Below, one piece after another: positions 1 to 64,000 of a DNA stretch of 64,000 nt. The stretch comes from Lysobacterales bacterium (GTDB lineage Bacteria; Pseudomonadota; Gammaproteobacteria; Xanthomonadales; SZUA-38): NCBI GenBank assembly GCA_028285525.1, contig JANQOZ010000001.1, positions 47,667 to 111,666 of the forward strand, written 5' to 3'. The notes under the pieces were generated by a model, which was not told the DNA's origin, made no database searches, and saw only the letters and a list, made by a program, of their open reading frames with translations. Every line of letters begins with the position of its first letter. Position 1 is the first letter of the stretch. The position numbers and the translations under genes were made by a program.

Positions 1-1219
1 GGACAACCGTCAGGGTCACCGGGATCAGCGGCAGCCCTTTCACCAGCCAGCCGCCTTCCGACACCGCTTCAAAGGCATCGAGGTTCAGGCGGTACTGGCC
101 ACTTTTGGCGACGTCGCGGATTGGCTGGGGAATGAGCGTGGCGCACCAGCTCACGCCCCGTACCGACGCGGGCTCCGTATCGCTGATCGAAACGATAGAC
201 GTTTCCGCGAAGGACAGGTTGAGCTGAGACTCACTGATCACGGCCCCGACGGGAACGCTGGGTGGAACGGGGCTACATTTCACGGTCGACAATCCGAGTG
301 CTTCCGCACCGCGGTCAAATGCATCGAGCATCACGCGCTGGCCCTGCTCTGCCCAACGCGGATCCGTGTTGACAAGGAATGGTGCTCGATCGGTCGCGTC
401 ATAAAACGGCCGGGTCGGCAACGTAACCACCAGGTCGGTACGTGCATCGATTACCGGTTCGATATTAAAGGGGGCCTCGACAGCTTGCACCGCCAGGACG
501 GCACTAACTGCATCAATACCGTTAGCCCAGCGGGTAACGATCCCGTTGATCCTAGCAACAGGCTGCGCGTCAGAGAGGTTCGGCCGATCCTCACTCAGGT
601 GCGCCACCTCCGCAGGAATTCCGAGATCCATTAGCGCCGTGGGCGCTACTGACACATTGAAACCCTCGATGACCGAAACCAGCTGGCTGTCACCACTCAA
701 GCGGTTGTCAGCCGGAGCAAGGGACACTCGGCTCAGATCGAGAAAGTCGCCACAGGATCCCGGTGCTGCAAGACGCGAAAGGTCCTGCGGCAGCGCACCG
801 AGCTCAAAGACCTCCAGCCAGGCCTGCCCTGAAGGCGCGAGGGGCCTGAACGCTCTAGCGCTAAAAAACTCGATGTCGACAGGTTCAAGCCCAGCCACAC
901 AGCTGTCGTCTACATCAATCATCAGTGGACCCTCCTCATACCCACCAGCCCATACGGCTGCCCAGGTGTCTCTAGGCCTCAGGAGGATTCTTAGCATCAG
1001 CGTGGCTTGTCCTGTCACGCCGTCTCGAACTACTGCCCGCACAACAACGGCATCGTCGCTCACGTTGTGAACGTTGATCAGCGTGTCCAGCCCGTTTTCT
1101 GCGGAGAGCACCGGAAAGATCAGCGCGCTACCGGCGCCGTCAGCGGAGAGCTCGACGGCGTTAACGGCGCTGAAAGCGACGGCCATGGTCAGACCGAGGA
1201 GCCGCAGTAACCCATTCAT
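1..1219 (-). CDS. Exported protein of unknown function (3' end outside window)
   Basis: This frame is missing from the ORF track because it runs off the left edge. Reading the minus strand from ATG at 1219 gives at least 406 open codons. It begins MNGLLRLLGLTMAVAFSAVNA, a clear Sec signal peptide ending in an A-x-A-type site. The mature part is rich in Val, Asp and Ala, with short beta-strand-like stretches and a few scattered cysteines, and looks like an all-beta extracellular protein. I recognise no catalytic motif. The C-terminus lies outside the window, so I cannot say whether it carries the F-x-D-x-F-E tail of its neighbours. Gene 1417..2241 is transcribed divergently, and the 197-bp gap holds both upstream regions. 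The reading frame is solid, the function unknown. Confidence 0.8.
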   Translation of the reverse strand, partial: MNGLLRLLGLTMAVAFSAVNAVELSADGAGSALIFPVLSAENGLDTLINVHNVSDDAVVVRAVVRDGVTGQATLMLRILLRPRDTWAAVWAGGYEEGPLMIDVDDSCVAGLEPVDIEFFSARAFRPLAPSGQAWLEVFELGALPQDLSRLAAPGSCGDFLDLSRVSLAPADNRLSGDSQLVSVIEGFNVSVAPTALMDLGIPAEVAHLSEDRPNLSDAQPVARINGIVTRWANGIDAVSAVLAVQAVEAPFNIEPVIDARTDLVVTLPTRPFYDATDRAPFLVNTDPRWAEQGQRVMLDAFDRGAEALGLSTVKCSPVPPSVPVGAVISESQLNLSFAETSIVSISDTEPASVRGVSWCATLIPQPIRDVAKSGQYRLNLDAFEAVSEGGWLVKGLPLIPVTLTVV

Positions 1220-1416
1220 AACTTCCCCAGCGCAAGATGCGCAGTGAACATGCCGAAGCAACGCCCGGCGGAGGAGATTCCCCTAACTGAGGACCTGACG
1301 GCGTCACGCAATGCCGTGGTTGGAGTGCAATTCTTGCAACGCTTGGCTTGAGACGGAAAAGCGGCAGATTTCGTCTATACCTATAGAAGCATTGATCTCA
1401 GAAGGGCAATCGTGGA

Positions 1417-2241
1417 ATGAAGGCAATTGGACAGGCGCTGCTGCTGTTCTTAACGCTGTTGTGGGCTTCGAAGGCCGCTGCTCAGCCCAACGACGTGATT
1501 TTCATCGGCGACTTTGAGCCACGAGACTTCGTGTATCAGCCCAATGAGCCGCTGGACGTCCTGTTTTTCTGCGAGCTGCTCTACACCGATGACAACACGC
1601 TCTCGCAGAATCGCTACTACTTCGATTTCGCCTTCGACGGCGGAGTCCAGGGTGGCTTTCGCGTAGACACCGGGGACTTTGTCACCGTCAACGGCAGCTA
1701 CACCATCACCAACGGGCAAATCACCTTCGACGCAACCAACGGTTTCGGCGCCGATTTTGCGATGACCACCGACACGATCACGCCGAGATTGGGCATTCCC
1801 GGCTTTTTTGGGGCGACCGGCAACGGGCTGGGGCGGCCGGCGCAGCTTGCGTGCATCGCCATCGGGCACGGCTACGATACGGCGACCGAAGTGTACGAAC
1901 GCTACGAGTGTCAGGACCAGCCGACCGCCGCCGGTACCTACAGCAACGTGATTGAGCTCAACGCATTTGATTCAACCATCAATGTGTTCGTGCCCGGGGC
2001 CGCATTTCGGCAGCGCGATTTTTTTGCCTCGGGCACCACAACGGGTGACCCAACGCTGATCGAGCGCAACGACTTTGGCATCTACCGGCGCGATGGAAAC
2101 CGCGTGTTCCTGGATTTCACGCTGGGCCCGCTGCCGCTGAACTTCAGCGACTGGAACACCGCCACCGCGGACGCATTGAACAACGCACTGGCAATCGACG
2201 AGTTTGATCCGCCGCTGCCGCCCTGCCAGCGAGTGAACTGA
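1417..2241 (+). CDS. Exported hypothetical protein, 274 aa
   Basis: The protein starts MKAIGQALLLFLTLLWASKAAAQ, a good Sec signal peptide with cleavage expected after AAAQ or AAA. The mature domain is about 250 residues with many Asp, Asn, Thr and aromatic residues, typical of a secreted beta-rich fold. Cysteines fall in the middle and near the end (C-E-L, A-C-I, Y-E-C, P-C-Q) and may form disulfides. No enzymatic motif is recognised. The ATG at 1417 is chosen because the signal peptide starts exactly there; an AAGGG stretch lies about 10 bp upstream. The gene converges with 2248..3915, the two stop codons being only 6 bp apart. The minus-strand ORF 1450..1869 inside it is a shadow. Confidence 0.75.
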   Translation: MKAIGQALLLFLTLLWASKAAAQPNDVIFIGDFEPRDFVYQPNEPLDVLFFCELLYTDDNTLSQNRYYFDFAFDGGVQGGFRVDTGDFVTVNGSYTITNGQITFDATNGFGADFAMTTDTITPRLGIPGFFGATGNGLGRPAQLACIAIGHGYDTATEVYERYECQDQPTAAGTYSNVIELNAFDSTINVFVPGAAFRQRDFFASGTTTGDPTLIERNDFGIYRRDGNRVFLDFTLGPLPLNFSDWNTATADALNNALAIDEFDPPLPPCQRVN

Positions 2242-2247
2242 GCGATC

Positions 2248-3915
2248 CTACAGCGGCTCCTCGAAGCCGTCGAAGAACAAAGGATCGGGCAGCCCGGTGT
2301 TGCCCCTCGGTGAGCTGAACAGCTCTACGACCCCGTCGGCAAGCTGATCGGCACCATAGATGATCCGGGATCCGTCTGGACTCACGTCAAAGAACGCCAC
2401 GCTGCCGCCGCTGACCAGCGGCGCGTTGATTTTCTGGATGGCGCCACCTTCGATCGACACGATGAACAGCTCGCTGACGCCCGGCGTATCCCGGTCCGCG
2501 AGAAACACAACGGCCCGGCCATCCGGAGTGATGACATAGCGGGTGATGCCGGTGCCCGCGGGAAATCCGTCGACCAGTGTCGTTACGGGTCCGCCGCCGA
2601 ACGGGACGCTGAACAATGCATTGACGGGTGGTTGACCTTTCGTAGCAACGCCACCGTCTTTGCCCGCCTGGCCAGGGACTGTGGCGTACACGACGGCCCT
2701 GACCTCATCGGCTAACTCGAAGGTACTGACAAAGTCACGATTCGACAATGGGGCATTCAGTTTGGTCGAATTGCCGCCGCCCGGCGGAACGCTGAAAAGA
2801 TCATTGGAAGCCTGGTAAAAGACCGAGCTGCCGTCAGCGCTGAGGACGAATGGTCCGACACTTCCCAACATTGGATCGCTCAATTTGACGCCCCCTCCAC
2901 CGCCGATGAGAACGCTGTACAGTTCAAGAAGGTTGTCCGTTTCCTGATCCGCCACGTAGAGAACCCGCAACCCGTCTGGGCTGATCTGGAACCGGAATAC
3001 CCGCCCGCCGCTGACGAGCGGGCTGTTGAGTGTCGTTATGGGGCCGCCATTAATGGGGACGCTGAATAACTCGTCGGTTCCAAGCTGGTTCACGGCGGCC
3101 AGGTAGAGCACGGTCGAGCCGTCGGGATGGATTCGAAAGTCGGATCCGTTCACGTCGCCATTCGCGGACAGTGGCTGGTTGAGCTTGGTCACGATACCTC
3201 CGGCCGCAGGTACGCTGTAGAGCTCCTGCACACGGTTAGTGTCCTGATCTGCAACGTAGACCACGGTGCCGCCGTCCGGACTGAAGATCGGATCAAAAAT
3301 GATTTGCCCGCCGCTGACCAGGTCATCGTTGAGCTTCGTCACCGCGCCCCCGGATGCGGGAACGCTGTAAAGTTCGATCACGCCGTTCCGCGTCTGGTCG
3401 CCCGTATAGATGACTCTTTCCATATTGGGGCCAAAGAAAAAATCTCTGATATCTCCTCCCGCCGGCAGCGGGTCATTGAGTTTCTCCACGTTGCCGCCCT
3501 CGATCGGGACGGTGAACAGCTCGAAGACGTCCTCGGAGTCTTGAGAGGCGACAAAAAGGGCTTTGGTGCCGTCCGGGCTCAGGAGAAAGCCGTTAAACCG
3601 AACGTCGCGCCCCCCGTCCAGCGGTTCATTCAGCTTGGTCGGCGCGCCGCCGCCGATGGACACGCTGTAAAGCTCACGCACCTCGTCGATGTCCTGGTCG
3701 GCCAGGTAAACGACCCTGACGCTGTCGGCGCTGACGGCGAAGAGAAGGACCTCACCTCCCTCGACCAGCGGTCCATTCAGTCTCACCGATTCACCCTGCG
3801 CAAACGCCGACACTGGGATCACAAGCAGCGAGATGAACCACGCCAGTACCAGCCAGACATAGGGCCGAAATGCCAGCCTTGGCCTCTCCAAACAAAATTC
3901 CATTTTGCTATGCAT
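2248..3915 (-). CDS. Exported TolB/DPP6-like beta-propeller protein with DGFE tail
   Basis: The sequence is built from about nine repeats of roughly 45-50 residues. Each carries an SPDG-type turn followed by V-x-Y-x-A-D-Q-x-x-x-x-x-x-E-L-Y/F-S-V, the pattern of WD40-like PD40/TolB propeller blades. An N-terminal hydrophobic segment (YVWLVLAWFISLLVIPVSAFAQ) looks like a signal peptide with a long n-region. No catalytic domain follows the propeller, unlike true dipeptidyl peptidases, so a binding or surface role is more likely than hydrolysis. The protein ends PDPLFFDGFEEPL, one of several F-x-D-x-F-E tails in this region. ATG 3915 is used; an in-frame ATG at 3903 is equally possible. Neither has a strong Shine-Dalgarno sequence. 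Confidence 0.8.
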   Translation of the reverse strand: MHSKMEFCLERPRLAFRPYVWLVLAWFISLLVIPVSAFAQGESVRLNGPLVEGGEVLLFAVSADSVRVVYLADQDIDEVRELYSVSIGGGAPTKLNEPLDGGRDVRFNGFLLSPDGTKALFVASQDSEDVFELFTVPIEGGNVEKLNDPLPAGGDIRDFFFGPNMERVIYTGDQTRNGVIELYSVPASGGAVTKLNDDLVSGGQIIFDPIFSPDGGTVVYVADQDTNRVQELYSVPAAGGIVTKLNQPLSANGDVNGSDFRIHPDGSTVLYLAAVNQLGTDELFSVPINGGPITTLNSPLVSGGRVFRFQISPDGLRVLYVADQETDNLLELYSVLIGGGGGVKLSDPMLGSVGPFVLSADGSSVFYQASNDLFSVPPGGGNSTKLNAPLSNRDFVSTFELADEVRAVVYATVPGQAGKDGGVATKGQPPVNALFSVPFGGGPVTTLVDGFPAGTGITRYVITPDGRAVVFLADRDTPGVSELFIVSIEGGAIQKINAPLVSGGSVAFFDVSPDGSRIIYGADQLADGVVELFSSPRGNTGLPDPLFFDGFEEPL

Positions 3916-4144
3916 TCAACCGTCCCGGACCAGCCCATTAGAAAACGGCGCTGGGCGAAGCTTGGCCAGGCCGCTTCGCCGCGCACTCGAGTATGAGCGT
4001 GCATGACCAGCGTTTGAGCGACCGTGGTAATCAGCGTTGAATCGTCTGACAGAACGCCTATCGCGTTTGGCCGTGGTTTAGGTAAGCGGGGTTGGGGCTT
4101 GGCACTGGTGGGGGCGGTCGAGAACTGAATTGGAGAATAAGAAT

Positions 4145-4173
4145 GCCGCTGGGGAAGAAGTTTCCCCAGCGGC
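4145..4173 (-). terminator. Hairpin downstream of the phytase-like gene
   Basis: A perfect 12-bp stem (GCCGCTGGGGAA / TTCCCCAGCGGC) with a 5-nt loop sits 37 bp beyond the stop codon of 4210..7026. On the minus strand it is followed by an ATTCTTATTC stretch, which is T-rich but not an uninterrupted T-tract. It is probably the transcription terminator of that gene. The rest of the 294-bp gap to 3915 shows nothing else I can name. Confidence 0.6.
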
Positions 4174-4209
4174 CTTGGCGTCGTTTCGGTAACGAGGTTT
4201 CGCCTGGCC

Positions 4210-7026
4210 TCAGTCGTCGCCTTCGAAGCTGCTGTTGAAGATCGTGTCGACCGAGATGTCGTAGAGCGTGGTCGTGAAACTCACCTCGTTGGCGATGCCA
4301 ACCATCGGCTTGCCTTCGGGACCGGTGAACACCACGATGCCCTCGGGGGCGAGATCCCGGGCCAGCGTTGGGTCAATCAGCAGCGCATCTTCGTCAAACG
4401 CCTGGGTGAAGTCCCGGTTGTTGACGTACTGGAGGAACGTCACGTTGCGAGGGTCGGTCACGTCATACGCGGCCACGCCGCCGATGCGCTCAAGGCCGAC
4501 ATAGGCCACCACACGGCCATCAGGCAACGTAGCGACGGCCAGCGCTTCCGGCTCTGGACCCTTGTTGTCGCTGCGGCTTTCCAGACTCGGACCTTCATCG
4601 TTGTTGGAGTTGAAGTGGTCCGGAAAGGCGGCGGCGGTTCGCTGCTCAAGATCGTCACCGCTGTCGTACACAAGGTTGCCAAACCGATCCCAGATGGTAA
4701 ACGAGCGGGCACCATACACCTGCAGCCGCTCGAGCTCCGGGTCATCGTCCAGATTACCGTCGACCGTCGAGGCACCCAGCCGGCCGAGCTGCTCGTTCTG
4801 CTGCAGATCGGTCGCGTTGGGGAAGACGGTCGGGTCCAGCGTCAGATCGCCGATCCGCTCGTCCTCGCCGCGATCGTCCCCCTCGTTGGCGGTGACGAAG
4901 TAGGTATTGCCGTCAGCGTCGGCGTAGGTCGCGATCGTGTCGGGCATGAACATGCCCCAGACCGGCCAGTTGGTGATGTTGATCGCGTTGTCGCGATCGG
5001 ACGCATCCAGACCGGCGGGCTGTGTGAAATCGATCAGGCCCAGGACAACCGGTGTCGGCTCCGGGTTGAGCGGCACGCTGCCGTCGACCGGGATCGGGGT
5101 GTCGAGCAGGCCAAAGTCGTTGTCGTTGAGCACCGCGAGACGACCGTCCGGCAGGAGCGCCAAACCTTCAGGCTTGTCGCCAGCCTGATAACCGATCGAC
5201 GGCAGGTTGGTGATTTTGACTTTATCGACCGGCCTGATGCCGAGCCCCGCGAGATCATCCGGCGTGTGTTGCTCAAGCGTCAAGCCTGCGTTGAGCGCCG
5301 GTGCGCTGGGATCACGCAGGTTCGTGGCACCCAGCAGGCTGATCTTGGAAATCGGCTTCTTCGCTGTGGCGCTGACCGCCGAATCGCGTTCGATCACGTA
5401 GAACTCGCTGTTGCCCGCATAGACAGCATCACCGATTTTGTCGACATTCCCCTCGCGGAACGCGGGCTTATTGAGCACGTAAACATATTCGGCGACCACC
5501 GACCCGTCAGCCGGGTCGATGCCGAGCATGCGAATGATACGAGAGGCGTCACCGGCGGCGCGGTCGGGGTTGGACAGCGGCGTTTGGATAAACGCATAGA
5601 GAATGCCGGCATCCGTATCCAGGGCCATCGCCTCAAAGCCGCGGTTGCGGCGCCGGTTGGCGTATTCCGCCGGCAGCGTTTCGCTGCCATAGGTGCCAAC
5701 GGGCTGACCAGCGGCGGCCGCGGTGCCTTCCGGGATGTAGCGGTTCAGCAGCTGACCGGCCGGATCGAACTGGTAAATCGCCGGACGGTACTCATCCACC
5801 ATCCAGTAGTTGCCGGCGCCGTCGATCACCACACCTTCGAGGTCCGCACCGAACTCATCGAGCGGCAGCGCGTTGCCATTCAGATCCACCGGCTCTTCGT
5901 CTGCCCCATCGATGTTCGGCAACCCGGTGATGGGCGTCGTGCCGTCCGCACGGGTGAGCAGCAGCGTGTCGGTGATGCTGATCGTGTTGTCGGTCGCCAG
6001 CTCGAAGCGGACGACGCGTGCCTGGTAGTCCGGCAGCACAAACGGGCGCTCCACCGCGCCGTCGTTGTCCACATCCGTCGGCTCCCCGTTCGGACCGCGA
6101 TCGGGCACGGTCACAAACTGCAGCGCGCCCGACGTGGCGTCCATGCCTTCGTACCAAAGACCTGAGAATCCACCAAGCAGAATCTCCTGGCCTGCGGGCG
6201 TTGTGCCCAGCACCGGGAGGGCGGGAAATTCGATGCTCGCGGCGGCCGGCAGCCCCCGGGAATGGTCTTTCAGACCCAAGGGCAGCACGTCCAGGACCGT
6301 TGCGGTGGCGAGATCAACAACGCCGACGGCGTTAGCTTCTTGAAGCGTCACGTAGGCGACGTCGCCTGCCGGCGAAACGGCCACATACTCAGGCTCCAGG
6401 TCGCGGCCGGCGACCGTGCCGTCAAAGATGCGGACACCGCGAGCACGCAGGGTTGCCTCCTGGCCGTCAAAGGCCGAGAAGTCCGCCAGCTGGGCTGTTG
6501 CCTTATCCAAACCCTCGGTCAGATCGATGACCGTCACCGAGCCGCGCGGGTCGGTGCCATTCGGTTCGCCCTCGTTGGCCGACAAAATGTAATTGCCGTC
6601 GGGGCTGAAAACCACGTTATCGGGCAGGACGCCGGCACCAAAAATTCGCAGCAGATTGCCGTCGGGATCAAACACCGCGATCACGCCTGGCGTCGTGGCG
6701 CTGGCGCTTTCGATGGCGGCGGCAATCAGGCCGTCGTTAGCGGCGACGCTGGTCACTCCCGCACCGTAGGGAGATACATCGATCTGCAGCAACAGCACCG
6801 GCGTATCGGGATCGCTGATGTCGATGACGTCCACAGTGTTGTCATTGGAGTTGGTCACGAACACCCTGCCCGTGCTGGAGTCGTGACTTAAGATCTCAGC
6901 GCCATTGCCGGCGAAGCTGCCGCGCAGGTCGAGCTGGAAATCCGGTGTGCCTGCGGTTGCAGTGATGGTGGCGGTGGCTAGGGTAATAGCCGCCGTCAGA
7001 GTTCGAAAACGGGGTTTATGGGTCAT
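4210..7026 (-). CDS. Exported choice-of-anchor I protein with nested phytase-like esterase domain
   Basis: This 938-residue exported protein has a signal peptide ending ATATITATAG. Residues 28-255 and about 672-925 together match the two halves of the choice-of-anchor I propeller family, which is related to alkaline-phosphatase-like beta-propellers. Seen motifs are NSNDNTVDVIDIS, SANEGEPNGTDPRGSV, NWPVWGMFMPDTIA and TANEGDDRGEDERI. The family's usual link LPLGFKDHS...GLDASDRD is split by about 415 residues resembling the 'esterase-like activity of phytase' family (GGFSGLWYEG, VPDRGPNGEP, DLEGVVIDGAGNYWMVDEYRPAIYQ). It is therefore a domain nested in a domain. The protein ends IFNSSFEGDD, a variant of the local F-x-D-x-F-E tail. 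An AAGG lies 8 bp upstream of ATG 7026. Extracellular phosphoester hydrolysis is plausible but unproven. Confidence 0.8.
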   Translation of the reverse strand: MTHKPRFRTLTAAITLATATITATAGTPDFQLDLRGSFAGNGAEILSHDSSTGRVFVTNSNDNTVDVIDISDPDTPVLLLQIDVSPYGAGVTSVAANDGLIAAAIESASATTPGVIAVFDPDGNLLRIFGAGVLPDNVVFSPDGNYILSANEGEPNGTDPRGSVTVIDLTEGLDKATAQLADFSAFDGQEATLRARGVRIFDGTVAGRDLEPEYVAVSPAGDVAYVTLQEANAVGVVDLATATVLDVLPLGLKDHSRGLPAAASIEFPALPVLGTTPAGQEILLGGFSGLWYEGMDATSGALQFVTVPDRGPNGEPTDVDNDGAVERPFVLPDYQARVVRFELATDNTISITDTLLLTRADGTTPITGLPNIDGADEEPVDLNGNALPLDEFGADLEGVVIDGAGNYWMVDEYRPAIYQFDPAGQLLNRYIPEGTAAAAGQPVGTYGSETLPAEYANRRRNRGFEAMALDTDAGILYAFIQTPLSNPDRAAGDASRIIRMLGIDPADGSVVAEYVYVLNKPAFREGNVDKIGDAVYAGNSEFYVIERDSAVSATAKKPISKISLLGATNLRDPSAPALNAGLTLEQHTPDDLAGLGIRPVDKVKITNLPSIGYQAGDKPEGLALLPDGRLAVLNDNDFGLLDTPIPVDGSVPLNPEPTPVVLGLIDFTQPAGLDASDRDNAINITNWPVWGMFMPDTIATYADADGNTYFVTANEGDDRGEDERIGDLTLDPTVFPNATDLQQNEQLGRLGASTVDGNLDDDPELERLQVYGARSFTIWDRFGNLVYDSGDDLEQRTAAAFPDHFNSNNDEGPSLESRSDNKGPEPEALAVATLPDGRVVAYVGLERIGGVAAYDVTDPRNVTFLQYVNNRDFTQAFDEDALLIDPTLARDLAPEGIVVFTGPEGKPMVGIANEVSFTTTLYDISVDTIFNSSFEGDD

Positions 7027-7088
7027 GTGCGCGCCTTTGATGACGTTTTAGTTAGCGGGGGAGCCGCAAGTAGACGGGACACGCTTTG

Positions 7089-7107
7089 CAAAACCGTTGC
7101 GGTTTTG
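7089..7107. promoter_or_regulatory. Inverted repeat upstream of the phytase-like gene
   Basis: A perfect 8-bp inverted repeat (CAAAACCG-N3-CGGTTTTG) lies 63 bp upstream of ATG 7026, in the 269-bp gap between two divergent genes. It could be a protein-binding site or an RNA hairpin in the leader of 4210..7026. On the minus strand it directly follows CTGTCAC, one good half of a PhoB box, but the second half is poor. I see nothing else definite in this gap. Confidence 0.4.
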
Positions 7108-7295
7108 TGACAGAGATATTGCAGGCTCGACATACCCCCGGCGGGATGGTTCGTTTATGTTGTCAGCCTAGCGATTGGGGTCCTGTAACAAGTCGCTTGG
7201 GCGCCCGTATTTAGCGTGAGCAGAGCGATCAAAGCGTTCAGCAGTTCTGGACTAAGCCCGAAACCACGGCCATACATTTGGATTGAGCGAAACCT

Positions 7296-8129
7296 ATGCG
7301 CGCCGAAACGACCCACCAGCCACGCCCCAGGTTCCAACCCTGGCAACGCAACCTGATTGTGATTCTGGTCTTCCTCATAGCCGACCAGCTGGCGTTTCCG
7401 CTCTACGAATCTCTGGGGATCGAGATGAATTGGGATTCGCTGACCGAGCGGTTTTTATTGAATCACAGCTGGCAGTTCCTTCCGCCGCTGGCGATCGCTT
7501 CGTTGTTTTTCGGTTTTCGCCGGGCGCCCTGGGCACTCGGACTGCAGGACAGCCTGTGGACCGGTCTGGCCGTTGGGGTGTTTTGTACCCTCCCTATGCT
7601 GATTGGCTACGCAGTCTTCGGGACCTTCAGCCCAGGCGAGCGGCCGCTATGGAGCCAAACGGCGTACTCGCTGTTCCCCGGCGTGTTCGAAGAGATCTTT
7701 TTTCGGGGCTTTTTGTTCGGGCTGCTGTTCCGCTTCGGCGGCTGGGGCTTTCTGCCGGCGAGCCTTCTTGGCGCGGTGTTCTTCGGCGCAGGCCATATGT
7801 GGCAGGGTGCGGATCTCGCCGAGACCGCGGGCGTTGTCGCCATCACCGCCACCGGCGCGGTGTGGTTTGCCTATCTGTACGCGGAGTGGGACGACAACCT
7901 GTGGGTGCCGATCACCTTCCATGTGCTGATGAACGCCTGGTGGGGGCTGTTTGCGATCAGCGATACGGCCCTCGGGGGCGCCGTGGGCAACATCTTCCGG
8001 TTCGCGACGATTGCGCTGTCCATTGCCGTCACTGTTTGGATGGTGCGGCGGCGAGGCTCAGGCTCCCGGGTCCGCGGGCGCTGGCTTTCGCAGCGCTCCA
8101 CCCCGGAGCCCCTCAGTTCGCCGGCTTGA
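7296..8129 (+). CDS. CPBP-family intramembrane glutamic endopeptidase
   Basis: This is a multi-pass membrane protein of 277 residues with the three hallmarks of the CPBP (CaaX protease and bacteriocin-processing) family. Motif 1 is EEIFFRG (E132, E133, R137), motif 2 is FFGAGHM, and motif 3 is HVLMNA. The glutamates and histidines form the intramembrane active site. Bacterial members cleave membrane-anchored or short peptide substrates; the substrate here is unknown. About six to eight hydrophobic segments are visible. Gene 8184..8936 follows 54 bp downstream on the same strand and encodes an exported HExxH protein, so the two may be co-transcribed. ATG 7296 is the only start upstream of the first transmembrane segment. 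The short ORF 7155..7346 on the other strand overlaps it and is a shadow. Confidence 0.9.
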   Translation: MRAETTHQPRPRFQPWQRNLIVILVFLIADQLAFPLYESLGIEMNWDSLTERFLLNHSWQFLPPLAIASLFFGFRRAPWALGLQDSLWTGLAVGVFCTLPMLIGYAVFGTFSPGERPLWSQTAYSLFPGVFEEIFFRGFLFGLLFRFGGWGFLPASLLGAVFFGAGHMWQGADLAETAGVVAITATGAVWFAYLYAEWDDNLWVPITFHVLMNAWWGLFAISDTALGGAVGNIFRFATIALSIAVTVWMVRRRGSGSRVRGRWLSQRSTPEPLSSPA

Positions 8130-8183
8130 GATCAGCACCCAGCCAGAGGCTAAGATGTCACGGCACTACACGAAGCGAGCCCC

Positions 8184-8936
8184 ATGAATCGAGATAAATC
8201 CAGCAAGGTGTTGGTTCTCGGCCTGACGCTATTTGCGCTGCAGGCCCTGGCGCAGCAGTCCGACCATCAGGGCTTCGCCATTGAGGCCAACGGAAAGCGG
8301 CTCGTCGTTCGCCCCCAAACACCTGCCGAGGCTTACGGATATCTGCAGCAAACCTTGAGTCAGATGAGCTTTTTCGACGCGAATGGATATGACGTGGCTC
8401 TGCCCGCTCATCAGGGCTTCGACGCGGACGGAGAGATCGGGAGCCTCAACTCGTTTGCCAGTGAGGTTTATCGCGAGGCGGATTTTGCTTCTGCCATGGC
8501 GAAACTGCGTGAACGCAAGCCCATGCTTCAGCAGGCCCTGGAGTGGTTCTCGACACTCGACGACTCGTTACCGTTTTACGTGCCAACGGAGTACACGGTT
8601 GTCCTGACGCTCTATGGCCCCGGTGGCTCCTACAACCCGGAATCGGCGACCATCACCATGCTCACAACGCCGGATGGGCGCTTCAAAGGCGGCGGAGGTG
8701 CTCACACGATTGTTCACGAGATGATGCACATCGCGACGGAAGAAACGCTGGTGCAGCGTTTTGAGCTATCACACTGGGAAAAGGAGCGGCTGGTGGACGT
8801 GCTGTGCCAGCGGGAGCTGGGCCACGTGCTGAAGGATTATCAGCTCCAGCCGCTGGGCGACGCGCAGCTTGGCGAGGTGATTACGGACGTGCCGCTGGCC
8901 GGGCTGGCCGCGGCCCTCGCCAAGTATCGCAAGTGA
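8184..8936 (+). CDS. Exported protein with HExxH zinc-peptidase motif, family not recognised
   Basis: The 250-residue product has a signal peptide (VLVLGLTLFALQALAQ). Residues 178-182 read H-E-M-M-H within IVHEMMHIATEE, the canonical HExxH zincin motif in a helical context. The third zinc ligand is not certain; candidates are E186/E187 just after it or a residue in the SHWEKERLVDVLCQRELG helix. Upstream stretches (ITMLTTPDGRFKGGGGAH) read like the edge strand and turn that often precede a zincin helix. It could therefore be a periplasmic metallopeptidase. I do not recognise the family and cannot rule out a non-catalytic homologue. It sits downstream of a CPBP protease and converges with a CBS-domain gene 13 bp away. 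Confidence 0.7.
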   Translation: MNRDKSSKVLVLGLTLFALQALAQQSDHQGFAIEANGKRLVVRPQTPAEAYGYLQQTLSQMSFFDANGYDVALPAHQGFDADGEIGSLNSFASEVYREADFASAMAKLRERKPMLQQALEWFSTLDDSLPFYVPTEYTVVLTLYGPGGSYNPESATITMLTTPDGRFKGGGGAHTIVHEMMHIATEETLVQRFELSHWEKERLVDVLCQRELGHVLKDYQLQPLGDAQLGEVITDVPLAGLAAALAKYRK

Positions 8937-8949
8937 CCCGCGCGCCGGC

Positions 8950-9396
8950 TCAACGGTAGGCGAAGTTACCGTTGATGTAGGTGGTCAGGTTCTGAATCTC
9001 GTCTTCCTTAGCACGCATCTTGTTCGTCACCAGTTCACCGATGCCGAGTACGCCAACGACCTTGCGGCCGCGGACCACCGGCAGGTGGCGGATGTTCTGT
9101 TGCCCCATGACGCTGAGACACTCATCCAGAGTGTGCTGTTCACCGACGGTAACCACATCGGCTGTCATAATTTCTGAAACCGGCGTGTCAACGGATGCCT
9201 TGCGCTCCAGAATGATCTTCCGTGCGTAGTCGCGCTCCGAGATAACGCCTGCGAGGTTGTCGCGATCGTCGACAACCACCAACGCACCGCAGTCCTTTTC
9301 AGCCATCAATTCGAGGGCTTCAAATACGGGAGCGTCTTGGCGAACGCTGAAGACGTTGCGCCCTTTTTCGTCGAGAAACTGGCTGACTGTCGACAT
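8950..9396 (-). CDS. CBS-domain pair protein
   Basis: A 148-residue cytoplasmic protein made almost entirely of two CBS domains. The first spans about residues 10-65 (ALELMAEKDCGALVVVDD then GVISERDYARKI). The second spans about 75-130 (MTADVVTVGEQHTLDECL, RHLPVVRGRKVVGVLGIGELV). Tandem CBS domains form a Bateman module that binds adenine nucleotides such as AMP or ATP and regulates partners. Stand-alone two-CBS proteins of this size are common in proteobacteria and their partners are mostly unknown. There is no signal peptide or extra domain. The gene is monocistronic by appearance, convergent with 8184..8936. Confidence 0.92.
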   Translation of the reverse strand: MSTVSQFLDEKGRNVFSVRQDAPVFEALELMAEKDCGALVVVDDRDNLAGVISERDYARKIILERKASVDTPVSEIMTADVVTVGEQHTLDECLSVMGQQNIRHLPVVRGRKVVGVLGIGELVTNKMRAKEDEIQNLTTYINGNFAYR

Positions 9397-9575
9397 GGCT
9401 TATCTCAAAATCTGATTTATGGCATCTCAAGGTGCACTAAGACGGGTGAAGAACGTGTGGAAACCCGGCGGCACCTTCCCTAACGCCAAGACTACGCTAT
9501 TTCGCGCAACTTCGACTGCCGAGCCTGTCCAGGAGGCTTTGCGGCGCTTCAGCCCAGCATTTTCAGGCTCATGGG

Positions 9576-10010
9576 CTAGGGCTGGCGCTCCAGCGAATTC
9601 GCAGCCGGTTTGTGCGTGACGCCAAGCTGGGTGATCAGCAGCGCGGCGCCGATCAGGGCAAAACCCTTGATAAACGACGCCTGTTGGATCACCCGCCACG
9701 CCTCATCGGTCGCATTCAGCATTTCATAGCCGTGGACAAGCACCGTGACCGGGAGAAGAAAAATCACCAGCAGCCAGCCGCCCAACCGAGGCCGCCAGTT
9801 GAACAGAACCATTATCGCCCCGGCCAGCTCAACGACACCCGAGATCAAAACCCAAAACTCGCGATACGGGACACCGTCGTGCATCAGCGCCACATAGCCT
9901 GGGATATTGGTGAAATGGGTGACACCGGACAGCAGAAACAGCAGGGTGAACAGCAGCCGGCCAGCCACCGTGATCAATGGATGATTGGGGAGTTGGCTCT
10001 CAGAAAACAT
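9576..10010 (-). CDS. DoxX-family membrane protein
   Basis: The product is 144 residues with four hydrophobic segments and the DoxX family pattern: an early LLFTLLFLLSGVTHF helix, the GVVELAGAIMVLFNW segment, and the FIKGFALIGAALLI segment. DoxX proteins are small inner-membrane proteins linked to redox stress and quinone or thiosulfate metabolism, but most have no known reaction. The gene is divergent from a tetR-type gene, with 118 bp between them holding two matching operator-like repeats. It is therefore a likely target of that regulator. The downstream region to the CBS gene (9397-9575) contains only shadow ORFs. Confidence 0.88.
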   Translation of the reverse strand: MFSESQLPNHPLITVAGRLLFTLLFLLSGVTHFTNIPGYVALMHDGVPYREFWVLISGVVELAGAIMVLFNWRPRLGGWLLVIFLLPVTVLVHGYEMLNATDEAWRVIQQASFIKGFALIGAALLITQLGVTHKPAANSLERQP

Positions 10011-10042
10011 CAGCTCGGGCCCTCCGGCAGCGATAATTATGG

Positions 10043-10052
10043 ACCACTCGGT
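10043..10052. promoter_or_regulatory. Operator-like repeat 1 (ACC-N4-GGT), DoxX/TetR intergenic
   Basis: ACCACTCGGT is a short inverted repeat of form ACC-N4-GGT. A second copy of the same form lies 42 bp away, about four helical turns, placing both on one face of the DNA. ACC-N4-GGT cores are a common type of TetR-family operator. It is proposed as a site for the adjacent TetR protein. Confidence 0.4.
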
Positions 10053-10084
10053 ATTTAACTTACCGCATGCCGACGAAATATTGA

Positions 10085-10094
10085 ACCGTTTGGT
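10085..10094. promoter_or_regulatory. Operator-like repeat 2 (ACC-N4-GGT), DoxX/TetR intergenic
   Basis: ACCGTTTGGT, flanked as GAACCGTTTGGTAC, is the second ACC-N4-GGT inverted repeat in this gap. It lies 35 bp upstream of the chosen tetR start at 10129, where it could overlap the promoter and give autoregulation. Confidence 0.45.
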
Positions 10095-10128
10095 ACGATA
10101 TTGGTCTCACATCGCCTGGAACGCACCC

Positions 10129-10761
10129 ATGCCGGCAAGCACCAAGAAGGCCAGTCGCGGACGACCCAAGACCTTCGATCGCGATCGCGTCGTCGCAGCC
10201 GCAATGGAACTGTGGTGGGAACGCGGACCGGGCCAGCTTTCGATCAATGAGCTGTGCACAACGCTCGGCATCGCTAAACCGGGCCTGTATCGCGAGTTTG
10301 GTGGGGAAGATGGCCTCATGGCGGCCGTGCTTTCACGCTACCGGACGACACGCATCGATCCGCTCCTGGATCAACTCACCCGGGAGCGACCGCTGGCGGA
10401 AGCCGTTCACGCACTCACGACCTGGCTGACCGCGCCCTCCGATTTTCCCGCCGGCTGTTTACTCGCAAAGACCCGGATGTCGCTCCAGCCAATGGGCGCC
10501 GAGGCAAAATTGCAGGTCGACGCGTTGCGTGACGGGCAAGTCGCCGGGTTAACTCAATGGATGGAGCGAGCAGCGGAACGCGGGGAACTTGCTGCAGGTG
10601 TAGACCCTCAGTTAGCGGGCAGGTATCTCGATACCCTGCTCACCGCACTGCTGACGCTGGTCGCGAACGCAGAACCCGCGAAGCTGGTGGCCGCGCAGAC
10701 GCGGCTGGCCTTTGCCGGAATCATGAAAACACCTGAAAGGAGCAACAAATGCGGGCAATGA
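10129..10761 (+). CDS. TetR/AcrR-family transcriptional regulator
   Basis: I place the start at ATG 10129 (MPASTKKASRGRPKTFDRDR), because the track's upstream extension crosses the operator-like repeats and does not look like protein. This gives 210 residues. Residues 15-60 form the TetR DNA-binding domain, with RDRVVAAAMELWWERG followed by the helix-turn-helix LSINELCTTLGIAKPGLYREFG. The C-terminal ligand domain contains FPAGCLLAKTRMSL, a pattern seen in TetR C-terminal domains that sense small electrophiles or quinones. The stop overlaps the start of the MDR oxidoreductase gene by 13 bp, so the two are co-transcribed. The divergent DoxX gene is the other likely target. Confidence 0.9.
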   Translation: MPASTKKASRGRPKTFDRDRVVAAAMELWWERGPGQLSINELCTTLGIAKPGLYREFGGEDGLMAAVLSRYRTTRIDPLLDQLTRERPLAEAVHALTTWLTAPSDFPAGCLLAKTRMSLQPMGAEAKLQVDALRDGQVAGLTQWMERAAERGELAAGVDPQLAGRYLDTLLTALLTLVANAEPAKLVAAQTRLAFAGIMKTPERSNKCGQ

Positions 10762-11738
10762 GGCAAAACGAATTTGGCCTGGCGGCCGACGTGGTGGAGT
10801 TGGTCGAGAGTCCGGATCCTAAGCCCGCTGAGGGTGAAGTGCTGATTCGTATCGAGGCTGCGGCGATGCATCTCGCCGACGTGAAGTTTGTCAGCGGCGC
10901 CTATGGGTTTCGGTTTTTTGGCGTTCCGCGATGGATGGGCGAGGAAGGAGTGGCGCGCATCGAGAGCATCGGCGGCGGCGTTGAGAACTGGCAGGTCGGC
11001 GACCGGGTGTTTGTCCCGCGCGGTATCGGCGCCTTTCGCGACTGTGCCTGCGTCGCGGCAACCGACCTCATGCGAGCGCCCGAAGGTGACGCGGACCAGC
11101 TGGCCCTCACGATGGTCAACGGCCTGACCGCGTTTCTGCTGCTGGAAGACTACACGCGCGCCCAGCCGGGAGAGTGGATTATTCAAAACGGCGCCAACTC
11201 GAGCTGCGGGCGCTATCTGGTCGCCCTGGCCCGCATGAAAGGGGTCAAGACGGTCTCGATTGTACGGCGTCCCGAACTCATCGAGGAGCTGCGCCCGCTG
11301 GGTGCAGACGTAATTCTGGTGGACAGCGGTGACCCCGACGACATGGCTCAGCAGGTGAGCGAGGCAACCGGCGGCGCGCCGGTGGTTGCCGGCATTGACT
11401 GCGTCGCCGGGCCGGCGACCGTTACGGTCGCCCGCTGCGTTGCGCAGAGCGGCCGGGTGATCAATTACGGATTTATGACCGGAGAGCCATGCCAAATGGC
11501 GTTTCACGACCTTTTCCTTCGCGAGGTGACGCTCGAAGGCATGAACATGAAACACGGCTATTCGCCGGAAGAGCTATCCGGCATCTATCAGCGCCTTGCC
11601 GACCTGATTGCCAGCGGTGATCTGCGGGCGGCCATTGCCGGCACCTATTCGCTCGATCGTTTTCTCGACGCCTATGCTCACCAGCAGCAAACCGGCGTGG
11701 ATCGACAGGGCAAGATCATTATTCGACCCAACGACTAA
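10749..11738 (+). CDS. MDR-superfamily NAD(P)H-dependent oxidoreductase (enoyl-thioester/quinone reductase type)
   Basis: This 329-residue protein has the medium-chain dehydrogenase layout: an N-terminal GroES-like domain (GEVLIRIEAAAMHLADVKF) and a Rossmann domain. The nucleotide-binding part reads IIQNGANSSCGRYLVALAR and KTVSIVRRPELIEEL. These match 2-enoyl-thioester reductase (MECR/ETR-like) members better than zinc alcohol dehydrogenases; the catalytic zinc ligands are absent. It probably reduces a carbon-carbon double bond or a quinone with NADPH. The start ATG 10749 has AAAGGAG 7 bp upstream and overlaps the end of the tetR gene. Co-transcription with a TetR regulator suggests induction by its substrate or a toxic relative. 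Confidence 0.88.
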   Translation: MRAMRQNEFGLAADVVELVESPDPKPAEGEVLIRIEAAAMHLADVKFVSGAYGFRFFGVPRWMGEEGVARIESIGGGVENWQVGDRVFVPRGIGAFRDCACVAATDLMRAPEGDADQLALTMVNGLTAFLLLEDYTRAQPGEWIIQNGANSSCGRYLVALARMKGVKTVSIVRRPELIEELRPLGADVILVDSGDPDDMAQQVSEATGGAPVVAGIDCVAGPATVTVARCVAQSGRVINYGFMTGEPCQMAFHDLFLREVTLEGMNMKHGYSPEELSGIYQRLADLIASGDLRAAIAGTYSLDRFLDAYAHQQQTGVDRQGKIIIRPND

Positions 11739-11753
11739 GGACCGCCCGTCCTT
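11737..11753. terminator. Weak hairpin between convergent genes
   Basis: AAGGAC-CGCCC-GTCCTT forms a 6-bp stem with a 5-nt loop exactly between the stop codons of 10749..11738 and 11754..13184. The T-tract is short on both strands, so it is at best a weak bidirectional terminator. Confidence 0.3.
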
Positions 11754-13184
11754 TCAGGGACAAAGCACCTGGTGGCATTCGAAAGAATCCAGAAAAATCG
11801 TATTGAACAGCGACGCCAGAAAGCCGGCATCGAGCTTCCACAGCTCGCGGCCGTCAACGCCGTTATTGCCTTCCCACAGCAGCGTATCGTTGACGACCCA
11901 GGCTAGAGGGCGCGGCGCCCCGTCCGAGGGACCAGGATAAACGTCACCGATCAGCGCCACGCCGCCGATGCTGCCGTTGGCCGCCCACCATTCGAAGCCA
12001 TGCTCGGGCGTCTCTGCGCGAAAGATGAGGTGGTTGTCGAAAACGACCGCGGGCCGAGGCGCAATACCCGCCGGGTCGCTGCTGATGGTCGCCACCAGCT
12101 CTGCATCGCTGCCGGAGACGCGCCAGAGCTGGGGACCGTCAGGCGATCTGCCGCCGAAATAGACGTGGCCGTTAAACTCCACGAACCGTTCGGGGTTGGA
12201 GTCAAACTCGCCGGGGGCAACGTCTGCGACCCTAAACGTACCGTCGAAGGTGCCGTCGCTACGCCACGGTTCCACACCGCTAGAGGGCGTTTCGCCGGCG
12301 AAGTACACCACGCCGTCAATCGGATCACCGGTAAATGCGTTGGAGGTGGTGTATCCGTTTTCAAAACCCGGGTTGATGTCCCGCACCAGCTGGGCGATGT
12401 CGCTGCCGTCAAGCAGGCGCCAGGGCTCTCGGCCAGCGGGCCCTCCTTCGGCACTGGCCATGAAGAGCCACCCCCCATCAACCGGCCAAAATCCGTTGCT
12501 GAAACTTAGCCTGACGTTATTTGAACCAAGGATCTCCGTAGCGATCTCACCGACCAGGCGGTGGGGTCGGGACCGAAGCGTTGGCGGCGTAACAGGCTTG
12601 GCGACCAGCAGTGCCGAGTTGGTACCGATGGGCGTCAGGGCATGAGGGTCGGAGCCACTCTGCGACCCGTTGATATCGACGTAGAGCACCGGGCCAGTGT
12701 TGGTGTTGAGCCACCAGATTTCCCGATCGCCGCTATTGTCACGGGCGTTGACCAGCACCCGGCCGCCGACGATCCCCAGCCAGCGCGGACTGGAGCTGGG
12801 CGGTCCGGCGAGAATATCAAAAACCGTCGGCACGCCCGGAAAGGCCAGCGTTGACCAAAACTCGCTTCCCGCCGCGTCGTCTCTGGCGTTGAACAAGGCC
12901 GCGTTGTTCAGGCTGCCCCGAAAGAGGGGATTTGAGCTGTCAGGACCCGTGCGCAGATCGGTCAGCAGCGTCGTACCCGCCGTCGAGCCGTCGCTGATCC
13001 AGGGTTCCGCGCCGTCGACACCGTTGTTGGCCCCAAAGAAAAACTGACCGCCGACGACCAGGCCGTCGATCTGGAACTGACCGTCAGGGCCCGGAAGAAT
13101 GTCTCGGACCATTACGGGCTGGGCCGCGGCCAGTCCCGAAACAAGAATGCCGGCGACTAGTGCGGCGATTCGGTCGATCTGCAT
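11754..13184 (-). CDS. Exported ELWxxDGT-repeat protein, copy A
   Basis: I shorten the track ORF to ATG 13184. A CAGGAG sits 8 bp upstream, and the resulting N-terminus MQIDRIAALVAGILVSGLAAAQ is a clean signal peptide. The 476-residue product contains ELWxxDGT-type repeats (EPWISDGSTAGTTLL, VEPWRSDGTFDGTF, FEWWAANGSIGGV, GRELWKLD), which form a propeller-like extracellular fold in large secreted proteins. No catalytic residues are apparent. It ends IFLDSFECHQVLCP, a F-x-D-S-F-E tail carrying two cysteines. The next gene, 13372..14802, is a colinear paralogue of exactly the same length. Function is unknown; surface binding is a guess. Confidence 0.85.
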   Translation of the reverse strand: MQIDRIAALVAGILVSGLAAAQPVMVRDILPGPDGQFQIDGLVVGGQFFFGANNGVDGAEPWISDGSTAGTTLLTDLRTGPDSSNPLFRGSLNNAALFNARDDAAGSEFWSTLAFPGVPTVFDILAGPPSSSPRWLGIVGGRVLVNARDNSGDREIWWLNTNTGPVLYVDINGSQSGSDPHALTPIGTNSALLVAKPVTPPTLRSRPHRLVGEIATEILGSNNVRLSFSNGFWPVDGGWLFMASAEGGPAGREPWRLLDGSDIAQLVRDINPGFENGYTTSNAFTGDPIDGVVYFAGETPSSGVEPWRSDGTFDGTFRVADVAPGEFDSNPERFVEFNGHVYFGGRSPDGPQLWRVSGSDAELVATISSDPAGIAPRPAVVFDNHLIFRAETPEHGFEWWAANGSIGGVALIGDVYPGPSDGAPRPLAWVVNDTLLWEGNNGVDGRELWKLDAGFLASLFNTIFLDSFECHQVLCP

Positions 13185-13371
13185 ATTGAAGACTCCTGCT
13201 GTTCCCAAGGCGCCGGGGGCCCAAAAACAGGGCCTGCCCATATTCCAACGCGCGCCCACAGCGGCTGCGCACAGGTTCTTCTCAGGAGATTGCGGTCTGG
13301 CCGGCTGGCCGACCGCATCGCGGAGTCACGGTGGACTGCTCTCGTCTGGCGGCAGAGAGGCTGAAAACGGG

Positions 13372-14802
13372 TCAGGGGCAGAGGGCCGGCACGCACTCGA
13401 AAGAGTCTTTAAAGATCTGCGTGAAAAGTGACTCCAGAAAGCCCTCATCGAGCTTCCAAAGCTCGCGACCGTCCATGCCGTTATCGCCTTCCCACAGCAG
13501 CGTATCGTTCACCACCCACGCCTCGCCGCGGGGTGAACCATCACCCGGCCCGGGGTTCACGTCTGCGATCAAAGCCACGCCACCGATGGTTCCGTTGGCC
13601 GCCCACCATTCGAAGCCGTTTTCGGGCGTCTGCGCTCGAAAGATCAGGTGGTTGTCGAAGACCAGCCAGGGTCGCGGTGCGGCGCCGTTGATGTCGCTGC
13701 TGATGGTGGCGACCAGCTCCGCGTTGCTGCCGGAGACCCGCCAAAGCTGAGGCCCGCTGGGCGACTGGCCGCCGAAATAGACGTGGCCGTTAAACTCGAC
13801 GAACTTCTCTGGGTCCGAATCCCGGTCACCCGTCGCAACGTCAGCAATCATAAACGTGCCGCCGCTCGTACCATCGCTCCGCCAGGGTTCGACACCGTCG
13901 TTAACGGTCTGGCCGGCGAAGTACACCACGCCACCGATCGGATCGCCCGTGAACAGGCCCGACGTGGCGTAGCCACTGTCGTTGCCCGGATTGATGTCGC
14001 GAACCTGCTGGGCGACGTCGCTGCCGTTTGGCAGAACCCAGGGCTCGAACCCATCCGCTTCCCCGTCGGCGGTCGCCATAAAAAGCCAGCCGCCGGCAAC
14101 GGGCCAGAAGCCGTTACGAAACGTGAGTCGGACACTGTTGGTGCCAAGAATTTCCGTCGCGGTATCTCCTACCAGACGATGGGGACGAGCGCCGACGGTG
14201 GGGGGCGTCACGGGTCGGGCAACCAGCAAAGCCGAGTTGGCGCCGATCGGCGTCAGCGCCTGCGCGTTGGAGCTGCCCTGGTCCCCATTGATGTCCACGT
14301 ACAGCACCGGGCCCGAGTTTGCGTTGACCCACCAGATCTCTCGCTCGCCGCTGCTGTCCGACGCTGACACCAGCACCCTGCCGCCGACGATGCCGAGCCA
14401 GGACGGACTCGAGTTTGCCGGTCCCGGGCGAATATCGTAGACCGTCGGGATACCCGGAAAGGCGGCAATGGAAAAGACCTCGCTGCCTGACGCATCGTCA
14501 AAAGCATTAAAGAAAGCCGCACCGCCCAAGCTGCCGCGGAAGGTTGGGAAGGACCCGTCCTGACCCATACGCAGGTCGGTGAGCTGCTGTGTACCCGCCG
14601 TCGTGCCGTCGCTGATCCACGGCTCGGTGCCGTCGTTACCGTTGTCCGCGCGGAAAAAAAACTGCCCGTCGTTGACAATGCCGTCCAGCTGCGACTGGCC
14701 ATCAGGGCCGGGCCAGATGTCCCGCACCATTTCCGGCTGAGCCATTGCTGATCCAAAGCCTAGGCAACCGGCAAGCAGAGCGACCATTCTATGGATCCAC
14801 AT
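13372..14802 (-). CDS. Exported ELWxxDGT-repeat protein, copy B (tandem paralogue)
   Basis: This 476-residue protein aligns end to end with copy A without visible gaps, and most positions are identical by eye. The similarity includes the signal peptide, the repeats (EPWISDGTTAGTQQL, VEPWRSDGTSGGTF, FEWWAANGTIGGV, GRELWKLD) and the tail IFKDSFECVPALCP. The start ATG 14802 has the same CAGGAG at the same spacing as copy A. The two lie in direct tandem with a 187-bp gap, so they arose by duplication. The differences are spread along the protein, which suggests both copies are maintained rather than one decaying. Molecular function is unknown. Confidence 0.87.
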   Translation of the reverse strand: MWIHRMVALLAGCLGFGSAMAQPEMVRDIWPGPDGQSQLDGIVNDGQFFFRADNGNDGTEPWISDGTTAGTQQLTDLRMGQDGSFPTFRGSLGGAAFFNAFDDASGSEVFSIAAFPGIPTVYDIRPGPANSSPSWLGIVGGRVLVSASDSSGEREIWWVNANSGPVLYVDINGDQGSSNAQALTPIGANSALLVARPVTPPTVGARPHRLVGDTATEILGTNSVRLTFRNGFWPVAGGWLFMATADGEADGFEPWVLPNGSDVAQQVRDINPGNDSGYATSGLFTGDPIGGVVYFAGQTVNDGVEPWRSDGTSGGTFMIADVATGDRDSDPEKFVEFNGHVYFGGQSPSGPQLWRVSGSNAELVATISSDINGAAPRPWLVFDNHLIFRAQTPENGFEWWAANGTIGGVALIADVNPGPGDGSPRGEAWVVNDTLLWEGDNGMDGRELWKLDEGFLESLFTQIFKDSFECVPALCP

Positions 14803-14979
14803 GTTGCAAACTCCTGGTTGTACTTTTGCTGTCCAGCGCAGCGGTTTACGCCCCTGGAGCCTATCTAACGCTCACAGGGTAAAAATGTGCACAGACGCGG
14901 TAGCCAGCCGCGTTAACCGGTTTCTGAACGAGTCCTGACCCTCTTCTTTCAAAGCAAACGCCACCCACCGCGGCCGGCG

Positions 14980-16035
14980 TCAGTCGGGATGACCCGTTTG
15001 GTCTTTCTCGAATCGCTGCCTGAGAATCTCGACATAGGGAACAGCGCTGTTCAGATTGCCAACAAAAGGATCCACATCTGCATCAGCGTTCCATTCGTAC
15101 TCCGTGCTCTGAGCAATCATCTGCGCTGCTGGCTTGCCGAAAAACCGTTCCAGCACGGCGAGGCTCATGTCGATCCCCGCTGACACTCCCGAGGAAGTCA
15201 GAAACCGTCCGGACTCCACCCAGCGCGCTTCTGATCGCCAGTTCGCCGGCCCCTGCTGCACGATGTAGTCAAAAAACGCCTTGTTCCCGGTTGCCTGTAC
15301 ACCTTCCAGCAGTCCCGCCCTCGCATAGAGCGCTGCACCAGTGCAGACCGAGGTGACGACGGCCACCTCGTTTGCGCGGTTTTGCAAAAACTCGATCATG
15401 CGGGGATTTTCCACCTCGACCAGCGTGCCGATGCCACCCGGGACCATAAGCACATCGAGATCGGGAGCGTCGTCAAATCCGTACTGGGCCTCCAGCCTGG
15501 GAGCCATTGCTTTTGGATAGCTGGTGGTGGTGAGGGCAACCGACCGTTTCTGCTCAGCGATCAGATGTACCCGAACATGGTCAGGCCCCATATTCATCCA
15601 CATCTCTAGCGGACCGAACACATCAAGCGGCTCGGCTCCATCGTAAAGTACGATGCCGATGTCGAGAGGTGGATCCCAGGTGTCAGTGATCGTGCCGGAT
15701 GGTCGCGCCACCGAAAACGGGACAACGCCCGATTTTTCCCCCACTTGCCACCGCAAGCGGTAGCTGCCGTCCGGCAGGCTCCCTGGGACCATCGCCATCA
15801 GGTCGTTGTTTCCCATCGTGTGCAGGCCGCTCACGGCGTGTTCCGTCTCATCGCCCAACACAACAACCTCATACGGTTCATCTTCAGGCAGCTGGTCAAA
15901 TTCGATCAGCAAGCTTCGAAGCGTGCGCGACAGCACCGACCCAGGCTCCGGATAGCTCTTAACGACTTCGATGGACGCCGCGGATGTTGATGCGATCAAC
16001 AGGCAGATCGCCAGTGCTCCCTTCAAAGCGGTCAT
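14980..16035 (-). CDS. Exported fusion of a CopC-like domain and a DJ-1/PfpI domain
   Basis: The 351-residue protein has a signal peptide (ALAICLLIASTSAAS). Residues about 20-115 resemble the CopC/YcnJ-type periplasmic beta-sandwich: a S-Y-P-E-P-G-S-V-L-S start, a V-V-V core and DGSYRLRWQV near the end. Residues about 125-325 are a DJ-1/PfpI class I glutamine-amidotransferase-like domain (IGIVLYDGAEPLDVFGPLEM, DVLMVPGGIGT, SVCTGAALYARAGLL, TSSGVSAGIDMSLAVLE). The nucleophile-elbow Cys is C231. The N-terminal domain lacks an obvious His at the mature N-terminus, so canonical CopC Cu(II) binding is doubtful. Its start overlaps the stop of the TonB-receptor gene by 4 bp (ATGA), so translation is coupled. 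A role in metal handling is inferred from context. Confidence 0.8.
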   Translation of the reverse strand: MTALKGALAICLLIASTSAASIEVVKSYPEPGSVLSRTLRSLLIEFDQLPEDEPYEVVVLGDETEHAVSGLHTMGNNDLMAMVPGSLPDGSYRLRWQVGEKSGVVPFSVARPSGTITDTWDPPLDIGIVLYDGAEPLDVFGPLEMWMNMGPDHVRVHLIAEQKRSVALTTTSYPKAMAPRLEAQYGFDDAPDLDVLMVPGGIGTLVEVENPRMIEFLQNRANEVAVVTSVCTGAALYARAGLLEGVQATGNKAFFDYIVQQGPANWRSEARWVESGRFLTSSGVSAGIDMSLAVLERFFGKPAAQMIAQSTEYEWNADADVDPFVGNLNSAVPYVEILRQRFEKDQTGHPD

Positions 16036-18200
16036 AACTCAACTCCGAGCGTGATGAAGAACGACCTTTCCTGGCCGGGACGCACCACTTCCTGGAGCAG
16101 GTACTGGTAGGGCCTGAAGTACTCTCGATCAAAGAGGTTCACGATACTGAGCTGAACGTCGACCGCGCCGATTCGAAAGCCCGCCTGGGCATCAAAAACC
16201 GTGTACGAATCTGAAGAAAAGACGTTGGCGTCGGTCAGCGGCGCTTCGTCGGCGTAAGTGGCACCGATGCCAACTCCCAGCCCATTGAGCAGACCCTCGT
16301 CAAACCGGTAACGCGCGGCAACCCGCCCGCTCCACTCAGGAATTCTCGACAGCCGGTTGCCGCGGGCAAACACCGTACCGAACGACACGATGTCACTCTC
16401 GTTTCTCGCGTCTACATAGGCCGCATTGGCAATGACCGAGAGCTGCTCGTTCGGCTCCCAGATCAGGTCCATCTCAAACCCCTCGCTGGACTGCGAACCG
16501 TTTTGTACCGAACCGAAAAACGGATCGTTTAGATCGAGCGTAGGAATATTGGTTCGTTCGAGCCGAAAAGCCGCAAACGTCCCGGTCCATGATTGCGATG
16601 ACACCTTTAGACCAATCTCATAAGACTCCGACTCCTCTGGAACCGGCGGGGCGCCGTTGACTCCCGCAAAAAACGGAACGATCCGTGATCCCGTCGCTGC
16701 GCCGGCAAAAGCTGATAGCGAGTCGTTGATGCGGTAGGTGACACCAACGCGCGGATCGAACTCGGTATAGCTCTCATCGGCGCCACTGCCACCCACCACC
16801 TCGCGGAGGCCATAGCGCGTCAGACGGCCGCTCGCGAGTACGCGCCAACGGTCACCGATCTCGATATGGTCCTGGAGGTAGAGCGCGACGGTCTCATACT
16901 CGTTGACGCTGCTCGAATTGATCGCCGGAATGGGACCAAAGTCCAGAGTGTTTTCACCGGAGGCGTAGTCCAGTACCCCGATCGGCGAGAAATCGAAGCC
17001 GCTTCCCGCTTCGTAGTCGGTGCGATCAACGGTGAACCCTGCCAGCAGCCGGTGACGCCACCCCACACCGGGATCAACCTCCAAAGATATCGAGGCGTCC
17101 AACGTGATCTCGTCGGTGTCGACCGGCAACTGTCCGCGGATGATGGGCACACTTGTGCCGTCGATCGGAAAAAAGCTCAGGAACGGAAAGGACGAAAACT
17201 CATCAAACTCGTTCTCAAAGCCGCGGAGGTGCACCTTGCCCGAGAGGCGGTCAGAGAATTGATGCTCGAGCGTTGCGTGCAGCGACTGGTTCCGTACTTC
17301 GGTACGCGGACTGTTAGTAGCGCCGGTGAACTGCAGCCGATTAACGCCCGGGAGGCCGGCAACTTCCGCTGGTAGCCCCGTGTACTCGAGCTGCTCGATC
17401 CGGTTATAGAAACCGCGCAGGATCAGGTTGGTATCCTCGGCAAGCTGCCAAGACAGTGACGGATTCAGCGTGAGCCGATCAATGTCGACCGCGTCGATCA
17501 TGTCGTCGGACTGGTAGCCCTCGCCGGTCAGCCGAAACGAAACTGCGTCAGACAACGGCTGGTTAAGATCTATACCCACAGCACGTGTAGCGAAGCTTCC
17601 GCCACGCAGCGTGAGCCGATACCGCTCCTCGTCCAACGGTGTTGGCGTCACCAGGTTGATAAGGCCGCCCGTCGGGGCTCCGACACCTCCGCCAAACAGC
17701 GTCGAGGTGGCGCCCTTAGCAACTTCAACTCGATCAACCGTTGCGAGGCTTGACGGATCGATAACCGCCGTATCGCCATAGCTGATGAGTCCATCGAGCA
17801 GGATTTCCGCTTCCTGGCCGCGGATAAATGGATTGACCAGGACCGTCTCCTGCTCGTGGTTAGGCACAACCCCCGACACGTTGGCCAGGACTTCGGTCAG
17901 CGACTGCGCGCCCTGCTCCTCTATCAGTGTGCGGTTCAACACCTGGATAGACTGCGGCCAGTCAATCAGCGCGATGTCACCTTTGACCAGCGTTGACTGG
18001 TCGGCCTGATAGGTCTCCTCCTTTTTGCCGGTAACAACAATCTCCTCTTTCACCTGCCAGCTCTTCCTTGTGTCCTGAGCATTGATCGACGGTGAAACAA
18101 GCAGGGGTAGCAAAGCAGTTGCGATAAGCGGCAACCGAGTTTTGCCGTCACACGACAACGAAACCGGCAACGGAATGCCGGTTGAAATATCAGTATTCAT
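16032..18200 (-). CDS. TonB-dependent outer-membrane receptor (siderophore/metal type)
   Basis: The 722-residue protein has a long-n-region signal peptide ending SPSINAQ, then a TonB-box-like segment (EEIVVTGKKEE). The plug domain spans about residues 70-190 (PQSIQVLNRTLIEEQGAQ, NPFIRGQEAEILLDGL, VEVAKGATSTLFGGG, GGLINLVTP). A 22-strand barrel follows, ending with NLFDREYFRPYQ and the C-terminal aromatic-rich strand FFITLGVEL. The plug pattern is that of the siderophore-receptor subfamily. Neighbours are a His-rich DUF2946 protein upstream and a CopC-like fusion downstream. Together they point to a metal such as copper rather than ferric siderophore, but no ligand can be read from sequence. 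I see no Fur box upstream. Confidence 0.92.
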   Translation of the reverse strand: MNTDISTGIPLPVSLSCDGKTRLPLIATALLPLLVSPSINAQDTRKSWQVKEEIVVTGKKEETYQADQSTLVKGDIALIDWPQSIQVLNRTLIEEQGAQSLTEVLANVSGVVPNHEQETVLVNPFIRGQEAEILLDGLISYGDTAVIDPSSLATVDRVEVAKGATSTLFGGGVGAPTGGLINLVTPTPLDEERYRLTLRGGSFATRAVGIDLNQPLSDAVSFRLTGEGYQSDDMIDAVDIDRLTLNPSLSWQLAEDTNLILRGFYNRIEQLEYTGLPAEVAGLPGVNRLQFTGATNSPRTEVRNQSLHATLEHQFSDRLSGKVHLRGFENEFDEFSSFPFLSFFPIDGTSVPIIRGQLPVDTDEITLDASISLEVDPGVGWRHRLLAGFTVDRTDYEAGSGFDFSPIGVLDYASGENTLDFGPIPAINSSSVNEYETVALYLQDHIEIGDRWRVLASGRLTRYGLREVVGGSGADESYTEFDPRVGVTYRINDSLSAFAGAATGSRIVPFFAGVNGAPPVPEESESYEIGLKVSSQSWTGTFAAFRLERTNIPTLDLNDPFFGSVQNGSQSSEGFEMDLIWEPNEQLSVIANAAYVDARNESDIVSFGTVFARGNRLSRIPEWSGRVAARYRFDEGLLNGLGVGIGATYADEAPLTDANVFSSDSYTVFDAQAGFRIGAVDVQLSIVNLFDREYFRPYQYLLQEVVRPGQERSFFITLGVEL

Positions 18201-18308
18201 TTCCTAACTCACGGTCAGGCGTCTACGAGACGCCGATAGAAATCACGGGCTCGCACGTACCGCTGCCACAAACGTTGCAGCGGGAAGCGCAGAGCATTTT
18301 TGGATTAC

Positions 18309-18776
18309 TCAGGCGTTAGCCGGCGGACCGCGAGGGTGCTGGAGGAAAAATGGCGTGACGCTGGCGAATTTCCGGAACTGCAGCCGCGCCGACGGCAGCC
18401 GAACCGGTAAGACCCGCGCCTCAAGGAAGAGAGGTGCGGCGTCATCCAGATACGGCAGCGCGAAGGCACATGTCCCGGATCCAGCGGCGTGATGGTCTTC
18501 GTGGGAAGAATGATCAGAATGACCCGGAAGTGGATCTTGACCGAGATGCCCATGATGAGCGTGGTGGGTATGGCCCGCGTCCATACCCTCCGGCGAGCCC
18601 AGGACGCCTTCCGGCATTCCCTCGGGGCAGATAGCAACAAACGATCCGCTGGCGAGTGCGGATGGCATAAAGCCCGCAGGAAACAGGAGCTGCAAACATA
18701 AACACGCGACTACCCACCGCGACAGCTGCGGTCGTAAGCGACGAAATTGAAGCGCGTTTGCGGCTTTTCGGGTCAT
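18309..18776 (-). CDS. DUF2946-like exported His-rich protein
   Basis: A protein of about 155 residues with an N-terminal hydrophobic segment (WVVACLCLQLLFPAGFMPSALA) typical of DUF2946 proteins. The signal is followed by a conserved C-P motif (FVAICPEG), a strongly His-rich stretch (HTHHAHHGHLG, HSDHSSHEDHH) and a further Cys (GTCAFALPYLDD). Such Cys/His proteins commonly sit beside TonB-dependent receptors for copper or related metals, and the His cluster could buffer metal in the periplasm. The track start is a GTG at 18785; I prefer ATG 18776. Neither has a good ribosome-binding site. The TonB receptor gene starts 108 bp downstream on the same strand. Confidence 0.75.
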   Translation of the reverse strand: MTRKAANALQFRRLRPQLSRWVVACLCLQLLFPAGFMPSALASGSFVAICPEGMPEGVLGSPEGMDAGHTHHAHHGHLGQDPLPGHSDHSSHEDHHAAGSGTCAFALPYLDDAAPLFLEARVLPVRLPSARLQFRKFASVTPFFLQHPRGPPANA

Positions 18777-18805
18777 CAACAGCACGGAGACTCGAGCGGC
18801 CCGTC

Positions 18806-18811
18806 AGTATA
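18806..18811 (-). promoter_or_regulatory. Candidate -10 box for the DUF2946/TonB operon
   Basis: TATACT on the minus strand, one mismatch from TATAAT, lies about 30 bp upstream of the DUF2946 start. No convincing -35 is present at 16-18 bp, so either an activator is needed or the call is wrong. Confidence 0.3.
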
Positions 18812-18884
18812 AATGACATTGAATCCCGAAACTGCTGTTTAGCTCACGTCCGGTGCATGCACCAGCGCCGAAGCGGTGTCTTGC

Positions 18885-19220
18885 CTACGGCGATGACGCC
18901 TCTGGCTTGGTGTAGAGCTGACTGAACAAAACGTCGCCTAGTGTCTCAACCACTGGCATCTCTGCCAGGCAGTCCAGAAAGGCTCTCGCCACACCCTTGT
19001 GCAATCGCTCATGCTCTCGGCGACCGTCGTCAGACCAATAGCTCTCAACCATCAGATACTCAAAGGGCGTGTCAGTTTTCCAGGTGGCGTACAAAAAGCA
19101 ATCGGGCTCCACCGTTTGAGCAGACTCGGTTACCTGCTCCAGGATCTGGAGAAATTCGTCATGCTTTTCCGGTTTGACCTTCATGCGAACCGTGACAGTG
19201 CTTTTGATAGGCTGACTCAT
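18885..19220 (-). CDS. ABM-domain putative quinol monooxygenase
   Basis: A 111-residue single-domain protein with the antibiotic-biosynthesis-monooxygenase ferredoxin-like fold pattern: an opening strand VTVRMKVKPEKHDEFLQILE, a central strand CFLYATWKTDTPFEYLMVESYWSD, and the H-E-R-L-H helix start. Small ABM proteins of this size oxidise quinols or aldehydes, or degrade haem; the substrate is not visible here. The ATG at 19220 has AGAGG just upstream. It is the last gene of a likely three-gene unit with the serine hydrolase (40-bp gap) and a sortilin-like propeller. Confidence 0.82.
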   Translation of the reverse strand: MSQPIKSTVTVRMKVKPEKHDEFLQILEQVTESAQTVEPDCFLYATWKTDTPFEYLMVESYWSDDGRREHERLHKGVARAFLDCLAEMPVVETLGDVLFSQLYTKPEASSP

Positions 19221-19260
19221 GATGCCTCTAATTTTTTATCCTTGGGTGCCGGCGAACCCA

Positions 19261-20379
19261 TCATTCCCAGCACCGATATCCAACTGAGGGTGTCTCGCTG
19301 TCGACAGCGTTCAGGGCCGCCCAGGCCAGCTTCATCGGTCCAAGCTGACCTTCGCTTTCTTCCCGGTTAGTCAGGACAATCACCGACAGACCGGCACCGA
19401 CGTCGCGAATATAGGCGGTACCCGCGTACCCCGCATGATCAACGATGATTCGGCCATCGACTTCCCGGCTCCACCAGCCTCGCGCATAGCCCCACTGCCG
19501 GCAAGACTCGCCGGTGGAAAAATGCCGCTGAATTTTCCACGTTGCGTGCTGTGCAGCCTGACTGATTCGATGATTGTTGGAAAGCGCGGCCTCCCACAGC
19601 ATCAGATCACTCAGCGAGGAGTGCGCGCCAAAATGCGGCGTGAGCTCGAACTGCCAGACGCGTCGGTTGCGCTGCAGTTCGCCGTCTTTATAGGTATAGC
19701 CCTCGGCGAGACCAGGGATAATGGCAGACTGATCGAGAAATCGCGTTTGAGTCATGCCCAGAGGCCGGAAAAACCGCTGCTGCATATACTCAGCGTAGCT
19801 CATCCCGGACGCCGCTTCGATCACCAGACCCAGGAGGAAATACCCCTGGTCCGAGTAGTTCCAGTCGGTACCGGGCTCCGACACCATCGGCGTATTGATC
19901 GCGGACGCCAGCATGTCGTCAGTGGAGTAACTGAGCAAAAACTCCCCTTTCGGTTTTTCCTCAAATCGATGTGCCAGCCCGCCCATGTGGCTGAGCAGCT
20001 GATTGATCGTGATCGTTTGCCACTGATCAGGCAGCCCCGAAACGTGATCGCTCAGCCGGTCCTTGATTCGAAGCGTCCCCTGCCCCGCGAGCGTCGTTAC
20101 GGCCAGCGCCGTCATGGGCTTGGTTAACGAGGCCAGCTCAAAAACGGTCTCGGTGCTGACCGGTACGTTATGGGTCAGGCTGGCGTAACCATAAGTGCCC
20201 ACGTGAATAGGCGTCCCTTGACGAAGCACCGCAACGGCGACTCCCGGGAAGTGGCCGGCCTCCATGAGGGGCGCAATGGCCTCGCTGACCGCCTCAATAA
20301 CTGGTGGATGTTCCTGTGAGAACGCCTGGGGCGCTGCCAGGCAAAGACCCAGCGCGATTCCGACAAAAAACTGATGCAT
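19261..20379 (-). CDS. Exported serine hydrolase, beta-lactamase/class C family
   Basis: I prefer ATG 20379 over the track's TTG 20397, because MHQFFVGIALGLCLAAPQAFSQ is a complete signal peptide; the product is 372 residues. The class C beta-lactamase/EstB-type active-site set is visible. There is S-x-x-K in ASLTKPMTAL, Y-x-N as Y-S-D in WNYSDQGY (Asn replaced by Asp), and H-x-G in VDHAGYAGTAYI in place of KTG. The H-x-G form and the Asp favour an esterase or D-aminopeptidase-like hydrolase over a true beta-lactamase. It follows the sortilin-like gene 20409..23576 by 29 bp and precedes the ABM gene, so the three are probably one operon. Confidence 0.88.
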   Translation of the reverse strand: MHQFFVGIALGLCLAAPQAFSQEHPPVIEAVSEAIAPLMEAGHFPGVAVAVLRQGTPIHVGTYGYASLTHNVPVSTETVFELASLTKPMTALAVTTLAGQGTLRIKDRLSDHVSGLPDQWQTITINQLLSHMGGLAHRFEEKPKGEFLLSYSTDDMLASAINTPMVSEPGTDWNYSDQGYFLLGLVIEAASGMSYAEYMQQRFFRPLGMTQTRFLDQSAIIPGLAEGYTYKDGELQRNRRVWQFELTPHFGAHSSLSDLMLWEAALSNNHRISQAAQHATWKIQRHFSTGESCRQWGYARGWWSREVDGRIIVDHAGYAGTAYIRDVGAGLSVIVLTNREESEGQLGPMKLAWAALNAVDSETPSVGYRCWE

Positions 20380-20408
20380 TGCAACTAGACGGCCCAACCG
20401 CCCACGCG

Positions 20409-23400
20409 TTACTCAACCGGCCGCAGGATATGGGGCTCCTGACGCTCTCGCGCCCAGACGTTGATCGGCTCGATGTACTTCTGGGTAATATCCCGAAGCT
20501 CACGTTCCAATGTCTCCCACTGCTGCTCCAGATCTGCCTGCCGCTGGCGCATGCCTGCGGTGACCGGTGCGCCTGAGTAGTCGATGGTATCCATCAGGAA
20601 TCGCACCTGCCCGTCGAACATGGTTGGCCAGGCGTCTTCGTCCTCGTAGGTCTCGAACTTCAGCTGCGTGATTTTCGCCTCCCAGGTATTGATCCCGGCA
20701 ATTGCCTGGTCGCCGAGGGAGTGCAGTGTCGGATCGTCGTAATCTGCCAGGAGCTGAGTCACCTCCGCTCTCGCCCGGCGGCTGTCGTCGAGTCGCTTCA
20801 GCGATGTGGCCAGCAGGCCTTTGACGTCGCTGAGCGTCTTCGCCCAATCAGCGATTTCTGTGTCGCTGGCAAAGGATCGTGCGTCTTTGGTCACCTCAAA
20901 AGTCACCGTGCTCGTCTCTTCGCCCAGCGTCAGGCGCGCTGAGTAGGTGCCGGGCGCGACGGTCGGCCCATCGAAGCCCGCATGCAGCTTGATGTTGTCG
21001 ATACAGGGCACCGCCTCCGACTGCATGCCCCAGCTCCACTGATTCAATCCCTGTGCCACCGGGGGATAGTAATGACTCACCGGCCGGCGAGGATCTTCAT
21101 TGCCCTTTTCACAGCGCTGCTGCTCACCCTCAGCGCTCGACATCGTCTGAACAACGCGACCGTCATCGTCGAGAATCTCCAGGTTCAGCTCGGCCCCCTC
21201 TTCCACCTCGTCGCGAATAAAGTAGTAGAGCGGCACCTCCCAGGAGGGGTTGGCTCCCTCGAAGTTTCCGGGCCAGCTGCCGGGTTTGCCCATCGCCCAC
21301 TCTGGCGGCGTAAAGAGGTGAACCGCCTTGTCGGCAAAATCGTTGGAAGCCTGCCGGATCATCCACAGATCATCGAGCACCCAGAAGGCGCGGCCCTGGG
21401 TTGCGACCGCAAGCCCATCCTTGCGAGCCCGGAGGTCGGTAATCGGAACCGCCGGGAGGTTCAGATCCAGCGACTGCCATTCCTCGCCGTCGTCGAACGA
21501 AACGAACAGGCCCTTTTCCGTCCCCGCGTAAAGCAGCCCCTGGACCAGCGGGTCTTCGCGAACCACACGGACAAACGCTTCCTCCGGCAGGCCTTTATCG
21601 ATACGACGCCAGCGGTCGCCGTGGTTGGTCGTCTGATAGATGTACGGCTTGAAGTCGTTGAGCTTATAGCCCGTCACCGCCAGGTAGGCAGTCCCTTCCA
21701 CATGGGGTGACAGCTCAATCGCGTTAATCATCGCCTCGCCTCGATGCGGCGGCGAAATATCCGTCCAGTTTGCGCCCCCGTCCCGCGTCAAATGCAGTAG
21801 CCCGTCGTCTGCACCAACCCAGATGGTCCCCTTCTCGTTCGCGCTTTCCTCGATGGTGTAGATCGTGTGGTAGAACTCCGCCCCGACGTTCTCCGGCGTC
21901 AGTGGCCCGCCGTTGCGGCCCATTTGCTCCGGATTGTTGCGAGTGAGATCCGGGCTGACCTCCTCCCAGGAAAGGCCACGATCTGCACTCTTGAGCAGAT
22001 ACTGCGTACCGTAGTAAATCGTCGCGCGGTCGTGCGGGCTGGTGATAACCGGCGGATTCCAGTTGGCCCGGTACTTGAGGTCCTTCGAGTCCATGCCAAA
22101 CACCATTTCCGGATAGGGAATGATGTAGCGGGTTTTCCGATTGGCGTGGTTGTATTCGGTCAGGGTGCCGTTGATGGTGGTCGCGTAGATCAGGGTGGGA
22201 TCATCGGGATCAAAGGCGATGTGCGCACTTTCGCCGCCGCCAACGGCATAAAAATCATCGACGCCGATACCGCCGTCCCAGGAGGCGCTGGCAATCGATA
22301 CGGTGGAGTTGTCCTGCTGCCCGCCGTAGAGGCGATACGGATTTTGATTGTCGGTGATCAGCCGGTAGAACTGCGCCGTCGGCTGATTGTTGATCGAGCT
22401 CCAGGTTTCGCCGCCGTCAAACGTCACCGTGGCGCCGCCGTCGTTGCCGTTGATGAAATTGTCGCCATCACTCGGGTTGAACCACATATCGTGGTGGTCT
22501 CCGTGCGGCGCGGACACCAGCTTGAAATCGGCGCCGCCATTGACGGATTTATAGAGCGCCGTGTTCATGGCCCAGACCGTGTCAGCATCAGTCTGGTCGA
22601 CAGCGATGTGGATGTAGTACCAGGCTCGTGACCACAGCGCGCGGTGCCCGTTGATCAGGCTCCAGCTGGCGCCGTAGTCCTCGCTGCGCCAGACGCCACC
22701 TTTGCCGGGACCCGCCTCGACAATCGCGTAGACCCGAGAAGGCTTGTCCGCCGAAACGGCAATACCGGTTTTGCCAATCAGCTCCGGCAGGCCGCCCTCA
22801 AGCCGGTCCCAGCTGTCGCCGCCGTCGACAGACTTGTAGATTCCGCCGCCCTCGCCTCCGGATTTGATGAACCACGGCTTGCGACCGTGGTGCCAGAGGC
22901 CGGCGTAAAGGATGCGCGGATTGGTCGGATCCATCGTGATATCCGTGGCGCCGGTCTCATCGTTCACCTCAAGAACGTGCTCCCAGGTCTCGCCGCCGTC
23001 CTTGGTGCGATAAACGCCGCGCTCCGGGTTTGGCGCCCAGATCTGGCCCTGAACGGCGACAAACGCAACGTCCGGATCAGCCGGATGAACCTGGATCTTG
23101 GCAATCTGGCCAGCCTTAGGCAGCCCCATAAGGGTGAAGGTCTTGCCCGCGTCCTCAGACTTCCAGAGACCTTCTCCCTGCGCGGTGGTCACGCCGCGAA
23201 TCGGCGCTTCGCCGGTGCCGATGTAGATCACGTTCGGGTCTGACGGCGCCACCGCGATCGCACCGATTGTGCCCACCGGGATCTGCCCGTCGGAGATGTT
23301 GTCCCAGGTTTGACCGGCGTTGGTCGTTTTCCATACCCCACCGCCGGCTGCCCCCATGTAATAGAGCTGACTGTCGCCAGGCACTCCGTGCACCGCCGTC

Positions 23401-23576
23401 ACGCGCCCGCCGCGCCACGGCCCAAGAAGCCTGAATTCCAGACCATCAAGGAGCGCCTCGTCGACCGCCTCGGATAACGCCGAGCTCAACGGCACCAGCG
23501 CGCCGAAGACCAATCCAAAGGCCAAAAGCCAGCGGCTGACGGTTTGGGGGAAAGCGACTGTTGATGATCTAGTCAT
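20409..23576 (-). CDS. Exported sortilin/VPS10-like BNR-repeat propeller protein, copy 1
   Basis: This 1055-residue protein has a signal peptide (WLLAFGLVFGALVPLSSA). A long propeller region follows, made of BNR/Asp-box repeats such as GGVWKTTNAGQTW, GLWKSEDAGKTF, GVYRTKDGGETW and GIYKSVDGGDSW. These are the S/T-x-D-x-G-x-T-W boxes of sialidase and sortilin folds. The family is often labelled 'glycosyl hydrolase' in databases, but sialidase catalytic residues cannot be assigned here. About 350 C-terminal residues beyond the propeller include a beta-sandwich (APGTYSARLTLGEE) and a helical end. Two paralogues, 36487..39780 and 43368..46523, share this layout. GAGAG lies 9 bp upstream of ATG 23576. 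Confidence 0.88.
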   Translation of the reverse strand: MTRSSTVAFPQTVSRWLLAFGLVFGALVPLSSALSEAVDEALLDGLEFRLLGPWRGGRVTAVHGVPGDSQLYYMGAAGGGVWKTTNAGQTWDNISDGQIPVGTIGAIAVAPSDPNVIYIGTGEAPIRGVTTAQGEGLWKSEDAGKTFTLMGLPKAGQIAKIQVHPADPDVAFVAVQGQIWAPNPERGVYRTKDGGETWEHVLEVNDETGATDITMDPTNPRILYAGLWHHGRKPWFIKSGGEGGGIYKSVDGGDSWDRLEGGLPELIGKTGIAVSADKPSRVYAIVEAGPGKGGVWRSEDYGASWSLINGHRALWSRAWYYIHIAVDQTDADTVWAMNTALYKSVNGGADFKLVSAPHGDHHDMWFNPSDGDNFINGNDGGATVTFDGGETWSSINNQPTAQFYRLITDNQNPYRLYGGQQDNSTVSIASASWDGGIGVDDFYAVGGGESAHIAFDPDDPTLIYATTINGTLTEYNHANRKTRYIIPYPEMVFGMDSKDLKYRANWNPPVITSPHDRATIYYGTQYLLKSADRGLSWEEVSPDLTRNNPEQMGRNGGPLTPENVGAEFYHTIYTIEESANEKGTIWVGADDGLLHLTRDGGANWTDISPPHRGEAMINAIELSPHVEGTAYLAVTGYKLNDFKPYIYQTTNHGDRWRRIDKGLPEEAFVRVVREDPLVQGLLYAGTEKGLFVSFDDGEEWQSLDLNLPAVPITDLRARKDGLAVATQGRAFWVLDDLWMIRQASNDFADKAVHLFTPPEWAMGKPGSWPGNFEGANPSWEVPLYYFIRDEVEEGAELNLEILDDDGRVVQTMSSAEGEQQRCEKGNEDPRRPVSHYYPPVAQGLNQWSWGMQSEAVPCIDNIKLHAGFDGPTVAPGTYSARLTLGEETSTVTFEVTKDARSFASDTEIADWAKTLSDVKGLLATSLKRLDDSRRARAEVTQLLADYDDPTLHSLGDQAIAGINTWEAKITQLKFETYEDEDAWPTMFDGQVRFLMDTIDYSGAPVTAGMRQRQADLEQQWETLERELRDITQKYIEPINVWARERQEPHILRPVE

Positions 23577-23717
23577 GCGGTGTTCTCTCTAGCATGTACC
23601 GACTCGCGACAAGGCCAAGTTGACCTACCGATCGATGTCGGGTCCGTCTGGGGGTGGGTATTGATCGGTGGGCGTTCGGCCAGCGCCAGAGGGAAACCGC
23701 AGGCGCTGGCACACTTT

Positions 23718-25271
23718 CTACGCGCTGCGCAGATCCTTGCGCAGGATCTTGCCGGACGCGCTTTTCGGAATCTGATCGATGACGGCAAGCTGCTGAATCT
23801 GCTTGTACTTGACCAGGTGCTCGCCGATAAAGGCCTGTATTTCTTCCAGGGTGACCGTCTCACCTTCCGGCGTAGTGACGAACGCCTTTGGCACCTCGCC
23901 CGCCTCTTCGTCCGGGATACCGATGACGGCCACGTCGCTGATTTTGGGGTGCGTGAGCAGCAGCCCCTCGAGCTCGGCCGGCGCAATCTGAAAGCCTTTG
24001 TATTTGATGAGCTCCTTCAGGCGGTCGACGATGCTCATATGGTTATGTTCATCGATGATCGCGATGTCTCCGGTTCTGAGCCACCCATCTTCGGTGATGG
24101 TCTCAGCGGTTGCCTCGGGATTGTTCAGGTAGCCTTTCATGACCTGCGGTCCGCGAACCCACAGCTCACCGCGCTCGTTGATCGGCTGGTCGGCACCGGT
24201 CTCGGGATCGACGACCCGACATTCGGTGTTGGACACGGTCACGCCGCTGGTGCCCGGCCGGTAGTCGCCGCTCGTTGTGAGGTGGCTGACCGGACTGAGT
24301 TCCGTCATGCCAAATCCCTGAACGACCTCGCAGCCGAGACGCTCCACGGCTTTCGCCTGGAGCTCCGCGCCCAGCGGCGCGGCGCCGGAGCACACCTGCT
24401 TGATCGAAGACAGGTCAAACTGATCCACGACCGGCACGCTTACCAGCCCAAGAATCACGGGCGGAACCGCGAAGAAGCGGGTGATCTTGAGCTCCTGCAC
24501 CGCCTTGAGGGCCTCGACCATGTCGAACCGAGGCATCGTGACGGTCGTCACGCCGTTGGCGAGCAGACCGTTCATCAAGACCTGCATGCCGTAGATATGA
24601 AAAAACGGCAGAAAGGCCAGGCCTACGTCATCAGACTCATATTCGAAGACGGGGCTGAACTGGGCAACGTTGGCAACCAGGTTGTGGTGGGTCAGAATCA
24701 CGCCCTTCGGCAGGCCGGTGGTTCCCGAAGAATACGGCAGCACGACGGTGTCGGCCGCCACGTTGACCGGCACCTGCTCAATAGGGTCACCAAAAACGCT
24801 GCTGAGCGCCGTTGTGCCGGGAACGGCTTCTCCCATCACGATCACCTCAGTGACGGGTGAACCCTCGGCCGCGGCCAGCGCGGTTTCCGCGAACGCCCCA
24901 ATCGTAATCAGAATCGACGCACCGGCGTCGCTCAGCTGATGCTGAACCTCCTCGGGGCCGTAAAGCGGGTTGATTGGGGTCAGCGCGCCACCGGTGACGG
25001 CCACCGCGTGAAACACGATGGCGTACTCGGGAAGGTTCGGGGCCATGATGCCAACCACCTTGCCCGGCCCGATACCCCGTGCAGCGAGCCCGCCGGCGAG
25101 CGCGTGGATCGCGTCACTCAGCGCTTTGAACGTGTAGGAACTGGTTCCGGCGGCATCTCTGATAGCGACATGATCAGCCAGCTCGGTCGCTCGCTGGAGG
25201 ACCAGGTCGGTAATGGTGATCGACGGAATTTCGACATCGGGTAAGGGGCTGGTGTGAATAATCTGGGACAA
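23718..25271 (-). CDS. Acyl/aryl-CoA ligase (AMP-binding, 4-coumarate:CoA ligase-like)
   Basis: The 517-residue protein has the full adenylate-forming-enzyme signature: the P-loop-like YSSGTTGLPKGV, the HxxG-type FFHIYGM, GFGMTELSP, the hinge TGDIAIIDEHNHMSIVDRLKELIKYKGFQI, and the C-terminal catalytic lysine in SASGKILRKDL. It activates a carboxylate to an acyl-AMP and transfers it to CoA. Sequence flavour is of 4-coumarate:CoA ligase-like enzymes, but the substrate could equally be a medium- or long-chain fatty acid. Translation starts at TTG 25271 with GAGGA 6-7 bp upstream. The propeller gene 20409..23576 is 141 bp downstream on the same strand; no functional link is obvious. Confidence 0.93.
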   Translation of the reverse strand: MSQIIHTSPLPDVEIPSITITDLVLQRATELADHVAIRDAAGTSSYTFKALSDAIHALAGGLAARGIGPGKVVGIMAPNLPEYAIVFHAVAVTGGALTPINPLYGPEEVQHQLSDAGASILITIGAFAETALAAAEGSPVTEVIVMGEAVPGTTALSSVFGDPIEQVPVNVAADTVVLPYSSGTTGLPKGVILTHHNLVANVAQFSPVFEYESDDVGLAFLPFFHIYGMQVLMNGLLANGVTTVTMPRFDMVEALKAVQELKITRFFAVPPVILGLVSVPVVDQFDLSSIKQVCSGAAPLGAELQAKAVERLGCEVVQGFGMTELSPVSHLTTSGDYRPGTSGVTVSNTECRVVDPETGADQPINERGELWVRGPQVMKGYLNNPEATAETITEDGWLRTGDIAIIDEHNHMSIVDRLKELIKYKGFQIAPAELEGLLLTHPKISDVAVIGIPDEEAGEVPKAFVTTPEGETVTLEEIQAFIGEHLVKYKQIQQLAVIDQIPKSASGKILRKDLRSA

Positions 25272-25340
25272 GGGTCTTCCTCGACTTAAAAAGTTGGGCG
25301 CGAAATGGGGATTCCTGACGATGAACCAGTCAGGCGCAAC

Positions 25341-25889
25341 TCACCGATTGATGGGGCTGACTTTGGTGCCTTCCAGCGTCAGGTTGTACATCAACCCTTT
25401 GTTGGTCAGCACGAAGCCAATGATGGGGTCTTCGATGCTCTGTGTGTCGACCGCGCCGGCAGCACCCACTTTGATCAGGTTTACCGAGGCGTCGCCGCCA
25501 ATTTTCCAGCCGTTGCTCGTCTGAAACTGCGCCAGCGAGTCTTCGCTCATGAACAGGAGAAAAATCGCTTTGGACTGGGCGCCGAGCTGCAGACCGATCG
25601 ACCCGGCTGACGTCCGATAGTACTGAACCGTTTCGCCGTCGACACGCAGCGCGCCCTCGCCGGTCTCCCCGCCGATGCCGACGCCCACCTTCAGCACCTT
25701 GGGAAAAACCAGCACACCTTCAGCAGCCTCGAGGAATCGATCGCCACCATCCACCTCGTCGACAAACCGGTCCAGGGCAGCATCCACCCGCGTATCGATC
25801 TCGAACGCTGACGCCGCCAGCGCGCCTCCGCCGGCAGTAAGCAAAACAAGACCAACCAAAGCGTTCCAGGTCCCAAACCGTGTTCTCAT
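25341..25889 (-). CDS. YSC84/SYLF-domain lipid-binding protein
   Basis: The track ORF is trimmed to ATG 25889, which has GAGGAG 7 bp upstream and opens a signal peptide (WNALVGLVLLTAGGGALAA). The 182-residue product carries the SYLF/YSC84 domain, seen in AEGVLVFPKVLKVGVGIGGETGEGAL, then SAGSIGLQLGAQSKAIFLLF and the C-terminal NKGLMYNLTLEGTKVSPI. Eukaryotic SYLF proteins bind phosphoinositides. Bacterial members are exported and probably associate with envelope lipids, without a defined reaction. Length fits the bacterial family. The AMP-ligase gene lies 69 bp downstream on the same strand. Confidence 0.9.
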   Translation of the reverse strand: MRTRFGTWNALVGLVLLTAGGGALAASAFEIDTRVDAALDRFVDEVDGGDRFLEAAEGVLVFPKVLKVGVGIGGETGEGALRVDGETVQYYRTSAGSIGLQLGAQSKAIFLLFMSEDSLAQFQTSNGWKIGGDASVNLIKVGAAGAVDTQSIEDPIIGFVLTNKGLMYNLTLEGTKVSPINR

Positions 25890-26020
25890 CGCTACGCTCC
25901 TCAGCTTCAGCAGCAAGTTGCCCGGAAGCCTAGCAAGCGCCCCTGGGCTCGGCAACGAAAAGGGTCTGTCAACCAAAACGCCGGCACCGCGTTGGAATAA
26001 TGAAACCTGCGGAGCACAAC

Positions 26021-26476
26021 ATGTCGTACCGAATCCTGCTGGGCGTTGTACTGATCAGCCTGATGCTGACCACCGCCTGCTCACACAAACCCGTCCGCAC
26101 CTATCCCGCCGGCACCATGGGAACATCGATGCGGGTATCCCATGGCCAGATCATCGCTATCGAGACGGTGACCGTAGAGGGTCAGGCGTCGATCGTCGGG
26201 ACGCTGGGCGGCGCAGCCGTTGGCAACAGCGTCGGTCGGACGATGGGCGGCGGAAGCGGTCAACGCGTGGCCGGTGCGGTGGGTGCTGTTGCCGGCGCGG
26301 TCGCCGGTCGGGCTGTAGAACAGGCGGCAACCAGCAGGGAAGCCGTCGAGATCATCGTCAGGCTGGACAGCGGCCGAACCATCTCGATCGTCCAGGAAGA
26401 CGAGCAGATGCTGCGCCCGGGAGACCGGGTTCGAGTGCTTCAGGGAAGACGAACGAGTCGCGTAATTCCCGTCTAG
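26021..26476 (+). CDS. Glycine-zipper lipoprotein (SlyB/Pcp-like)
   Basis: The start is placed at ATG 26021 with GCGGAG 7 bp upstream, rather than the track's 26000. The protein has a lipoprotein signal (LLGVVLISLMLTTAC) with lipobox L-T-T-A-C, so the mature form begins at an acylated Cys followed by Ser, which favours the outer membrane. Residues about 50-105 form a glycine-zipper 2TM domain (GTLGGAAVGNSVGRTMGGGSG, GAVGAVAGAVAGRAVEQ). A C-terminal beta segment ends RPGDRVRVLQG. SlyB/PAL-cross-reacting lipoproteins stabilise the outer membrane. The gene is divergent from YSC84; the hybrid kinase gene starts 68 bp downstream. Confidence 0.9.
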   Translation: MSYRILLGVVLISLMLTTACSHKPVRTYPAGTMGTSMRVSHGQIIAIETVTVEGQASIVGTLGGAAVGNSVGRTMGGGSGQRVAGAVGAVAGAVAGRAVEQAATSREAVEIIVRLDSGRTISIVQEDEQMLRPGDRVRVLQGRRTSRVIPV

Positions 26477-26543
26477 GAAACGGGCTTGCAGTCGAAGGGT
26501 TCGAGTCCGCTACAATCCCTCCGTTCGTTTGGAGGGGACACCA

Positions 26544-29489
26544 ATGAGAACAGGAAAGCGCCCCCAAATTGGCGTGATTTTTGCCCTATTTTTGGCTCTG
26601 TGTATCGTTCCTGCGGCGACTTCGGCAGAAGCGCTGTCGGATCTGACCGAGGCCGAACTGCGCGACCGAGTCGAGACCGTCGACAAGAGCGAAAAGCTTG
26701 CGGCGCTCGGAGAACTAATGCTCCGTGGACGGCACAAATCCTACGACGACCTTCCCCAACTGCTCGATCTGGCGGAGTCGCTACAGGTCGTCCATCCTGA
26801 CGCCGCACTTCGCAGCCAGATTCTCCATCACCTCAGCTGGTACGCCGTTCAGCAAGGCAACCTCGATGCAGGCTTGAGCTGGGCGCAGGAGTCGTTCGAA
26901 CTGTCCGCGCCGCTGGGCGACAGCATGTTGATTGGCTGGAGTCAGTATTCCCTCGGGGTCGCGTTTTATTACCGATCTGATTCCGACGAGGCTTTGGCCG
27001 CCGCCACCGCGGCGGTCGAAGCGTTCGAGCAGGAGACAGCCCAACCGGAGGCTGCGATGGCTCATACACTGCTCGGGGTCGTCTACCGATCGCGCAGCAA
27101 CTACAACGCTGCACTCGCCCATCATGTGAGATCACTCGAGATCTCCGAGTCCCTGGAAGACGCCGACGGAATCGCAAGAGCGAGAAATAACATCGGCCTG
27201 ATACATTGGAAGCTCGAGCAGTATGAAGAGGCCTACCGGGAGCTTGAGCACGCGGCCAATCACTATCGGAATGGTGGCGTTGAGGGTCAGTTAGCAACGG
27301 TGGTCAGCAACCTCGGGCTGGTGCTGATCGAGCTTGGCGAGCCGCGACGCGCCCTCGAATACCTTGAGGAGGGCCTGGCGCTCGATGCCGTTCAGTCAAA
27401 CCCCAATCGCCGAGCCAAGCTGATGAGCAACGTCGCTTTTGCGCACGCGAAGCTGGGCGACGACAAAAGGAACCTCGAAATTCTGCTGGAGACGCGAGCC
27501 CTGCGCGAGCAGATTGGCAACGCTTGGGGCATGTCCAGAACCCTCTCTTCTATTGGAGCGGTTTACCAGCGCGCTGGCGACCTTGTGCAGGCCGAGCAGG
27601 TGTTCACCGAAGCGCTCGAGGCCGCCGAATCAGCCAATGCGTTGAGCGAACAATTCGAGATTCTGGAGCATCTGGCTGAGGTCTACGAAGCCCTGGGGCG
27701 CGATAGTGATGCGCTTGCCGCCCTGCGGCGCGCGCATGATCTCGAAGAGGAGATCGACTATCCAGGTGCCGCGAAGCGCATCAAGGAACTGGAAGCTGCG
27801 CGTCGGCTGGCAGAAAACGAGCTGGCCCTGGCTCGCCAGAGTCAGCGACAGCGATTACTCTTGATCGCCGGCGCGTTCCTCGTGCTGCTGGCCGTCGGGC
27901 TGACGGCCTACGCACGGTCCCGCGGTCGACTGCTGGCGCGAGTGCAGCAGACGGCTCTCGACCTTAGCGAGTCAGAGCAGCGCTACCGGAGCCTGTTCGA
28001 TGACAACGCAGAACCGAGGTTTCTAATTGACCTGGAAGCAGGTCGCGTGATCGATGCCAACAAGCCTGCGGCCAGACTCTGCAGCACCTCCGCCGACGAC
28101 CTGCTTGGGCAGGAGCTAAGCAAGCTGCAGCCAGACTGGCTCGGTCGAGCGCTGTCGCGAAGCGCCGACGCCGGCGACTCGCCGATCGGCATCCATGAGT
28201 CGTGGTTTACGCCCGCCGGAGAGGAGGAGTTTGCTGACGTTTGGATCGCGCCGGTTCCGCTCCAGGGAAGGCGCTGCGCTCTGGTGGCCGTGCACGACAC
28301 GACCGCTGATCGGCGGGAGGAAGAAGAACGCATTCGCCGAGGGCAGCTCGAATCACTGGGCGTGCTTGCCGGCGGAATTGCCCATGATTTCAACAATGCG
28401 CTCAGCGTTGTGCTCGGATATGTGACCCTGGCGCGCACCCATCTCGACGAGAAGTCGGGTACGGCCCGGCTGCTCGGATCCGCTGAACGATCCATCGATC
28501 ACGCCGCCAAGCTGTCGGGTAATCTTCTGACCTTCTCCGCTGGCGGCGCGCCCCGCCGGGAGCGTCACGATATCGGGCTGCGGCTGCGCGAAGCGGCGCG
28601 GGTCGCGACCGCAGGCTCAGGCGTTGATCTCGAGCTGACTACTGCCACGGACCTTTGGAACGCAGACGTGGACCTCGGTCAGCTCAATCAGCTCGTCAGC
28701 AACCTGATCCGCAACGCGATTGAGGCGATGGACAACCAGGGCAAGCTCACCCTGGAAGCGCAAAACCACCACGCGGCTGAACCCCTGAGCGCGTCGGTTG
28801 AGGCGGGCAACTTTGTACGGATCGACGTTACCGACGATGGTCCTGGTATCCCCGCCAACATTCAGGGCAAGGTGCTGAATCCCTATTTCACAACCACACC
28901 GGGCCATACAGGACTGGGCCTGGCCACCGCTTTTGCGATCGCCTCGCGGCACGGCGGCTGGCTCAGCTTCCGGAGTACCGAGGGCCACGGCACAACGTTC
29001 ACCGTTTACCTTCCAGCAAGCGCGCAGAGCCGGACCGAGACAACGGAGCAGGACCGTACGCCGGCCAGCGATCAGAAAACCGTTTTGATTATGGACGACG
29101 ACCAGGCCATCCAGCGGATGTACGGCAGGGCGCTGAGCCAGCTGGGCTACCGAACAGAAATCACGGGAGACGGCGAAGCCGCGATCGACCGCTATCGCGA
29201 GGCGTTTGAGCGCGGTGAATCCTATGACGCCGTCATCATGGATCTCACCGTGCCCGGCGGCATGGGCGGCAAAGCGGCGCTCGCTGAAATCCGCGGGTTC
29301 GATCCTGCGGTCCGCGCGATCGTCGCCAGCGGCTATTCCAATGATCCGGTGATGGCGAGCTACGAGGAATCAGGTTTTGTCGCCGCACTGCACAAGCCGT
29401 TCAGCCTGCAGGCCTTGTCGACCCTGCTGCAAGAAGTGCTTGACCAGGAAACGAAGAAGACCCAGTCAGGCAACCTGCCGAATTCCTAG
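26544..29489 (+). CDS. TPR-PAS hybrid histidine kinase
   Basis: The ATG at 26544 follows GGAGGGG at a 6-bp spacing; the track's TTG lies before the Shine-Dalgarno sequence and is rejected. The 981-residue protein has a signal sequence (IGVIFALFLALCIVPAATSA). About ten TPR-like repeats (50-420), presumably periplasmic, follow. A transmembrane helix spans about 436-456 (LLLIAGAFLVLLAVGLTAYA). Then come a PAS domain (about 473-590), an NtrB-type H-box with H614 (GGIAHDFNNALSVVLGY), an ATPase domain about 709-822 (NLIRNAIEAM, DDGPGIP, GLGLATAFAI) and a receiver about 845-965 with D900 and KPFS. The TPR region probably senses a protein or peptide ligand. No response regulator is adjacent, so output is unclear. 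Confidence 0.93.
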   Translation: MRTGKRPQIGVIFALFLALCIVPAATSAEALSDLTEAELRDRVETVDKSEKLAALGELMLRGRHKSYDDLPQLLDLAESLQVVHPDAALRSQILHHLSWYAVQQGNLDAGLSWAQESFELSAPLGDSMLIGWSQYSLGVAFYYRSDSDEALAAATAAVEAFEQETAQPEAAMAHTLLGVVYRSRSNYNAALAHHVRSLEISESLEDADGIARARNNIGLIHWKLEQYEEAYRELEHAANHYRNGGVEGQLATVVSNLGLVLIELGEPRRALEYLEEGLALDAVQSNPNRRAKLMSNVAFAHAKLGDDKRNLEILLETRALREQIGNAWGMSRTLSSIGAVYQRAGDLVQAEQVFTEALEAAESANALSEQFEILEHLAEVYEALGRDSDALAALRRAHDLEEEIDYPGAAKRIKELEAARRLAENELALARQSQRQRLLLIAGAFLVLLAVGLTAYARSRGRLLARVQQTALDLSESEQRYRSLFDDNAEPRFLIDLEAGRVIDANKPAARLCSTSADDLLGQELSKLQPDWLGRALSRSADAGDSPIGIHESWFTPAGEEEFADVWIAPVPLQGRRCALVAVHDTTADRREEEERIRRGQLESLGVLAGGIAHDFNNALSVVLGYVTLARTHLDEKSGTARLLGSAERSIDHAAKLSGNLLTFSAGGAPRRERHDIGLRLREAARVATAGSGVDLELTTATDLWNADVDLGQLNQLVSNLIRNAIEAMDNQGKLTLEAQNHHAAEPLSASVEAGNFVRIDVTDDGPGIPANIQGKVLNPYFTTTPGHTGLGLATAFAIASRHGGWLSFRSTEGHGTTFTVYLPASAQSRTETTEQDRTPASDQKTVLIMDDDQAIQRMYGRALSQLGYRTEITGDGEAAIDRYREAFERGESYDAVIMDLTVPGGMGGKAALAEIRGFDPAVRAIVASGYSNDPVMASYEESGFVAALHKPFSLQALSTLLQEVLDQETKKTQSGNLPNS

Positions 29490-29650
29490 GCTTACGGGGA
29501 ACTCAGCGCCAGCCCAGGAGTCAGGCTCAAGCGTCTCGATCGGCCCAACCCGGGACCGGGACAGGTTTCGTCGGCGGTGTAACCTGCCGTTCATCTTTCA
29601 GCCCTATCTTGCGATGTTTTGATCGCTTCGCCGTGTTCGGCAAACTCGAT

Positions 29651-30553
29651 ATGAACATCACCAGCGTTTTTCTCTATGCCTCACTATCCCTTGGACCGAC
29701 AGAAGTCCCGGCGCCAGACCTTAGCGCTCTAACACCCTACGAATCGCCGGCACCGCTGCAGCTTGAGGCGAGACAGCTCCAGGCATGGGACGCGAGTGAG
29801 GCGCGCCAGGGGGTGGCGGCTGACGTGTATCACTTCTATCCGGTCAGCAACTATGCCATCGGCAAATACCGTCGGGACAGCGGCAAACGCGTCGGTGGCT
29901 GGGTCGGACAGCCCAACGGACCCGTCAGCCACCTGACTAGCTGCTTTCAGGACCGATCTCGCCTCTGGTGTGCCAACTCCAGCTATCCCGACGCTCCTGC
30001 GGCCAGCTCGATTGAGGTGTTCAGCGCCGGCTCGATGCGGCATGTGGACAGCCACAGCCTCGGCGTGATGGCCGCAGGCTCGCTCACCTGGTTCGACCAG
30101 CTGGAGGAAGGCTGGATTGCGGGCTTCGTCCGCTACAACAGCAAAAACGGCAAAGCCAAGAAGTCGGTCGCCTTCAGCGGCGTGTACACCTTCGATCGTT
30201 CCTGGCGGCGCACCGGCGGCTGGCGTCTGCCGCCCGGCCTGGTCAAACGCATGGCGCCTCACGACGCCTCTGGCGGCGCGCTTAGCGCTGACGGGCTCCT
30301 CTACCTGTTCGGTCACGACAAGCCGGAGTTATACGTGCTGGCAAAGCCGAAAATGGGGCCTACGCTGATGCACATCGCAACCATCAAGCTGGACGCGGAG
30401 GGCCAGGCTTTTCAGTTTGATCCCGTGCGGGAGCGTGTCATCTGGGCAATCAGCCGCCCGGCGGGGCAGGTGCGGACATTCTCGCTCCCGGACATACCGC
30501 TCGACACGTCTACGGCCGGGCGATTCTTTGACCCGGACAAGTTCGAGGACTGA
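29651..30553 (+). CDS. Exported conserved protein of unknown function, propeller-like
   Basis: I prefer ATG 29651 (MNITSVFLYASLSLG) as start, giving 300 residues, because it opens on a hydrophobic segment; no ribosome-binding site supports either choice. The protein contains blocks I associate with a widespread but uncharacterised bacterial and fungal family: AWDASEARQGVAADVYHFY, IGKYRRDSGKRVGGWVGQ, CANSSYP, SSIEVFSAG, GALSADGLLYLFGHDKPELY and GQAFQFDPVRE. Alternating beta-strand segments suggest a propeller. Some homologues carry labels such as 'cycloisomerase', which I would not trust. It lies between the hybrid kinase and the ankyrin/TPR protein on the same strand, but gaps of 161 and 129 bp do not argue for one operon. 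Confidence 0.72.
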   Translation: MNITSVFLYASLSLGPTEVPAPDLSALTPYESPAPLQLEARQLQAWDASEARQGVAADVYHFYPVSNYAIGKYRRDSGKRVGGWVGQPNGPVSHLTSCFQDRSRLWCANSSYPDAPAASSIEVFSAGSMRHVDSHSLGVMAAGSLTWFDQLEEGWIAGFVRYNSKNGKAKKSVAFSGVYTFDRSWRRTGGWRLPPGLVKRMAPHDASGGALSADGLLYLFGHDKPELYVLAKPKMGPTLMHIATIKLDAEGQAFQFDPVRERVIWAISRPAGQVRTFSLPDIPLDTSTAGRFFDPDKFED

Positions 30554-30682
30554 CGCAGCACCAATCGCAAGGTGTTTTGCCGACGGCTCACAGTCTAACG
30601 TTCAGGAGGTGAGGCCTGGGTCTACTTTCTCTTGGGAATTTTGCCGTATTCTCGTAACCAGCGACTTTCAGGAGCAATGCCG

Positions 30683-33616
30683 ATGAAACAGCTTCTTTTT
30701 GGACTGCCGTTGCTCCTGCTGAGTCATCTGGCCTTTAGCTGTCCGTGCAGCCCAGCCAACAGGCTCGACGATCGGGTTGACAGACTGCTCTCCCAAAATG
30801 GCCTCGTTTACACGGCGACCGTACAAGCGCAGCAAGAAACGACCGGGGAAGTCTGCAGGTCGCGGGCAGCTCGCTTCGGCTGTGTAACGGGCCCGGTCAA
30901 CCAGGCGCGGCTAAAGATCGACCAGGTCTTACTGGGCAGCGGCGACCTTCAGGCTCTTCAGTATGCCCAGCAGGCCGACTATTGTGGCATGAGTCTCCAG
31001 CCGGGCCAGAAGCTGCTGATCTACGCCACGCGGCTGGACAACGGAGCGGCGGAAACGGATCAATGCCGGGTTTTCGGGCCTACCGACAATGAGATCAACC
31101 TCCTGAAGTCTCGCCTTGGGCCTAACCCTGCCGACGCTCTAGACGAATCGACGCCAAGGCAGTTTGCATTAAAGATGCTAGATGGGTTCTGGCCTTCCGA
31201 CGTTAACCAGGTTCGCGTGTTCGACACCGCATGGGGAAACGTCAACGGTGACTCGCTCCCCGACCTGGTCGCTGTGGCAAGCGTTGCAGACAGGGCAACC
31301 CGAAAACAACACACCTGGTCACTGGTTCCGCTGATTCGCTCGGCAGCCGGGTTCGAGCTATATCCGCCTACGGATATGGACTGGTGCGCCAGCCGAAACA
31401 ATCAAGGCATCGTGCACGTAACCGACGGTGCGGTGGGTGTTTCCTGCTACAAGGGCGGCGCTGAAACGGTCAAAAAAGAGTTCCGGTGGTCCACTGACGA
31501 GTTTGTCGCGATCGGCGAGTGGGAACCCTTCACGCCAGACCGAACCCCGACCGCCGACGCAAATCCGATTATTCAGCCCGTTGTGTCTGAATCCCTGGCT
31601 CCAGACGGGCCGTTCGACCTGAATCGCGCGACGACGGAGCAGCTGATCCGCTGGGTCATGGAAGAGCTGGGTGTAGCCGACGCCCTGCGCATCCAAACCG
31701 CTGGAGTTCGTCAGGAAGCTGAGCAGCTCTTACTCGAATTTGCCCCGGAAAAGGTGGCGCAGTGGAGACCCGAGCTCGAACGCAAGCTCAGCGATGATCG
31801 AATCCTGACGCTGCTACAGACCGAGCTTGAAGGCACCACGCAGGCGGCCAGCTACCGTCGAGTGGCATCATGGCTCGAGTCGCCGGTTGGCAGGGTGGTA
31901 ACTCCAGTTTGGAAGAACTGGTATCGATACCTCAGCGTTGACCCTGTTCCTGTTGCGCCTCCGGCGCCCGAGCGCGCGGCGTTTTACGAACGTATCGGCA
32001 GCCAGCCCGCTGGTACACGTTTTTTTGCCAGCCATCAGCTTCCGATGGAATACGGGCCGCAGCTTGTAACCCAAGGGCTCTTCATGTCTGCTGAAGAATT
32101 GAGCAGCGCGCACGCCGAATTGCAGACTCAGGTACAAGCCGCGACGGTGAATTGGCGCGAGCCCATCACCCAGTTTTTCCTTCCCGTTCTGCTGGCCGAT
32201 CTCTCCGATGATGATCTGCAGCAGTTTTATGTGTTTGCCACGCTGCGCGGCTCAAATGACGTGTTCTTTTGGTTCGGCGACGCAGCCGGCATGGCCGCCA
32301 GGGAGTCAGTCGCAGCGGCACATCAGGTTATCCGAGATTACGTGCCCGACATCACCGATCAAATGGTTGCCCGGACGGAAGCGCAGGCCCGGCAACGAGC
32401 CGAGGAATCCGAGATGGCAATCCAGAGCCTGACCGACGAGTCGCTGCTCGACCTGGCGAATCAGGGGCTGACCGCGGGCCAGGGCAACGAAGAACTTCTC
32501 AGAGTATTGCAGGAGCGATTCCCGGACAGCGTTGCGGACCCCCGAGCGCTGACAACGCTGGCTCGGGCGCATCATGCAGTTGGTGGCGGTTCACGACGGC
32601 CGGGCTCGCCACTCTCAGAGTACGACCCGACGGTGTTCAAAAAGGCGGAGGCGCTGCTGCGCCGTGCGCTGGACATCAACCCCAACTATACGGATGCGCA
32701 TCTTTTTCTTGGTTGGAACCAGATGCAGGTTGGCAACTTCGAGGCAGCCGCCCTCGCATTCGACCGGGCAGCTGCGCTTACGCCAGGGCATCAACGCCTG
32801 CCGAGCTACCGAATGGCGCTGGCTATCGCGACCGGAGATTTAGATCGGGCCAAGAACTTTGGACTCCAAGGCCTGACCGGTGCGAACAGCCAGTTTAGCG
32901 AGAGCGCGTTCTGGCATCTGGCAACATTTGTGGTGAATCCCGGTAACGCCCGCGAGCTCGGTACGGTGCTGGAAGCACATATGAACAGCCGGCAACCAGG
33001 CGGCCGGCTGATCGCCTTTTACACGCAGTCGATGATGGAGAACGGTCTGCCCACATTGGTTGCGGCGCGGCAGTTTGAACGGTACGACGGCGAACTCAGC
33101 GTCCGACAGCGCGAACAGTACGCACTTTCGCTGGCGGTCCACGCCGCCGAAAACCTGAGCCGCGGTGGCGAACTGACGGCGGAGGGAGTCGCAATGGCCA
33201 ACCGGGCCGGCGATCTTTACGAGTTTCAGAGCTTGTTTTCGACGATGGGCCGCTCCCGCCGAGGCGTTGAGGCGATCCCTGTGCTCTACCGGTCCGACAT
33301 CAACATCAAGAAAAGAGCCCGGGTCGAGGCCACGGTGCTCTTAGAGCTTGCCGGTTACGACATGCGAGAAGAAATTCGTGAACTGGTGGCCCGGGGCGCT
33401 GACGTAGACACCCGGGAATTGGGTTTCACCGCCCTGCATGCGGCGGCGGGCAACGGTCATCTTGAGCTGGTTCGAGAGTTGCTCGAACTGGGCGCTGATC
33501 CGAGCGCAGTGGGTTTCCAGCAAAGGAAACCCGCCGACATGATTCAACCCGATACTCCCAACGCCGCAGAAATCCGGGCTGTGCTTGAGGCCGCCATCAA
33601 AGACCGTGGCCAGTAA
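30683..33616 (+). CDS. Large exported multidomain protein: NTR/TIMP-like, TPR and ankyrin regions
   Basis: The start is ATG 30683, with AGGAG 8 bp upstream and a signal peptide LLFGLPLLLLSHLAFS immediately before C-P-C-S-P. The 977-residue protein opens with a Cys-rich block (about 20-145; CPCSP, GCVTGP, CGMSLQPGQKLLIYA, QCRVF) resembling bacterial netrin/TIMP-like OB folds. The middle contains helical repeats similar to DUF2059 (ATTEQLIRWVMEELGVAD). About residues 650-740 are TPR-like (AEALLRRALDINPNYTDAHLFLGW). The end has ankyrin repeats (ELVARGADVDTRELGFTALHAAAGNGHLELVRE, split across two units). No catalytic residues were found. The architecture suggests a periplasmic or surface protein-interaction scaffold. 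Confidence in the ankyrin and TPR parts is higher than in the NTR assignment. Confidence 0.78.
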   Translation: MKQLLFGLPLLLLSHLAFSCPCSPANRLDDRVDRLLSQNGLVYTATVQAQQETTGEVCRSRAARFGCVTGPVNQARLKIDQVLLGSGDLQALQYAQQADYCGMSLQPGQKLLIYATRLDNGAAETDQCRVFGPTDNEINLLKSRLGPNPADALDESTPRQFALKMLDGFWPSDVNQVRVFDTAWGNVNGDSLPDLVAVASVADRATRKQHTWSLVPLIRSAAGFELYPPTDMDWCASRNNQGIVHVTDGAVGVSCYKGGAETVKKEFRWSTDEFVAIGEWEPFTPDRTPTADANPIIQPVVSESLAPDGPFDLNRATTEQLIRWVMEELGVADALRIQTAGVRQEAEQLLLEFAPEKVAQWRPELERKLSDDRILTLLQTELEGTTQAASYRRVASWLESPVGRVVTPVWKNWYRYLSVDPVPVAPPAPERAAFYERIGSQPAGTRFFASHQLPMEYGPQLVTQGLFMSAEELSSAHAELQTQVQAATVNWREPITQFFLPVLLADLSDDDLQQFYVFATLRGSNDVFFWFGDAAGMAARESVAAAHQVIRDYVPDITDQMVARTEAQARQRAEESEMAIQSLTDESLLDLANQGLTAGQGNEELLRVLQERFPDSVADPRALTTLARAHHAVGGGSRRPGSPLSEYDPTVFKKAEALLRRALDINPNYTDAHLFLGWNQMQVGNFEAAALAFDRAAALTPGHQRLPSYRMALAIATGDLDRAKNFGLQGLTGANSQFSESAFWHLATFVVNPGNARELGTVLEAHMNSRQPGGRLIAFYTQSMMENGLPTLVAARQFERYDGELSVRQREQYALSLAVHAAENLSRGGELTAEGVAMANRAGDLYEFQSLFSTMGRSRRGVEAIPVLYRSDINIKKRARVEATVLLELAGYDMREEIRELVARGADVDTRELGFTALHAAAGNGHLELVRELLELGADPSAVGFQQRKPADMIQPDTPNAAEIRAVLEAAIKDRGQ

Positions 33617-33742
33617 TAGCAGTCAATCATGTCGGCGCACACTCAGGCCGGCGACAGCGATCGCGAGCAGCTAGCGTTCGCTTGACCATACGGGCACGGT
33701 CCCGTGCCAGCACCCGGTGCAGATCGCGCCCCCGGTATTTGC

Positions 33743-36238
33743 TTAGCCGCCAATACTGTTCGCGGCGTAGAATTCCAGCAATCGCCGTGCGATCTCCTCG
33801 CCCTGGTCGTCCTGCAGGAAGTGACCCGCTTCCAAGAGACGGTCGTGCGCTTGACCCGCCGCACCCGGCACGTTGTCGATAAAGAACTGCTGCGTTTCGC
33901 AGGACCCTAGCAGCCCCGCGTCGTTGCCACCCCAAAGGGTCAGGAAGGGACGGCTAAAGGCGGTTAGGCCAGCCAGTGCGGTTTCCGTTTCCCCTGGCAC
34001 CTCGTTAATCAGAGACGGAAACTTTCGCACGCCGGCCATATAGAGCCGGCTCGGGAACGGCGCGTCGTATGCCGCCTCCTCAGCCGCGGGTAAGTCAAAC
34101 CAGGTCAATGCTTCGAGCGTATCGCCGGGTCGAAACGATATTCCCTTCAGCGCGTAGATCATCCAACTGCCAAAAAAGCTGCTGTCCTCCTGTTCGAACA
34201 GTAAATCGCACCCGTCATAGAACGGCATCTGCTGCTCTGGAATCGCTCCGTAAGGTGATGCCAGGACCAGTACCTCATCGGTATCTTCCACGGCCGGAAA
34301 CGGCTGAAAGCCGGCCGGGAGGTCAGGTAAATTCCCGTTGCCCACCGCGATACTGGCAAACCACTCCGGATTGAGACCGGCGACGCGAAGCCCAATCAGG
34401 CTTCCCCAGTCCTGCACGAACAGGTTGATATCCTCCAGCCTGAGCGCCTCGATGAACTTCTCAAGCCGATCTGAGTGCCCCAGATAGGTGTAGTCATCGA
34501 CGTCGATCGGTTTATCCGATCGTCCCAGACCGAGGTGATCCATGGCGATCACGCGGAAACCGCCCTCAGCGAGTACCGGGATCACTTTTCGATAGAGATA
34601 CGACCAGCTCGGCTGACCGTGGAGCAGCAGCACCACCTCGCCAGTGGCCGGCCCTGCTTCTACGTAGGCCTGTCGCAACCCGTCGATCTCCACAAAATTT
34701 GGCGGGTAGGGCCAATCGGGGAGATTGGCGAACTCGCTGTCCGGCGTGCGGACAAATTTGACGCCGTCGTCGGTTTCAAGGATCTCTGCGTCGGCGCAGC
34801 TCGCCTCGTCGTTTTCAGCGAGTTTGACGGTTTCCGAGATCTTCGCGCCGTCCGCGCCGCTCAGCTCAAACCGCGCTGTCGAGCAGTCTGACGCGACCGT
34901 GATGATGGTGCCCCAAGGGTCCAGGTCAGCGCCAGGTCTCGGGCTTTCGAAAGTTCCTCCTTCTCCACGATACGCGTTGAGGACGCTGGCATCCCCCGGA
35001 CCCAGACGCTCGGCGGTTGTCTCCGAAACCAGCCAGAGCGGTTCACCCGCCGCGTCATAACCGTAGAAAAAGATGGTGGTGCCCGACTCAGACTCGATCA
35101 CGTTGAAGCCCTCGCCGTCGCGCGATGGCTCGAACCAAAGCCCGGCAAAGCGAAACTCATCGTCGGGCGTCAGGAGCTGGTAAGAGTTCTCGAAATCATC
35201 CTGGATGACGGTCGCTTCTCCGCGGGTCTGGACAATGAGGTCCTGATCCAGCGTCACCGCCTCCCATTGCCAGCCGTCCGGCAACGACAGCTCCGACTCA
35301 AGCCCGGGCAGCCGTTCAAGAGACAGGTCAGGATCCACCGTTCTGGCGAGGGAAAACATGACGTATTGCTTTCCGTCATCGGCCGTCAACCGGTAGGTCT
35401 CAGAACCCGCCCAGAGCTCAAAGACGTTCTCGCGCAGCACCGTGTTTTCCCGGTAAGGCCCGCCGGCGCTCAGCTGATCCTGGCTGACGAGAACCGTGGC
35501 CTGGCGCGCCATCTGTAGATCACCGTAGGTACGGATAACGTCGCCGGTCGAGTCGAAGCGACCGCCGTCTGTCACGCCCTGTCTCGGCCCGTTCATTTTG
35601 ATGAAGTCAGCCCCATACGCAGCCTGAATGGCTTCAGCATCCAGCGCAGCGAACCGCTCGGCCGGGCACTCATCGACAAACTGGGTCCCCCAGACTTCTA
35701 CGGTCGCACCAGTTTCGGCGGAGTAGCCCAGCAGGATTTCGCAGTACTGCGCGCCCTTTCGGCTAACGTCGCGAACGCTGCAGTAGCTACCATCGATCGC
35801 GGCCAGCCTGACGGCGTCCGAGACCTTGAAGCCGTCAGGACCATTGAGCTCGAAAACGGCGTTTTCGCAGTTGTCCAGAGAGAAAGTCACCGTACCCCAC
35901 ACATCGAGCACCACCTGCTGCACTGGCCCGTCGAAGCTGCCGCCGGCTCCTCGGTAGACCATCACTGAATCGACAGCGCTGAGATCACTCACTGACGGAA
36001 CCGTGTCGCTCACCAGCCACAGCGCGTTTCCAAGAGCGTCGTATCCGTAGAAATAAACGGTGGTGCCCGCTTCGGACTGCACAACGCTGAACCCCTCACC
36101 GTCGAGACTGGGGTCGAACCACAGACCGGCGAGCCCGGGGCCGACCTCACCGGCTGACGGGTCCGAGGGAGAAACCTGGGCCTCGGCCAGCGAGTAAGAA
36201 CACAGCAGTAGCGCCGCCATGAGTTGTGAACCTGACAT
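33743..36238 (-). CDS. Exported haloalkane-dehalogenase-like hydrolase with duplicated beta domain
   Basis: This 831-residue protein has a signal peptide (MAALLLCSYSLAEAQ). Two copies of a domain of about 120 residues lie near residues 35-155 and 368-490 (GLWFDPSLDGEGFSVVQSE / GLWFEPSRDGEGFNVIESE, then YFYGYDALGNALWLVSD). Residues about 510-831 form an alpha/beta hydrolase matching haloalkane dehalogenases: HGQPSWSYLYRKVIP, the nucleophile D610 in FVQDWGSLIGLRVAG, the acid D773 in LWGGNDAG, and H806 in EAGHFLQDD. The Trp after the nucleophile is one halide-binding residue. Most known dehalogenases are cytoplasmic, about 300 residues and single-domain, so export and fusion are unusual. Whether it dehalogenates or hydrolyses another ester or epoxide is not settled by sequence. 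Confidence 0.85.
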   Translation of the reverse strand: MSGSQLMAALLLCSYSLAEAQVSPSDPSAGEVGPGLAGLWFDPSLDGEGFSVVQSEAGTTVYFYGYDALGNALWLVSDTVPSVSDLSAVDSVMVYRGAGGSFDGPVQQVVLDVWGTVTFSLDNCENAVFELNGPDGFKVSDAVRLAAIDGSYCSVRDVSRKGAQYCEILLGYSAETGATVEVWGTQFVDECPAERFAALDAEAIQAAYGADFIKMNGPRQGVTDGGRFDSTGDVIRTYGDLQMARQATVLVSQDQLSAGGPYRENTVLRENVFELWAGSETYRLTADDGKQYVMFSLARTVDPDLSLERLPGLESELSLPDGWQWEAVTLDQDLIVQTRGEATVIQDDFENSYQLLTPDDEFRFAGLWFEPSRDGEGFNVIESESGTTIFFYGYDAAGEPLWLVSETTAERLGPGDASVLNAYRGEGGTFESPRPGADLDPWGTIITVASDCSTARFELSGADGAKISETVKLAENDEASCADAEILETDDGVKFVRTPDSEFANLPDWPYPPNFVEIDGLRQAYVEAGPATGEVVLLLHGQPSWSYLYRKVIPVLAEGGFRVIAMDHLGLGRSDKPIDVDDYTYLGHSDRLEKFIEALRLEDINLFVQDWGSLIGLRVAGLNPEWFASIAVGNGNLPDLPAGFQPFPAVEDTDEVLVLASPYGAIPEQQMPFYDGCDLLFEQEDSSFFGSWMIYALKGISFRPGDTLEALTWFDLPAAEEAAYDAPFPSRLYMAGVRKFPSLINEVPGETETALAGLTAFSRPFLTLWGGNDAGLLGSCETQQFFIDNVPGAAGQAHDRLLEAGHFLQDDQGEEIARRLLEFYAANSIGG

Positions 36239-36412
36239 AGCAAAATCCTCCGTCGCTTGGTTGATGGAGGAAGCGTAGCGACGTGAAAGTCAGGTAACGC
36301 GGGGAAACTGCCAAGAACTGTTAAGGGGGTTTGGCGGAAGGTTGGTTGCAACATCGCGACCGCGATGCGCTCAAATTGATCGCTAAGCTGATGGCTTTAG
36401 CGAAAGACCCTG

Positions 36413-36485
36413 CCTTCTAACGCGCCAGGCCGCAGGGCACCAGTTAGGCGCCGCTGCGGCCGGGCGTTTATTGCACGTTAGAAGG
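36413..36485. repeat. Long imperfect palindrome with integron attC-like ends
   Basis: CCTTCTAACG and CGTTAGAAGG form perfect 10-bp outer arms. Inside them CGCCAGGCCGCAG pairs with CTGCGGCCGGGCG except for one mismatch. A 9-nt bulge lies on one side and an 18-nt loop at the tip. CTAAC...GTTAG outer arms with a GC-rich inner pair are the layout of integron attC sites, and the size (about 70 bp) fits. The last base of each outer box departs from the RYYYAAC/GTTRRRY consensus and the large bulge is atypical. It lies one base beyond the stop codon of 36487..39780, so a terminator role is the main alternative. The rest of the 248-bp gap holds nothing I can name. Confidence 0.4.
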
Positions 36486-36486
36486 G

Positions 36487-39400
36487 CTAGCGCCAGCTCG
36501 GCGCCCCAGCCTCGGTCAGTGCCGCCTCCAACTCCGTGAGCTGACCGCTAAGCAACGCGTCCAGATCCGCCCTGAGCGCCTCGAACTCGCGACCGGCGAT
36601 TTCATAATCGGCCCGCTGGGTGGCGGTAGGCGCCTGGGTGGTGTTCCAGCCAGTCGCGGCGTTGTACGCTCGTCCCCCGATCGAGGGTGCGGTCGACTCA
36701 TTGAGCCGCTGCCGGATCCTGTCGCCCGAGAGTCGGGTCCTCAGATGACTGAGCGCCGCCCCAAATGCATCCAGACGGATCAAAAGGCTTGGCTCCGCAC
36801 GAGGGGCTCGCAGAGCGGCCGCCTTCATGTGAGAAAGCAGGTTTTCGGTTCGCGACAGCTCCTCTCCCGCGTCAACGACCCGCCGCATCAAGTCAGCCGT
36901 CTCCTGCTGAAACGCCGCGACCGCCGCGTAGTCAGTGCCATCTGGCGCCGACCGAACCGGCTTCACCGCAAACGACTGTGGCTGACCCAGCGGCGCAGCC
37001 GCGCCCTGGCTGATCGCAAACAGCTGCACCGTATAGTCGCCAGGTGCGGCAAGCGGGCCAAGGGGGTCGTTCACCCAGGGCGGGGTGAAATCCGGCGTTG
37101 AGAGATCGACGGCATCGGGTGCGGGAAGGCGAAGGTCCCACGTGGCTCGATGCGTCCCCGCCTGGTTGCCGACGTGCAGCCATCGAACCGGCCTACCGTC
37201 CGAATCGCTGATCCGCAGCAGGACCCGGGGTTCCGCTTCGGTCGCCTCCTGACCGAGCGCCTCCCAGCCGGGGAACGCCACGTCTTTACCTTCCTCCCGC
37301 AGCGCCTTCTCGCTGTCCTGACGAAGCTGCTTTTGCGTCTGGAAAGCTTCAGGAAGGAAGTAGGTCAGCGTTGCGCCAAAGTCCGGATTGGGGGTGCGAA
37401 AGCTGTCGCTGCCCATCGTGGGCATACCGACAGCCTGCCCCGGAACGGCGGGTACATACCACCAGGCATCGCGCACCGGGAACACGGTGGCCTGTTCGCC
37501 GAAGCCCTTGGCGGCCATCGACCGCAGCGGTGAGTAGTCGTCGAGGATGTAGATTCCGCGGCCAAACGTTGCTCCCACCAGGTCGTTGTCTCGGCGCTGC
37601 AGCTTGATGTCGCGGAACGCTATGGTCGGCGCCCCCGCCAGCTTGTGCCAGTTCTCCCCGAAGTTGAGGCTGAAGTACACCCCGTACTCCGCCCCCAGAA
37701 ACAGCAGATTCTCGTTTTCATGATCCTGCTGGATCGCCCAGGCTATCGTGCCGTCGGGCAGGTCTCCGGCAATTGATCGCCAGCTCTTGCCTCCGTCGGC
37801 GCTGACGAAAACGTAGGGCGAAAAGTCGCCCAGCTTGTGCCCGTCCGCGACCGCAAATACCGTCGAGGCGTCGTGCTGGGATGCTTCCAGGTCGTTGATA
37901 AAGAGCGGACTCGTTTTGCCGGGCAGCGCGGCGGCCGGCTGCCACTGCGAATCATCGCCGCCGGAGGCATGAATCTGTCCATCGTCCGTGCCGGCATAAA
38001 GCACACCCTCGGTGACTGGCGACTCGGTCAGCGCAGTGATGGTTGCGTACTTGGACATCGCGCCGTAGTCGTGCAGCGCGTCGACGCTCCAGGTTCGGTC
38101 CTGATACTCCAGCTCGTAACGGTTTTCGTTGCTGGTCAGATCGTCGCTTACAGCCTCCCAGGCATTGCCCCGATCGTCGCTGCGCCACACCCGCTGTGAA
38201 GCAACATAGAGCCTCGCCGGGTTGTGCGGGCTGATCAGAATCGGCGTATCCCAGTTCCATCGCTCAGGGTCTTCGCCCGGTGCGGGCTGCGGCTGGATGT
38301 GGACCAGCTCGTCGCTGTCGCGATGATGGCGAAACATGTAGCCCTGCTGGTACTCCATGTAGGCGATGTTGCTGTCGCTGGGGTCGAACGCGACGGCGTA
38401 ACCATCTGCTCCCAGCGGCACATACCAGTCCTGGTTACGCACACCTTCGGTGATCATGGTTCGGGACGGCCCAAACAGCGTCCCGAGATCCTGCGCACCC
38501 GCCAGGATGTTGTAGAACGGCTCCGAGTTGTCGACCGCAATTTTGTAGAACTGGGAAATCGGGAGATTCGGGAAGTGACGCCAGGTCGCGCCCTGATCAA
38601 AAGATTCATACAGCCCGCCGTCGGTGCCGGCCAGCAGGTGGAGATCGTTCGCTGGATCGATCCACAGCGCGTGGTTGTCGCTGTGCTTTTCCCGGCCGGT
38701 ACCGAGCACCGAAAAGCTTGCGCCGGCATCGCGCGTCACGCGAAAAAACACGTCCATCTGGAACACTAGATCCGGGTTCTGCTGAGACGCGGCCAGCTCC
38801 TGGTAGTAGTGAGGACCCGTACCGCCAGACAGGTAGGGGTTCCGATGGCTCCAGCTCTCGCCAGCGTCGGTGGACTGATAAAAGCCCTTTTCCTCGTCGC
38901 CGGCTTCGATGGTGGCGTAGACGCGGCTTGGGTCAGCAGCCGTGACGGCCAGACCGATCTTGCCAACGTCCCCCTCCGGCAGACCTCGGCTCTTGCGGCT
39001 CCAGGTCGCGCCGGCGTCCGTGGATTTGTAGATCCCGCCGTTTGGCCCGCCAGCCATCAGGCCCCAGACGTGGCGGCGACGCTCATAGGCGGCGGCATAG
39101 ATCACGTCGGGGTTGTCGGGATGAAACTCGATGTCGGTCACGCCGGTGTTCTCATCGATCTGGAGCACGGCCTCCCAGCTGGCGCCGCCGTCGGTCGTCT
39201 TATAGACCCCGCGGTCGCCGCCGGCTGCCCAAAGCGGACCCTCGGCTGCTACATAGACCACATCGCTGTCACGCGGATCGATGAGAATCTTGCCGATGTG
39301 TTCGGACTCATCCAGGCCGAGCTGGGCCCAGGTCGCGCCACCGTCGCCGCTTCTATAGACACCGCTGCCCCACCCGACGTGCCGACCGCTGACGTTTTCG

Positions 39401-39780
39401 CCGGTTCCCACCCAGACAACCTCCGGATTACCAGGGTCGACCGCCACGTCACCGATGGAATAGGAAGGCTGATCGTCGAAGATCGGGGTCCAGCTGGTGC
39501 CGGCGTTGGTGGACTTCCAGACGCCACCGGAGCCGACAGCGACGTACCAGAGATTCTTGTGATCCGGATGAATAGCGATATCCGCGATCCGCCCGCCCAT
39601 CAGCGCCGGACCGATGCTGCGGAGCTTCAGGCCCTTGGCGGCGTCAGCGACGGCCTCCGATTCCTGGCTCACCGCAGCTCCAGAGATCACAGCCAGAACG
39701 GCGGCGAGGATCCATCCCATCACATTTTGCGTGGCAAGCTGGGTTGGCAAACGGGTCTGGGTATCTGGCTTCAAAATCAT
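36487..39780 (-). CDS. Exported sortilin/VPS10-like BNR-repeat propeller protein, copy 2
   Basis: A 1097-residue protein with an N-terminal hydrophobic export segment (VMGWILAAVLAVISGAAV). It contains a long series of Asp-box repeats (GGVWKSTNAGTSW, GVYRSGDGGATW, GVYKTTDGGASW, GIYKSTDAGATW, GFYQSTDAGESW), the same layout as 20409..23576 and 43368..46523. The C-terminal third contains a FlgD/Ig-like block (RVLLRISDSDGRPVRWLHVG) followed by helices (LLSHMKAAALRAPRAEPSL), as in the paralogues. The family is usually annotated as glycosyl hydrolase or sortilin-like; a catalytic site cannot be assigned. An attC-like palindrome abuts its stop codon. The dehalogenase-like gene lies 248 bp downstream on the same strand, and truC is divergent. 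Confidence 0.88.
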   Translation of the reverse strand: MILKPDTQTRLPTQLATQNVMGWILAAVLAVISGAAVSQESEAVADAAKGLKLRSIGPALMGGRIADIAIHPDHKNLWYVAVGSGGVWKSTNAGTSWTPIFDDQPSYSIGDVAVDPGNPEVVWVGTGENVSGRHVGWGSGVYRSGDGGATWAQLGLDESEHIGKILIDPRDSDVVYVAAEGPLWAAGGDRGVYKTTDGGASWEAVLQIDENTGVTDIEFHPDNPDVIYAAAYERRRHVWGLMAGGPNGGIYKSTDAGATWSRKSRGLPEGDVGKIGLAVTAADPSRVYATIEAGDEEKGFYQSTDAGESWSHRNPYLSGGTGPHYYQELAASQQNPDLVFQMDVFFRVTRDAGASFSVLGTGREKHSDNHALWIDPANDLHLLAGTDGGLYESFDQGATWRHFPNLPISQFYKIAVDNSEPFYNILAGAQDLGTLFGPSRTMITEGVRNQDWYVPLGADGYAVAFDPSDSNIAYMEYQQGYMFRHHRDSDELVHIQPQPAPGEDPERWNWDTPILISPHNPARLYVASQRVWRSDDRGNAWEAVSDDLTSNENRYELEYQDRTWSVDALHDYGAMSKYATITALTESPVTEGVLYAGTDDGQIHASGGDDSQWQPAAALPGKTSPLFINDLEASQHDASTVFAVADGHKLGDFSPYVFVSADGGKSWRSIAGDLPDGTIAWAIQQDHENENLLFLGAEYGVYFSLNFGENWHKLAGAPTIAFRDIKLQRRDNDLVGATFGRGIYILDDYSPLRSMAAKGFGEQATVFPVRDAWWYVPAVPGQAVGMPTMGSDSFRTPNPDFGATLTYFLPEAFQTQKQLRQDSEKALREEGKDVAFPGWEALGQEATEAEPRVLLRISDSDGRPVRWLHVGNQAGTHRATWDLRLPAPDAVDLSTPDFTPPWVNDPLGPLAAPGDYTVQLFAISQGAAAPLGQPQSFAVKPVRSAPDGTDYAAVAAFQQETADLMRRVVDAGEELSRTENLLSHMKAAALRAPRAEPSLLIRLDAFGAALSHLRTRLSGDRIRQRLNESTAPSIGGRAYNAATGWNTTQAPTATQRADYEIAGREFEALRADLDALLSGQLTELEAALTEAGAPSWR

Positions 39781-39940
39781 GACTCTCTGTCGGTTGGAAG
39801 GCTTAGATCAACGGCCGGCGTCTGGCCGGGCACAAGATCATATCGGGAAACGAATGGTGCTTCAGCGTTAGCGGCGATCATTACAGCGTGGGTTGGTCGC
39901 TTCGCCCGGGACAAAACCGCAGCATGATAGGCTGCCGGCC

Positions 39941-40687
39941 GTGCCTGACGATGCCCTGGAAATCGTTTACGCCGATGACCACCTGGTGGCGATCAACAAG
40001 CCGCCCGGCCTGCTGACCCACCGAAGCGCGGTAGCGCGGCAGGAGACGCGCTTTGCGATGCAGCTGCTCCGCGATCAGCTGCGCCAGCGCGTCTTTCCCG
40101 TTCACCGGCTGGACAAACCCACCTCCGGAGTCCTGCTGTTCGCCCTGTCGAGCCACGGCGCCCGCCTAGTGTCGGAGCAGTTTGCTCGCCGGGAGGTCCA
40201 AAAGGAGTATCTGGCTGTTGTCAGAGGAATCAGTCCTGCCGAGGGGGTGATCACGCACCCGCTCAAGGAAAAGCTGGACAAGATGACCGACGGGAAGGCG
40301 TTCCGGGACAAACCGGCCCAAGACGCCGAAACCCACTATCGTCGCCTGGCCCAGCTAGAGCTCGCGGTCCGCGTCGATCGCTATCCGCAAACCCGTTACT
40401 CGCTGGTGCATTTAGAGCCCAAGACCGGCCGCAAACATCAGCTCCGGCGCCACATGAAACACCTTGGCCATCCCATCGTTGGCGACAGCACCCACGGCAA
40501 AGGTGTCCACAACCGTTTCTTCGCGAACCATTTCGACTGTCGGCGCCTGCTGCTGGCCTGTACAGCCATCACACTGCCGCACCCCGCGACGGGCAGCCCC
40601 CTGACGATCCGAGCCAGACCGGGCGAGGCGTTCGAGCGCATTCTGAGGGAATTTGGCTGGGATGGGGCTTTGCCTTCCTTTTGGTGA
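39941..40687 (+). CDS. truC: tRNA pseudouridine(65) synthase TruC
   Basis: The protein matches the RluA-family enzyme TruC along its whole length: LEIVYADDHLVAINKPPGLLTHRS, the catalytic Asp in VHRLDKPTSGVLLFALSS, QKEYLAVVRG, and the C-terminal EPKTGRKHQLRRHMKHLGHPIVGDSTHGKG. TruC isomerises uridine 65 in the T-stem of certain tRNAs. I prefer GTG 39941 (V-P-D-D-A-L-E-I), giving 248 residues close to the family length. The track's TTG 39893 adds a basic 16-residue tail unlikely to be conserved. Context gives no operon: it is divergent from a propeller gene and followed 98 bp later by the deiminase gene. Confidence 0.9.
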   Translation: MPDDALEIVYADDHLVAINKPPGLLTHRSAVARQETRFAMQLLRDQLRQRVFPVHRLDKPTSGVLLFALSSHGARLVSEQFARREVQKEYLAVVRGISPAEGVITHPLKEKLDKMTDGKAFRDKPAQDAETHYRRLAQLELAVRVDRYPQTRYSLVHLEPKTGRKHQLRRHMKHLGHPIVGDSTHGKGVHNRFFANHFDCRRLLLACTAITLPHPATGSPLTIRARPGEAFERILREFGWDGALPSFW

Positions 40688-40785
40688 AAGTGATGTGCTC
40701 TTCTCGGTCTGCTGGCATTGTTAGATAGGGAGATGCATAACCCATCCAGACGTCTACCTGAGACGGATTGCTCAAGAGGCCCACG

Positions 40786-42078
40786 ATGACCCGGAAACGA
40801 ACCCTTACAACCCTTTTTTCGCTGATCAGTCTGCTGCTGCTCCAGAGTGCTGCTGCCGATTTCTCCTATCCGCCGGAGTGGACGAAGCAGGAGAGCGTCT
40901 GGATGGGCTGGGAGGCACCCTTCGAATCCCCAAATACGCCAGGCGGTCAGCTGGCGGCAGCACAAAACCAGGTTCGCGTTCAGCTGATCGGCGAGCTGCT
41001 GAGCGGCAGCCGCGTAACCCTGCTCGTCTCGAAAGCCGCCGACGAAGCTCACGCCCGGAAAATGCTGGCAGAGGCAGAGCTGCCGCTCGAGCGCATCGAC
41101 TTCTTTTACGCTCCCGTCGGTGACCCCTTCGTTCGGGACGCCGGGCCTCGCTTTGCCAGCAACGGTAAGGAGCTGGGCGTGATGGACATACCCTGGACCT
41201 GTTATGGCTACGACCCGCAGGTCATTGGCCTTTACCTGGCGGAATGCATTAAGCGCGAAGACACCGCCAACCGGTTTGCGCAGGACCGCTCGCTCAGCAT
41301 GGTCACGGGTCAAGCCGTGTCCGAAGGCGGCGCGCTGGACGCAACGGACACGCTGCTCATGGGTTATCTCGACACCGCGTTGCAACGCAACCCAGGCATG
41401 ACCCAGGCCGAGATTGAGGCCGACTATCTGGCCACCTATGGCAAACAGAAAATGATCTGGCTCAAGCAGTCTCCGGTTTCGGATCGACCGGGTCAGAAGG
41501 CCGGTAAGGTATTCGGTTGGGGTGCCAACGGCCATGTGGACGAATACGCTCGTTTCGTCAACGAAACGACGGTGGTCATCGCCCAGGTAGAAGACGTACC
41601 GGAGAACGATCCGCTCGCGGTGAAGGACGCCGAAATCCTGAGGAGCAACCTGGCGGACCTAAGAGCCGCTCGAACGGTCGACGACAAACCGCTGAACGTT
41701 GTCACGATGCCCGCAGCAAACCCGGTTATGTTTGGATACCAGGCGCCGCTCGGGCTCCCCTCTATTCCGCCGGGCTGGGCGACGCTCGCTGGCATCGAGC
41801 CGACCGAAATGGTGACTCACGTGCCGGCCGTCAGCTATATGAACTTCGTGATTACCAACGACAAGGTCATCGTGCCGGCCTATTGGCAGGAAGGCCTGCC
41901 CGAATCGGTCAAAGCCGACGACCAGCGCGCGGGTGAAGTTCTCGCAGGGCTGTTTCCCGATCGTGAGCTGGTGCGGATCAACCCGCTGCCGATCAACTGG
42001 TGGGGTGGCGGCATGCATTGTATGACGCACCAGCAGCCGGCACTGGCGGCGGCCGAGGCTTCGACAACCGGCCTTTAG
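40786..42078 (+). CDS. Exported agmatine/peptidyl-arginine deiminase-family protein
   Basis: ATG 40786 has AGAGG 6 bp upstream and opens a signal peptide (TTLFSLISLLLLQSAAA). The 430-residue product has the guanidino-modifying fold of the PAD_porph/agmatine deiminase family: an Asp in VRDAGPRF, the catalytic His in GANGHVDEYARFV, and the nucleophile C412 in WWGGGMHCMTHQQP. It converts a guanidinium group to a ureido group with ammonia release. Typical agmatine deiminases are cytoplasmic and shorter, about 340-370 residues. Export favours either peptidyl-arginine modification, as in the Porphyromonas enzyme, or extracytoplasmic agmatine use. The class II deacetylase gene begins 109 bp downstream, which may hint at polyamine metabolism. 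Confidence 0.88.
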   Translation: MTRKRTLTTLFSLISLLLLQSAAADFSYPPEWTKQESVWMGWEAPFESPNTPGGQLAAAQNQVRVQLIGELLSGSRVTLLVSKAADEAHARKMLAEAELPLERIDFFYAPVGDPFVRDAGPRFASNGKELGVMDIPWTCYGYDPQVIGLYLAECIKREDTANRFAQDRSLSMVTGQAVSEGGALDATDTLLMGYLDTALQRNPGMTQAEIEADYLATYGKQKMIWLKQSPVSDRPGQKAGKVFGWGANGHVDEYARFVNETTVVIAQVEDVPENDPLAVKDAEILRSNLADLRAARTVDDKPLNVVTMPAANPVMFGYQAPLGLPSIPPGWATLAGIEPTEMVTHVPAVSYMNFVITNDKVIVPAYWQEGLPESVKADDQRAGEVLAGLFPDRELVRINPLPINWWGGGMHCMTHQQPALAAAEASTTGL

Positions 42079-42187
42079 AGCAGCTTTACTTTTGGCTTGA
42101 GCGCACCGCAGCCCTCGGAGGCTTGAACATTTTTGCCGAACGTCGCACGGTGTCGCCTGATCTGTGCAACCGGCTTCGAGAGGCTCC

Positions 42188-43291
42188 ATGAACACAACGC
42201 ACTTTTATTCGGATGAACGTACCTTCTGGCACAGCACCGGCGTTCAGGCGCTGTTTATGCCGGTCGGCGACTGGGTTGAGCCGCCGGCTGGCAGCTACGG
42301 CGCTGACACGCCGGGGTCGAAGCGCCGCATCGTCAACCTGATTCGGGCCTCCGGGCTCGATCAGGTGGTGAGCGTTCGCTCCGCGGAGCCGGCATCCCGT
42401 GACGACCTCCTGCGCGTTCATCCCGCCAAGTATCTCGATGACTTCAAAGCGCTCAGCGACGAGAACGGCGGCGAGCTCGGTCTCTTCGCGCCGTTCTCCA
42501 AGGGCGGCTTCGAGATCGCTTCCCTCTCCACCGGGCTTGCCATCGCGGCGCTGGAAGCGGTAACCACCGGCGAGGCCGACAACGCCTACGCGCTGTGTCG
42601 ACCTGCCGGGCACCACTGCCTGGCGGAAGAACCGATGGGTTTTTGCCTGTTCGCCAACATTCCGATCGCCATCGAAGCCATGAAGGCTCGCCATGGCGTC
42701 GAGCGCGTCGCGGTCGTCGACTGGGATGTCCACCACGGCAACGGCACGCAGGCCATCTACTACGAGCGGGGCGACGTACTGACGATCTCGCTGCACCAGG
42801 ACCGCTGCTTTCCGCCCGGCTACAGCGGCTTTGAAGACCGGGGCGCCGACGCCGGCGAGGGGGCCAACCTGAATATCCCGCTGCCCGCCGGCAGCGGTCA
42901 CGAGTGTTATCTCTATGCGATGGAGAAGCTGGTCTTACCGGCGCTGGACGCCCAAAAGCCGGACCTTATCGTGGTCGCCAGCGGCCTCGATGCCAACGCG
43001 GTAGACCCGCTTGCTCGACAGCTGCTGTACGGCGAGAGCTATAGGGCGATGACCGGCCTCATGATGGAGGCTGCCGACCGGCTCTGTGGGGGCAAGCTGG
43101 CCATCGTGCACGAGGGAGGCTACGCCGAGGCCTATGTCCCGTTCTGTGGTCAGGCGATTGTTGAGGCGCTCAGCGGCAGCGAGCCGCTGGTTGAAGATCC
43201 CGAGACCGAATTCTTCGGCGCTCAACAGCCCGGCGACCGCGCCCTGGCTTTTCAGAAAGACTGGGTCGACGATCTGGCAGGACAGCTTTAA
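42188..43291 (+). CDS. Class II histone-deacetylase-family amidohydrolase
   Basis: The start at ATG 42188 is supported by GAGAGG 5 bp upstream; the track start lies before it. The 367-residue protein has the arginase/deacetylase fold with zinc-site motifs typical of bacterial class II HDAC homologues: RPAGHHCLAEEPMGFCLFAN, VVDWDVHHGNGTQAIYY (zinc Asp and His), LVVASGLDAN and VHEGGYAEAYVP. Members remove acetyl groups from lysine, polyamines or other amides. The L-D-A-N and the HDAH-like N-terminus favour the class II group, which often acts on acetylpolyamines or trifluoroacetyl-lysine-type substrates. It has no signal peptide. Its upstream neighbour is an arginine/agmatine deiminase, and a hairpin follows the stop. 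Confidence 0.9.
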   Translation: MNTTHFYSDERTFWHSTGVQALFMPVGDWVEPPAGSYGADTPGSKRRIVNLIRASGLDQVVSVRSAEPASRDDLLRVHPAKYLDDFKALSDENGGELGLFAPFSKGGFEIASLSTGLAIAALEAVTTGEADNAYALCRPAGHHCLAEEPMGFCLFANIPIAIEAMKARHGVERVAVVDWDVHHGNGTQAIYYERGDVLTISLHQDRCFPPGYSGFEDRGADAGEGANLNIPLPAGSGHECYLYAMEKLVLPALDAQKPDLIVVASGLDANAVDPLARQLLYGESYRAMTGLMMEAADRLCGGKLAIVHEGGYAEAYVPFCGQAIVEALSGSEPLVEDPETEFFGAQQPGDRALAFQKDWVDDLAGQL

Positions 43292-43306
43292 CACGGCATA
43301 ATGTCG

Positions 43307-43331
43307 GCGCCGGCAGGCAACCTGTCGGCGC
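43307..43331 (+). terminator. Rho-independent-like terminator after the deacetylase gene
   Basis: GCGCCGGCAGG-CAA-CCTGTCGGCGC forms an 11-bp stem with one G-T pair. It is followed by a short spacer and then TTTTTCTTTT, 16 bp after the deacetylase stop and upstream of the propeller gene 43368..46523. The T-tract is offset by about nine bases from the stem, so an attenuator or leader hairpin is an alternative. Confidence 0.5.
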
Positions 43332-43367
43332 TTCGAGTGCTTTTTCTTTTCGTACCAAGGGGCTTTC

Positions 43368-46300
43368 ATGAAAACTCATCTGCTGCTGATTGCGGTCCTG
43401 TCCTGGCTGTCCGCCGCTCCCGTTTTTGCCGAGGTCAGCGAGCTTCCCGACGATCGGCTGGAGGGCCTGCAGTGGCGGGAGGTTGGTCCCTATCGCGGGG
43501 GCAGGTCCGCGGCCGTCGCCGGCATTCCGCAGGACCGGGACACCTACTATTTCGGCAGCACCGGTGGCGGCGTCTGGAAAACCCAGGACGCGGGCCTGAC
43601 CTGGGATAACGTGTCGGACGGCTTCTTCGGCGGCTCGATCGGGGCCGTAGCCGTCTCCGAGTGGGACCCGAACGTTATCTATGTGGGCACCGGCGAAAAA
43701 ACCGTCAGGGGCAACGTGTCTCACGGCAACGGACTGTGGAAGTCCAGCGACGCGGGCCGCACGTGGACCAACATCGGGCTTGAGGACTCGCGGCACATCC
43801 CGCGGGTACGTATCCATCCCCGCAATCCTGATCTTGTTTACGTGGCCGCCATGGGACACCTGTTCGGGCCGAACGATGAGCGCGGCGTCTTCCGCAGCCG
43901 CGACGGTGGCGCTACCTGGGAAAAGGTGCTGTTCGTGAACGACGAGGTGGGCGCGGTCGATCTCACGATGGATCCCACCAATCCCCGAATTCTGTATGCC
44001 TCCACCTGGCGAATTCTCCGCACGCCCTACAGCCTGGAGAGCGGCGGCGAGGGTTCAGCGCTGTGGAAATCCACCGACGGCGGCGACACCTGGGAAAATC
44101 TGATGGACGCGGAAGGCATGCCCAAAGGGCCGATTGGGATCATCGGCGTGTCGGTTTCAGCCAGCAATCCGGACAACGTCTACGCGATCATCGAGGCTGA
44201 GGAAGGAGGGGTATTCCGGTCGCGCGACGCCGGCGAAACCTGGGAGCGGGTGAACAAGGAACGAAAGCTGCGTCAGCGTGCCTGGTACTACACCCGCATC
44301 AACGCCGACCCGGCCAACGAGGACACGGTTTACGTGCTCAACGTTCGCTTCCACCGGTCGCGTGACGGCGGCAAGTCTTTCGAACAGGTGCCGACACCCC
44401 ACGGCGACAACCACGATCTGTGGATCGATCCCGCCGATCCGCAGCGCATGATCCAGTCCAACGACGGCGGCGCAAACGTGAGCCTCGATGGCGGGCTTAA
44501 CTGGACCACACAGAGCAACCAGCCCACCTCTCAGATGTATCGGGTGTCGGTCGACAACGCGTTTCCCTACCGCCTGCTGGGCGGACAGCAGGACAATAGC
44601 GCCGTTCGGATTCGCTCTGAGTCGGCCTACGGTTCGTCGATCAGCGTTCGCGACTGGGAACCGACCGCCGGCGGTGAAAGTGGCCACATCGTCGCCAAGC
44701 CTGACGACCCGGATGTGGTGTACGGGGGCTCTTACGGCGGCTATCTCATCCGCATGGATCATCGCAGCGGCAACCGCAGAGCGGTGAACGTCTGGCCCGA
44801 CAATCCGATGGGCTGGGGCGCGGCGGAGCTGAAATACCGGTTCAACTGGAATTTCCCGCTGCAGTTTTCACCCCACGACTCAGGCCGCCTTTACGCGGCA
44901 GCCAACGTGCTGTTCGCGTCGGACGACGAAGGTCAGACCTGGCGCGCGATCAGCCCGGACCTGACGCGGAACAACAAAGAGCAGCAAGGACCCTCGGGCG
45001 GGCCGATCACCAAGGACAACACCTCGGTGGAGTACTACGGCACCATCTTTGCGATCGCTGAATCGCTGGTCGAACCGGGCGTGCTCTGGACCGGGTCCGA
45101 CGACGGGCTGGTCCACGTCAGCCGCGACGGCGGAGAGGCCTGGGCAGACGTCACGCCGTCAGGCCTGCCGAAAGACATCCAGATCAACAGCATCGAAGCG
45201 CATCCGACGCTTCCCGGCGGCCTGTACCTGGCGGCCACGGCCTACAAAAGCGACGATTTTCGCCCGTACCTGTATCGGACCGAGGACTACGGACGGCGCT
45301 GGAAAAAAATTGTGGACGGCATCGCGAGCGATCACTTCACGCGGGTGATCCGGGCCGACGACCAGCGCCCTGGCCTGCTCTTCGCCGGCACCGAAGCAGG
45401 CCTTTATGCCTCCTTCAACGACGGTGACGAATGGCTTCCCTTCCAGCAAAACCTGCCGGTTTCTCCGATCACGGATCTGGCCGTCAAAGAGGGTGACCTG
45501 ATTGCCGCAACGCAAGGTCGCGGCTACTGGATTCTCGACGACATATCGCTCCTGCGGAACTTAAGTGATGAGGTCCTCAGCAAGGATGCTCATCTGTTTC
45601 CGCCGCGGGACGGCTGGCGGCTCCAGAACGGCAGCCAGAGCGAGCCAAAGCACCGGGGGCAAAATCCGCCCGACGGTGTGGTGTTTCACTATCTGCTGGA
45701 CGACGAGCCGGACCCGGAAACAACGCTCACGATCGACATCGAAAGCGATGATGGCGAGCTGATCCGGCGCTTCAGCCGGAAGCCTGAGCCAGACGCGAAA
45801 GACAAAGACGAGAGTCACCCCAAGCATCTGTACGACGACGACCGGATCCTGGAAGCCGAAGCAGGCCTGAATCGCTTTGTCTGGAACTTGCGCTATCCCG
45901 GTGCCGAGACCTTCGACAAGATGGTGCTCTGGAACGGATCGCTGGGCGGACCCAAGGCGGTACCGGGCACCTACCGAGCCACCATGACAATCGGCGATGA
46001 GACGCAAACCGTCAGCTTTACCGTTCGCGCTGACCCCCGGTCCGCCGCCTCGGACGATGACTTTGCGCAGCAGTTCGATTTTGCGCTGGATCTGCGAAAC
46101 AAAATCACCGAGGTGCATCAGTCAATCCGGCAGCTTCGCGAAGTCCGAGGGCAGCTGAAGTCGATCGGCAAGCGAGTAGGCGATGACCCGGCGTTCGCGG
46201 AGCTCAAGGAGCGAGGTGAATCGCTCTCCGAAGCGCTGACCGAGGTGGAAAAGGCGCTGTACGAAACCCGCATGGAGAGCCGGCAGGACCCGCTCAACTA

Positions 46301-46523
46301 TCCGATCAAGCTGAACGACAAGCTGGCCGGCGTGATGTCGCTGGCCAACGTCGGCGACAATCCGCCGACCGCCGCTGCGCTGGAGGTGCGCGACCTGCTT
46401 TGGACTCAGGCCTCTGAGCAACTCGAACGGCTGCGCGAGATTCTCGACAGCGACCTCGAGGAATACAATCGGCTCGCCAGCGAATCCGGCCTGCTCGCCG
46501 TATCGCCCACGCCAAACCCGTAA
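43368..46523 (+). CDS. Exported sortilin/VPS10-like BNR-repeat propeller protein, copy 3
   Basis: A 1051-residue exported protein (signal LLLIAVLSWLSAAPVFA). The propeller contains Asp-box repeats (GGVWKTQDAGLTW, GLWKSSDAGRTW, GVFRSRDGGATW, ALWKSTDGGDTW, GVFRSRDAGETW) and the recurring PRILYASTW-type blade starts. Like copies 1 and 2, it has a C-terminal sandwich domain (PGTYRATMTIGDETQTVSF) and a long helical end (EVHQSIRQLREVRGQLKSIG). It is closer to copy 1 than to copy 2 by eye, including the shared VHPADPD/ITMDPTNPRILYA-like segment. An AAGGGG lies 6 bp before the ATG. The M14-type peptidase gene begins 21 bp downstream, so the two are very likely co-transcribed. Confidence 0.88.
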   Translation: MKTHLLLIAVLSWLSAAPVFAEVSELPDDRLEGLQWREVGPYRGGRSAAVAGIPQDRDTYYFGSTGGGVWKTQDAGLTWDNVSDGFFGGSIGAVAVSEWDPNVIYVGTGEKTVRGNVSHGNGLWKSSDAGRTWTNIGLEDSRHIPRVRIHPRNPDLVYVAAMGHLFGPNDERGVFRSRDGGATWEKVLFVNDEVGAVDLTMDPTNPRILYASTWRILRTPYSLESGGEGSALWKSTDGGDTWENLMDAEGMPKGPIGIIGVSVSASNPDNVYAIIEAEEGGVFRSRDAGETWERVNKERKLRQRAWYYTRINADPANEDTVYVLNVRFHRSRDGGKSFEQVPTPHGDNHDLWIDPADPQRMIQSNDGGANVSLDGGLNWTTQSNQPTSQMYRVSVDNAFPYRLLGGQQDNSAVRIRSESAYGSSISVRDWEPTAGGESGHIVAKPDDPDVVYGGSYGGYLIRMDHRSGNRRAVNVWPDNPMGWGAAELKYRFNWNFPLQFSPHDSGRLYAAANVLFASDDEGQTWRAISPDLTRNNKEQQGPSGGPITKDNTSVEYYGTIFAIAESLVEPGVLWTGSDDGLVHVSRDGGEAWADVTPSGLPKDIQINSIEAHPTLPGGLYLAATAYKSDDFRPYLYRTEDYGRRWKKIVDGIASDHFTRVIRADDQRPGLLFAGTEAGLYASFNDGDEWLPFQQNLPVSPITDLAVKEGDLIAATQGRGYWILDDISLLRNLSDEVLSKDAHLFPPRDGWRLQNGSQSEPKHRGQNPPDGVVFHYLLDDEPDPETTLTIDIESDDGELIRRFSRKPEPDAKDKDESHPKHLYDDDRILEAEAGLNRFVWNLRYPGAETFDKMVLWNGSLGGPKAVPGTYRATMTIGDETQTVSFTVRADPRSAASDDDFAQQFDFALDLRNKITEVHQSIRQLREVRGQLKSIGKRVGDDPAFAELKERGESLSEALTEVEKALYETRMESRQDPLNYPIKLNDKLAGVMSLANVGDNPPTAAALEVRDLLWTQASEQLERLREILDSDLEEYNRLASESGLLAVSPTPNP

Positions 46524-46544
46524 CCCGAACCGAACGACAGACCC

Positions 46545-47636
46545 ATGACGATCGCCAGCTATTTTGCCAACGACTATCCGGAGGCGCGGGAGAAGTTTAT
46601 TGCGGCAGCCAAAGACGCTGGCGCCGCGCTCGAGCGCTACACCAATCCGGCCAAGGGGCCGTCAGGAGAGGATCTCACGACCGACGTCGCCTGGCTGGGA
46701 CCGCAGGATGCCAGCAGCGTGCTGGTCACGCTGTCGGGCACCCACGGCGCTGAGGGGTTCTGCGGTTCCGGGGTCCAGGTCGGCTGGTTCCGCAGCGGCC
46801 GGGCCGCCCGCTTGCCGCCCGACACCGCCCTGCTGCAGATTCACGCCGTCAATCCGTTCGGCTTTGCCTGGCTGCGTCGAACCACCGAAGAAAACGTGGA
46901 TATCAATCGCAACTATGTCGACTTTGACGAGCCGCTGCCGGTCAACGAAGGCTACTTAAAATACCGCAACCTGATTTGCCCTGATCAGTGGTCCGAAGAA
47001 ATCGCGGCGCAGACTACCAGCGAAATCAATCGCCTGATCGAAGAGCTCCCGCCGATGGTGATGCAGGGCGCAATCTCGTCGGGTCAATACGTTGATCCAA
47101 ACGGCATCTTTTACGGCGGTCAGCGGCCGAGCTGGTCGCGATTAACCACGGAATCCATCTTCGACCGGTACCTCGCGAGCGCCAAACGGATAGCTCTGAT
47201 CGACTATCACACCGGGCTGGGGCCCCGCGGTTACGGCGAGCGCATCGGCGTCGGCAGCCCCGGAGAGGCCGCCTGGGATCGGTCGCAGAACTGGTGGGGC
47301 GACGTCACGTCCATTCACGACGCCAGCTCGACGTCCGCACCACTCCACGGCACCAACATGGAGGCCTGGGTCCGCTACCTGTCGCACGCGGAGGTCACGG
47401 CAACGGTGCTGGAGTACGGCACCCAACCGCTTTCCCAGGTGCTCACAGCGCTGCGGGCCGACAACTGGCTCCATGCCCACGGCGATCTCGATTCGGACGT
47501 TGGCAGGCAGATCAAGCGCCAGGCAAGAGACGCCTTCTATCAGGACTCGGACGACTGGAAGACCATGATCTGGTCCCGCGGCATCGATACGCAGGAGATC
47601 GCCCTGGCGCGCCTGGCAGCGGGTACCCGCAGCTAA
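46545..47636 (+). CDS. M14-family (DUF2817) zinc carboxypeptidase-like protein
   Basis: The 363-residue protein matches the DUF2817 branch of M14 metallopeptidases. Zinc ligands are visible as H-x-x-E in LSGTHGAEGFCGSG and a downstream His in IDYHTGLGPRG. The substrate-binding block VDINRNYVDF corresponds to the D-x-N-R-N motif of carboxypeptidases and aspartoacylases. A catalytic Glu is expected near the end (TATVLEYGTQPLSQV). It probably removes a C-terminal amino acid or cleaves an amide. No signal peptide is seen, which contrasts with the exported propeller encoded just upstream in the same apparent operon. Confidence 0.88.
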   Translation: MTIASYFANDYPEAREKFIAAAKDAGAALERYTNPAKGPSGEDLTTDVAWLGPQDASSVLVTLSGTHGAEGFCGSGVQVGWFRSGRAARLPPDTALLQIHAVNPFGFAWLRRTTEENVDINRNYVDFDEPLPVNEGYLKYRNLICPDQWSEEIAAQTTSEINRLIEELPPMVMQGAISSGQYVDPNGIFYGGQRPSWSRLTTESIFDRYLASAKRIALIDYHTGLGPRGYGERIGVGSPGEAAWDRSQNWWGDVTSIHDASSTSAPLHGTNMEAWVRYLSHAEVTATVLEYGTQPLSQVLTALRADNWLHAHGDLDSDVGRQIKRQARDAFYQDSDDWKTMIWSRGIDTQEIALARLAAGTRS

Positions 47637-47668
47637 GTATTTGATCTTCCAGCGGCCAGCGGCTGCTC

Positions 47669-47705
47669 ATATACCCACCCTATCGACTCCATAAAAACTT
47701 TAGAT
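47669..47705 (+). promoter_or_regulatory. OxyR-like binding site upstream of katG
   Basis: The sequence reads ATAT-N7-CTAT-N7-ATAA-N7-AGAT. Compared with the OxyR consensus ATAG-N7-CTAT-N7-ATAG-N7-CTAT, 12 of 16 defined positions match with exact spacing. It lies 104 bp upstream of the katG start, in the most AT-rich part of the 173-bp gap. katG is a classical OxyR target, so peroxide induction is a reasonable inference. No oxyR gene is in the window. Confidence 0.55.
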
Positions 47706-47809
47706 TTAATTTATTAACGACCGACTGTTACGCTCCTGTGCGTTCACCACGACCTCTGCAAGAATTTTCCGGCGCCTGGCGCCGATCAACTCGGGAGTAA
47801 GTAACAACC

Positions 47810-50059
47810 ATGAGATTTCAGAAATTGAAGCTGGCCGCTGCGGTTGCGGCCCTGCTCAGCACGCAGGTTGCGCTGAGCCAGGAAAGCGAGATGGGTATGG
47901 GCAAGGCTCAGCCCACCGCAGCCAAATCCAACCAGTTCTGGTGGCCCGACCAGCTGGATCTCGCGCCGCTGCGCGACCACGACAGCCGCTCCAACCCGCT
48001 GGGCGAAGATTTCAACTACGCTGAGGCGTTTGCACAGCTCGACCTGGATGCGGTCAAGGGAGACATCGACGCGCTCCTGACCACGTCGCAGGACTGGTGG
48101 CCGGCTGACTTCGGTAACTACGGCCCGTTCTTCATCCGCATGTCCTGGCACAGTGCCGGCACCTACCGCACGCTCGACGGTCGCGGCGGCGGTGACGGCG
48201 GCCAGATGCGGTTTGACCCGCTGAACAGCTGGCCCGACAACGGTAACCTCGACAAGGCCCGCCGCCTGCTTTGGCCGGTCAAGCAAAAGTACGGTGAGCG
48301 TCTGTCCTGGGGCGACCTGATGGTCCTGGCCGGCAACGTCGCGCTGGAGAACATGGGCTTCCAGACCTATGGCTTCGCCGGTGGCCGCACCGACGAATGG
48401 GAGCCTGATCTGGTGTACTGGGGTCCGGAAGTCGAGATGCTGGCCAGCGACCGCGAAGACAAGAACGGTCAGCTTCAGCGTCCGCTCGGCGCCACCCACA
48501 TGGGCCTGATCTATGTGAATCCGGAAGGTCCGAAAGGTAAGCCCGATCCGCAGGGTTCAGCCCGAAACATCCGCGTTGCGTTCGGCCGCATGGCGATGAA
48601 CGACGAGGAAACGGTCGCCCTGATCGCCGGTGGTCACACCTTCGGCAAGATGCACGGCGCCCACAAGCCCGGCGACTGCGTCGGCGCTGACCCCGCCGGA
48701 GCCGGCGTCGAAAACCAAAGCATCGGCTGGAAGAACCAGTGTGGCAAGGGTCACTCTGAAGACACCGTCACCAGCGGCCTGGAAGGCGCCTGGACTCAGG
48801 CTCCAACTCAGTGGACGACGCTGTATCTGTCCAACCTGCTGAACAACGAGTGGAAGCAGGTTCGCAGCCCGGCAGGTGCCATTCAGTGGATTCCGGTCGA
48901 CGAGGGCATGCACAAGTCGGTGCCCGACGCGCACGTCAAAGGCAAGTTCAACTCGCCGGTCATGACCACCGCCGACCTGGCGGTCAAGGCAGACCCCGCC
49001 TATCGCGCGATCGCTGAGCGTTTTCTTGCCAACCCGGAAGAGTATCGGCTGGCTTTTGCCAAGGCATGGTTCAAGCTGACCCACCGGGACATGGGCCCGC
49101 GCAACCGCTACCTCGGCGACGCGTTCCCCAAGGATGAGCTGATTTGGCAGGATCCGGTCCCGGCACACGAAGGTGCGCTGATCGGCAAGCGCGAGATCGC
49201 TCGCCTGAAGTCTGCTATCCGCGACTCAGGGATCACGGTCGAGGAGCGCGTTCGTACCGCATGGGCGGCAGCCTCTTCTTTCCGCGCCAGCGACATGCGT
49301 GGCGGTGCCAACGGTGCCCGAATCGCTCTGGCGCCGCAGAAAGACTGGGAAGCTAACGATCCGGCAGCGCTGGCAGGCACCCTGACCCGGCTGAAAGCGG
49401 TCCAGGCCGACTTCAACAAGGGCCGAGGCGCTGACGTCTCCCTCGCCGACCTGATCGTGCTCGCTGGCGCAACAGGCATCGAGGACGCGGCTAAAGCTGC
49501 CGGCATGGAGGTTGAGGTCCCGTTTATTCCGGGCCGCACCGACGCCAGCCAGGAGCAGACGGACGTCAAGTCTTTTGCGCTGCTCGAGCCGGATGCTGAC
49601 GCGTTCCGCAACTACTTCAATGCCGACAAGGCCTACCGCTCTCCGACGGAGATGCTGGTGGACCGGGCTGATCAGCTGAGCCTCTCCGTGCCGGAGACGA
49701 CGGTTCTGCTCGGCGGCCTTCGAGCGCTGAACGTGAACGCGGGCGGGGCCGCCCACGGCGTGCTGACCGACAAGCCCGGCACGCTTTCGAACGACTTTTT
49801 CGTCAACCTGCTGGACATGTCCACGGTTTGGGAGAAGGGTTCAGAGCCGGGCGTCTATCGCGGCCTCGACCGGGGTACCGGTGAGGAGAAGTTCACGGCG
49901 ACGTCAGTTGACCTGATCTTCGGCGCCAACGCGGAGCTGCGCACCATCGCTGAAAGCTATGCCTACAACGGCAGCCAGGAGCGATTCGTGAACGACTTCG
50001 TCGACGCTTGGACCAAGGTCATGACCCTGGACCGCTTCGATCTGAAGCACGACCTCTAA
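47810..50059 (+). CDS. katG: Exported catalase-peroxidase KatG
   Basis: The 749-residue protein has all features of bifunctional catalase-peroxidases. The distal site is [14 protein letters not shown], whose Trp belongs to the Trp-Tyr-Met adduct. The adduct Tyr is in [10 protein letters not shown] and its Met in [11 protein letters not shown]. The proximal haem ligand His is in [10 protein letters not shown]. The non-catalytic C-terminal half is present. It destroys hydrogen peroxide and oxidises donors. Unlike the usual cytoplasmic KatG, it starts with a signal peptide ([20 protein letters not shown]), so it should act in the periplasm, like plasmid KatP of enterohaemorrhagic E. coli or secreted KatG2 forms. 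An OxyR-like site lies upstream and a strong terminator downstream. Confidence 0.96.
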
Positions 50060-50084
50060 GTCAACGTTCAAAGGTAGGACCCAT

Positions 50085-50119
50085 GCCTCGGAGGCTCCTC
50101 GCCTCCGAGGCTTTTTTTT
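50085..50119 (+). terminator. Strong rho-independent terminator of katG
   Basis: A perfect 10-bp stem (GCCTCGGAGG / CCTCCGAGGC) with a 7-nt loop is followed at once by eight T residues, 25 bp after the katG stop. This is a textbook intrinsic terminator on the plus strand. Confidence 0.92.
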
Positions 50120-50154
50120 GGGTTACGAACCGGCCACGAAGGCAGCGGTCAGAA

Positions 50155-52050
50155 CTATTGCTCCGGTTCGTTCAGATGGCCCAGCAGCAGCTCCTGAGTC
50201 TTTGCAAGGCAGCTCTCAACGTCCGCAAACACGGCCTCGATGCCACGCCGATTGCCCGCTTTGCCCGCGGTTTCGAGGTAGTGGGTCCACTGCTTCAGGC
50301 GCCTTGCGCCAAATGATTGCGCGGCACTCTTGATGGGATGCGCGTGGCGAGCAACGTCGTCGACACGCTCCTCGGCAAGCGCCAGCCTGATCTGCGCAAG
50401 CCGGACGCGCGCTTCTTTGAGAAAGGCATTGGCGATCTCGGGAATGATGGAGCGATCGACCTCCTTCTCGAGCCGCCTGAGGTCCCCCGGCTCGAAAATC
50501 GGAATCGCGTTGAGCTCGCGCAGCTGCTCCTGATCCCGCATCGTCTGAGTGCGCGTGCCCCAGTGTTCGATCGTTTGCTTGAGCTTTTCCCGGTCCACGG
50601 GCTTGGCGAGGTAGTCCACCATCCCGGCCGCCTCGCAGGCGTCGCGATCGACCGACAGGGTGTTGGCTGTCACGGCAATGAGCGGGGCCAGGTTTTTGCC
50701 GACCGAATCGCGCTGAATCTCCCTGGATGCCTCGATACCGTCCATGCCGGGCATCTGAATATCCATCAGGATCACGTCAAACGGGACCTGCTTTGCCGTC
50801 TGAATCGCCTCACGGCCGGAGCTTACGGTGGTGACGCGATGGCCGAGCTTTCGACACATGCTCGCGGTGACCATCTGGTTGGCGGTGCTGTCGTCAACCA
50901 CCAGAACACGCCGACCGCCGTCATCCTCTTTGCCCCAGAACCCGGCCCGTTCACGTTCATGCTGAGGGAGCAGAATCTGGCGCAGCAGGCGGTAGCTGGA
51001 TTCGGGATAGCGAAAAATATAGGCGCTCGGATGCTCATTCGCCTGAATCGCGTTCAGCGACTCGTCGCTGGTACAGAGCACCACCACCAGCTCGGCCTCC
51101 GTGCCCTCCAACACGTCCTTGATGTCAGACGATTCAGGGTCGATGAGCACGGCCCGGGCCTCGGAACGCGACTCCCGCTCTCGGCTCAAGCCCCAGTCGC
51201 TGAGCAAATCGGTCAGCCCGGGTTCCCGTTCGGCTTTGGTATTGGCAAGCCGAACCTGGGTCTCGCGCGCCGCCTGTCGCAGGCGGTTCATCGCTCCGTC
51301 CTTTTTGGGCGTGACGATAGCGCCAGGCAAAATCAGATTGATCTGCGTTCCACTCTCATCCGCCTTGGCCATCAGCCTGCCGCCCAGCATGGCGGCACCC
51401 TTCATGGCTACGTAGAGCCCGAGACCTGGCTCTGCAGCTAAGCCCTGCCCTCCTTTGCCGTTGATGAGATCCACCAGACCTTCCGGCATGCCTGGTCCCT
51501 GGTCACGAACGCTGATGATCACGTTGCCGGTTGATCGGCCGGCCGCGATGCGGATTTCGCCCGGATTGGCGTAGAGCACCGCGTTCTCGACCAGATTGAT
51601 CAGCACCTGCCGAAGGCGGCCCGGATCACATTGAATCCAGCGCGACCCGGCCCTGGACACCTGGGCGCGGATGGACTGACCTCGATCGGTCGCCTGCACC
51701 CGATACAGGTCCAAGAGCTCCTCGAGCAGGGTGGGCACAAATATCTCTGCGTCTTCGAGCTCAGCGAGTCCGGATTCGATGTCGTTGAGGTCGATCAGCT
51801 GATTGATTCGGTTACGGAGATCAGCACCCTCCTTTTCGATCACCGACACCAGTTCCGCCTGCTCCCCGTCCATCGACGTGTCGTTGAGAAGAGTCGCTGC
51901 GCTCAGGAGCGCATTCAGTCCATTGCGCAGATCAAAGTTGAACCGCGCAATCCAGGCGGACGGATCCGGCACCGTGGCAGGTTCAGACTGTGGTTGAGCA
52001 TCATCACGAGACTCGGGCGCAGCCTGAGGAACAATCGAATCTACTTCCAT
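50155..52050 (-). CDS. Cytoplasmic hybrid histidine-kinase-like protein lacking the phosphoacceptor His
   Basis: This 631-residue protein has no transmembrane segment. The H-box position reads ARFNFDLRNGLNALLSAA. Aligned to the usual S-H-E-L-R-T-P-L-N, the His is Phe39, so normal autophosphorylation should be impossible. The ATPase domain (about 130-255) keeps the N-box INLVENAVLYA, DQGPGMP and GLGLYVA. A degenerate receiver-like stretch follows (about 290-370). A canonical receiver spans about 377-495 with D430 (VILMDIQMPGMDG) and the Lys in YLAKPV. A C-terminal HPt domain carries H571 in HAHPIKSAAQSFGA. It resembles BarA/EvgS-type hybrids with receiver and HPt intact. It may accept phosphate from another kinase or act as a regulated scaffold. 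It converges on the katG terminator. Confidence 0.85.
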   Translation of the reverse strand: MEVDSIVPQAAPESRDDAQPQSEPATVPDPSAWIARFNFDLRNGLNALLSAATLLNDTSMDGEQAELVSVIEKEGADLRNRINQLIDLNDIESGLAELEDAEIFVPTLLEELLDLYRVQATDRGQSIRAQVSRAGSRWIQCDPGRLRQVLINLVENAVLYANPGEIRIAAGRSTGNVIISVRDQGPGMPEGLVDLINGKGGQGLAAEPGLGLYVAMKGAAMLGGRLMAKADESGTQINLILPGAIVTPKKDGAMNRLRQAARETQVRLANTKAEREPGLTDLLSDWGLSRERESRSEARAVLIDPESSDIKDVLEGTEAELVVVLCTSDESLNAIQANEHPSAYIFRYPESSYRLLRQILLPQHERERAGFWGKEDDGGRRVLVVDDSTANQMVTASMCRKLGHRVTTVSSGREAIQTAKQVPFDVILMDIQMPGMDGIEASREIQRDSVGKNLAPLIAVTANTLSVDRDACEAAGMVDYLAKPVDREKLKQTIEHWGTRTQTMRDQEQLRELNAIPIFEPGDLRRLEKEVDRSIIPEIANAFLKEARVRLAQIRLALAEERVDDVARHAHPIKSAAQSFGARRLKQWTHYLETAGKAGNRRGIEAVFADVESCLAKTQELLLGHLNEPEQ

Positions 52051-52306
52051 CCGTAGTTATTCGGCGGTTTTGGAGAATAATTGAGCCATCTGGTAAAGGC
52101 AGTGAGGCATTTGAGGAGGGACATATCCGATTCACACAGCGGCTTCGGAAATGGCGGCACGCCCGGGCATATTCAGACAACTATGGGCTTTTCGGCGAGA
52201 CGCACAGCCTAGCGGTAGGCTTCGCAAAAAAGGTGATAAATTGAGGGCGTGCGCAAGCATTCAGTCATTCTTGGCGCCGCGGCGCTGATACTTCACCCGA
52301 GCACCC

Positions 52307-53212
52307 ATGCTGAAAGCAGCTCTTAATCATTGGATCAGCATTTTGGTTCAAGCGGTTCGCATATGGCTGGACAGCAACGCGTTTGCGATCGCCGGTTCAC
52401 TGGCTTTCTTCACGCTGTTCTCCATTGCGCCGGTTGTCATCGTTATCGTCAGCATCATCGGCTTCTTCTTCGGTGAGGAGGCCGCACAAGGTCAGATTGT
52501 TGTGCAGCTCGAGCAGACGATTGGTACCGAAGCGGCAACGGCCGTGCAGACCGCTGTGGCGCAGTCGCAGCTTCAGGGAGGAGGAATCTGGGCGACGACG
52601 GCTGGCGTACTGGCCATGCTGGTGGGTGCAACAACGGTTTTCGCACAGATGCAGACGGCCCTGAACACCATCTGGGGTGTCGCCCCAAGACCTTCGCGCA
52701 ACAGCCTGCTTCGATTGATCCGCAAGCGCGTGGCCTCGCTGACCATCGTGCTCGCTATCGGCTTCATCATGCTGGTATCGCTATCGCTCAGCCTTGCGGT
52801 GAACGCCGCGGTTCAGCTTGTGAGCGGATGGCTGCCGTGGCAGGAGACGGTGCTTCGAATTCTCGAGCTGGGGGTGTCGCTGGCGGTGATTTCATTCCTG
52901 TTTATGGTGATCTTTAAGAGTTTGCCGGACGTTCGACTCAAATGGTCGGACGTCCTGCTCGGGGGCGTAGTGACCGCGGTGTTGTTTACGGTCGGGCGGT
53001 CTCTGATTGCCCTTTATCTCGCCTACACCGCTACGGCATCGACATTCGGCGCAGCGGCCTCTCTTGTCCTGCTGCTGCTCTGGGTGAACTACTCGTCACT
53101 GATTCTCTTGTTTGGCGCCGCATTTACCCGCGCCCGATTCGAGGCCAGCGGAGGGACCATCATCCCGCGCAGCGTGGCCGTTCGGGTGCACAAGAGCCTG
53201 GTTGAGGAATAG
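52307..53212 (+). CDS. YihY/BrkB-family inner-membrane protein
   Basis: The 301-residue protein has six hydrophobic segments and YihY/BrkB signatures: an N-terminal amphipathic stretch before AGSLAFFTLFSIAPVVIVIV, the central WGVAPRPSRNSLLRLIRKRV loop, the LPDVRLKWSDVLLGGVVTAVLFTVGRSL segment, and the C-terminal GAAASLVLLLLWVNYSSLILLFGAAFTR. The family was once called ribonuclease BN in error; its actual role is unknown, with transport or envelope functions suggested. No Shine-Dalgarno sequence is visible at ATG 52307. A hairpin terminator follows the stop. The 256-bp upstream gap contains AT-rich promoter-like sequence but no box I would defend. Confidence 0.92.
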   Translation: MLKAALNHWISILVQAVRIWLDSNAFAIAGSLAFFTLFSIAPVVIVIVSIIGFFFGEEAAQGQIVVQLEQTIGTEAATAVQTAVAQSQLQGGGIWATTAGVLAMLVGATTVFAQMQTALNTIWGVAPRPSRNSLLRLIRKRVASLTIVLAIGFIMLVSLSLSLAVNAAVQLVSGWLPWQETVLRILELGVSLAVISFLFMVIFKSLPDVRLKWSDVLLGGVVTAVLFTVGRSLIALYLAYTATASTFGAAASLVLLLLWVNYSSLILLFGAAFTRARFEASGGTIIPRSVAVRVHKSLVEE

Positions 53213-53258
53213 GATTCGCCCGAGACGCAGATCGACTTCGCGCCACCCCGACTGCAGC

Positions 53259-53279
53259 GCGCCGAGAAACGGCGCTTTT
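53259..53279 (+). terminator. Terminator after the YihY gene
   Basis: GCGCCG-AGAAA-CGGCGC, a 6-bp all-GC stem with a purine loop, is followed by TTTT, 47 bp after the YihY stop and just before the end of the convergent PD40 gene. It is a short but typical intrinsic terminator. Confidence 0.6.
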
Positions 53280-53289
53280 GAAACCGCCG

Positions 53290-54195
53290 CTACTTTCGAT
53301 ATTTGTCGATGATCGCCGCGTCCATCCACATGATGTCCTCGTCCTGGGTAAAGAAGAAGTACTTGCCGTCGGGCGTCACCATGGGGCAATAGTCGGCTTC
53401 GGGAGAGTTGATGCCGTCCTCCAGGTGAATGCCTTTGCCCCACGTGCCGTCGTCCTGACGGAAGCTGACGTACAGATCACTGCTGCCGAGGCCGTCGGGG
53501 CGTTCCGCTGACACGTGAATGATGTACGTTTCGTCGGGGCTCACATAGATGTCACCCTCGTCGGTCGGCCCGTTGATCCCCGGGCCCAGGTTGACCGGCG
53601 TTTCGAAGGCGCCGTCTCTGAACTGGGCGCGGTAGCTGTCTCGCCGGCCGAACGTGTCTTCGCGCTCCGCAGAAAAATAGAGGCTGCCGTCGGCGACCAG
53701 CAGGGGGTAAAGCTCATGCCCCAGCCCGTTGATATGAGACCCGAGCGGCTCCGGCGTCAGCAACCCATGACGCGTTACGCGGCTACGCCAGATGTTGTAT
53801 CGATCCAGCGAATAACCGGCCAGGGGCCGGTCGGAAATGAAATAAACCCAGGCGCCGTCCGGGGAAAACGCCATGTCTGCATCACGGTGGCCAGGATAGG
53901 TCTTGGAGGGCGGCGCCATGAGCGGCTCGCGCCACAAGCCATCGTCGCGCTGAGAGGTGTAGAACATCTTGAAGGTGCCATCGATCGTCCGGCTGAACAT
54001 GAAAATCCGTCCGTTCGGCGAAAAAACCGCGTTCAGCTCCCGCTCACCCTCAAGCGAAACCAGGCCTGGCGCGAAGACCACCGGGGTCATGCCCGGCGGC
54101 TCCTGGCCCAGATACGGACCGGACAGCTCGGGCCAGGAATCCTGGGCAGAAGCAGCGAAGGACAGCAGAACAGCGAGACAGCAAAGATGGCGCAC
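53290..54195 (-). CDS. Exported PD40/TolB-like propeller protein
   Basis: The gene starts at GTG 54195 with CTGGAG 8-9 bp upstream. A short signal peptide (CCLAVLLSFAASAQ) precedes about six blades with PD40 signatures (AVFSPNGRIFMFSR, MAFSPDGAWVYFISDRP, LVADGSLYFSAERED, YVSPDETYIIHVSAERP, MVTPDGKYFFFTQDEDIMW). The whole 301-residue protein is one propeller without an attached catalytic or OmpA domain. Related stand-alone propellers are found as periplasmic binding or scaffold proteins of unknown ligand. The wHTH-TPR regulator gene lies 80 bp upstream on the same strand. Confidence 0.85.
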   Translation of the reverse strand: MRHLCCLAVLLSFAASAQDSWPELSGPYLGQEPPGMTPVVFAPGLVSLEGERELNAVFSPNGRIFMFSRTIDGTFKMFYTSQRDDGLWREPLMAPPSKTYPGHRDADMAFSPDGAWVYFISDRPLAGYSLDRYNIWRSRVTRHGLLTPEPLGSHINGLGHELYPLLVADGSLYFSAEREDTFGRRDSYRAQFRDGAFETPVNLGPGINGPTDEGDIYVSPDETYIIHVSAERPDGLGSSDLYVSFRQDDGTWGKGIHLEDGINSPEADYCPMVTPDGKYFFFTQDEDIMWMDAAIIDKYRK

Positions 54196-54275
54196 GGTAG
54201 TTACTCCAGCAAAAAGGTGAGGCTAGGCGAGCCTGAAAAAGGTTGAAAGCACCAAAAGTCAGGCCTGCCGTGGAG

Positions 54276-55523
54276 CTAGCCGCCTTCGGCGCAGCCGGGA
54301 TAGGCGCCCACGCGCTCCGTCAGCTCATCACAGAGCGACTTTGCCTCGGCCATGTCGCCCGCTGCGGCCAGCAGCTGCGCCAGACGAGACGTTGCTTCCG
54401 GCTCAAAAGGCGCCAGCGTCAGCACCCGCCGATACCAGAGTTCCGCGTCGGCCGTTTGGCCAAGCTCCTGGTAGCGCTCACCGATCGCCACGCCAAACGC
54501 CGCTTGCCATGGCCCGACCCGCTGCGGTTCATACTCATACGCTCGCGTCATGGCCGACCACGCCTGCTCAAAATACTCGATGGCTGCAGCCGGTTCTCCG
54601 CGCAGCGTGGCGATTTCACCGAGATTGGCCATTGCGGCCCAGGCGTCTGCATCAAGCTGGAGCACCTGTTGATAGAGCTCTGCAGCGCGATCGAGCTCCC
54701 CTCTGGCGGACACTGTGAACGCCAGCGCCTTGAGTGCGTCCGGGTCGTTCGGGGCTTGCCGGACGGCTCGCTCCGCCATTCCCACTGCCCGCGTCAGAAT
54801 CGCCGCGGCCTCTGGCCCTCGAGTCAGACCCCGACCCAGCGCCTCGCTGAGCGAGCTGGCGCCCTCCACCGTGGCGCTGCGCGGCCAGCGCACCACGCGC
54901 TGCACCAGCGCATTGGCAAGCCCCGCCTGGGCGCCACTGTGACCCGGCTCTTCGGCGAGAACCCGCTCGTACAGTCCGATCGCCGCTTCATTGTCAGCCC
55001 GCGTAAAGCGCATATAGAGATCGTCGGCCCGCGCGATCTGTTGCTCGAAGCGGCTGTCTGAAACAGGCGTTGGGCCATCAGGACTCCAGCGAGCCCACAG
55101 CAGGCCGATCGCCAGCAGCACCCCGGCGGCGACCCAAACCAGCGGCCGGCGCATCTTGCTCTGAGGAAGGGCCTCAACCACTTCGATCAGCCGATAACCG
55201 CGCTTCGGCAGGGTTTCGATAAAACGTGGTTCCGAGGCAGAATCGCCGAGTGCGCGCCGCAGCCGAGAGATCGCGCGGGCGACCGTATCTTCTCCCACAA
55301 CGGCACCTGCCCAAACGGTCGCTTCTATATCGCCCCGGGACCACACCTGCCCTGGCTTGCCGGCAAGGAGCAACAGCAGCTCCATCAGCTTGGGCTCAAG
55401 CGAGCGCTGCTCGTTGGCTGATGACAGGCGGCCGGTTGCGGGGTCGACCTGCCAGGGGCCCAACCGGAAGGGAGAAAGCCGGGAAACGCGACCGGCGGCA
55501 GCATGTTTGGCGTCCTGAGACAT
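54276..55523 (-). CDS. ToxR/CadC-type membrane-bound wHTH-TPR regulator
   Basis: The 415-residue protein begins with an OmpR/PhoB-type winged helix (about 18-110): FRLGPWQVDPATGRLS, LEPKLMELLLLLAGKPGQVWSRGDIEATVW, then DTVARAISRLRRALGDS and the wing FIETLPKRGYRLIE. One transmembrane helix follows (LVWVAAGVLLAIGLLWARW, about 128-146). The rest, presumably periplasmic, is TPR-like (NEAAIGLYERVLAEEPGHSGAQAGLANAL, PDALKALAFTVSARGELDRAAELYQQ). Such one-component regulators sense periplasmic signals and bind DNA from the membrane. The divergent S41 protease gene is the obvious candidate target, since a GTCAGG direct repeat lies between them. Confidence 0.9.
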   Translation of the reverse strand: MSQDAKHAAAGRVSRLSPFRLGPWQVDPATGRLSSANEQRSLEPKLMELLLLLAGKPGQVWSRGDIEATVWAGAVVGEDTVARAISRLRRALGDSASEPRFIETLPKRGYRLIEVVEALPQSKMRRPLVWVAAGVLLAIGLLWARWSPDGPTPVSDSRFEQQIARADDLYMRFTRADNEAAIGLYERVLAEEPGHSGAQAGLANALVQRVVRWPRSATVEGASSLSEALGRGLTRGPEAAAILTRAVGMAERAVRQAPNDPDALKALAFTVSARGELDRAAELYQQVLQLDADAWAAMANLGEIATLRGEPAAAIEYFEQAWSAMTRAYEYEPQRVGPWQAAFGVAIGERYQELGQTADAELWYRRVLTLAPFEPEATSRLAQLLAAAGDMAEAKSLCDELTERVGAYPGCAEGG

Positions 55524-55559
55524 GCCAAAATTATCCCATAAGCTGCTGATTTTTATTAT

Positions 55560-55576
55560 GTCAGGGTTTCGTCAGG
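55560..55576 (+). promoter_or_regulatory. Direct repeat GTCAGG-N5-GTCAGG, possible wHTH operator
   Basis: Two GTCAGG hexamers repeat with an 11-bp period, one helical turn, in the 131-bp gap between the ToxR-type regulator and the S41 protease gene. OmpR/PhoB-type wings bind such direct repeats. A TATTAT hexamer immediately upstream could be a -10 box for the protease gene. Confidence 0.35.
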
Positions 55577-55654
55577 AAAACGGGACCTGGCTGACATGGT
55601 CGGCAACAACCGCAATTGATCTACTGGCCGTCCTGAAACCTGAGATCACCTGTC

Positions 55655-57121
55655 ATGCACTCAATACGCCGGCATATTTTCGCCTTCGCTTTAGTCCTCA
55701 GCTCGGCTAGCGGTCCTGCTGCCGCTGCGGATGTCGACTGGGAACAGACGTTCCAGCCAAAGCAGCTTCAGGAGGATTTTGCGAGTCTGTATCGGGGACT
55801 CCGAAGCGCCCACGCGGATCTTTACGCCCATCGAAGCAAGGCAGCCTACGATCAGCGCTACGAGACAATGCTGAAGCGCTTTACCCGGCCGCTGACGCGG
55901 CTTGAAACGCAGCTTGCCTTCCAGCGTTTTGCGGCCTACGGCAACGTGGCGCATTCGCGTATCGAGTTTCCCAGTTCGGCCTTCGACGCGTTCCGCGCCC
56001 GCGGTGGCCGCAGCTTTCCCATCTATCTGCGTATCGTCGACGGCGTGGCTTACGTCGGCGAAAACTACTCGGGAGACGAACGTATCGAGGTTGGTGATGA
56101 GATCGTGGCCATCAACACCACGCCGATGACGCGCTGGCTGGAACGCACCGGCGAGCTGATCTCGGCGGATACGCCCTATATTGCTCACTCGCTGCAGGAG
56201 TTTACGTTCCCGCGTGATCTGTGGGCGGTGGCCGGGGAGATCGATCAATTTGAGCTCTCGCTTCGTCGCGGCGAAAAGCTCAAAAACGTCACGATCAACG
56301 CCAGCACGCGCGACGAGCAGCAGAAGGCAGCGGCTGAGCAACCGGAGGTGTTTACGCTCGACAGCAGCGAACGAAGCTACCGCATGGTGGACACAGCCAT
56401 CGGGTACCTGCGACCTGGCCCTTTCTACAACGCGGAGCAGCCCGGTGCAGTCTGGGACAACGCGGCCTTCGGCACCTTCATCGATGAAGCTTTCGAGTCT
56501 CTACTGGAAAACGGCGCTGAGCAGCTGATCATTGATCTGCGCGAAAACCCCGGCGGGGACAATTCGTTCAGCGATTTGATGCTGACCTGGATTGCCAATA
56601 AACCCTTCCGCTTTTGCTCAGCTTTTCTGATTCGCTCCAGCGACGAGGCAGCGGCCTCCAACGCGGCTCGACTCGAACAACAGGCCGGCGCGGTCGAGAG
56701 CGTATCGAAGCTTTTCGCCGAACGGTACGCAACAACTCAGAGAGGCCAGTCCTTTGAATTCGACATCCCCTATGCCGAGCCCCGAGCCGGCAAGCGATTT
56801 ACCGGACAGGTGTTTGCATTGATTAATCGCCACAGCTACTCGAACGCCGTGAACGTGGCGGCGATCATTCAGGACTATCACTTTGGCATCATCGCGGGAG
56901 AAAAGACCTCGGATATGGCGACCACCTATGGCGCCATGGAGCAGTTCACGCTGCCGAACACCGGCATTGAGGTCGGGTTTCCCAAAGCGCACATCATCCG
57001 CCCTTCTGGAGAGCGGCGAGTTGATGGCGTGACGCCCGACTGGGTGATCCCATCTCCGATGGTTGCCGGGCGGACCGATGAGGTACTCGAAGCGCTGGTC
57101 GCCCGGATCAAAGCGGATTGA
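55655..57121 (+). CDS. Exported S41-family (C-terminal-processing-like) serine peptidase
   Basis: The 488-residue protein has a signal peptide (IFAFALVLSSASGPAAAA) and an N-terminal helical region (LQEDFASLYRGLRSAHADLY) typical of S41 'tail-specific protease-like' hydrolases. A PDZ-like segment follows (about 125-175; VGENYSGDERIEVGDEIVAIN). The S41 catalytic core contains IDLRENPGGDNSFSDLM and the nucleophile S394 in INRHSYSNAVNVAAIIQDY. A basic partner as in Ctp Ser-Lys dyads is not obvious; tricorn-like S41 members use a different arrangement. It probably cleaves peptides in the periplasm or outside. It is divergent from a membrane-bound regulator that may control it. Confidence 0.88.
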   Translation: MHSIRRHIFAFALVLSSASGPAAAADVDWEQTFQPKQLQEDFASLYRGLRSAHADLYAHRSKAAYDQRYETMLKRFTRPLTRLETQLAFQRFAAYGNVAHSRIEFPSSAFDAFRARGGRSFPIYLRIVDGVAYVGENYSGDERIEVGDEIVAINTTPMTRWLERTGELISADTPYIAHSLQEFTFPRDLWAVAGEIDQFELSLRRGEKLKNVTINASTRDEQQKAAAEQPEVFTLDSSERSYRMVDTAIGYLRPGPFYNAEQPGAVWDNAAFGTFIDEAFESLLENGAEQLIIDLRENPGGDNSFSDLMLTWIANKPFRFCSAFLIRSSDEAAASNAARLEQQAGAVESVSKLFAERYATTQRGQSFEFDIPYAEPRAGKRFTGQVFALINRHSYSNAVNVAAIIQDYHFGIIAGEKTSDMATTYGAMEQFTLPNTGIEVGFPKAHIIRPSGERRVDGVTPDWVIPSPMVAGRTDEVLEALVARIKAD

Positions 57122-57189
57122 TGTTGGGCGGCTGAGCCGGGAAGATACGCGCTCCAAAGACTTTGGCTGTATCGAGCAGAACCCGAATC

Positions 57190-57804
57190 GTGACTCTGGC
57201 TCCCTGGCGTTCCCCCATCGCTCGCGCTCTGCACCGAAATCGTTCCCTGCCCGCCGCGCGCTACCTTCAGCTCGCGACGGTAAGGGAGAACGGACTGCCG
57301 GCCAATCGCACGATCGTGTTTCGCGGCTTTGTGCCCGATCCGTTCCTTGAGGAGGGACGGCTGGAAAACACGCTTCAGTTCATCACCGATCGCCGCAGCG
57401 AAAAGGTGCTGGAGCTTCAACACAACGCGACGGCTGAGGCTTGCTGGTATTTCCCTAAAACCCGGGAGCAGTTCCGCCTCTCCGGGCAGGTAGAGCTGGT
57501 TATGGCGCCGGGAAGCGCCACCGAAGCCGATGTGATGGCCTCCCTGCGTGCGCACCTGTGGCAGTCTATCTCGGACAGTGCGCGCAGCCAGTTTGCCTGG
57601 CCCCATCCCGCCAAACCCCGAGCAGGCTCAGAGGCTTTTGAGCTTGAGCCGCCCGACAGCCAACATCCGCTGGAGGATTTTGTTGTGCTGCTGCTGGCAC
57701 CGGACAAGGTGGATCATCTGGAGCTGCGGGGCGAGCCGCAGAACCGAACCCGCTTCTGGCTGGACGCCGCTGGGCACTGGCAGACAGAAGCGGTGAACCC
57801 CTAG
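57190..57804 (+). CDS. PNPOx-like FMN-binding protein (Alr4036 type)
   Basis: I choose GTG 57190, giving 204 residues starting at T-L-A-P-W-R-S, because homologues begin near that W-R; the track's TTG 57163 has no support. The protein resembles the pyridoxamine-5'-phosphate-oxidase-like family of plant and cyanobacterial type: ARYLQLATVRENGLPANRTIVFRGF, then LQFITDRRSEKVLELQHN, ACWYFPKTREQFRLSGQV and the C-terminal NRTRFWLDAAGHWQTEAVNP. It should bind FMN and act on a pyridoxal vitamer or another small substrate. It lacks clear evidence of being the sole PdxH. It converges with 57817..58653, with stop codons 13 bp apart. Confidence 0.85.
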   Translation: MTLAPWRSPIARALHRNRSLPAARYLQLATVRENGLPANRTIVFRGFVPDPFLEEGRLENTLQFITDRRSEKVLELQHNATAEACWYFPKTREQFRLSGQVELVMAPGSATEADVMASLRAHLWQSISDSARSQFAWPHPAKPRAGSEAFELEPPDSQHPLEDFVVLLLAPDKVDHLELRGEPQNRTRFWLDAAGHWQTEAVNP

Positions 57805-57816
57805 TACCCGAGGCGT

Positions 57817-58653
57817 TCAGGCCGCGGAGTGCCCCTCGCGGTATACCGTGTAGTCGAGGTTGCGCGGCTGCTGCGTGGAAAAGGACAGCAGCGCAAGCAG
57901 CTGAAAGTAGAGGCTGTGCGAGACCCCTTTGAGATGCTCAAACTCGAACGCCTTCAGTGAAATGCTGAGCATGGCAAACACCGTCGCCGCGATGCTGATC
58001 AGGAGCAATAGCCGAGCCAGCTGCGTCAGGTGACGCTGGCGATCACTCGGGTCCAGATAGGGGTCCAGCTTCTTCCCGTGAACCTGCAGGAACAGGGCAC
58101 CGATAAAGCCCAGATTCATCGCGGTGATGATCGCGACGTTCCAGTAGCCGCCAAACCAGTCGTAGTCGAACTGATCGACGTACGGCACAAACGCCAGCAG
58201 CATCAGATAGACAACGCCGGCGACGACAAGAAGTCCGCGCGGAACAACGTCCAGCATGCGGCGGGGCGTCAGCCCCGCAGACCGGGTGGTGGCGCTGTCG
58301 CGCATGAGCTGAAGCTCAGAACGTCGACTGACCTCCCAGAAAACCAGCGGAAGGTATTGGAGCAGACCGTACCAGATCGCAATCGCGTGATCCCACGCGC
58401 CATCGCGCGGCGTGCCGAGCAGCACGGCCAGGATGATCAGACCGATACACCCGACCACCGTGTTGGCGGTGAGGAACCGACGCTGCACCCGCTCATAGTG
58501 TTTCGGCGGAAACGGATAAAGCCGCGGATACTCTGAAGGCGGATAGTCTCGCTGTACGGCGCGCATGTTGCTCACACTCTTGCGGGCCATCCAGCCGGAG
58601 ATCAGAACAATCTGGCAGAAAAACGCAAAACAAAATAAGAGTTGGTTATGCAT
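57817..58653 (-). CDS. Multi-pass membrane protein of unknown function in a GntR operon
   Basis: The 278-residue protein has about six transmembrane helices: LLFCFAFFCQIVLISGWM, FLTANTVVGCIGLIILAVLL, IWYGLLQYLPLVFW, GLLVVAGVVYLMLLAFV, WNVAIITAMNLGFIGALFL and LLLLISIAATVFAMLSIS. A cytoplasmic loop is rich in charged residues (RRSELQLMRDSATTRSAG). I do not recognise a named family. It starts 9 bp after the GntR/YtrA gene with AGGACA as ribosome-binding site, so it is translated from the same message. YtrA-type regulators usually control membrane transport genes or envelope-stress genes, which fits a membrane partner. Confidence 0.75.
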   Translation of the reverse strand: MHNQLLFCFAFFCQIVLISGWMARKSVSNMRAVQRDYPPSEYPRLYPFPPKHYERVQRRFLTANTVVGCIGLIILAVLLGTPRDGAWDHAIAIWYGLLQYLPLVFWEVSRRSELQLMRDSATTRSAGLTPRRMLDVVPRGLLVVAGVVYLMLLAFVPYVDQFDYDWFGGYWNVAIITAMNLGFIGALFLQVHGKKLDPYLDPSDRQRHLTQLARLLLLISIAATVFAMLSISLKAFEFEHLKGVSHSLYFQLLALLSFSTQQPRNLDYTVYREGHSAA

Positions 58654-58662
58654 AACTTTGTC

Positions 58663-59040
58663 CTAACGGGTTTGCTTCATGACTTGGCTGAAGCCAATTC
58701 GGATTTCGGATTCAGTGGCACCGATCTCGCGTAGCCGGTCGACCGTTTGAGTCAGCTCTTCCAAGACACGGGTGCCGATATCGACGCTGTTCTCGACACT
58801 CGCCTGCGGATGAACAAAAGTGCCTCGGACACCCCGCGCCTGGATCAGGCGGTCGCGCTCCAGCAGGCGATATGCCTTTGCCACGGTCTTGCTGTTCAGG
58901 TCGAGGTCATTGGCGAGCTGCCGAATCGAGGGCAGCGGATCGCCGGGTTTCTTGTGACCTCGCTCGATCACGCTTTTGAGCTGGGCAATCAGCTGCGCGT
59001 AAAGCGGATCCGGGCTTTCCAAATCGATGGTTATGTCCAT
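58663..59040 (-). CDS. GntR-family regulator, YtrA subfamily
   Basis: The 125-residue protein has the GntR winged helix (about 10-75): PDPLYAQLIAQLKSVIERGHKKPGDPLPSIRQLANDLDLNSKTVAKAYRLLERDRLIQARGVRGTFV. A short helical C-terminus of about 45 residues follows in place of a ligand domain. That short tail is diagnostic of the YtrA subfamily. A perfect inverted repeat lies just upstream of its start (59059..59082), so autorepression of this gene and the downstream membrane-protein gene is likely. YtrA members often respond to envelope-active compounds, but no ligand is visible here. Confidence 0.93.
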   Translation of the reverse strand: MDITIDLESPDPLYAQLIAQLKSVIERGHKKPGDPLPSIRQLANDLDLNSKTVAKAYRLLERDRLIQARGVRGTFVHPQASVENSVDIGTRVLEELTQTVDRLREIGATESEIRIGFSQVMKQTR

Positions 59041-59058
59041 TGAAGGCGGTGCACCATG

Positions 59059-59082
59059 TGTACCATGTGTGGTAATGGTACA
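59059..59082. promoter_or_regulatory. GntR/YtrA operator palindrome
   Basis: TGTACCAT-N8-ATGGTACA is a perfect 8-bp inverted repeat ending 18 bp before the GntR start codon. The arms and spacing fit a dimeric GntR protein bound over the promoter, giving autorepression. The opposite side drives nothing before 59277. Confidence 0.7.
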
Positions 59083-59276
59083 TATATCTCATGGAAGTGC
59101 AAGCAAGCGGCACCCCGATGCGGGCGCTCGGGCCGGCGTTGGCAAGGCCAGCTGCGGCATTGCTGCGTTATTTCGGAGCGAATCCCGGCCAACACGGGCG
59201 TCGCAATCAGGTAGGATAGCGGCCGGCAAAAACAGCCCTGCGGCTGTTGTGATCCAACCACAGGAGTTCTGTTCCC

Positions 59277-59636
59277 TTGGAATTAAAAGGCAAAATCATC
59301 CAGGCGCTGCCGGAACAGTCCGGCACCTCTCAGCGGGGGCCCTGGCGTAAGCAGGAATACGTGATCGAAATCCCGGGCGACTACCCGAAGCAGGTGTGCT
59401 TCATGGCCTGGGGCGACAAAATTGACGAATTCGGTATTCAGGAAGGACAGGAGCTGACGGTCCACTTCGACCTGCAGAGCCGTGAGTACAACGGCCGCTG
59501 GTACACCGACGTGAAGGCCTGGCGCATTGAGTCAGGCAATGAGCAGCAGGAGGGTCCGCCGCCCGTCGACCCAGGCCAGCAGTTCGAGCCGCGCAGCGAA
59601 GCGCCACCCGATTTCGACGACGACGTTCCGTTCTAA
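59277..59636 (+). CDS. DUF3127 SSB-like OB-fold protein
   Basis: The 119-residue protein starts at TTG 59277, with AGGAG 10 bp upstream. Residues 1-90 match DUF3127 (MELKGKIIQALPEQSG, GPWRKQEYVIEIPGDYPKQV, DKIDEFGIQEGQELTVHFDL, NGRWYTDVKAWRI), an OB-fold-like domain. A Pro/Gln-rich linker leads to D-F-D-D-D-V-P-F, nearly the acidic D-D-D-I-P-F tip by which SSB recruits DNA-repair proteins. It may therefore bind single-stranded DNA or contact SSB partners. To my knowledge the family is most often seen in Bacteroidetes, so transfer is possible, though base use here is ordinary. Confidence 0.85.
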   Translation: MELKGKIIQALPEQSGTSQRGPWRKQEYVIEIPGDYPKQVCFMAWGDKIDEFGIQEGQELTVHFDLQSREYNGRWYTDVKAWRIESGNEQQEGPPPVDPGQQFEPRSEAPPDFDDDVPF

Positions 59637-59657
59637 GGCTGGAAAGTCATGGGCAGA

Positions 59658-60569
59658 TCAGCCGGCAAGCTGATCCAGCCTCGACAGCAGGCGGTCATTG
59701 AGCAGCTGCGGATTGACGAGGTGAAGAAAATGACCGTGTCCGACAATCGTCTGCGCGTTGAAGCGAGGGATCACCTGACGAATCTTCTCGACGTTGGTCG
59801 GCACACCGTCTGAGTTGAGCGCCCAGACAGGTTTGCTGAAGTCCCTGACCGCCGCCGCGGGGTCGTCGTTGGCAAACGCCGCAGATGCAGCGACCGCCTG
59901 TTCGGGGCTGTTGCTCGACATCTGCTCCAGGATCCAGCGCTGCAGGGCTGGATCAGCGTCCTCGGGCAGCAGAAACGACATCGATTGCGCGACGCGGCCG
60001 GCAAAATCTGCTTTGAGCGCCGCCAGCGAGGCGTTGATCCGTTCCTCGGTGGGCGGAGGCATGCCGAGGTTCTGAAAGGCATCAAAACCCACGACGCCCA
60101 GCAACCGATCTTCGAGCGCGGGTGCCGCGTGGCACGCGACGCGGCCGCCGGCGGAGTGCACCACCAGCACCAGCGGTCCGGGAAAACGAGCCGCTACCGC
60201 GAGCACGTCCTCAGCAAACGCCGCAGCGGTGTGCTTCGCTCGGTGGCCGGACTGGCCATGGCCAGCCAGATCCAGCGCAGCGATTCGATACCGTTGACTG
60301 ACGGGCGCAAACTGAGGCCCAAAAAAGGCGTGGCTGCAGCTCCAGCCGTGGACAAAAAGGACGGTGGCGTTTCCCTGGCCGCCGTGGCGGAAAAAGATCG
60401 GCGTGCCGTCAGCTGACGACACCGTCTCACCCACCATCGCTGGCCAGGGGTCACCGGTCGGCGGGCCCTCACCAGCGATGCCAGACTGCGCCGCAACCCA
60501 CCCTGGCAACACCGTCACGCCCGCTCCGGCTAGCGCCCCGCAGAGCCAATGGCGCCGGCCGACGTTCAA
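59658..60569 (-). CDS. Exported alpha/beta-hydrolase
   Basis: The 303-residue protein opens MNVGRRHWLCGALAGAGVTVLPGWVAAQ, an R-R plus weakly hydrophobic stretch that may be a Tat signal (the Tat consensus is incomplete). The alpha/beta-hydrolase fold is clear: oxyanion region VLFVHGWSCSHAFFGPQF, DLAGHGQSGHR, the nucleophile Ser in VLVVHSAGGRVACHAA, and the His in IVGHGHFLHLVNP. The acid is probably the Asp in WALNSDGVPT. Substrate is unknown. It lies 33 bp downstream of the flavin amine oxidase gene on the same strand, so the two are likely co-transcribed and co-exported. Confidence 0.85.
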   Translation of the reverse strand: MNVGRRHWLCGALAGAGVTVLPGWVAAQSGIAGEGPPTGDPWPAMVGETVSSADGTPIFFRHGGQGNATVLFVHGWSCSHAFFGPQFAPVSQRYRIAALDLAGHGQSGHRAKHTAAAFAEDVLAVAARFPGPLVLVVHSAGGRVACHAAPALEDRLLGVVGFDAFQNLGMPPPTEERINASLAALKADFAGRVAQSMSFLLPEDADPALQRWILEQMSSNSPEQAVAASAAFANDDPAAAVRDFSKPVWALNSDGVPTNVEKIRQVIPRFNAQTIVGHGHFLHLVNPQLLNDRLLSRLDQLAG

Positions 60570-60602
60570 CCCATCGATTCCGGGCGATCGGTCATCAGGG
60601 CA

Positions 60603-62096
60603 TCAGGCCAACAACGTCTGAGCGATTTCCATCGCGGCACGCTCGCCGGTTTCCATGGCCGCCTCCATGCCCAGTTCCAGCTGGCGCAAATGTTCGCCGG
60701 CGAAATGAACCCGGCCGTGCGGTTTGCCCATAGCAGCAACCCAGTCGGTCACCCGACCCACGGGCAGCTCGAAGCTGCAGCCTCCGGCGTTGGCGCCCTG
60801 AGCCCAGGAGTGAACGCCGATCACCTCCAGCTTGCCGGCGGCCGAAGGACGGATCCGCTCAATTTCTTTCAGCGCAAAGCGGCCGCGTTCATCCGGGGGC
60901 ATGGCGTCGAGAAACGCGGCTTTCTCCGCAGAGCAGATCGCGCTCATCAGCTCCCTGGAACCATCCGGCTTGATCTGCTGACGGACGTATTGCAGCGGAC
61001 CGTCAGTCCACATGGACGCACCCAGGCCGTCGTCCTCCCAGTAGGGCGCTTTCACCCGCAGCCAGATCTGGCTTTGATTGTTGTATGGCATTTCGGCAAC
61101 CGCTTCAGCCTGACTGCCCGTCAACGGTGGATCAAACGTCACCTTGCGCAGACTGCTGAAGGGCAGCGCGCTCAGCACAAAGTCAGCGCTGATCGTCGAG
61201 CCGTCGGCAAGCGTGACCGTGTTTGTCTCGCCGTTTTGCTCAACGGCCACCACCCGGGCCCCCACGCGGACGCTGTCGCCCAGCTCCGCCGCCATGGCGT
61301 CGGTCAGACGCGCCGTTCCGCCGACGATATGGGAGGAGATGATCGACGCGATTTCATACTGATCGAGCGTCTTCCGCTGCTCGGGGGTTACGCGGTTGAT
61401 TTCAACTCGCCCGCGGGTCGTTTCCTGCAGCATGCGCAGCACGCTCTTTTCGTGCATCGGGCTGCGACCGCTCGACTCGTACATCAGGCGAATCGCCTCC
61501 TTGGACGCCCCCTGTCGTTTAAGCCAGTCGGTGATTGAGATGTCGTACTCGGCCGCCTCGGGACGGCGCCAGTCGTCCAGTTCGCTAAACGGCGAACGCT
61601 GGCCGATGTAATAGCTGAACAGCGTATGGGGCGGGACCTCGCGCTCATCGCCTTCGGTCAGATTGTGCGGCGATTCGGCCCATTGATCGGCGTCCACAAG
61701 CTTCCCGCCGATCACCGGCGTGTAGGGAGCGTTGACGTGTGAACCCGGGCCCAGCTCGATATTAAGTCGGCGGCACATATCCAGGATTCGCGCATAGCTG
61801 CCGCCGATCTGGGAGGCGCCGAGATCGGGTGACTGAAACCAGTCACGGGCGGTCAGGCAGCGCCCACCTACGCGTTCGTTTGCTTCGAGTACTTGCACCG
61901 ACGCGCCAAGCTCCTCAAGCAGCATGGCCGCATAGAGCCCCGACAGCCCCGCACCGAGCACCGCAACGTCCACCTTCTCACCGGCGGCCCGGACGCGTCC
62001 GCCCAGCCCCACGCCCGCGAGCGCCCCGGCGCTGGCCGCCAGAAAGTCCCTGCGCTTCAGCGCTCTTGCGCCGCCAGAACGATCCCGGTTGCCCAT
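60603..62096 (-). CDS. Tat-exported flavin monoamine-oxidase-family oxidoreductase
   Basis: The 497-residue protein carries a Tat-type signal (LKRRDFLAASAGALAGVGLGG, RR at 15-16). The FAD-binding Rossmann motif is DVAVLGAGLSGLYAAMLLEELGA followed by VLEANERVGGRCLT. The family's C-terminal FAD loop reads RVHFAGEHLRQLELGMEAAMETGERAA. These are marks of the monoamine/polyamine oxidase group, which oxidise amines to imines with oxygen or another acceptor. FAD would be bound before export, which fits Tat rather than Sec. The hydrolase gene 59658..60569 follows at 33 bp, and the GMC oxidoreductase gene is divergent. The substrate could be a polyamine or another amine. Confidence 0.92.
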   Translation of the reverse strand: MGNRDRSGGARALKRRDFLAASAGALAGVGLGGRVRAAGEKVDVAVLGAGLSGLYAAMLLEELGASVQVLEANERVGGRCLTARDWFQSPDLGASQIGGSYARILDMCRRLNIELGPGSHVNAPYTPVIGGKLVDADQWAESPHNLTEGDEREVPPHTLFSYYIGQRSPFSELDDWRRPEAAEYDISITDWLKRQGASKEAIRLMYESSGRSPMHEKSVLRMLQETTRGRVEINRVTPEQRKTLDQYEIASIISSHIVGGTARLTDAMAAELGDSVRVGARVVAVEQNGETNTVTLADGSTISADFVLSALPFSSLRKVTFDPPLTGSQAEAVAEMPYNNQSQIWLRVKAPYWEDDGLGASMWTDGPLQYVRQQIKPDGSRELMSAICSAEKAAFLDAMPPDERGRFALKEIERIRPSAAGKLEVIGVHSWAQGANAGGCSFELPVGRVTDWVAAMGKPHGRVHFAGEHLRQLELGMEAAMETGERAAMEIAQTLLA

Positions 62097-62280
62097 ATGT
62101 ATCCCTCCCGTTTAACCTGCACGCGTGCTGATTGGAGCACGCTCGGTGAAGCTTCACACTAATGGAACACACCTGCCTCGGCAAAGGTCGGGCATCTGCA
62201 GTAGACAAACCCGCGGCTAATTTTGGTGGGTTGGCGAACTCACGTAAGCCCGGAGCGCCGGCGCTGCGGCGCCCCGATTG

Positions 62281-63900
62281 ATGGCTTCCCAAACCTGGGA
62301 TTACATCATTGTCGGAGCCGGTTCAGCCGGCTGCGTGCTGGCCAACCGCCTTTCTGAAGATCCGCAGATCCGGGTGCTGCTGCTGGAGGCCGGCGGCGAC
62401 AACAATGCTTACGCTATTCGTATTCCTGCGGGCCTCGCCTCCGCCATTTTCCAGGATCGGTACAACTGGAAATACCCGGCGCTTGCTGACCCAACCCGGG
62501 CGGGCCTCGTGGACAGCTGGTCGGGCGGTCGGGGTCTCGGCGGGTCGAGCAGCATTAACGGCATGCTGTTTATGCGAGGGGCCAGGGAAGACTATGACGG
62601 CTGGCGCGATCTCGGCTGCGAGGGCTGGGACTATGAATCGGTGCTGCCTCACTTCAAAGCCATCGAGTCGTTCGAGGGCGGGGCTGATGACTATCGCGGC
62701 GACAGCGGGCCGCTCAGCGTCAGCTTTCCCGCCGAAAAACCGGCGCTGGTCGACCGGTGGATCGAAGCTGCCGGAAACGCCGGGCATCCGTTTAACCCCG
62801 ACTACAACGGTGAGGCTACCCTGGGTGTTGGCGTCACGCAGGCGTCGATCAAGAACGGCCGCCGGCACTGCACGGCCGAGGCGTTTCTCAAGCCAGCGCG
62901 GGGCCGTTCCAATCTCACCATCCGAAACCGTTGTCATGTCACCCGAATTCTGTTCGACGAGGGCCGGGCAAGCGGCGTTGAGTATCTGCGTAATGGCCAT
63001 ACCGAGCAGGCTCAGTGCACTGGCGAAGTGATCGTCTCCAGCGGCGCGATCGGCTCGCCGGGGCTGCTGATGCGCAGCGGCGTAGGGCCGGCGCCAGACC
63101 TGTCTGAGCTGGGTATCCCGGTGGTACAGGAAAGCAAAAACGTTGGCGCCAACCTGATGGAACACCCGGGCGTTTACGTGAAAGCGTTTACGCATCTGCC
63201 GAGCTTCAATCGGGCCGGCCGCCCCTTTCAGATGCCTTTGGTGCTTCTCAACTGGCTGCTCCGCGGACGGGGCGCCGCGGCGGTCGGTACAACGGTCGCT
63301 CAGATTCTGACTCGATCCGCCGGTCACGAACCGGCCCACGATCTGCAGATCTTGCTGAGCCTCGTTCACTTCGGCATCAACGCCACCGGTGACGGAGTGA
63401 AGCTCAATCCGCGCGACGGCATTTCGATGGCCTGTTGTCTGATGCTGCCCAAGTCGCGCGGATGCGTCCGCCTCACTTCGGCTGATCCGAACGTGCCACC
63501 GCAGGTGCAGCACACCATGTTCGAAGCTGAAGATGACTTAGAGCGTCTTGCCCAGGCCGCGAGACAGGCGCTCGAGGTGCTGAACACCGCGCCGTTGGCG
63601 GACGTGATCGATGAGGTCGACTTCCCCCTCGGCCTCGAAGCGCCAACCGGCGACTGGCACGACCTCGTGCGGCAAACGGCGTTTCGTGGCGACCATCCGT
63701 CGGGCACCTGTCGCATGGGCTCCGACGAGGCGTCGGTCGTCGATCCTCGTTTGCGGGTCAGAGGCGTTGATGGCCTGCGCGTGGTTGATACGTCCATCAT
63801 CCCCGTCATTCCACGGGCCAACACCAACGCAACTGCGATGATGATCGCGGACAAAGCGGCGGCGATGATTCGCGAGGATCGTTCGTCAGCGTCGCCGTAG
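62281..63900 (+). CDS. GMC-family FAD oxidoreductase (choline-dehydrogenase-like)
   Basis: ATG 62281 is chosen over the track's adjacent TTG 62278. The 539-residue protein has the GMC signature: DYIIVGAGSAGCVLANRLSED with LLLEAGG (FAD binding), GGSSSINGMLFMRG (GMC signature 1), VIVSSGAIGSPGLLMRSG (signature 2), and the catalytic His-Asn pair in DHPSGTCRMG and NTNATAMMIADKAA. It oxidises an alcohol, such as choline or an aryl or alkyl alcohol, to the aldehyde. It has no signal peptide. It is divergent from the Tat amine-oxidase gene and is followed 46 bp later by a gene with a possible Tat signal. Confidence 0.93.
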   Translation: MASQTWDYIIVGAGSAGCVLANRLSEDPQIRVLLLEAGGDNNAYAIRIPAGLASAIFQDRYNWKYPALADPTRAGLVDSWSGGRGLGGSSSINGMLFMRGAREDYDGWRDLGCEGWDYESVLPHFKAIESFEGGADDYRGDSGPLSVSFPAEKPALVDRWIEAAGNAGHPFNPDYNGEATLGVGVTQASIKNGRRHCTAEAFLKPARGRSNLTIRNRCHVTRILFDEGRASGVEYLRNGHTEQAQCTGEVIVSSGAIGSPGLLMRSGVGPAPDLSELGIPVVQESKNVGANLMEHPGVYVKAFTHLPSFNRAGRPFQMPLVLLNWLLRGRGAAAVGTTVAQILTRSAGHEPAHDLQILLSLVHFGINATGDGVKLNPRDGISMACCLMLPKSRGCVRLTSADPNVPPQVQHTMFEAEDDLERLAQAARQALEVLNTAPLADVIDEVDFPLGLEAPTGDWHDLVRQTAFRGDHPSGTCRMGSDEASVVDPRLRVRGVDGLRVVDTSIIPVIPRANTNATAMMIADKAAAMIREDRSSASP

Positions 63901-63946
63901 AAATGGCGTATGCTGACCTTGCGCAAGTTCGAGAGGCCCTCTTGCC

Positions 63947-64000
63947 ATGACAGCAGCACCTGATTCCACGTCGCGCCGAAGAATTCTGACGGGCATTGCT
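63947..64000 (+). CDS. Start of a possible Tat-signal protein, truncated by window end
   Basis: Only 18 codons are visible. ATG 63947 has GAGAGG 10 bp upstream, and the peptide reads M-T-A-A-P-D-S-T-S-R-R-R-I-L-T-G-I-A. S-R-R-R-I-L is close to the S-R-R-x-F-L-K Tat motif, followed by what looks like the start of a hydrophobic region. It is too short for the ORF track. Position after the GMC oxidoreductase fits a co-transcribed exported partner, but nothing more can be said. Confidence 0.5.
   Translation, partial: MTAAPDSTSRRRILTGIA

Follow-up and report, generated by a model that had tools for sequence, protein, structure and literature searches.

The question raised by this locus is why neighbouring exported proteins should close on nearly the same short peptide. 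Within the window, meaning the whole 64-kb stretch of DNA that was analysed, the original prediction had claimed four near-identical C-terminal tails, and all four were found where it had placed them, on the minus strand. Carrier 1 (2248..3915, minus strand) is a TolB/PD40-type beta-propeller protein with a signal peptide (Pfam PD40, 1e-15; NCBIfam TolB, 1.5e-11), whose tag LFFDGFE (2260..2280, minus strand) is followed by EPL and the stop codon. Carrier 2 (4210..7026, minus strand), a phytase-like and choice-of-anchor I protein, also possesses a signal peptide (PF13449, 3e-43; PF22494, 2.5e-103; NF038117, 7e-146, over cut-off) and ends in IFNSSFE (4222..4242, minus strand), then GDD and the stop codon. 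The last two are ELWxxDGT repeat proteins with signal peptides and, as predicted, paralogues with 73% identity. Carrier 3 (11754..13187, minus strand; TIGR04534, 2.8e-56), for which the ATG near 13187 was preferred over an upstream GTG as the likelier start, ends in IFLDSFE (11778..11798, minus strand), CHQVLCP and a stop codon; carrier 4 (13372..14802, minus strand; TIGR04534, 6e-56) ends in IFKDSFE (13396..13416, minus strand), CVPALCP and a stop codon. In the long open frames of the window, the pattern F.[DNS][GSD]FE occurs four times, and 4/4 copies lie at a C-terminus.

In AlphaFold models of carriers 1 and 4, both built on shallow alignments, residues 548-555 and 462-476, respectively, lie outside the fold with a pLDDT below 50. 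In carrier 2, which is 938 residues long, the anchor-type domain stops at residue 914-924, immediately ahead of the tag. Choice-of-anchor domains owe their name to the varying sorting signals which adjoin them, so that the tag of carrier 2 occupies the place where an anchor is expected. A probable fifth carrier is encoded on the plus strand (1417..2241): this exported protein, which matched no Pfam or NCBIfam family over cut-off, reads QPNDV-IFIGDFE-P after its signal peptide, with a degenerate form of the tag (IFIGDFE, 1498..1518, plus strand) at the mature N-terminus. This variant, as well as the genome-wide scale of the motif, had been missed by the original prediction.

The 6.23-Mb assembly was searched with a degenerate DNA pattern for [IV]-F-x-[DNS]-[GS]-F-E, which gave 98 copies, versus one for the reversed pattern used as a control, and the loci around all 98 matches were collected and read. 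No fewer than 83 of these motifs are situated at most 15 residues from a stop codon, where 3.4 were expected (log10 P = -104); the enrichment at C-termini by which the original prediction was to be checked was thus found. The tag ends exactly at FE in 35 of these 83 proteins, the others mostly continuing for 1-7 residues. Six of the 15 motifs which are not C-terminal are located directly behind a predicted signal peptide (P = 1e-4; loci L041, L042, L057, L058, L076 and L117), as in ATGQS-IFADGFE-AP. Neither the frequency nor the placement of the motif is due to chance.

The carriers are exported proteins of very diverse families. Signal peptides, called using a simple heuristic, were found in 69 of the 76 complete carriers versus 128 of the 310 further genes which these loci contain (P = 5e-16). 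Over their C-terminal 500 residues, the 83 carriers matched 66 Pfam and 49 NCBIfam families, each in at most 11 members. They include beta-helices, Ig and cadherin repeats, FG-GAP repeats and propellers, together with enzymes such as ExeM/NucH nuclease, M36 peptidases and subtilisin-like peptidases, and choice-of-anchor domains of types Q (n = 11), D (n = 3) and I (n = 1). Numerous carriers (choice-of-anchor Q/D/I, ExeM/NucH, M36 peptidases) thus belong to families which are secreted, or bear sorting signals, elsewhere. With carriers drawn from dozens of unrelated domain families, and carriers 1 and 2 differing within the window itself, neither common descent of the whole protein, which the original prediction had already discounted, nor a shared last strand can explain the tail. 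Choice-of-anchor Q homologues which lack the tag can end in IPTL-CTERM (L221, L225 and L227, over the curated cut-off); the tag and this named sorting signal can therefore replace each other behind the same domain.

The conservation of the tag is seen at the protein level. Among the 83 C-terminal copies, 82 are distinct at the DNA level, synonymous codons are used freely, and F, F and E are conserved as codons, so that selection acts on approximately seven residues of protein. No conserved DNA flanks were seen around these copies, and the columns upstream contain little information apart from D/E at position -2. Neither a transmembrane helix nor a basic cluster was found in the tails of the 83 carriers, in line with what had been noted for the tails of the window. 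When the last 36 residues of 40 carriers were compared with Pfam and NCBIfam at E values up to 10, no tag or CTERM model matched; the same library recognised IPTL-CTERM on other tails, which served as a positive control.

A search of 85,462 species representatives gave 77 stretches with the form IFADGFE-stop which, going by record titles, are overwhelmingly from Lysobacterales/Xanthomonadales: Dokdonella, Marinicella, Pseudofulvimonas, Wenzhouxiangella, Chiayiivirga, Tahibacter, Pseudolysobacter and Lysobacterales MAGs, with some matches in MAGs of other or broader names, e.g. Sedimenticola. In these loci, 77 of the 79 motif copies found on frames of 80 residues or more were C-terminal, mostly by construction of the pattern. 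The stop-terminated pattern gave a single match in 271 Gammaproteobacteria of other orders, and that match itself contained a stop codon. The tag is nearly confined to Xanthomonadales/Lysobacterales, where tag counts are bimodal among genomes, the scattered matches of tag-poor genomes being mostly internal or on short frames. A literature search of open-access papers yielded no mention of such a tag.

The original prediction had further proposed looking for a co-occurring processing enzyme, and on this point the outcome differed: it is a type II secretion system which is found together with the tag. The exosortase model TIGR02602, without a separate search for the XrtH subfamily, had no match in 61 genomes, while rhombosortase (TIGR03902) was over cut-off in five of the 61, all five tag-poor, and both were ruled out as partners by this distribution. 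Using GspG (TIGR01710) as a marker, with a canonical form (at least 150 bits, a border set after the scores had been seen) distinguished from an Xps-like form, at least 10 tag matches were found in 33 of the 37 genomes with canonical GspG versus 3 of the 19 without (P = 8e-8, uncorrected; genomes at least 90% complete). After two corrections, both made post hoc with the exceptions already seen, on evidence other than tag counts, these figures became 34/34 genomes with a canonical split-operon system versus 2/22 without (P = 3e-13); only some four losses look independent, since all the genomes come from one order.

The exceptions were looked at individually, which supplied the two corrections. 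Four genomes, all from family f2, lack tags despite a canonical GspG, and in each the GspG locus also contains the large D/E/F-type genes; tag-bearing genomes have split loci, with gspGHIJK mostly beside rsmE (15/17 loci) and gspCDEF ahead of ftsEX in 6/8 loci (rsmE, suhB and ftsEX being recognised by eye from the sequence). In the two reverse exceptions (G033 and G054), a canonical GspD is present. Of the two leftover exceptions, G048 has five sampled matches, all of which look fortuitous, while in G055 one of the six is a clear C-terminal tag. A genome which is 77% complete (G058) bears tags, and no canonical system was found in it; in G020, the sole f8 genome which lacks GspG and GspD, there are 3 matches, versus 38-96 in its family. 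The Xps-like second type II system is present in tagless genomes, so the tag is no general need of type II secretion. No conserved extra gene that might be a reader was seen in the secretion loci, where gene calling was crude.

Five genomes of one genus (f9/g11) seemed tag-poor, although the canonical secretion system is present in them. The tails of their choice-of-anchor Q proteins read IFNDRFEQP, VFQDRFEQP and the like, and the pattern with Arg at position 5 occurs in 28, 14, 56, 7 and 14 copies in these five genomes versus 0-2 copies elsewhere. Of the 19 such R-tags sampled in genome G036, 18 were C-terminal and the remaining one was behind a signal peptide. That dozens of unrelated proteins should have changed together at one position is difficult to account for unless they have a reader in common, and the replacement of Gly/Ser by Arg in nearly the whole repertoire of a genus would imply that a reader is shared. 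No secretion component stands out in divergence in the R-tag genus. Among approximately 626 conserved columns of secretion proteins, 30 switch in all the R-tag genomes, including a turn in the N0 domain of GspD (Gly to D/E/N); this lead is weak, Asn being found there in other type II GspD as well.

Taken together, these observations suggest a putative label, hitherto undescribed, by which proteins are addressed for export from the cell. Strong support for the original prediction that exported proteins bear a sorting-type tag comes from the terminal position, the signal peptides and the unrelated carriers, and further from the exchange with IPTL-CTERM, the order-wide spread and the co-distribution with one secretion system. 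The reading which we prefer, and to which we give an even chance, is a short linear targeting tag, bound uncleaved by a reader and routing proteins through the split-operon type II secretion system. From a mechanistic point of view, the tag, approximately [D/E]-x-[IV]-F-x-[DNS]-[GS]-F-E, would sit on a free end of folded proteins which cross the inner membrane by means of their signal peptide. A dedicated reader would then bind it, with no cleavage and no membrane helix, and would route the protein out of the cell via the ancestral split-operon system of the order (gspCDEF at one place, gspGHIJK(LMN) at another). The position of the tag, its carriers, its spread, the genus-wide switch at position 5 and the co-distribution with the secretion system are direct observations. 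From these we infer a shared reader, non-covalent reading and a recognition step for type II secretion. Binding by a reader accommodates both the C- and the N-terminal positions. Since the tag goes with one secretion subclass and can be exchanged for surface signals, the putative reader most likely belongs to type II secretion or to a surface receptor supplied by it; as candidates, GspC, GspD and the tip of the pseudopilus are guesses. It is possible, although we would put this only tentatively, that the tag is a true linear type II secretion signal, that is, a seven-residue peptide on either free end of a folded protein, read directly by one subclass of the system, with the tags of nearly all cargo and their reader having changed jointly (Gly/Ser to Arg) in a single genus.

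A reading which fits nearly as well as targeting to type II secretion, and which we regard as a serious if rather doubtful possibility, is that carriers are secreted through the type II system thanks to other features, the tag then binding a receptor on the outer surface by which they would be retained on the cell. The dependence on the secretion system follows equally from this, choice-of-anchor and adhesin-like domains abound among the carriers, IPTL-CTERM can take the place of the tag, and in Vibrio the GlyGly-CTERM proteins, which are type II substrates, stay at the surface (PMC6219818, PMC13393428). Against such retention, no receptor family is known, the tag has no lipid- or wall-linking feature, and secreted enzymes such as the ExeM-type nuclease are tagged too. 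Cleavage at the tag by a sortase-like enzyme, which would join the protein to a lipid or a glycan, is brought to mind by a many-to-one pattern and a placement which resemble those of LPXTG, PEP-CTERM and GlyGly-CTERM (PMC3237569). It is nonetheless unlikely, as approximately 40% of the tags end at FE and leave nothing to remove, as cleavage of those behind a signal peptide would only remove the tag, and as the helix, the basic end and a suitably distributed exosortase or rhombosortase are all missing.

Periplasmic PDZ proteases bind free C-terminal peptides, and the tag might by the same token be a quality-control or turnover signal bound by such a protease; this is very improbable, since it accounts neither for the exchange with a sorting signal, nor for the N-terminal copies, nor for the tie to one secretion system. 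We give even less credit to the tag being part of the fold, as the last strand of a common domain, which the original prediction had itself named as what might undo it, or of the domain of each carrier. The hydrophobic residues of the motif do sit as they would in a short strand, but none of the 66 Pfam families is widely common, no model matches the tails, the tag is outside the fold in both AlphaFold models, it also occurs N-terminally, and one of its positions switches throughout a genus. A DNA repeat inserted at gene ends, devoid of function in the protein, might be evoked by the many copies in a single lineage; with nearly every copy distinct in its DNA, synonymous codons free, flanks not conserved, F, F and E kept at the codon level, and the tag maintained across many families, it has the least chance of all the explanations considered.

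The choice of cargo by type II secretion is a long-standing open question, with no accepted linear signal. A tag which is borne by some 100 proteins of a genome, goes with one secretion subclass and has changed a residue in one genus renders this question directly testable. Whatever its exact role, it constitutes a sorting-type signal which spans a whole bacterial order and has not been listed, and a model of it would bring together, as a single functional class, thousands of proteins whose location is unknown. What sets it apart from the named bacterial anchor signals is that it has no helix and no basic end and is present at either terminus.

The original prediction had compared the tail with PEP-CTERM and GlyGly-CTERM; this comparison holds for the likely role and fails for the architecture, the tag having no helix and no basic end and occurring behind signal peptides as well. 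Like the GlyGly-CTERM/rhombosortase system (TIGR03501/TIGR03902), it is one C-terminal signal on many unrelated exported proteins per genome, and the carrier families overlap (ExeM, M36, rhombotarget-like). By contrast, the GlyGly-CTERM signal is tripartite (Gly-rich motif, helix, basic end) and cut by an intramembrane protease, and rhombosortase is over cut-off here in tag-poor genomes only; rhombosortase species generally possess type II secretion, without marking a subclass of it (PMC3237569). With IPTL-CTERM and PEP-CTERM/exosortase (TIGR04174, TIGR02595/TIGR02602), the tag shares a C-terminal position on exported proteins, and in related genomes IPTL-CTERM follows the same choice-of-anchor Q domain, but those signals consist of a helix and a basic end, whereas the present tag has neither these nor a PEP or IPTL motif. 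The C-terminal domains of Type IX secretion, in Bacteroidota, likewise mark secreted proteins in one bacterial group, but each of them folds as a domain and has a dedicated secretion system, unlike a peptide of seven residues. MYXO-CTERM/myxosortase also directs dozens of proteins per genome to the surface (PMC11980579), but relies on a cysteine motif, a helix, a basic end and processing by a CPBP-type protease, in a different phylum. Among type II substrates, no linear universal signal has been recognised (PMC12369372). The signals described for single substrates (the Ig fold of VesB, the Fn3 of PelI, pullulanase) concern substrate choice, which is also the candidate process for the present tag, but they are structural and specific to their substrate.

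In the canonical GspD, a component of the split-operon type II secretion system co-distributed with the tag, alignment column 72 (N0 domain) was occupied by Gly in all 23 of the 23 genomes with Gly/Ser at tag position 5, and by D/E/N in 5/5 genomes of the single genus with Arg at that position (loci L277-L284 and L297-L316), a difference which should be taken as a lead only, because this column is one among 30 that switched.

Counts obtained with the tag pattern are lower bounds, since a degenerate form, IFKDGYE, terminates an exported neighbour protein in one of the fetched loci (L062:817-2512, + strand). In the window, an exported protein of no known family (1417-2241, + strand) carries a variant, IFIGDFE, a few residues downstream of its signal peptide. 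A few copies of the motif lie inside proteins, between domains (L172, L099, L107, L080, and L072), and may correspond to fusions, frameshifts or chance.

A CPBP-type membrane protease is encoded at 7296-8129 (+ strand) of the window, between the genes of tag-bearing proteins. Rhombosortase-like proteins were found in two tag-rich genomes of family f8, G010 and G028, with scores of 60 and 83 bits, which miss the curated cut-off, in part only narrowly, and in G010 this protein shares one contig with the canonical GspD. From the point of view of known sorting signals, the general exosortase model had no match in 61 genomes, despite the presence of IPTL-CTERM tails within the order (L221, L225, and L227); could the cognate enzyme of these tails be of the XrtH type?
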